DNA from: a virus
IMG/VR virus record: IMGVR_UViG_3300046028_010384
Coordinates: 1-23,144 of that record
Length of the DNA: 23,144 nt
Reading direction: 5' to 3' (one strand)
Positions within the stretch are counted from its first letter, which is position 1. Each line of letters begins with the position of its first letter. Positions 1-23,144 of the stretch are shown in pieces. The notes under the pieces were generated by a model that saw only the letters and a list, made by a program, of their open reading frames with translations, did no database searches and was not told where the DNA came from. The translations under genes and the position numbers were made by a program.

Positions 1-2
1 AG

Positions 3-113
3 TTTGATCATGCAGATAAAAATGAAGAAACATACAAAAATAAAATGGCTCAAAAATCATGGATGAAAAGCACAGAAGAACTTTGCTCTCAATTAATTTT
101 TAATTTTGTTTAA
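3..113 (+). CDS. C-terminal end of an unknown protein (partial)
   Basis: An open frame runs from the left edge to a TAA at 111-113, giving about 36 residues (ending STEELCSQLIFNFV). The composition, rich in Lys, Glu and polar residues with a hydrophobic tail, looks like a genuine protein end rather than a shadow frame. It converges on the minus-strand gene whose stop lies at 100-102, so the two overlap by 14 bases, as is common in compact phage genomes. The start lies outside the window. No family can be recognised from so short a piece. Confidence 0.5.
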   Translation, partial: FDHADKNEETYKNKMAQKSWMKSTEELCSQLIFNFV

Positions 114-1308
114 GTTGTTTAGTACAAGTTATAATTGGTTGATATCCATCAAAATCACCCAAAAAATATTGAGGCATACCATGCTTGTGAAACATTAAAG
201 ATATGTAACAAAATTCACTGGAAATGACATTTTGATTTTCATTGTTCCTATCATAAAACTTCTTCAAACAAAGCCTTAAAGCATCTTCCGAATTAAGAGA
301 AGCCGTTAGATCGTCTTCTGGTTCGTCTGAATCTTCTAATTCGTTTGAATAAATATCCATGCTTCTTTCTGATTCTGGCAAGCCCCTCAACAACTCTTCT
401 TTCATTTGATACTCTGGTGTACCAGAAAATCCCGGCAATAAAGCACTTTTACAAATGATTTTATTTCCCTTGACGACAAATGGAAAATACAAATACTTCA
501 TTAAGTTTTCGCTTTTAGTATGCCCATCAAGCACACTAATGTTTATACCAGCAGCTTCATATACTTCGCTTTTTTTTCCGAATGGTGATGGCATGTAGCA
601 ACAAAGCAAGTGCTGAATAGCACCAAAGCCATTGAATGTAAATGGAGCATGAGAAATAAATTCTCCCAATATTATAATTGGAGATTCAATTTCTTCTCCA
701 ACTCTTTGCAAAACACGATCTATAGCATGTTTAGAAAACCACAATTCATAACTCTCACCATCAACAGTTAAATTTTTATGATGTCGGTATATTGTTCCGC
801 CCTCAGTCTTTTCTTTTTGAACTTGATGAAATCGAATAAAAAATCCATTCCTGTATAATCCGAAACTAGCAAAGTAATCTGGTAAATATTTGCTAAGATT
901 TATTTGATCGCATATCATTTTTATGAAAAATGATCTTAGCTTTCCTGCTGCATGCAAAAATAGAGCTAGCTTTCTGTTTTTCATGTCAGGAGCGTGTTGA
1001 ATATCAAATGCTCTTAAAAACATTTCATTCCCGCTTACCCAATCTATAATTTCCTTCATGTTGTCACCAAGAACGGTGTCAATGTTAAGTTTTTTAATTT
1101 TTTTCATGAATTCAATTAAAAACATTTCTTTTAAATTTTTCTTATTAGTTTGGAACCCAAACAATAATTTTCGATATGCTTTTTTAATTTCTTTCTCAAA
1201 ACTTTGTGGAGCTAAATCCTTATCCACAAAGTAGATAGATGGAAATTTGCCGAGGTAATCCTTCTCTAACTTCTCTATCTTTACCTTTTTATCTCTAGTC
1301 TTTGGCAT
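100..1308 (-). CDS. Hypothetical protein, 402 aa
   Basis: I do not recognise this protein. The start at 1308 is preceded by AAAGGA five bases upstream and by a plausible promoter. The N-terminal third is Lys-rich and helical. Near residues 190-205 is ELWFSKHAIDRVLQRV, a SxHAxxRxxxR pattern seen in DUF4258-like and RelE-like small domains; that resemblance is weak. An acidic linker (ELEDSDEPEDD) lies near residue 325, before a C-terminal domain with several aromatic residues. There is no signal peptide, membrane segment or capsid-targeting-like N-terminus. It is divergent from the SNF2 helicase gene across a 141-base gap, so the pair could be controlled together. A cytoplasmic role is likely; function is unknown. 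Confidence 0.85.
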   Translation of the reverse strand: MPKTRDKKVKIEKLEKDYLGKFPSIYFVDKDLAPQSFEKEIKKAYRKLLFGFQTNKKNLKEMFLIEFMKKIKKLNIDTVLGDNMKEIIDWVSGNEMFLRAFDIQHAPDMKNRKLALFLHAAGKLRSFFIKMICDQINLSKYLPDYFASFGLYRNGFFIRFHQVQKEKTEGGTIYRHHKNLTVDGESYELWFSKHAIDRVLQRVGEEIESPIIILGEFISHAPFTFNGFGAIQHLLCCYMPSPFGKKSEVYEAAGINISVLDGHTKSENLMKYLYFPFVVKGNKIICKSALLPGFSGTPEYQMKEELLRGLPESERSMDIYSNELEDSDEPEDDLTASLNSEDALRLCLKKFYDRNNENQNVISSEFCYISLMFHKHGMPQYFLGDFDGYQPIITCTKQLKQN

Positions 1309-1328
1309 TTTTGATTCCTTTCGATTTT

Positions 1329-1357
1329 ATTGTACCACCAAATTTAAATTTGTACAA
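1329..1357 (-). promoter_or_regulatory. Candidate promoter with palindromic operator for the 402-aa gene
   Basis: Read on the minus strand, TTGTAC and TACAAT are separated by 17 bases. The second box is preceded by TGG, giving an extended -10 (TGGTACAAT). The -35 match is only 3 of 6. The spacer holds a perfect 14-base palindrome, CAAATTTAAATTTG, at 1339-1352, where a bound repressor would block polymerase. The -10 box lies about 20 bases from the ATG at 1308. The rest of the 141-base gap (1309-1449), which also leads into the helicase gene, shows no other clear signal. Confidence 0.4.
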
Positions 1358-1449
1358 AAATTGGTAAGATAAATCATCCCCAAACAACAAACTGCAAGAC
1401 AGTCTAAGTAAGGGATATTAATTTAGCTTATTGAAAGGCTCAAGACAAG

Positions 1450-3525
1450 ATGAAAAGAACAATACGAAATCGTTTCGCCAAAAAATGCTTCACTTGCAGT
1501 GCAGATGTTGGCAAAAACCTTGGATTCGCTTGCCAAGATGATAGCGACAAATGGTTCACTTATTGTGAAACATGCGTACCAGTTCGCATTGAAGTGGCTG
1601 CTGTCAGGGCGGAAATTACCGCAGAAGGTAATGTTTATTTCCCATACGATGAAAATCATGTGGTTGCTGTAAAGAGCTTACATGGAGCTAAATTCAATAA
1701 AGAAGGAAAGTTCTGGAATGTGAGCGTTGAACCTAAGAACTTGCCAAGAGTCATTGAAATTTCCAAGCACATGGGCTTGAAAATAGCAGACGAACTTATG
1801 GCTGCAAATGTTGAAAATGAAGAAAACATACTTGATCATATAAAAGATACTATCGGCAATAAAAGTGTTTTTCCATATCAAGTTGAAGGTGTTCGATTCA
1901 TGAACACTATGAACAAATGTTTGCTTGGCGATCAAATGGGCTTGGGAAAAACAATTCAAGTTCTTTGTGCCTTAAAGAAAAATGCTGCAGTTTTGGTAGT
2001 ATGTCCAGCTGCATTGAAATATAACTGGCGAGAAGAAGCAGCTAAGTGGCGACCAGATTTTCAAGTTTCTATTTTGAATGGTAGAAAAAGTTTCCGATTC
2101 CCAAAAAGTGGAGAAATCGTAATCACTAATTACGATGTGTTGCCAGCAGAGTTTGAAAAACAAGATGAATTTATACTTGTATGTGATGAAATTCATTGCT
2201 GCAAAAACTACTCCACAAAAAGACACAAAGCAGTCAAAGAATTGGCTAAAATTGCCGATAGAGTTATTGGCTTGACTGGAACTCCATTAATGAATCGACC
2301 ATTTGATTTATTTGGCGTTCTCTCTTCATTGACTCTTGAGAAAATTGTCTTCGGATCTTGGCAGAATTTTATGAATCAGTTTGGTGGCAGAAAAAATCAT
2401 TTTGGTGGATATGATTTTGATGGTCCTACTGTTCTAGTTCCAGAACTACTTCGCAGAGTAATGTTGCGAAGATGCAGAGATGAAGTACTTCCAGATCTGC
2501 CAAAGAAAAGCTATACAACATTAGTTTGTAATGGAATTTCATCTGAATTGCGTAAAAAACTTGATGATATGTACGATGAGTATCAAGAAGTTATAGACAT
2601 GGAAGAACTCCCGCCATTTGAAGCATTCGCTGGATTGCGAGCAGATTTGGCATCCTCTAGAATTCCAGCAATGTTGGAATTGGTGGAATCTCACGAAGAG
2701 GAAGAAGTTCCTTTGATCGTTTTCTCCGCACATAGAAATCCCATAATCGAACTTGGAAAGAGAGATGGATGGGAAATAATTACAGGTGATACTAAGTCCG
2801 AAGAAAGACAAAAAATTGTCAATAGATTTCAAGCTGGTGAATTGCGTGGTGTTGGCTTGACTATTCAAGCTGGTGGTGTTGGCTTGACATTGACAAAAGC
2901 ATGGAAAGCAATATTTGTTGATCTTGATTGGACACCAGCATTAAATCAACAAGCAGAAGATAGGCTTTGTCGTATCGGGCAAACAAGACCAGTAGAAATT
3001 GTTCGCCTTGTTAGCGATCATGTTTTAGACAAGCATATTTTGAATTTGCTTTCTTCTAAAATATCTCTTTTTGAAAAAGCTATTGATCAAAAGATTGAAT
3101 TGAATAAAGCTAGTGCTGTTTCTGCCAAAAATGAAACAGAAGAAGAATTTCAACAACGCATGAATAATTTAGTTGAAGAAATAAAAGCTGAACAAAAATC
3201 GCAAGAGCAGAAGGCTGCTATTGAAAGAGTTCAAAGAATGAGAGATAGAGAAATAGACAAACTTCCGCCCGGAGGAGTTACTTTTCCAGAATTTACTGAA
3301 GAACTTGTAGAGTGCATGAAAAATGCTATGGAATCTATGTTGTCAGTATGCGATGGAGCATTTACCAGAGATCAAGCTGGCTTCAATAAGCCAGATGCCT
3401 GTTTGTCAAGATTCTTATATCATGCTGGATTTGATAAACAGGTTACTAAAGAAGCAGCATATTTGATGTTGCGTAGATACCCACGACAATTAAAAAATGA
3501 TTTTAATTTATTGTGGAAAAAATAG
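1450..3525 (+). CDS. SNF2-family DNA helicase/translocase with zinc ribbon and HARP-like domain
   Basis: A superfamily 2 ATPase of the SNF2/SMARCAL1 type, 691 residues, expected to remodel or anneal DNA forks during phage replication or repair. In order: a zinc ribbon (CFTC and CETC, Cys13/16/39/42); a HARP-like segment at about 55-115 (YFPYD...KFWNV); Walker A GDQMGLGKT near 160; CPAALKYNW (Ia); DEIH near 246 in place of DEAH; LTGTPL (III); and a C-terminal RecA lobe with IITGDTKSEERQ, QAGGVGLTL and motif VI QQAEDRLCRIGQ. About 130 residues follow that I cannot assign. The upstream AAAGGCTCA, seven bases from the ATG, also precedes the gene at 18030. It lacks the head-targeting-like N-terminus found further right. 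The family call is firm; the precise role is inferred. Confidence 0.96.
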   Translation: MKRTIRNRFAKKCFTCSADVGKNLGFACQDDSDKWFTYCETCVPVRIEVAAVRAEITAEGNVYFPYDENHVVAVKSLHGAKFNKEGKFWNVSVEPKNLPRVIEISKHMGLKIADELMAANVENEENILDHIKDTIGNKSVFPYQVEGVRFMNTMNKCLLGDQMGLGKTIQVLCALKKNAAVLVVCPAALKYNWREEAAKWRPDFQVSILNGRKSFRFPKSGEIVITNYDVLPAEFEKQDEFILVCDEIHCCKNYSTKRHKAVKELAKIADRVIGLTGTPLMNRPFDLFGVLSSLTLEKIVFGSWQNFMNQFGGRKNHFGGYDFDGPTVLVPELLRRVMLRRCRDEVLPDLPKKSYTTLVCNGISSELRKKLDDMYDEYQEVIDMEELPPFEAFAGLRADLASSRIPAMLELVESHEEEEVPLIVFSAHRNPIIELGKRDGWEIITGDTKSEERQKIVNRFQAGELRGVGLTIQAGGVGLTLTKAWKAIFVDLDWTPALNQQAEDRLCRIGQTRPVEIVRLVSDHVLDKHILNLLSSKISLFEKAIDQKIELNKASAVSAKNETEEEFQQRMNNLVEEIKAEQKSQEQKAAIERVQRMRDREIDKLPPGGVTFPEFTEELVECMKNAMESMLSVCDGAFTRDQAGFNKPDACLSRFLYHAGFDKQVTKEAAYLMLRRYPRQLKNDFNLLWKK

Positions 3526-3543
3526 TATTTACTATTTTACAGT

Positions 3544-4179
3544 ATGGCTAAGTTCGCAATTATTGTTGTAGATTACGAAAATCATGTTCCAAGAAACAGA
3601 GCATATGATGGTCTTTTATCAATTTTAAATCAAACATATCAAGAATATGAAATTTTTTTATGTCATGACGGTCCTAAGAAAAATTCTTATATACAAGAAT
3701 TTAAATCTTATCAAGATGAATTTGACTTTGGAAAATTTAAAGATAAATTTCATTTCTTTGAAACTACAAGAAGAATGAATAATTGGGGGCATTCATCAAG
3801 AGATTTGTGCATGAGATATGCTTATGAAAATTCTGATTGCGATTATTATATTCAATTTAATATTGATAATTTGCTCGAAAGAAATGCTCTTGAACTACTT
3901 AACAATAAAATCAATGAAACGAAGTCTAATATTGTAATATTTAGTATTAGACATCATAGACTAATTGGAAGAGGCATTCGCCACGCAGTTCCATTTTCTG
4001 GCTTGCCTCCTCATAAATTTAATATTGATTGCATGCAATTGGTGGCACATAAAAATATTTGGAATGAATATGACTTTTGGTACGATAAACACGAACAGTC
4101 AGATGGTGAAATATATCAGAAAATATGTTCAGAAAATAGCTTTGTTCATGTTTCGGATATTTTGGGCGATAATAGATGA
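3544..4179 (+). CDS. GT2-like glycosyltransferase
   Basis: A GT-A fold glycosyltransferase of the family 2 type, 211 residues. The N-terminus FAIIVVDYE and SILNQTYQEYEIFLCHDG match the usual nucleotide-sugar-binding start (S-x-L-x-Q-T-Y, then a strand and D-G). YYIQFNIDN near residue 103 stands where the metal-binding DxD normally sits, but reads NID, so catalysis is uncertain. It follows the helicase by 18 bases without a clear ribosome site. It runs tail to tail with the FkbM-like methyltransferase, the stops only four bases apart. The pair suggests tailoring of a surface glycan or of virion protein, which is inference. The protein is short for the family, with no membrane anchor. Confidence 0.85.
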   Translation: MAKFAIIVVDYENHVPRNRAYDGLLSILNQTYQEYEIFLCHDGPKKNSYIQEFKSYQDEFDFGKFKDKFHFFETTRRMNNWGHSSRDLCMRYAYENSDCDYYIQFNIDNLLERNALELLNNKINETKSNIVIFSIRHHRLIGRGIRHAVPFSGLPPHKFNIDCMQLVAHKNIWNEYDFWYDKHEQSDGEIYQKICSENSFVHVSDILGDNR

Positions 4180-4183
4180 TGTT

Positions 4184-4822
4184 TTAAACTTCTATGAATT
4201 GATCATATCCACTTTGATTATGAATTTTTCTTGGTAATTCTGGATTTATATTGATGTTTTTGATTTCGTCATCTTTAAGGAAATACTTCTTTAAAAATAA
4301 GATATCGTGACCCAAATGACCAATTGGAATGTATCCTTTTTCTTCTCCTAATTTAACCATCGCAGAAAAAGAAGCACTAAATGCAACATTTTTTTTCCAC
4401 ACTCCATTTGGATTGTATTTTAATGCAACACTTTGATCTATGGAAAAATTAGGATTATATTCTATTAATACTAAATTCGCCTCATAGTTTAAAGATTTCC
4501 ATACCCAATAATCATTGCTATCTATATCGATAGACAAAAAGTCAAATTCTTTTGGAACTTCATACTTTTCAAATATTTGATTTATATTTTCTGCTGTAAT
4601 TGATTCTTTATTGACGAATTGATTTTGAAAAAATTTATCCCATTGATATAGCTTCCAATTTAATGTTTCAAACATTCTAATGTTTGAATTTTGAACTCCA
4701 TTTCTAGCACCAAATTCAACCGCAACTTTGTTTAGAACGCCAATTTTACGCAACCAACTTAAAACAATTATATCTTGACCATGCTGCGAAAATGATTTTA
4801 TTTTGTTTAATGTTTCTGTCAT
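4184..4822 (-). CDS. FkbM-like SAM-dependent methyltransferase
   Basis: A 212-residue methyltransferase of the FkbM-like type found in surface-polysaccharide loci and large phages. Visible marks are FSQHGQDIIVLSWL at the start, VEFGARNGVQNSNIRMFE (the SAM-binding loop, with G-A-R-N-G for the usual G-A-x-D-G), DFLSIDIDSNDYWVW in the middle and NLVLIEYNPNF after it. The C-terminal part, GYIPIGHLGHDILFLKK, fits the same family. The start has a strong AAGGAGGT four bases before the ATG. It is divergent from the ArdC-like gene (45-base gap) and convergent with the glycosyltransferase, so it probably has its own promoter. Methylation of a sugar is the expected reaction; the acceptor is unknown. Confidence 0.85.
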   Translation of the reverse strand: MTETLNKIKSFSQHGQDIIVLSWLRKIGVLNKVAVEFGARNGVQNSNIRMFETLNWKLYQWDKFFQNQFVNKESITAENINQIFEKYEVPKEFDFLSIDIDSNDYWVWKSLNYEANLVLIEYNPNFSIDQSVALKYNPNGVWKKNVAFSASFSAMVKLGEEKGYIPIGHLGHDILFLKKYFLKDDEIKNININPELPRKIHNQSGYDQFIEV

Positions 4823-4844
4823 AAAAACCTCCTTGTTTTATATA

Positions 4845-4854
4845 TATCTAGATA
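4845..4854. promoter_or_regulatory. Palindrome in a divergent promoter region
   Basis: TATCTAGATA is a perfect 10-base palindrome in the 45-base gap between the divergent methyltransferase and ArdC-like genes. It lies about 14 bases before the latter's ATG and next to its ribosome site (AGGAG). It could be an operator or part of a promoter (it runs into GATAAATA). In such AT-rich DNA a palindrome of this length can arise by chance, so this is a weak call. Confidence 0.2.
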
Positions 4855-4867
4855 AATAGGAGAATAT

Positions 4868-6127
4868 ATGATTATATCTTTTAAAGAATGGTTGAAAATA
4901 GCCGAAGGTGTTATACATTCAGTTTTAAAGTCAAATCCAAAAAGCACACAAGACCCAACAAAGGACTTTTTGGTCTTGTTTGGCAATCATTTCGATGCAA
5001 AAGATATTCTTAAAAATATGGGATTTCGATATTTTAGAATGGATAACACATGGAGCATGCCAAGATTCGCATTTGATAAACTTTCTTCAAAACAAAAAGA
5101 AGAATTGAAAAATGCTGAAATTGATATAAGTCCGATGACTATGCCAAGAGAAAAGGCACTCGGAACAAAATCAAGTGAAGTAACAGTTGATCAGAATATT
5201 AAAAAAGAACTTGAAGAAATAAAAGATTTAGCTAAATCTGGACAGACATCAAGAATAGAACAACTTTTAGATAATCTTATTGAAGAAATTTCAAATCTTA
5301 CCGATGAAGCCAAAAAAAGCGAACTAATAAAAAACTTTCTCGAAATGTCAAGCAAGCTATATAAATATTCTCCTAGAAACCAATGGTTGATTTTTGCACA
5401 AAATCCCAAAGTTACAGATGTACAAAGCAAAACTAATTGGGCAAAATTAGGAAGAAAGATTAAGGAAGGAGCAGAAAAAAATCGTATGATTGTTTTTGCA
5501 CCTTGGTTTTTTTACCGCACAGAAAGAGATGAAACAACCGGAGAAGAAAAGAAAATAAAATCACTAAATCCAACTAAATTTATCATATCTTATGTTTATG
5601 ACATTTCCGATACTGAAGTTATGCCGAACGCAAAAACAGTATATAACCCACATAGTTGGAGACAAGATAGCAATGAACCTGTTGAGGAATTAGCCGGAAT
5701 TATAAACGCACTAATTAAATTCGCAGAAGAAAATAAGATTCCAATTAGCTTTGATAAAATGGACTATGCGATGGGCGGATATGCTACAGCACATGGTATT
5801 CATATCAACAATGAATATGATGGAATCAATAAAGCATCAACATTAGTTCATGAACTCGCTCATAATCTAATGCATTTTGTAGCAGAAAAATTATCTTTAA
5901 GTCGTGAAGAAGCCGAACATGATGCAGAATCTATTGCCTATGTATTTTTAAAACATTTTGGCTTTTCAAGTAAAGATTCGCCAACATATTTGGCGTTGTG
6001 GAAAGCAGATAAAGATAAAATAAAATCAAGAAGTAAAGGAATAAAAGACACAGTTTCAAAACTTATAAAAGCCGTTGAAAAATATTACAAAGAATCTGAT
6101 GTCGATTATGATCAAGAAGATGAATAA
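4868..6127 (+). CDS. ArdC-like antirestriction zincin with head-targeting-like N-terminus
   Basis: A 419-residue polyvalent protein. Residues 1-13 (MIISFKEWLKIAE) fit the T4-type capsid targeting peptide and end in I-A-E, a gp21-type cleavage site. About 35-90 is a small domain (VLFGNHFDAKDILKNMGFR ... NTWSMP) like those that pair LK-x-(M/L)-G with W-x-x-P. About 145-265 is the ArdC N-terminal ssDNA-binding domain (YSPRNQWLIFAQNP from Tyr167, then NWAKLGRKIKEG and FIISYVYDISDTE). About 270-400 is a zincin with HELAH (His328, Glu329, His332) and a likely third ligand Glu354 in AEHDAESIAYV. ArdC proteins block restriction and travel with plasmid DNA into recipients. A packaged phage version would protect incoming DNA; delivery is inferred from the tag. 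The ribosome site is AGGAG. Confidence 0.92.
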   Translation: MIISFKEWLKIAEGVIHSVLKSNPKSTQDPTKDFLVLFGNHFDAKDILKNMGFRYFRMDNTWSMPRFAFDKLSSKQKEELKNAEIDISPMTMPREKALGTKSSEVTVDQNIKKELEEIKDLAKSGQTSRIEQLLDNLIEEISNLTDEAKKSELIKNFLEMSSKLYKYSPRNQWLIFAQNPKVTDVQSKTNWAKLGRKIKEGAEKNRMIVFAPWFFYRTERDETTGEEKKIKSLNPTKFIISYVYDISDTEVMPNAKTVYNPHSWRQDSNEPVEELAGIINALIKFAEENKIPISFDKMDYAMGGYATAHGIHINNEYDGINKASTLVHELAHNLMHFVAEKLSLSREEAEHDAESIAYVFLKHFGFSSKDSPTYLALWKADKDKIKSRSKGIKDTVSKLIKAVEKYYKESDVDYDQEDE

Positions 6128-6161
6128 TTTTTCTACTATATAAGATGAAAGTAATATCTCA

Positions 6162-6302
6162 ATGAAAACATTTAAAGAATTTTTAGAACAAAGACAATCT
6201 CTAGATGCTAAGTGCTGGAAAGGCTATCATAAAAAGGGAACTAAAATGAAGAATGGCATTCGTGTCAACAACTGCATTGCCAACAAATCAAAGAAAATAT
6301 GA
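6162..6302 (+). CDS. 46-residue tagged Cys/Lys-rich peptide
   Basis: A small gene that is easily missed: ATG at 6162, TGA at 6300-6302, overlapping the next ATG (6299) as ATGA, which argues for real translation and coupling. The product begins MKTFKEFLEQRQS, very close to the T4 internal-protein leader, but no (L/I)-x-E site follows. The rest holds CWKGYHKKGTKMKNG and RVNNC, a pattern (C-W-K-G-Y...G-x-K...V-x-N-C, Cys18 and Cys38) that I associate with short conserved proteins in T4-like phages of marine origin. It is very basic and could bind DNA or be a head component. Its function is unknown. It sits 34 bases after the ArdC-like gene. Confidence 0.75.
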   Translation: MKTFKEFLEQRQSLDAKCWKGYHKKGTKMKNGIRVNNCIANKSKKI

Positions 6303-6676
6303 AAGATATAATTTTAAAATTTTTTTCAATGATTTGGAATCTCTTCTCTTCAAAAAAGGTATCGACATTATCAGTTGACCAATTAAAAGCAATATTTTCA
6401 ATCAGAAGCAGTCGGTGGAAAAAAACTAGAGACAATTTTATAAAAAACAATCCAACTTGCGCAGTATGTGGGAAAAAAGAAAATTTAACTGTACATCATA
6501 TCGTTCCAGTACATATTGATGAAAGTAGAGAACTAGATGATAAAAATCTCATAACTTTATGCCAAGGCAAAACAATGAATTGTCATTTTATTTTTGGACA
6601 TTTTTTGAATTGGAGCAAATACAACCCTAATGTTGTTGAAGATTCTAAAATTTGGAATTGTAAAATAAATGATTGA
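6299..6676 (+). CDS. HNH endonuclease
   Basis: A 125-residue HNH nuclease that cuts DNA using one metal ion. The N-terminus (IILKFFSMIWNLF) is hydrophobic or amphipathic and might touch the membrane. RSSRWKKTRDNFI then leads into the core: Cys54/Cys57 (CAVC), the HH pair His66/His67 with HIVPVH, NLITLC with Cys88, and NCHFIFGH with Cys95, His96 and His101. The four cysteines probably hold a structural zinc. The pattern ELDDKNLITLC...FGHFLNW is typical of a free-standing family found in bacteria and phages. It is translationally coupled (ATGA) to the 46-residue peptide. It has no tag, so action inside the infected cell is likely: homing, host DNA degradation or packaging support. Confidence 0.92.
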   Translation: MKDIILKFFSMIWNLFSSKKVSTLSVDQLKAIFSIRSSRWKKTRDNFIKNNPTCAVCGKKENLTVHHIVPVHIDESRELDDKNLITLCQGKTMNCHFIFGHFLNWSKYNPNVVEDSKIWNCKIND

Positions 6677-6687
6677 TTGATTTTTAA

Positions 6688-6697
6688 GATTATAATC
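6688..6697. promoter_or_regulatory. Palindrome containing a -10-like TATAAT
   Basis: GATTATAATC is a perfect 10-base palindrome that includes TATAAT, about 50 bases before the ATG at 6746. No -35 is seen at the right distance. It may be a promoter or operator for the DUF5872-like gene. A TCTAAATA (one change from the T4 late box) lies nearer, around 6712-6719. Neither can be told from chance in this AT-rich gap. Confidence 0.25.
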
Positions 6698-6745
6698 ATT
6701 AGCCTTACATCTAAATAAATTAAACTTAAAATTGGAAGGTATAAT

Positions 6746-7162
6746 ATGAAATTTAATGAATGGCTAGAACTGCGTGAAGAAAAAGATGCATGTTATCACA
6801 AGGTCAAAAGTAGATATCGGGTTTTTCCCAGTGCCTATGCTTCTGGTGCGCTAGTCAAATGTCGTAAAGTTGGTGCTTCTAATTGGGGCAATTCCAAAAA
6901 AGAATCAAATATGAACGAAGACACTTTCAAAGCAGAAAAAGAAAAAGGTCTGCGTGGTTGGTTCGATAGAAATAAAGGAAAAGGATGGATCGATTGCAAA
7001 GCCAGCAAGAAAGGAAATCTTGTTCCGTGTGGAAGAAAAAAAGCTGGAAGAGGAACCGAAAGAAAATATCCTGCTTGTAGACCAACTCTAGGAGCTTGTA
7101 ACAAAACCGCAGTTAATAGGAAAAAAGGCAGCAAACCAATTTCTTGGAATAAAAAAAAATAA
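6746..7162 (+). CDS. DUF5872-like basic Cys-rich protein with head-targeting-like N-terminus
   Basis: 138 residues, strongly basic. Residues 1-11 (MKFNEWLELRE) match the targeting peptide and give L-R-E as a cleavage site. Two blocks follow: ACYHKVKSRYRVFPSAYASG with LVKCRKVGASNWG (about 16-48), and GLRGWFDRNKGKGWIDCK with PCGRKKAGRG and YPACRPTLGAC (about 69-118). The second resembles DUF5872, known from large DNA viruses and phages. Cys16, 39, 84, 95, 111 and 118 could bind zinc. High charge and small size suggest nucleic-acid binding inside the head, which is inference. The ribosome site AAGG stands eight bases before the ATG. The family call rests on motif memory, not a search. Confidence 0.85.
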   Translation: MKFNEWLELREEKDACYHKVKSRYRVFPSAYASGALVKCRKVGASNWGNSKKESNMNEDTFKAEKEKGLRGWFDRNKGKGWIDCKASKKGNLVPCGRKKAGRGTERKYPACRPTLGACNKTAVNRKKGSKPISWNKKK

Positions 7163-7167
7163 TTTAA

Positions 7168-7196
7168 TTGTTAAAAGTTTATATTTTTGTTATCAT
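7168..7196 (+). promoter_or_regulatory. Candidate sigma70-type promoter
   Basis: TTGTTA and TATCAT are exactly 17 bases apart (4 of 6 and 5 of 6 matches to the consensus). The -10 box ends 30 bases before the ATG at 7227, just after the preceding gene ends. It would drive the 91-residue protein, the coupled methyltransferase and the MYG1-like gene as one unit. This is the best host-type promoter I see in the window. Confidence 0.45.
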
Positions 7197-7226
7197 CTCC
7201 AAACATTTGATCAATAAGGAGATGAA

Positions 7227-7502
7227 ATGAAAGATTTGATAAACAATTATTGTGACGAACACGAATTGGACAATGTTCTGTTTATTGATGGTCATGATAA
7301 TGCCATCATGGGTCTGTCTACTTGCTTCAACAGCGTCAAAGTTGTTTATAGTTATAAAAAAATTATCGGCAATTTGACCAAAGATATGAACCACGAAGAT
7401 GCTGAAGAATTTTTTGAATATAATATTCGTGGAGCATATCTCGGAGATGGAACACCAATCATAATGCAAGATGATATAGATTGGGACAATTACAAATCAT
7501 GA
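7227..7502 (+). CDS. Small conserved phage protein, 91 aa
   Basis: Acidic, 91 residues, no tag. MKDLINNYCDEHELDNVLFIDGHDNAIMG... and DAEEFFEYNIRGAYLGDGTPI recall a widespread family of small phage proteins of unknown function, in which an N-terminal (F/I)-D-G-x-D-x-A-I-x-G and a later E-(F/Y)-x-x-N-x-x-G-A-(Y/W)-x-G are kept. A clear AAGGAG lies six bases before the ATG and a promoter further upstream. Its stop overlaps the next start as ATGA. Function is unknown; the family impression is from memory. Confidence 0.85.
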   Translation: MKDLINNYCDEHELDNVLFIDGHDNAIMGLSTCFNSVKVVYSYKKIIGNLTKDMNHEDAEEFFEYNIRGAYLGDGTPIIMQDDIDWDNYKS

Positions 7503-8089
7503 TCAAAACAGTCAATGACAATCAGCATGATATTATAAAAGATATAATTTCATTGCATTGTCCACAAGGAATAGAATGTGACCCAACATATTCTAAAGGC
7601 AATTTTTATGAAAAAAGTTTAATCGCCAAGCCTGAATTTAAATTCGATGCATTCCCTCAAACACCAGACACAATTCAATCTGATGCCAGCACACTGCCAT
7701 TAAATGATTCAAGTATAAAATCATTGATGTTTGATCCTCCATTCATTGTCGGTCATACAAAAGACAAGCCAACAGGCATAATGGGAACTAGATTTCATGG
7801 ATTCAAATATATTGCCGATCTGTGGGAATGGTATGATCTCTGTATTAAGGAATTTTATAGAGTATTGGAAACTAATGGTGTTTTGATTGTTAAATGTCAA
7901 GATACTGTCAGTAGTGGCAAACAATGGTTCAGCCATGTACACATCATGAATGAAGCTGAAAAAAATGGATTTTATACAAAAGATCTATTCATTCTTGTTG
8001 CTAAAACTAGAGTAGTTGGTCATAATCACAAGATTCAGAAACATGCGAGAAAATTTCATTCTTACTTTTTGGTGTTTGTTAAAAAATAG
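7499..8089 (+). CDS. DNA methyltransferase (N4/N6 type, DPPF motif)
   Basis: Probable N4-cytosine or N6-adenine DNA methyltransferase, 196 residues. DPPF (79-82, in SLMFDPPFIVG) is the catalytic motif IV, with ASTLPLNDSSIKSLMF before it, the usual layout for this class. CDPTYSKGNFYEK near 27-39 and LWEWYDLCIKEFYRVLETNG with VLIVKCQD after it also fit. I place the start at 7499 rather than 7481: it overlaps the previous stop as ATGA, whereas 7481 would sit inside that gene. No target-recognition domain is evident and the protein is short, so the target may be brief or relaxed. It probably protects phage DNA from restriction. There is no partner nuclease beside it. Confidence 0.88.
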   Translation: MIKTVNDNQHDIIKDIISLHCPQGIECDPTYSKGNFYEKSLIAKPEFKFDAFPQTPDTIQSDASTLPLNDSSIKSLMFDPPFIVGHTKDKPTGIMGTRFHGFKYIADLWEWYDLCIKEFYRVLETNGVLIVKCQDTVSSGKQWFSHVHIMNEAEKNGFYTKDLFILVAKTRVVGHNHKIQKHARKFHSYFLVFVKK

Positions 8090-8100
8090 AAGGTAATCTC

Positions 8101-8913
8101 ATGATAATAGTTCACGATGGCAAAGCACATACTGATGACTTCCTAGCTACATGCGTTTTAATTCACAAACTTAATTGCAGAGCAATTAGAACCAAATGCA
8201 CACAAGAACATTTAGAGGATAAATCTTGTTGGGTGATTGATCAAGGAATGTCGTTTGATCCAGAGATGCACAATTTCGACCATCATCATATCAAAGAAGA
8301 AATTTGTTCTTTCACAATGATCTTAGATCATTTTTATAAAAAAGAATATAGAATTGCATTTCCACAATTGAAATTTGTTGAAATTATGGATTCGTATGGT
8401 CCAAAGGCTGCTGCCAAATTCTTCAACACAACAGAAGAAGTATTGGAAATTTCAAACAATCCAATTTGCGGAGCAATCATAAGTGTCTTCTCAAATATAA
8501 ATGGCGAAGTTAGCGATCCCTTATATTCAGTAATGAAACAAATGGGAGCATCAATTTGTCATTTGATTGAGAACACTGGAAGACTTTTAACCATGATTGA
8601 GAATGGCGTTAAATTTACTGAATATAAAAATCTGAAAATAATGAATGTTGTTGATTGCAAAATAGAAGAAGGATTTTCAGTAGAAGAACTTCCAACTAAA
8701 AAATATTGTAAACTTTCAAAAAAAGAAGCAGATGTTATTTTAACTAAAGATAACAGAGGTGGTGGATATCGCATGATTAGCAACAATACAGATAAATTGA
8801 AGTTTTTGCCAAACAAAAAAGCATACTTCACTCATAACAGTGGCTTCTTAGTTGCTTTCAAAGAATTAAATGATTATACTGACATATTATCTAACCACAG
8901 CAAAATAATGTAA
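8101..8913 (+). CDS. MYG1-like DHH-superfamily phosphoesterase
   Basis: 270 residues resembling the MYG1/UPF0160 family, DHH-superfamily metal-dependent phosphodiesterases. Eukaryotic MYG1 is reported to act as a 3'-5' RNA exonuclease. Seen here: IVHDGKAHTDDFLA (His5, Asp6, His10, Asp12, Asp13), WVIDQG with Asp47, and NFDHHH (Asp60, His61, His62), the metal-binding set expected for the family. The C-terminal half, with GVKFTEYKNLKIMNVVDCK and RGGGYRMISN, fits a substrate-binding lobe. It follows the methyltransferase by 11 bases with AAGG as ribosome site. A role in RNA or nucleotide turnover in the infected cell is inferred. An oligoribonuclease-like DHH enzyme is the alternative. Confidence 0.85.
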   Translation: MIIVHDGKAHTDDFLATCVLIHKLNCRAIRTKCTQEHLEDKSCWVIDQGMSFDPEMHNFDHHHIKEEICSFTMILDHFYKKEYRIAFPQLKFVEIMDSYGPKAAAKFFNTTEEVLEISNNPICGAIISVFSNINGEVSDPLYSVMKQMGASICHLIENTGRLLTMIENGVKFTEYKNLKIMNVVDCKIEEGFSVEELPTKKYCKLSKKEADVILTKDNRGGGYRMISNNTDKLKFLPNKKAYFTHNSGFLVAFKELNDYTDILSNHSKIM

Positions 8914-8962
8914 CATTGATTTCAATAAATTATCTTCTATATCAAGGAGATTAACATAAGAG

Positions 8963-8983
8963 AAAATTTTTATATAAAATTTT
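8963..8983. repeat. A/T-only inverted repeat in a 159-base non-coding gap
   Basis: Two AAAATTTT blocks flank TATAT, so the DNA could form an 8-base stem with a five-base loop made only of A and T. It lies in the gap 8914-9072, the longest non-coding stretch of the window. An AAGGAG at about 8945 has no start codon after it, and TATAAT stands at 9008-9013 without a good -35. The element might be a weak terminator after the MYG1-like gene or a regulatory site. Nothing else is evident in the gap. Confidence 0.25.
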
Positions 8984-9072
8984 AGTCATAATCAATCTTT
9001 AATGTCTTATAATTGGCATTAATCAAACGACATGTGCATAGATAATATCATAAATATCATGGAGGATAATTT

Positions 9073-9816
9073 ATGAACAAGCTAAGAACATGCGTTGTTT
9101 GTATCGCTAAGAATGAAGACAGAACTATCCAAGAGTGGTTAGACTACAACATCAAATTAGGGTTCGACAAAATATTCATCTACCAAAATGATTGGACTTG
9201 TAACATCGAACAAGATTACCTTACAAAATTACACTCCAATGGCAAGAATATACTTCCACAAGTTTATAATAACTGGCTATCATCTAAGTACCGCAATGAT
9301 TTCGATTGGGCAGCAATTATTGATTGCGATGAGTTTATTGTGCTTCATAAACACAAAACTATATCAGAATTCCTTTCTGAGTTTGATGCCGATGACACAG
9401 CTGGAATATCACCAAATTGGTTTTTTTTTGGTAGCGGAGGGCAAGAATCTCCAAGCCCAAATCCAGAAAGTCTCATTAAGAGATTCACATTTAGAGATAA
9501 GAATCCCAATATACATGTAAAAACTATAATAAATCTTAAAATAAAGTCTGCAATGGTTAATCCTCATTCTCCAAATAAACCGACTATTGATACTAATCGG
9601 AAAAAATTCTCAGGACCATTCAACCCAAATGGACCAACTGATATTATTCAGATAAACCATTACTATCATAAGTCTAAGCAAGAATGGATCGAAAGATTAA
9701 ATCGTGGACAAGCTGATGCTTGTAAAAGAACTATGGATATGTGGGATAAAACTATTAATAGTTATCGTGATGTTGAAGACTTAACAGCACTAAATTTTTT
9801 GTATCCAAAACTATAG
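9073..9816 (+). CDS. GT92/DUF23-like glycosyltransferase
   Basis: 247 residues of the Glyco_tranf_2_4/GT92 type. CVVCIAKNEDRTIQEWLDYN with LGFDKIFIYQND is the family's start. WAAIIDCDEFIVL holds the metal-binding D-C-D (Asp84, Asp86). NWFFFGSGG and the later INHYYHKSKQEWIERLNRG are also family marks. The GGAGG before the ATG is a strong ribosome site. It has no membrane segment and no tag (its EWLDY belongs to the enzyme fold). It is a second candidate for glycan change besides the gene at 3544; donor and acceptor are unknown. It probably forms a unit with the Fe-S carrier gene 11 bases downstream. Confidence 0.9.
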   Translation: MNKLRTCVVCIAKNEDRTIQEWLDYNIKLGFDKIFIYQNDWTCNIEQDYLTKLHSNGKNILPQVYNNWLSSKYRNDFDWAAIIDCDEFIVLHKHKTISEFLSEFDADDTAGISPNWFFFGSGGQESPSPNPESLIKRFTFRDKNPNIHVKTIINLKIKSAMVNPHSPNKPTIDTNRKKFSGPFNPNGPTDIIQINHYYHKSKQEWIERLNRGQADACKRTMDMWDKTINSYRDVEDLTALNFLYPKL

Positions 9817-9826
9817 GGGAGATAAA

Positions 9827-10174
9827 ATGGCAATTAAAATAACAGAAAAAGCAATCAAAGAAATAAACATTGCAATAGAAGAAGAAAAAACCAACCAAGA
9901 AATTACAGAAGGAAAACTTTATGTAAGAGTTAAGGTTGTTGGTGGTGGCTGTTCTGGTTTCCAATCTAAAATAACAATAGAAAAAGAAGTAAATCAAAAG
10001 TTAGATGAATCCTATGAAGTAAATGGCATTTCATTAGTAGTCGATAAAAGAAGTGCTATGTACATAGGCGATGCTACTATAGATTTCATCGATGATATGA
10101 ATTCTCGTGGATTCAAAATAGATAATCCACAAGCTAAGTCCACTTGCGGTTGCGGAAGCTCTTTTTCTATGTAA
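9827..10174 (+). CDS. A-type iron-sulfur carrier (HesB/IscA/ErpA family)
   Basis: 115 residues, full length for the family. The three invariant cysteines are present: Cys42 in GGGCSGF, and Cys107 and Cys109 in STCGCGSSF. The core ITEKAIKEI, LYVRVKVVGG and LVVDKRSAMYIGDATIDF is canonical. A-type carriers receive or store Fe-S clusters and pass them to apo-enzymes. HesB-like genes are known in some cyanophages as auxiliary metabolic genes. Here it may keep a host or phage Fe-S enzyme active. GGGGAG stands seven bases before the ATG. No other Fe-S assembly gene is in the window, so it must rely on host machinery. IscA, ErpA and SufA cannot be separated by sequence alone here. Confidence 0.95.
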   Translation: MAIKITEKAIKEINIAIEEEKTNQEITEGKLYVRVKVVGGGCSGFQSKITIEKEVNQKLDESYEVNGISLVVDKRSAMYIGDATIDFIDDMNSRGFKIDNPQAKSTCGCGSSFSM

Positions 10175-10191
10175 AAATCTATTTATGTTAA
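10174..10191 (+). promoter_or_regulatory. Upstream element, copy 1 (33 bases before an ATG)
   Basis: AAAATCTATTTATGTTAA begins 33 bases before the ATG at 10207. A copy differing at one base lies at exactly the same distance before the next gene (10887-10904). Neither gene has a good Shine-Dalgarno site. This points to a phage promoter or a translation element rather than chance. Confidence 0.45.
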
Positions 10192-10206
10192 TTTAAGAGT
10201 TACATA

Positions 10207-10845
10207 ATGGAACAACTTAAAACTTTTTGGGAAACATGCGATACTACTTTTGCACACCTTACAATAAACAAACATCTCATAAGTTATGAAAATTTAGTGA
10301 AAAATTGGGATGATTATTTTTTAGTAAACCTTAACTCTATACATCCGCTTGCAAACAAAAGTATTTTGGACTACGGAATAGGTGGAGGATATCTTGGCAT
10401 TCATTTACATGAAAAATACCAAATTAAAAAATATATTGGCGTTGACATATCAGAAAGACAATTGAAATTTGCATCAAATAATTTACAAAACCACAATATA
10501 AAAAATTATGAACTATTATTATCGCCAATTAAATTCAATGAAATTAAATGCGATGTGTTTATTAGTCAAGCAGTCATTCAACACTTTCCAGACATCAATT
10601 ATTTGAATGAATTTTTAAACAATATCAATGAATCTAACATATCATCGATTATGTTGCAAATTAGACATAAGACAAATACATTATTTACTAATAATAATTA
10701 TGATAATATACAAGAGGTGGTGCGTAGATGTCATACAAATCACGAATACATACAAACCAAATTAACTAAATATACTAAAAATACTGATATTGCCAGCCCT
10801 ATACTTTCTAATGGCTACCAGTTTTTATTTTATCAACTAAAATAA
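10207..10845 (+). CDS. Class I SAM-dependent methyltransferase
   Basis: 212 residues with a Rossmann methyltransferase core. Motif I is ILDYGIGGG (53-61). The acidic strand-2 end is Asp80 in YIGVDIS, followed by ERQLKFASNNL. CDVFISQAVIQHF (about 115-127) is the strand-4 region, the usual Q-(A/S)-V-x-x-H-(F/V) of small-molecule methyltransferases. It has no DNA-methyltransferase (D/N)PP(Y/F) motif, so a sugar, lipid or other small acceptor is likelier. Together with the glycosyltransferases and the FkbM-like enzyme it could serve glycan tailoring, which is inference. There is no tag and only a weak AAGAG ribosome site. Confidence 0.88.
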   Translation: MEQLKTFWETCDTTFAHLTINKHLISYENLVKNWDDYFLVNLNSIHPLANKSILDYGIGGGYLGIHLHEKYQIKKYIGVDISERQLKFASNNLQNHNIKNYELLLSPIKFNEIKCDVFISQAVIQHFPDINYLNEFLNNINESNISSIMLQIRHKTNTLFTNNNYDNIQEVVRRCHTNHEYIQTKLTKYTKNTDIASPILSNGYQFLFYQLK

Positions 10846-10886
10846 TATGACATATTCTAAGAATAAAATCATTTGTGTAAAAAATG

Positions 10887-10904
10887 AAAATCTATTTGTG
10901 TTAA
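10887..10904 (+). promoter_or_regulatory. Upstream element, copy 2 (33 bases before an ATG)
   Basis: AAAATCTATTTGTGTTAA matches the element at 10174-10191 in 17 of 18 positions and keeps the same 33-base distance to its ATG (10920). The leader after it has no Shine-Dalgarno sequence. The gap around it (10846-10919) shows nothing else clear. Confidence 0.45.
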
Positions 10905-10919
10905 CAATACATATTTAAC

Positions 10920-13295
10920 ATGAGAATTTCAGACTATCTTCGTGAATCCTGCGCACTCAATCAAAAAAATCTTGATCGTGTTAAAGCTATTGAAAAAATA
11001 GCTTATCCATCACATATGCAATTCTATGGCGACTTTGATGACATAGATGATGTCATTGATTACGCTGATTGCGATGGACAAATTGATTGTATTATCCAAG
11101 ATGATTGGTATGCCATTTTTTGTAATGGACCAAGAGAAGTTGAAGTTATAGATTTAGCAGCCAGAAGATCACTATCACTTTCAGATTTACTTGTTATTTA
11201 TCAAAAAATGACATCTTTTGGAAATAAAATATTCACCATGAATGCTAGAGCTTCTACATCATATAGACTCATAAAACTTGGCGAGAAAAGAGGTATGTTT
11301 GAAATACTTCTAGATGAACCAAATTCGCTGAATGGCGAACCTATGCATGAAATTGAATTTAGAATAAAACCAAGAAATTCTTTCAAAGAATGGTTTTACA
11401 TAACAGAAGCAATAGATGCAAACACCAAGAATCTTTTGGCTAAAGCAAAAGCACCAAAAGATGAATTGGATGCTTTTATCAAGGAACTAGAAGATGAACC
11501 AACACTAATAGACAAACCAACCGCATTTCAAAGATTCCAAGCTAAATTCAATATACAAAAAAAAGTAACTGACGAAGACGCACAACGCAAACACTTCGCA
11601 ACAATCCTCAATACCACAGAAGAAGAATTACAAACTTATGATTATTACAAGAACGAAAACAAAGATTCACTCAAAAAAATGATGCAACAATTAAGAAAAT
11701 TTATCGAAAAGAAAATCATTACCCTTAAAATTGAAAATAAAGTACCAAATTTATACAGAAACACACTTCAAGGAAGTCAAAAGTTAGAAACACCAGACTT
11801 TGGTAGATTTACTAGTCAATTAGATTCAATACAAGGAAGTTTGGAACAATATAAAAGTAAAGGCAACTACTTCAACCCAATAGAAGAAGAATTAAACCAT
11901 CAACAAAACCTAGTTGCCAAAGGTAACAATGTTTGGGTGTTCAAAGGACTTGCACCAGATGTTTGTCGCATTTACGGCAAAGGTCACCCTTGGTGTATTT
12001 CTAGTTCAACTTCAGCAGCACATTGGTTTACTTACAGAATAGAACATCACCAAACTCAATACTTCGTTTTTGATTTCAACAAAGATGAAAATGATCCAGC
12101 ACGATATGTGAATCCCGGTGTTTCACCAGAAGGTATGTATTCTGAATGGGTTGATGCTAGAAATACACACAGTACCGATCCAGAAGATTCAGAATCAGAA
12201 GTTGGCATCAATGGTTACAATAGCATAAACCAATATAAGAAATATCTTGTAAGCAAAGGCATACCCGAATCTACTTGGACAACAACAAAACCAGAAGATT
12301 GGGAAAAAAGATTACATCAATATGATGAAAATAAAGATTTTACTTCTGCCAAAAATGATAAACATCCAGAAGTATTTCCCATGTATCTTAAGATTGTAAA
12401 TAGAATGGAAGATTCTGATTTTGACACATTAACTGATGAGCAAAAGAAAGAATTTATTTTAAGTAAAAATTATCATAAATTTACTAAAAAACAATTTGAA
12501 CATGCAATTAAAGAATTCAAAGGTGAATATTACAATTCTTTAAGTTTAGAGGACAAAATGGCTTTTGCTGTAAAAACTATGGATAAAGAAAAAATTATAA
12601 AATTTGTAAAAAATCCAGAATTTACTGATAATAATATTAGGATATTTTTTGCTAATGCATCTAATGCAACAGATAAAGACAAAATGGCAGAACTAATTAT
12701 AAATGAAAAGCCAAAACTTTCTGATAATAATGTTGGGATGTTGCTTTATTATGCAACAGATAAAGACAAAATAGCAGAATCTATAATAAACAAAAAACCA
12801 GAACTTTCTGATAAAAATGTTAAAAATTTGCTTAATGTTGCAACCTACAAAGACAAAATGGCAGAATCTATTATAAAATATAAAACAGAACTTTCTGATG
12901 ATAATGTTGAACAGTTGCTTTATAACTCAACCGAAAAAGATAAAATTGCAGAATTAATCATAAAATATAAAACAGAACTTTCTGATCGAAATGTTTATAA
13001 TTTATTTAGTTATGCAGAAAAAAAAGAAAAAATAGCAAAACTACTAGGTAAAAATAATATAAATAAAATTTATAGTCTTGGCATTAAAAATTTACTTGAA
13101 AAAAATATAGATATAGAAAAAATAGCAAAAATCCTAGGAACATATAACATAAGCAAACTTTCTGAATCAAGTATTAGTTGGTTACTTAATTATTCACCCA
13201 ATAAAAAACAAATGGCACAAATCCTTAACCAATACCACACAAATAAAACACTAAAAATCCAACAACTCATAGATAAATACCTCCATGAACTTTAA
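10920..13295 (+). CDS. Large tagged protein: GNAT-like domain, internal second tag, CIS-motif domain and 29-aa solenoid
   Basis: 791 residues in four parts. (1) Residues 1-9, MRISDYLRE, a short tag ending L-R-E. (2) About 15-153, with IDCIIQDDWYAIF, MNARASTSYRLIK and EKRGMFEILLDEP, which looks like a GNAT acetyltransferase fold. (3) SFKEWFYITEA at 154-164, a complete second tag with I-T-E, then a helical stretch and a domain with Cys349, GKG 353-355, WCIS 358-361 and QYFVFDF, shared with the gene at 21416. (4) About 560-785, an alpha-solenoid of 29-residue units (LSDxNVxxLLxxATxKDKxAExII). The whole looks like a head-packaged effector or a fusion of two cargo proteins, possibly split by the prohead protease. 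Its activity is unknown. It overlaps the next gene by 11 bases. Confidence 0.88.
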   Translation: MRISDYLRESCALNQKNLDRVKAIEKIAYPSHMQFYGDFDDIDDVIDYADCDGQIDCIIQDDWYAIFCNGPREVEVIDLAARRSLSLSDLLVIYQKMTSFGNKIFTMNARASTSYRLIKLGEKRGMFEILLDEPNSLNGEPMHEIEFRIKPRNSFKEWFYITEAIDANTKNLLAKAKAPKDELDAFIKELEDEPTLIDKPTAFQRFQAKFNIQKKVTDEDAQRKHFATILNTTEEELQTYDYYKNENKDSLKKMMQQLRKFIEKKIITLKIENKVPNLYRNTLQGSQKLETPDFGRFTSQLDSIQGSLEQYKSKGNYFNPIEEELNHQQNLVAKGNNVWVFKGLAPDVCRIYGKGHPWCISSSTSAAHWFTYRIEHHQTQYFVFDFNKDENDPARYVNPGVSPEGMYSEWVDARNTHSTDPEDSESEVGINGYNSINQYKKYLVSKGIPESTWTTTKPEDWEKRLHQYDENKDFTSAKNDKHPEVFPMYLKIVNRMEDSDFDTLTDEQKKEFILSKNYHKFTKKQFEHAIKEFKGEYYNSLSLEDKMAFAVKTMDKEKIIKFVKNPEFTDNNIRIFFANASNATDKDKMAELIINEKPKLSDNNVGMLLYYATDKDKIAESIINKKPELSDKNVKNLLNVATYKDKMAESIIKYKTELSDDNVEQLLYNSTEKDKIAELIIKYKTELSDRNVYNLFSYAEKKEKIAKLLGKNNINKIYSLGIKNLLEKNIDIEKIAKILGTYNISKLSESSISWLLNYSPNKKQMAQILNQYHTNKTLKIQQLIDKYLHEL
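12717..13064 (+). repeat. 87-base tandem coding repeat, four units
   Basis: CTTTCTGAT starts units at 12717, 12804, 12891 and 12978, a strict 87-base (29-residue) period. A diverged unit precedes them at 12621, nine bases out of phase. Three spacings of exactly 87 bases with high DNA similarity suggest recent duplication. The encoded unit forms a two-helix repeat of a solenoid. Confidence 0.85.
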
Positions 13296-14532
13296 ACAAT
13301 GGTTAATATCTGAAGAATTAGAAACTATAGACACTCACATGTCAGTTCCAGAGGAACTAGAAGAAATAGCACACATCATGAAAGCACATGGCAAAACCTG
13401 CTATGTAGTCGGTGGTGCTGTAAGGGATCATCTCTTTAATCACTTCCACGACATGAAAAAAGACATAAACGACTACGACCTAGCCACAGACGCACTTCCA
13501 GAAGAAACAAGAAAAATAATCCACAATACAACCATAGCCAATGGAAGATTTAAATTAGAAATATTCGAGAAGGGAATAGACCAAGGAGTACTTTCCATCA
13601 TTGTCAAAGACATGGAAGGAAAGAAGAAAGATGAATTTGAAATAGCAACCTTCAGAAAAGAAGTATATTCTGGCAATTCAAGAATACCAGAAAAAACAGA
13701 ATTTGGAGCGACACCAGAAGAAGATACTAAAAGAAGAGACTTGAACTACAATGCTTTGTTCTATGATACGATAAACAAAAAAGTAAGAGATTATAATCAC
13801 GGAAAAGGTATCGAAGACATAAAGAACAAACACACAAGTGTAGTAGGAGATCCATTCCAGAGATTCTACGAAGACAAACTTAGAGTTTTGCGTGTGGTTA
13901 GATTCTTTAACAGATACAATGATGACAATATAATGAGTCATCTTGACGATAAGACCAAAATGGCAATAGCCGAATTCAAGAACTTAGAAAATGTCAGCAA
14001 GGAAAGAATCAACAAGGAATTTATTTCTGGTTTGAAGCAAAGTAAATCTCCAGCTAATTTTATCAAGTCTTTAAAAGAATTGGATCTCATTCACAACATC
14101 ATGCCAGAAAGAATAAAAATTTCAAAATTGGAACCTCTGGATCAAATGAATAACGATCTTCCTGCTATGATTGCTTACATACTCAGTGAAGAAGCTCCCA
14201 ATAAGAAACTGTCTGATATGTTGATACAGTACAAGTTCGAATATGATGTTCTTACTCCTGCGATCATAATTTTAAAAGCATATAACATGTTCAAGAATCC
14301 AATGAGCCACGACTACAAAATTCATGACATATCCAGAGAAATGAAGAGAGTTCCTTATAAGTCCATAGAACCATTCATGAGTCATTTCGGATTTGAGGAT
14401 GAATCTAAGAGATTATTTGAACATAAGCCTAAATACTCTGGTGCAGATGTCGCACACTTTGGATTAAAAGGAAAAGATATAAGTGATAAACTTGATCGAA
14501 TGGAAAAGGATAATTTCTTCAATGTACAATAA
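13285..14532 (+). CDS. CCA-adding-enzyme/poly(A)-polymerase-like nucleotidyltransferase with head-targeting-like N-terminus
   Basis: 415 residues of the class II tRNA nucleotidyltransferase/poly(A) polymerase family, which adds C and A to tRNA 3' ends without a template. Motif A is YVVGGAVRDHL with the metal-binding D-Y-D in NDYDLATDALPEE. Then come IATFRKE, EDTKRRDLNYNALFYD and EDKLRVLRVVRFFNR, all as in active members, followed by a helical neck/body (ERINKEFISGL, DLIHNIMPE). No HD domain is evident. Residues 1-10, MNFKQWLISE, are a head-targeting-like leader ending I-S-E. A normal CCA enzyme starts near the VPEEL helix, so the leader is an addition. The start overlaps the upstream gene by 11 bases and lacks a Shine-Dalgarno site. 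CCA addition and poly(A) addition cannot be told apart here. Confidence 0.93.
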   Translation: MNFKQWLISEELETIDTHMSVPEELEEIAHIMKAHGKTCYVVGGAVRDHLFNHFHDMKKDINDYDLATDALPEETRKIIHNTTIANGRFKLEIFEKGIDQGVLSIIVKDMEGKKKDEFEIATFRKEVYSGNSRIPEKTEFGATPEEDTKRRDLNYNALFYDTINKKVRDYNHGKGIEDIKNKHTSVVGDPFQRFYEDKLRVLRVVRFFNRYNDDNIMSHLDDKTKMAIAEFKNLENVSKERINKEFISGLKQSKSPANFIKSLKELDLIHNIMPERIKISKLEPLDQMNNDLPAMIAYILSEEAPNKKLSDMLIQYKFEYDVLTPAIIILKAYNMFKNPMSHDYKIHDISREMKRVPYKSIEPFMSHFGFEDESKRLFEHKPKYSGADVAHFGLKGKDISDKLDRMEKDNFFNVQ

Positions 14533-15616
14533 AAATAACCCGAATTACATGCTTTACTTGTCTGGTCTCATTACAGAGAATCAATATTACGACATATTGG
14601 AAGGCAAAGTAAACGAAAATTATTTCGAAGATAAAAGTAAATCTGATCACTTAAAAGAAGTCATAGATATAATGAAATGGCAGTTCAAAGTTAAAGATAA
14701 AATTGATGCGGGTATTGATGTAGATGAAAAATTAGAAAGATACGCTGAACTTAACAAAGATCTAAAAGACGCTTTGTACAAATACATAACAACTAGAGAA
14801 GATTATGACACTGTCAAAATAAAAGACAAATTTAATGATGGCGATTATAAAAAGATGCGATTAGATGCAATAAATTATGTCAACTTACACAACCAAGTTT
14901 CTTGGAAAGCACAAGAATTTAAAGGATGGACTCAATTTTGGAAAATCGAAACGATTCCTAAAGACACACAATTTCAATCTCACAAATGGTTTTGGACAAT
15001 TGAACCAAATTCACATAAAAGTTTTATCGACAGCGTTAAATTCCTTCCTTCGGAGTTTGATAAAACAACAAAATTGAAAGATGTGTATTTTTCTTTTAAA
15101 ATTGCAAACGATGAGGATGTTGCTAAAAGCCACAGAGACACATTAGTGCTTCATTACAAGGATCAAAATGCAGGTCCAGATATAAAAAGAGTTGTTGATA
15201 ATTTTATTGCAAAACTTAAAATTGTTCCAGTTGATCGTAAAAAAGCATTTTCGGGAATGGCTTCTGATGAAGGAGTTGATGTGCATGGAAGTTCTGAAAC
15301 TGAGTTGATTTGTAGTCAAGTAATAAAGCAAATTGAATACAATCAAGAAGTAATGAAATCATTATCTGATGGTGAAATTACAAATACTATAAATCATCTT
15401 ATAAAAAACGCATACGATAAATCTAGGCATAGGAAGCCACTACCACAAGGCACATCAATTACAGATATGGCACAAAAAATAAAAGATCCTAGATGGAATA
15501 TGATGTACAAACAATGGGTCAAAGGTGATAAAAAAGATATGGAACTTGCTAGAAAATTGGCTTTTTCTGGAGTAAATCATGATATGAAACATTTAGGTTT
15601 TAATTCAAAAAAGTAA
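14522..15616 (+). CDS. Tagged protein of the MYNKNNPNY type, 364 aa
   Basis: The frame is open from 14483, but the start at 14522 is chosen because the product then begins MYNKNNPNYMLYLSGLITE, nearly identical to the start of the next gene. The overlap with the upstream gene is again 11 bases. I-T-E (17-19) is a possible prohead-protease site. A Lys/Glu-rich helical part follows, then a domain with WFWTIEPNSHKSF and VYFSFKIANDEDVAKSHRDT leading to LVLHY (Arg205-Tyr212) and VDVHGSSETELICSQVI. The R-D-T-L-V-L-H-Y region faintly recalls HopA1-type effector or lyase domains; I would not rely on it. The C-terminus SITDMAQKIKDPRW matches the end of the next protein. Function is unknown; probably head cargo or a virion protein. 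Confidence 0.85.
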   Translation: MYNKNNPNYMLYLSGLITENQYYDILEGKVNENYFEDKSKSDHLKEVIDIMKWQFKVKDKIDAGIDVDEKLERYAELNKDLKDALYKYITTREDYDTVKIKDKFNDGDYKKMRLDAINYVNLHNQVSWKAQEFKGWTQFWKIETIPKDTQFQSHKWFWTIEPNSHKSFIDSVKFLPSEFDKTTKLKDVYFSFKIANDEDVAKSHRDTLVLHYKDQNAGPDIKRVVDNFIAKLKIVPVDRKKAFSGMASDEGVDVHGSSETELICSQVIKQIEYNQEVMKSLSDGEITNTINHLIKNAYDKSRHRKPLPQGTSITDMAQKIKDPRWNMMYKQWVKGDKKDMELARKLAFSGVNHDMKHLGFNSKK

Positions 15617-15620
15617 AAAC

Positions 15621-16505
15621 ATGTACAATAAAAACAATCCGAACTACAATCTGTACCTAGCTGGAATCATTACTGAAAACCAGTACTATGAAGCAATTGA
15701 TGATGCACAAGAACAAATCAAATCGCCTACAGGAGCTACGCTAACTCATTATTTTGAAACCGCACAAGGATCTAAATATATTTTATCATCCAATAACGAA
15801 TCAAGAAGAATAAAATCTTATCATTCTAATACTGGAGGAGAAGATTCTGGTCTTAAAAATTGGTACGGTAAATGTTTCTTTACTCCAGAAAAATTCCAAA
15901 CTAATTTTCTTGCTTATCAACAATTAAACTCATATGGAATATCAAATATAGCATTGACATCAATCAAACAAGGCTATCTTACTTTTATGATGCATGATGG
16001 AAAAGAATGGGTTCCAGTAAGATTTAAAGATGCTTATAAAAAAGCAGTCAAAAACATGCCAGAAAAAGCAGAAGACATCATGGAATTCCCTTTTGTTAAA
16101 ATACCAACTATTGGATATAATGCCATCGAATGGAACGAAAAGGGTAATAAGACCATAAAAGAATACCACCCCGGATCTCCAGTGGCTATTGTTAAAGACA
16201 TTAAAGATGCTACAGAAGATATTAAAGCATTTACTTCAAATGATGTAACTTCTAATACTCCACAAGCAAAACCTTCTAATACTCCGCAAGTTCAATCTGA
16301 GAAACAAACACTAGATGATTTAGCTTCTAAAGTTGGCGATACTAAATGGCACTCTCTTTTTGATGTCTTTCAAAGATTATCTTTTAGAAATCCAGAAAAA
16401 GCTAAAGTTATTGGCAATGCATTGCAACAAGCGGCAGAAGAAAACAATATGCAACATATTCAACCATTTGTTAAAACATATGTAGATGCACAAAAAACAC
16501 AATGA
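15621..16505 (+). CDS. Tagged protein of the MYNKNNPNY type, 294 aa
   Basis: Starts MYNKNNPNYNLYLAGIITE, then NQYYEAIDD, a near copy of the N-terminus of the gene just upstream, four bases away. The middle is different: GSKYILSSNNESRRIKSYHS, GLKNWYGKCFF and HDGKEWVPVRFKDAYKKAV form a compact domain I cannot name. A Pro/Ser/Thr-rich linker with twice-repeated SNTPQ follows near 212-225. The end, TLDDLASKVGDTKWHSLF, resembles the C-terminal module of the upstream protein. The shared ends with unlike middles suggest a cassette-like family built for one destination, probably the phage head. No Shine-Dalgarno site is seen, so coupling to the upstream gene is likely. Confidence 0.85.
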   Translation: MYNKNNPNYNLYLAGIITENQYYEAIDDAQEQIKSPTGATLTHYFETAQGSKYILSSNNESRRIKSYHSNTGGEDSGLKNWYGKCFFTPEKFQTNFLAYQQLNSYGISNIALTSIKQGYLTFMMHDGKEWVPVRFKDAYKKAVKNMPEKAEDIMEFPFVKIPTIGYNAIEWNEKGNKTIKEYHPGSPVAIVKDIKDATEDIKAFTSNDVTSNTPQAKPSNTPQVQSEKQTLDDLASKVGDTKWHSLFDVFQRLSFRNPEKAKVIGNALQQAAEENNMQHIQPFVKTYVDAQKTQ

Positions 16506-16549
16506 TGAAATAAAGGAACATTTTCTACAGACACAAGGAAAATACACAC

Positions 16550-17290
16550 ATGATTGCTGACTTTTTAAGAGGCGAATATATTTATGATGGATACACACTA
16601 ATAGGTGCTGATGGTGATGTTGGCGATATGGGTCATGAGGCTCATATCATGCAAACAATTTGTTCAACATATGCAGAACAACTAGTTCAAATTGCAGAAG
16701 ACTCAATAGATAAAGCAAAAGTATCAAAAGAACTTCTTCAAGAATTAGAAGAAAGCAAAATAAAAGTTAAAAAAGATATTCGTAGTGATAATTATGACAC
16801 ATTCGATGTATTTAATCTCTATAGTTATATACAAAAAATTAACCCACAATTGGTATCTAATGAAAAATTAAAAGAAGGTATGTGGGCATTAAGAGGTGGA
16901 GATGCCAGAAAATATGGATGTAAATATTTAGGATATATTCTCATTAGACAAAATAATTTTGAAGTGTGGGAATTAAATCAAGAAACATCTAAGAAAATTG
17001 TAAATGCATCTCATGAAATAGCACAAGATTATATGGACATATTAGACGAAAAAGATATTGAAGAACAAGAAGTTGAAGTTTACTCTTACAAAACAAATCA
17101 ATCTAGAAATTATACTCTCGGAGAATTAGAACAAGGTCAAATTTTAAAGACTGCTACTGCACCAACCACAAAAGCTTCTATGTATATTCCCCCACCTTCT
17201 GTGACAAAAAAACTTTCACCTACACAAAGACATCAATTGCTTTATACAAGTGAAAGCTTTTCTTTCAAGGAATGGCTAAAAAGTAATTGA
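16550..17290 (+). CDS. Hypothetical protein with a tag-like C-terminus, 246 aa
   Basis: Unrecognised, acidic, 246 residues. The N-terminus MIADFLRGEYIYDGYTLIG is not a standard tag. The middle includes a helical region (AEQLVQIAEDSIDKAKVSKE) and GMWALRGGDARKYGCKYLGY with FEVWEL, which looks like a small alpha/beta domain. A Pro/Thr-rich linker leads to the last 13 residues, SESFSFKEWLKSN, which reproduce the F-K-E-W-L core of the N-terminal tags elsewhere in the window (compare SFKEW at 154-158 of the gene at 10920). AAGG lies ten bases before the ATG. Either the targeting signal works at the C-terminus here, or this is the scar of a fused downstream tagged gene. Function is unknown. Confidence 0.82.
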   Translation: MIADFLRGEYIYDGYTLIGADGDVGDMGHEAHIMQTICSTYAEQLVQIAEDSIDKAKVSKELLQELEESKIKVKKDIRSDNYDTFDVFNLYSYIQKINPQLVSNEKLKEGMWALRGGDARKYGCKYLGYILIRQNNFEVWELNQETSKKIVNASHEIAQDYMDILDEKDIEEQEVEVYSYKTNQSRNYTLGELEQGQILKTATAPTTKASMYIPPPSVTKKLSPTQRHQLLYTSESFSFKEWLKSN

Positions 17291-17316
17291 TAAGGCAACC
17301 AGAATAAAAACAGTAA

Positions 17317-17958
17317 TCATAATCCATTTCCGCCATTATTGAATCCACCACCAAACTGACCACCACCAAACTGACCACCGCCACCACTCTGAAATGCTGA
17401 ACCACCTACACCAGATATAATGCCTTGCATTGCCATTTGATAAAAAGGATTGTTCATACCCACAGCTTGACCTCCAGTGCCGCCAAATTGTCCAACTCCA
17501 CCGCCCTGACCAAATTGACCACCACCAAATTGACCACCACCAAATTGACCACCACCAAATTGACCACCACCAAATTGACCACCACCAAATTGACCACCAC
17601 CAAATTGACCACCACCAAACTGACCACCACTATTCATTACTCCACCACCTGTAGAAAGTGGAATTTGATAAAGTTGCGAGATTTGCATTCCCGGAGTATT
17701 GTTTTGTGTGTATTGGGCAGTACCTTGAATTCCTCCAGTATTTTGTTGGAAGCCGCCACCGCCAAAACCGCCACCAATACTAGAACTACTTCCAGTATTG
17801 AAATTAATGTTTTGATTAGAAATCTGTGCTTTAACTGTATTGTTTAATGCAGGTGGTGCTGGTGGAGCAGGTGGTAGTATAAATCTATATCTTGATTCTT
17901 GAGATATAGCAAAATTTGAAACAAAAGTTAAAAAGCTAATTGTCAATAATTTGTTCAT
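17317..17958 (-). CDS. Secreted Gly-rich protein with (GGGQF)n repeats
   Basis: 213 residues. Residues 1-19 (MNKLLTISFLTFVSNFAIS) form a Sec signal peptide, with a likely cut before QES. A Pro-rich patch (LPPAPPAPPAL) follows, then Gly/Gln/Asn/Ser-rich sequence with a tandem block of GGGQF pentapeptides and a second short block near the C-terminus. The hydrophobic stretch NPFYQMAMQGIISGVGGSAF lies between. AAAGGA precedes the ATG. There is no enzyme domain; a flexible or self-associating surface or periplasmic protein is the best guess. It is the only plainly exported product here and the only minus-strand gene in the right half, which hints at separate acquisition or expression. Function is unknown. 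Confidence 0.82.
   Translation of the reverse strand: MNKLLTISFLTFVSNFAISQESRYRFILPPAPPAPPALNNTVKAQISNQNINFNTGSSSSIGGGFGGGGFQQNTGGIQGTAQYTQNNTPGMQISQLYQIPLSTGGGVMNSGGQFGGGQFGGGQFGGGQFGGGQFGGGQFGGGQFGGGQFGQGGGVGQFGGTGGQAVGMNNPFYQMAMQGIISGVGGSAFQSGGGGQFGGGQFGGGFNNGGNGL
17521..17625 (-). repeat. 15-base tandem repeat encoding GGGQF
   Basis: Seven head-to-tail 15-base units (plus-strand ACCACCAAATTGACC), six identical and the last with one C for T. A partial unit precedes them, and two more related copies lie near 17348-17378. Identity at the DNA level, including third positions, suggests slippage or recent expansion. Changes of whole units keep the frame. Confidence 0.93.
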
Positions 17959-18029
17959 ATTTATTTCCTTTTATTTTATATATAAATTAATTATAGAATA
18001 TAAATTTTTAAATTAAAAAGGCTCATAAC

Positions 18030-19493
18030 ATGAGAACATTTGCACAATATCTAGAAAACAGAGATCAAAAATTTTATGACCAGATTATTGATGAGGGTAT
18101 TGTAGGAGATGCAGCCAAGTGGGTTGGAGATAAGGCTAAAGGAGCTTATAAGGGAGTCAAGGACTTTTTCGGAGAGTTCATGTCTAAGCTTAAGGATCAA
18201 TTCGGAGACTTTAAAACCGACATGAGTAGACTCAAAGAATTAGACAAAGAACATAAGTTGGATCAGATGAAGCGTGATATCGATGAAGCAGAGAAATTGG
18301 GAAATGAACAACATAAAAAAGAAGTAAGAAAAAGATGGTTCAAATGGTTAGTTACCGCAGGAGTAATTCTTGTTACGGCTCTAACAGTATCGGCAGGACA
18401 CGCTCATGGTGGCGGTCCATTAGACGGTCCTCTGGTAAAACATATGCCAGACAAAACCGGAGATTCACATGGTCTAGATGGCATTCAAAAGACGATAGAC
18501 GATGCCAAGGGATCAATCCACAACGCTGAGAAGGTTGGTTTTATGCCACTCAGTCATTTCGAAAAACTTGGAAAAGAAGATAATGTACTTTCTGGAATAA
18601 AATGGGAATTAAAAAATAATATGAATGGCAAAAGTCTTTTGAAATTCAAGAACGCTCTTGGGAAAGAAGGAGAATTCTCAAAGATTTTCAACCACACCAT
18701 TCAGAAATCTGGGGTAAAGGAAGCCATCAGCGTAGCAAATGAACTTTCTAAGATATCAAAGATTGGAAATTATGATTCCATGGAAATGATCAAAATTTTA
18801 AAATCAGAAATTTCAAAAGACGCAAGTTTGAAAAATAGTCCTGAGTTTAAAGAATTGATAAAATCTTTTAGTGGTGACATTACGCAAGGCAGCGAATATA
18901 CGAAAAAGATCGAAGATCACATCAAAAAAGACAAGGCAGATTCGGAAAAATCTGCAGCCGATAAAGAAGTCCAAGCAAAAAAAAATATGGCAAATCAAGA
19001 AAAACAAAAAAAGGTTTCCGATCAAGACGATAAAGATTACGCAGTTAAAAAGCAAGAAAACGAAAAGACCAAAGGTGAAATTTTAAAAACCGCACCATCT
19101 GACATAATCAACAAAATTCACGCCAGTTCAAATTCAGCTGTTAAAAGCCTATCACAGAACGAACTTGACAACATAATAATAAAGACTTTCAAGGATCAAG
19201 GCGATAAAGCAGGACTTCAGTTGATAAACATTATATCCATGAAAGGTGCCTTGGCAAATATTACAAGTAAACAACACACCGATGATTACGGCTATATGAA
19301 ATTTACATCTGGTCCGGAATTCGTAAAGCAGTCCGTTAAGAAATTAGGATCGAGTCCAGAAACCATGAAGGAATTAGATAGAATTTATAAAGGCGGACAG
19401 GATGGAAGCCATAAAAAGATAGGAATAGAATATGGCTATAAAGAGTCGATACGAGAATGTCTCGTTCTTGCAGGATTAGCAATTAACAATTAA
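18030..19493 (+). CDS. Tagged membrane-segment protein, 487 aa
   Basis: Begins MRTFAQYLENRDQKF, a variant tag shared with the next gene. I-D-E at 20-22 is a possible cleavage site. About 25-70 is amphipathic helix (DAAKWVGDKAKGAYKGVKDF), 70-102 is charged coiled coil, then one membrane span at about 103-122 (WFKWLVTAGVILVTALTVSA) and a His/Gly-rich hinge (GHAHGGGPLDGP). The rest is helical, with a very Lys/Glu/Gln-rich coil around 295-350 and the end MKELDRIYKGGQDG. Function is unknown. A packaged protein with one hydrophobic segment could insert into the host membrane during DNA entry, which is speculation. Codon use seems somewhat less AT-rich at the 5' end than in neighbours. AAAGGCTCA precedes the start, as at 1450. 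Confidence 0.86.
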   Translation: MRTFAQYLENRDQKFYDQIIDEGIVGDAAKWVGDKAKGAYKGVKDFFGEFMSKLKDQFGDFKTDMSRLKELDKEHKLDQMKRDIDEAEKLGNEQHKKEVRKRWFKWLVTAGVILVTALTVSAGHAHGGGPLDGPLVKHMPDKTGDSHGLDGIQKTIDDAKGSIHNAEKVGFMPLSHFEKLGKEDNVLSGIKWELKNNMNGKSLLKFKNALGKEGEFSKIFNHTIQKSGVKEAISVANELSKISKIGNYDSMEMIKILKSEISKDASLKNSPEFKELIKSFSGDITQGSEYTKKIEDHIKKDKADSEKSAADKEVQAKKNMANQEKQKKVSDQDDKDYAVKKQENEKTKGEILKTAPSDIINKIHASSNSAVKSLSQNELDNIIIKTFKDQGDKAGLQLINIISMKGALANITSKQHTDDYGYMKFTSGPEFVKQSVKKLGSSPETMKELDRIYKGGQDGSHKKIGIEYGYKESIRECLVLAGLAINN

Positions 19494-19518
19494 TTAATTT
19501 TTAAAATTAGGATTAAAC

Positions 19519-20313
19519 ATGAACATAAATTATTCGTTCTCAAATTACTTGGAAAATAGAGATTTAAAAGAAGTCGCAGAATATATGACTGGCGATGATG
19601 CAAATATAACCATCAGAGATCTTGATGGAAGAACTTACTTGGCTTCACATAAAGAATTAGGATCTATTCTTCAATTTGAACATGATTGGAATTTAGATTC
19701 TAAAAAAATGGGAACAACATCATTTGACAAAGATGTCACACATCGTGGCTTTCGAGTGAGCTTGCCTCAAAAACAAGATAAATATGGTAAAGACATGGCA
19801 TCTGATCAATCAAAATTATTAGGCTCATATTTGGCAGCTATAACAAAATTTATAAAAGAATATAAACCGGGAACTTTAGATTTTGGATCTCTTTTTAGTG
19901 ATGTTAGTGGCAATAGAAGTGAGATAATTCCACTTATGCAAAAATCTTTGAAAACTATTGCAATGAAAAATGATATGTCATTTTTAAATAACAAAATGTT
20001 GAACAAAGATGCTCTAGAATCTTTAAATCGCAAAACAAGAGTAGCTGGAAAAGGCTTTACTGGAATTGATGATGAAAAAGAAACACAGTCTGGATATAGA
20101 GGTAGTGATAAAACAGAAAAACAAATTAGACAAGATAGAATGCAGAACATGATGGGCAAAAGATCTTCTATTCAACAAACTAAAGATTTTATGTCTCAAC
20201 AAAGAAGCGAATATGATGCGAAAAAAAAAGCTAGAGATGAAAGATTAGCTCCAAAACCTGCACCTGCACCTGCACCAAAGAAATCATTTTTTGGCGGAAT
20301 GTTCGGATCGTAA
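19519..20313 (+). CDS. Tagged protein of the YLENRD type, 264 aa
   Basis: Begins MNINYSFSNYLENRDLKEVAE. FSNYLENRDLK parallels FAQYLENRDQK of the gene just upstream, 25 bases away. L-K-E at 16-18 fits the cleavage rule. Residues about 25-130 look like a mixed alpha/beta domain (ANITIRDLDGRTYLASHKEL, THRGFRVSLPQKQDKYG). The C-terminal third is basic and helical (KQIRQDRMQNMMGKRSS), then PAPAPAPKK and FFGGMFGS. The Gly/Phe tail resembles a docking or insertion peptide. AGGA lies eight bases before the ATG. I do not recognise the family; the shared tag suggests the same destination as its neighbour. Confidence 0.85.
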   Translation: MNINYSFSNYLENRDLKEVAEYMTGDDANITIRDLDGRTYLASHKELGSILQFEHDWNLDSKKMGTTSFDKDVTHRGFRVSLPQKQDKYGKDMASDQSKLLGSYLAAITKFIKEYKPGTLDFGSLFSDVSGNRSEIIPLMQKSLKTIAMKNDMSFLNNKMLNKDALESLNRKTRVAGKGFTGIDDEKETQSGYRGSDKTEKQIRQDRMQNMMGKRSSIQQTKDFMSQQRSEYDAKKKARDERLAPKPAPAPAPKKSFFGGMFGS

Positions 20314-20345
20314 AAATTATTGATAATATATTATTCTTATAGAAA

Positions 20346-20358
20346 TGTCAATTTGACA
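20346..20358 (+). promoter_or_regulatory. Palindrome containing a consensus -35 box
   Basis: TGTCAATTTGACA has 6-base arms around a single T, and its right arm is a perfect -35 TTGACA. The sequence 17 bases on is AATATT, a poor -10 that runs into the ATG at 20382, so promoter function in this direction is doubtful. A dimeric repressor site controlling the adenine methyltransferase gene fits better. Confidence 0.35.
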
Positions 20359-20381
20359 TAATTCTAAAAAATAGGAATATT

Positions 20382-20885
20382 ATGGAAGTCAATAGAACTT
20401 GGTGCATGCCATCAATTTGGACATTTGGCATGAAACCTATTTCGCCTTTATTCCAAAAATATAATGTGGGTAAAGGATGGGTCGATCCATTCGCTGGAGA
20501 AAAATCACCAGCAGAATATAGAAATGATATTGAAGGCAGAGGCAATCCATCTCAAATGGATGCTCTAGAATATCTCAAAACATTATCATCTGATACTTTC
20601 TGCGGAGTCTTATTTGATCCTCCATATTCAACTGAACAATGCCTAAGAAGATATACTCCTAAACATGCTGGAACTGCTGGTCGTGCAGAATATTGGGCTA
20701 AATGCAAAGATGAAATTGCCAGAATTACAACAAAAGATGCCATTTGTATTAGCTTCTGTTGGGATAGCGTTGGTATAGGTAAAAATCGAGGTTTTCAAAT
20801 TATAGAAGTATTACTCATTTGCCACGGAGCTTGTCATAACGATACCATCGTAACGATTGATAAAAAAAATAAAAATGCCTCATAA
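20382..20885 (+). CDS. Adenine-specific DNA methyltransferase (phage type)
   Basis: 167 residues. DPPY (79-82, in GVLFDPPYSTEQ) is the catalytic motif of N6-adenine methyltransferases. GKGWVDPFAGEKSPAEYRNDI (the region around Asp35-Phe37) is the start usual for a phage family that keeps V-D-P-F-A in place of the classic F-x-G-x-G. MDALEYLKTL lies between the two, and ICISFCWDSVGIG with GFQIIEVLLICHG follows. It is short and without an evident target-recognition domain, and no nuclease partner adjoins it, so it is an orphan enzyme, probably for masking phage DNA. It has no tag, so it acts in the infected cell. AGGA is seven bases before the ATG, under a palindromic upstream site. It is not closely similar to the methyltransferase at 7499. 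Confidence 0.9.
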   Translation: MEVNRTWCMPSIWTFGMKPISPLFQKYNVGKGWVDPFAGEKSPAEYRNDIEGRGNPSQMDALEYLKTLSSDTFCGVLFDPPYSTEQCLRRYTPKHAGTAGRAEYWAKCKDEIARITTKDAICISFCWDSVGIGKNRGFQIIEVLLICHGACHNDTIVTIDKKNKNAS

Positions 20886-20959
20886 ATGGATTACAAAATT
20901 TAAAAAATACTAAAAAAACAATATATATTTATAAGCTAATTTCACAAGGAACAATTATT

Positions 20960-21412
20960 ATGAAATCATTCATGGAATTTTTACAACTTAAAGAAGAAGA
21001 CAATCCATCTGCTATGCGTGGAGGAAAAACTGCAAATAAAGTTATTGAAGACTTACTTCATTTTAAAGTAGGCGACAAATTGCTATTCAATAGCAAACCA
21101 ATTCAAATCGAAGGTATTATTGTAGATGCTACCGATTCAAATAATAAAAGAATTCAAAAAAGATTAAATTCTGTGAAGGAAGCTGCTGATTTTGTTGATA
21201 ACAATTCCAACTTGATGGATGGCGTTGTCGAAACTTACTTTGGAAGCAATCCAATTTATCTTTTGAACATTACTGGTGGAATTATAGCACGACATTTTAT
21301 GGCAGATAAATTACTACAACAAGTAAAACCTATTCCAGAAGATGATTCTCCCTTGGCTGTTAAAAAATGGAAATCATATGGTGAGCATAAAAAATCATTA
21401 TCTGATTGGTAA
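20960..21412 (+). CDS. Small tagged protein, 150 aa
   Basis: Begins MKSFMEFLQLKEED, a clear tag with L-K-E at 10-12. After cleavage, about 138 residues would remain. FKVGDKLLFNSKPIQIEGIIV (about 36-56) suggests a small beta-barrel, then a helix (RIQKRLNSVKEAADFV) and PIYLLNITGGIIARHFMADK. I do not recognise the family. AAGG stands about ten bases before the ATG, in an AT-rich leader with TATATTTATAA. The next tagged gene starts three bases after its stop, so the two are probably made together. Confidence 0.86.
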   Translation: MKSFMEFLQLKEEDNPSAMRGGKTANKVIEDLLHFKVGDKLLFNSKPIQIEGIIVDATDSNNKRIQKRLNSVKEAADFVDNNSNLMDGVVETYFGSNPIYLLNITGGIIARHFMADKLLQQVKPIPEDDSPLAVKKWKSYGEHKKSLSDW

Positions 21413-21415
21413 ACC

Positions 21416-23122
21416 ATGAACTTTAAAGAATGGTTGTTACTGACCGAAGTAAAGAAATCCAGCGATATTGCCAAAGAACTACTCGGCAATAATGAATCTT
21501 TGTTTAAACAAATAAAATCCATCATTCCAACTGATGCTAAACAAGATTTACAAGCGAAACTTCTGCCTGTCGCTGCATTCTACCACAAACAACAACCAAA
21601 CCTTAATACCCTCAAACAATACTTGGAAGACTATGCAAACTTAGTCAAACTAAATAAAATGCAGATCATTACAGTAAATGATGATCTGACCATAAACAAT
21701 GAATTCAAATCTTATATCCATTGGACTGAAATTATTGATGGCAAAAAACACGAAGGAAAAGTTCTTAATGCACCAATACAAGGTGATGTAAGTGACCAAG
21801 AACTCATTGCACAGTCAACAGACAATAAGATAAAGGTTTATAAAGCAAACTCAGTAAATCAATGTATCGTACTCGGTAAAGGTGAATCCTTCTGTATTTC
21901 ACAACCAGCCAATACTATGTTTCAATCTTACAGAGATACTAAGACATCAACTTTTTACTTTGTCTATGACAATACAAGAACTGATGATCTTGCAATCGTT
22001 GTAGTAGATGCAACACAAGACGGAATTGAACTTACAGATCGTAAAAATCAAACCGGACACACGATGCAAGACCCCCGTGAAACTACAGAAAAAAGAATAA
22101 ATTCAAATCCAGATCTATATTTCAAATACCTACAAGAAAAAGGTATTGACACAACTATCTTCGAAAATATACCAAAATCATCACAAGAAAAAGCAGAACA
22201 TGAAAAATTAGGAGAATCAGATTATAGCTTAGACTGGTTCAAATCCCTCACACCAGAAGAAAAATCTAAATATATCGGAAGAGGACATGAACTTTCACAT
22301 CCTCAGTTCGATTATATCTATGATAACAATTTCACTCTACTTTTAAAACAATATGTGAGGACTGGAGTAAAAGTTGAAATTTATCAATTAAACAAAATTG
22401 CTTCTAAAAAAGAATTAAAAGATAGTTATTTACATAATAGATTAATCGCAGACAAACACAATAAAAACCTTTCAAAACAAGAATACGACTTGTTGAGTCC
22501 AAAACAAAAAGAAGAATTTTACAATGTCCATGATGAAGACAAACTTGAAAAAGCTTTTCAAATTGAAGATTTTTCTCTAGTAAAAGAATTGATCGAAAAA
22601 GGACAACAAGTTCCACATTATGCTATTGATAGAGCAATAAGAAAAAATAGACTTGATCTAGTGAAATATTTTGTAAAACACGGCTTATGGTTAGATGCAT
22701 ATACTAATGTAAGATCTGCAATTGCATATAATAGTCTTGAAATTTTAAAATACCTTTTAGATGAAAAAAATCAAGAAATAAGACCATATGATATCGATGA
22801 AGCTTTTAGGCGTGATAATGTTGATATTGTAAAATACTTAATCGATGAAAAAAACAAGGAAATACCTTTTAATGCTGTTAACATGGCGGCATCTGGTGGA
22901 AATCTTAATATTTTAAAATACTTGATTGATGAAAAAAATAAAGATATAAGACCTAGTGATGTAAAAAATGCAAGCCTTGCTGACGAGCTTGATGTTTTAA
23001 AATACTTTTTTGATGAAAAGGGTTTTAAACTACCACCTAAAGATTTTTCATTTGTTATCAATGGCGCAAGGACACAAAAAGTTAAAGATTATTTAATACA
23101 AAAACAAAAAGAACAAAAATAA
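21416..23122 (+). CDS. Tagged CIS-motif protein with ankyrin-like solenoid
   Basis: 568 residues. Tag MNFKEWLLLTE with L-T-E at 9-11, nearly the same at DNA level as the start of the gene at 13285. A helical part leads to a domain with Cys150, GKG 154-156, FCIS 159-162, then FQSYR and TFYFVYD. This matches, with the same spacing, the domain in the gene at 10920. A linker holds LTPEEKSKYIG and LSPKQKEEFYN, parallel to LTDEQKKEFI of that gene. From about residue 388 come six ankyrin-like units (L-x-x-L-K-Y-L-I-D-E-K) of 27-28 residues. The two genes share one plan: tag, CIS domain, linker, solenoid. A host-targeted effector carried in the head is plausible; its activity is unknown. Confidence 0.9.
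   Translation: MNFKEWLLLTEVKKSSDIAKELLGNNESLFKQIKSIIPTDAKQDLQAKLLPVAAFYHKQQPNLNTLKQYLEDYANLVKLNKMQIITVNDDLTINNEFKSYIHWTEIIDGKKHEGKVLNAPIQGDVSDQELIAQSTDNKIKVYKANSVNQCIVLGKGESFCISQPANTMFQSYRDTKTSTFYFVYDNTRTDDLAIVVVDATQDGIELTDRKNQTGHTMQDPRETTEKRINSNPDLYFKYLQEKGIDTTIFENIPKSSQEKAEHEKLGESDYSLDWFKSLTPEEKSKYIGRGHELSHPQFDYIYDNNFTLLLKQYVRTGVKVEIYQLNKIASKKELKDSYLHNRLIADKHNKNLSKQEYDLLSPKQKEEFYNVHDEDKLEKAFQIEDFSLVKELIEKGQQVPHYAIDRAIRKNRLDLVKYFVKHGLWLDAYTNVRSAIAYNSLEILKYLLDEKNQEIRPYDIDEAFRRDNVDIVKYLIDEKNKEIPFNAVNMAASGGNLNILKYLIDEKNKDIRPSDVKNASLADELDVLKYFFDEKGFKLPPKDFSFVINGARTQKVKDYLIQKQKEQK
22577..23077 (+). repeat. 84-base tandem coding repeat (ankyrin-like)
   Basis: Repeat starts (the leucine, isoleucine or valine before the LK-Y motif) lie at 22577, 22658, 22742, 22826, 22910 and 22994. 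The last four spacings are 84 bases and the first 81. AAATAC plus GATGAAAA recur in the last four units. The 28-residue period is shorter than the usual 33-residue ankyrin unit. Confidence 0.8.
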
Positions 23123-23129
23123 ATAAACT

Positions 23130-23144
23130 ATGAACTTTTTAAAT
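23130..23144 (+). CDS. Start of a further tagged gene (partial)
   Basis: ATG at 23130 follows the preceding stop by seven bases and opens with MNFLN before the window ends. The DNA ATGAACTTT is the same as the start of the tagged genes at 13285 and 21416, so another member of the cargo series probably continues outside. Only five residues are visible. Confidence 0.45.

Follow-up and report, generated by a model that had tools for sequence, protein, structure and literature searches.

In phage T4, the capsid-targeting sequence (CTS) that directs cargo has its targeting determinants at residues 4 and 7 and its processing determinants at residues 8 and 10, and gp21 cleaves after (L/I)-x-E (PMC9026906). 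In record AF158101, from which we took the T4 leaders, IPII and IPIII start MKTYQEFIAE|A, and IPI, an injected restriction inhibitor of 95 aa, starts MKTFKEF. The product of T4 gene 61.1 in the same record (L243 18966–19130), small and annotated as hypothetical, has the CTS-like start MKTFKEFIKED. The DarA and DarB proteins of phage P1 share the logic of head-packaged antirestriction, and the N-terminal residues of DarB send a reporter into the head, but they are unrelated to the protein analyzed here (P0001) and use a head pathway that is not of the T4 type.

The plasmid counterpart is ArdC. With R388, ArdC in the donor does not rescue transfer whereas ArdC in the recipient does, export being "not a requirement," and the protease activity is dispensable for antirestriction (PMC7213743). 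Iyer and colleagues cite the transfer of pSa ArdC and call ArdC-N rare in phage-type elements (PMC5512222). The earlier note on this DNA had taken plasmid ArdC to travel with the DNA, a premise on less firm ground than the note suggests: the cited pSa transfer backs it, but in R388 ArdC rescues in recipients and not in donors. ArdC-like peptidases have already been noted in jumbo phages (PMC7824862). The polyvalent proteins with ArdC-N and MPTase domains (Iyer 2017) and the ArdC-like MPTases of jumbo phages (Iyer 2021) have the same domain pair as P0001 and have been proposed to be transferred with DNA; unlike in P0001, no capsid-targeting leader is mentioned in the accessible parts of these sources. 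Our literature search, for which many subscription papers were outside reach, found no paper joining CTS cargo and an ArdC-like protein. Delivery of cargo by a CTS is established for T4; a cargo of the ArdC type, and leaders that differ by lineage and can be recognized in the sequence, look like a new variation on it. We think it probable, with some reservation, that P0001 belongs to the ArdC family, is encoded by a T4-superfamily phage, is addressed by a CTS to the prohead core, is ejected with the DNA, and acts against restriction.

Domain layout and fold of P0001

The window, by which we mean the whole stretch analyzed, is the entire IMG/VR record IMGVR_UViG_3300046028_010384 of 23,144 bases. 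The ORF at 4868–6127 on the plus strand is present and open, and its product, P0001, has 419 aa. The parts listed in the earlier note could all be located: the tag ending I-A-E is seen as MIISFKEWLKIAE followed by G (residues 1–13; 4868–4906), with a predicted gp21-type cut after E13; the small N-terminal domain occupies residues ~32–90 (4961–5137); a helix and an ArdC-N-like, putatively ssDNA-binding domain cover residues 128–255 (5249–5632), the ArdC-N-like region itself spanning residues ~146–255; and the zincin-like metallopeptidase domain covers residues 273–411 (5684–6100), with the HELAH motif at H328–H332 (5849–5863). The small domain is kept in phage relatives, where it shows the pattern ...L.V.S..........ET...K..LK..GF.W.....W, and is modeled at pLDDT 72–89.

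A scan of viral contigs with P0001 as a single protein found no relative, but relatives were recovered when those from phage records were aligned and the alignment was used for the scan, giving 80 loci. In a 32-sequence alignment including P0001, H328, E329, H332, E350, and E354 are invariant, and 31 of the 32 members, these being phage and mobile-element proteins, match the Pfam family ArdcN (PF08401). P0001 on its own gave no ArdcN match in Pfam at E ≤ 0.1, and its ArdC assignment is therefore based on alignment and fold; an NCBIfam search returned a weak HExxH match only. Among solved structures, the alignment profile matched R388 ArdC (6sna/6i89; E 3.5e-4). The AlphaFold2 model of P0001 has a mean pLDDT of 76.8, with values mostly about 80–95 and a few lower stretches in the ArdC region, and its best Foldseek match was R388 ArdC 6i89 (E 1.4e-7, probability 1.00), the next family having E 0.13. 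Structural matches to R388 ArdC reached Z 9.8 and 9.6 over residues 128–412, with a loose superposition (rmsd 6–8 Å), so that the domain arrangement of P0001 may differ from that of ArdC. Alignment and model together confirm, at the level of prediction, an ArdC fold with the N-domain followed by the zincin in residues 128–412; the fold is thus predicted in the region 145–400, where its absence would have spoken against the earlier note.

Like the ArdC of R388 and pSa (6i89, 6sna), P0001 shows the full-length fold, an ArdC-N-like domain and a zincin in the same order, and an intact catalytic motif; it differs in having a capsid leader and an extra N-terminal domain of ~60 aa, and the identity is ~11–17%. 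R388 ArdC is required in the recipient, and a head signal is not applicable to it.

The conservation of HExxH and the glutamates in all 32 sequences would also suit a packaged effector protease, brought into the head by the leader, whose zincin then cleaves a host protein, for example a defense or regulatory one, with ArdC-N merely serving as a DNA tether. The next structural family for the model is IrrE/PprI, a regulated protease, matched in the zincin half only, and PMC7824862 proposes that ArdC-like MPTases of jumbo phages cleave host proteins. We nevertheless consider this reading unlikely, as the active-site glutamate is dispensable for antirestriction by R388 ArdC (PMC7213743) and no substrate is known.

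The leader and its spread

To return to P0001 as a proposed head-addressed antirestriction protein, F5 and W8 of its leader are spaced as in T4, E7 is equivalent, and I11-A12-E13 follows, so that the leader conforms to the CTS pattern of two aromatics three residues apart and (I/L)-x-E within ~10–19 residues. T4 IPI, IPII, and IPIII likewise have F/Y-x-E-aromatic before an (I/L)-x-E cut, but the cargo of P0001 is unrelated to them, larger, and built of DNA-binding and protease-like domains.

We searched with one fixed leader pattern and took the expectation from shuffled N-termini. Of the 24 window ORFs, 7 carry it (0.15 expected), and it recurs in 22 of 224 in the related contig G004 (1.75 expected), and in 23 of 120 in G003 (1.2 expected). 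The same pattern was present in 91 of 901 ORFs, against 4.5 expected, in an out-of-sample set of loci fetched later around gp23-type (T4-type major capsid) genes, where the leaders have the consensus M-K-T-F-K-E-W-L. An (I/L)-x-E past the motif was seen in 49 of the 83 clade carriers compared with 8.1 in shuffles (maximum 16), and in 41 of the 91 out-of-sample carriers compared with 8.5. Its E is mostly at residue 10–12 (residue 10 in T4), and the second aromatic of the leader is usually W. A translation-start artefact was ruled out, as internal Met positions seldom match the pattern.

The cargo is unrelated from carrier to carrier and includes a C39 peptidase, NUDIX (Pfam E 5.6e-17), an FMN reductase, ankyrin, a tRNA nucleotidyltransferase, thymidylate kinase (E 4.7e-22), and proteins of unknown function. 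Some carriers looked by eye like ADP-ribosyltransferases; Pfam gave no support, and this identity is not claimed. Within the window, all on the plus strand, the leader is carried by a 46-aa ORF (6162–6302) whose start MKTFKEFLEQ has its first seven residues in common with T4 IPI; a DUF5872-like protein by Pfam (6746–7162; MKFNEWLELREE); a tRNA nucleotidyltransferase/poly(A) polymerase-like protein (13285–14532; MNFKQWLISEE; PF01743, E 4.4e-24); three proteins of unknown function (18030–19493, MRTFAQYLENRDQKF; 19519–20313, MNINYSFSNYLENRD; 20960–21412, MKSFMEFLQLKEE); and an ankyrin-repeat protein (21416–23122; MNFKEWLLLTEV; PF12796, E 1.4e-12). Long proteins of unknown function related to that at 10920–13295 occur in G003 and G004, and most of the five G003 matches bear a leader.

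The T4 determinants, the (I/L)-x-E site, the modular use across the clade, and the gp21-type protease of relatives (see below) all point to a T4-type capsid-targeting sequence, so that computation supports the capsid targeting leader put forward in the earlier note. The leader might instead be an address for a target other than the head, such as a replication site, the membrane, or a host partner, with the protein acting in the infected cell after its synthesis; short amphipathic helices serve many purposes, and thymidylate kinase, NUDIX, and tRNA nucleotidyltransferase are metabolic enzymes found among the carriers. This seems improbable to us, as the determinants and cleavage motif are those mapped experimentally in the T4 CTS, (I/L)-x-E is enriched at the T4 position, the head cluster itself contains leader proteins, and related phages have a gp21-type protease. 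The metabolic enzymes, FMN reductase among them, are nonetheless less obvious head cargo and count against packaging of P0001.

P0001 relatives in other lineages start with MTYKDFFKEYN, MKNFIKKFLEEA, MKIRLTESQINYLVE, or MKKIKITKEQYQKL...NE, and the relative in L125 has no clear leader. Two further leader types, IKKxLxE and ITExQ, were defined after inspection of the relatives and are thus a less secure part of the evidence. In G020, they were found 12 times versus 1.2 and 6 times versus 0.25, respectively, and the F-x-E-W type was not enriched; in G004 and G003, the F-x-E-W type was enriched and the other two were not; and in G023 the excess of IKKxLxE was not significant. When 10-kb flanks were compared, only some 5 of 21 contigs gave clear evidence of a shared leader. 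No P0001 relative was found in five close contigs, all partial records, and the gene is accessory. As judged from these sequences, the body is kept in relatives from other T4-superfamily phages, and the leader type mostly tracks the phage lineage and not the ArdC body.

Leader-like motifs were also seen at C-termini. The ORF at 16550–17290 ends in SFSFKEWLKSN (17255–17287, plus strand), and the strict C-terminal form F.EWL, picked after the fact, occurs in 4 of 948 proteins (0.05 in shuffles), the others being G004 87940–88362 and 117950–118429 and G040 42324–43025, with two internal occurrences in 189,579 aa. Only the strict form is enriched, a loose C-terminal pattern giving 10 versus 8.0. 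The motif recalls the C-terminal propeptide of T4 Alt. A second repeated N-terminus, MYNKNNPNYxLYLxGxITENQYY, is common to the adjoining ORFs 14522–15616 and 15621–16505 and occurs in G004 at 4973–5689. The minus-strand ORF at 17317–17958 encodes a protein rich in glycine, with GGGQFGGGQF repeats and a start that looks secretion-like; it is kept in G004 (8275–9120). The T4 late-promoter motif TATAAATA is not enriched in the window (3 versus 2.95).

Head machinery and a possible route into the cell

The window is probably a fragment of a freshwater T4-type (T4-superfamily) phage. Comprising the whole record, it is without head genes of its own, and gp21 and gp23 were found neither in it nor in its closest large relatives G001–G005, themselves partial records, so we infer the T4 head through a chain of relatives. 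The window and G004 have seven genes in common (median 89%), and the chain continues from G004 to G034 and to G037, and from G037 to G040. G040, a member of the window's group, has, in T4 order, a portal, a leader protein (MTRFKEWLINE|AAIG), a protease, a scaffold-like ORF, and the major head protein. A leader gene of G004 recurs, 79% identical, next to a gp23-type gene in L370, and G007, of the window's group, encodes T4 gp18, gp13, gp15, gp46, and gp47. A conserved three-gene block, by eye PrkA kinase/YeaH/SpoVR-like, lies at 111167–116088 in G037, 49441–56841 in G034, and 106015–113443 in G004. Among phages bearing P0001 relatives, G020, G021, G022, G023, and G027 have both a gp21-type protease and gp23; most other contigs with relatives gave no gp21/gp23 match and are probably fragments without head genes.

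That P0001 is a component of the prohead core or of head-size control, ArdC-like only by ancestry, is very improbable given that the gene is accessory and absent from sampled close relatives and that its active site and DNA-binding fold are intact, even if P1 DarA and Hdf tie antirestriction proteins to head morphogenesis (PMC12810830, PMC9024508) and P0001 relatives adjoin structural-looking genes in L127, L143, and L150.

For P0001 as a CTS-addressed antirestriction protein, we infer packaging, cleavage, ejection, and anti-restriction as successive steps. The F-x-E-W part of the leader would bind the core during head assembly, a gp21-type protease would cleave past I-A-E(13) and free the body in the head, and at infection the body would leave the head with the DNA. 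Once ejected, it would bind DNA and hinder restriction ahead of phage expression. Carried in through the head, the protein would already be in the cell when infection begins, an advantage that expression from a plasmid after its entry does not offer. That R388 ArdC is effective when made in the recipient, and independently of its protease, counts against this explanation.

More broadly, it is possible, with the chances a little under even, that phages of the T4 superfamily, jumbo phages included, bring dozens of different proteins into the head via lineage-specific head-address peptides, F-x-E-W-L here, IKKxLRE and ITExQ elsewhere, and some perhaps C-terminal. The injected arsenal of uncultured phages could then be inferred from their sequences, and ArdC would be a cargo that recurs, each time with its leader exchanged to suit the phage. 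If true, a DNA protector of the conjugation type would have been turned into a virion-borne counter-defense, and a short, testable leader would single out the proteins with which a large number of uncultured T4-type phages begin an infection; at present such sets are known for few phages.
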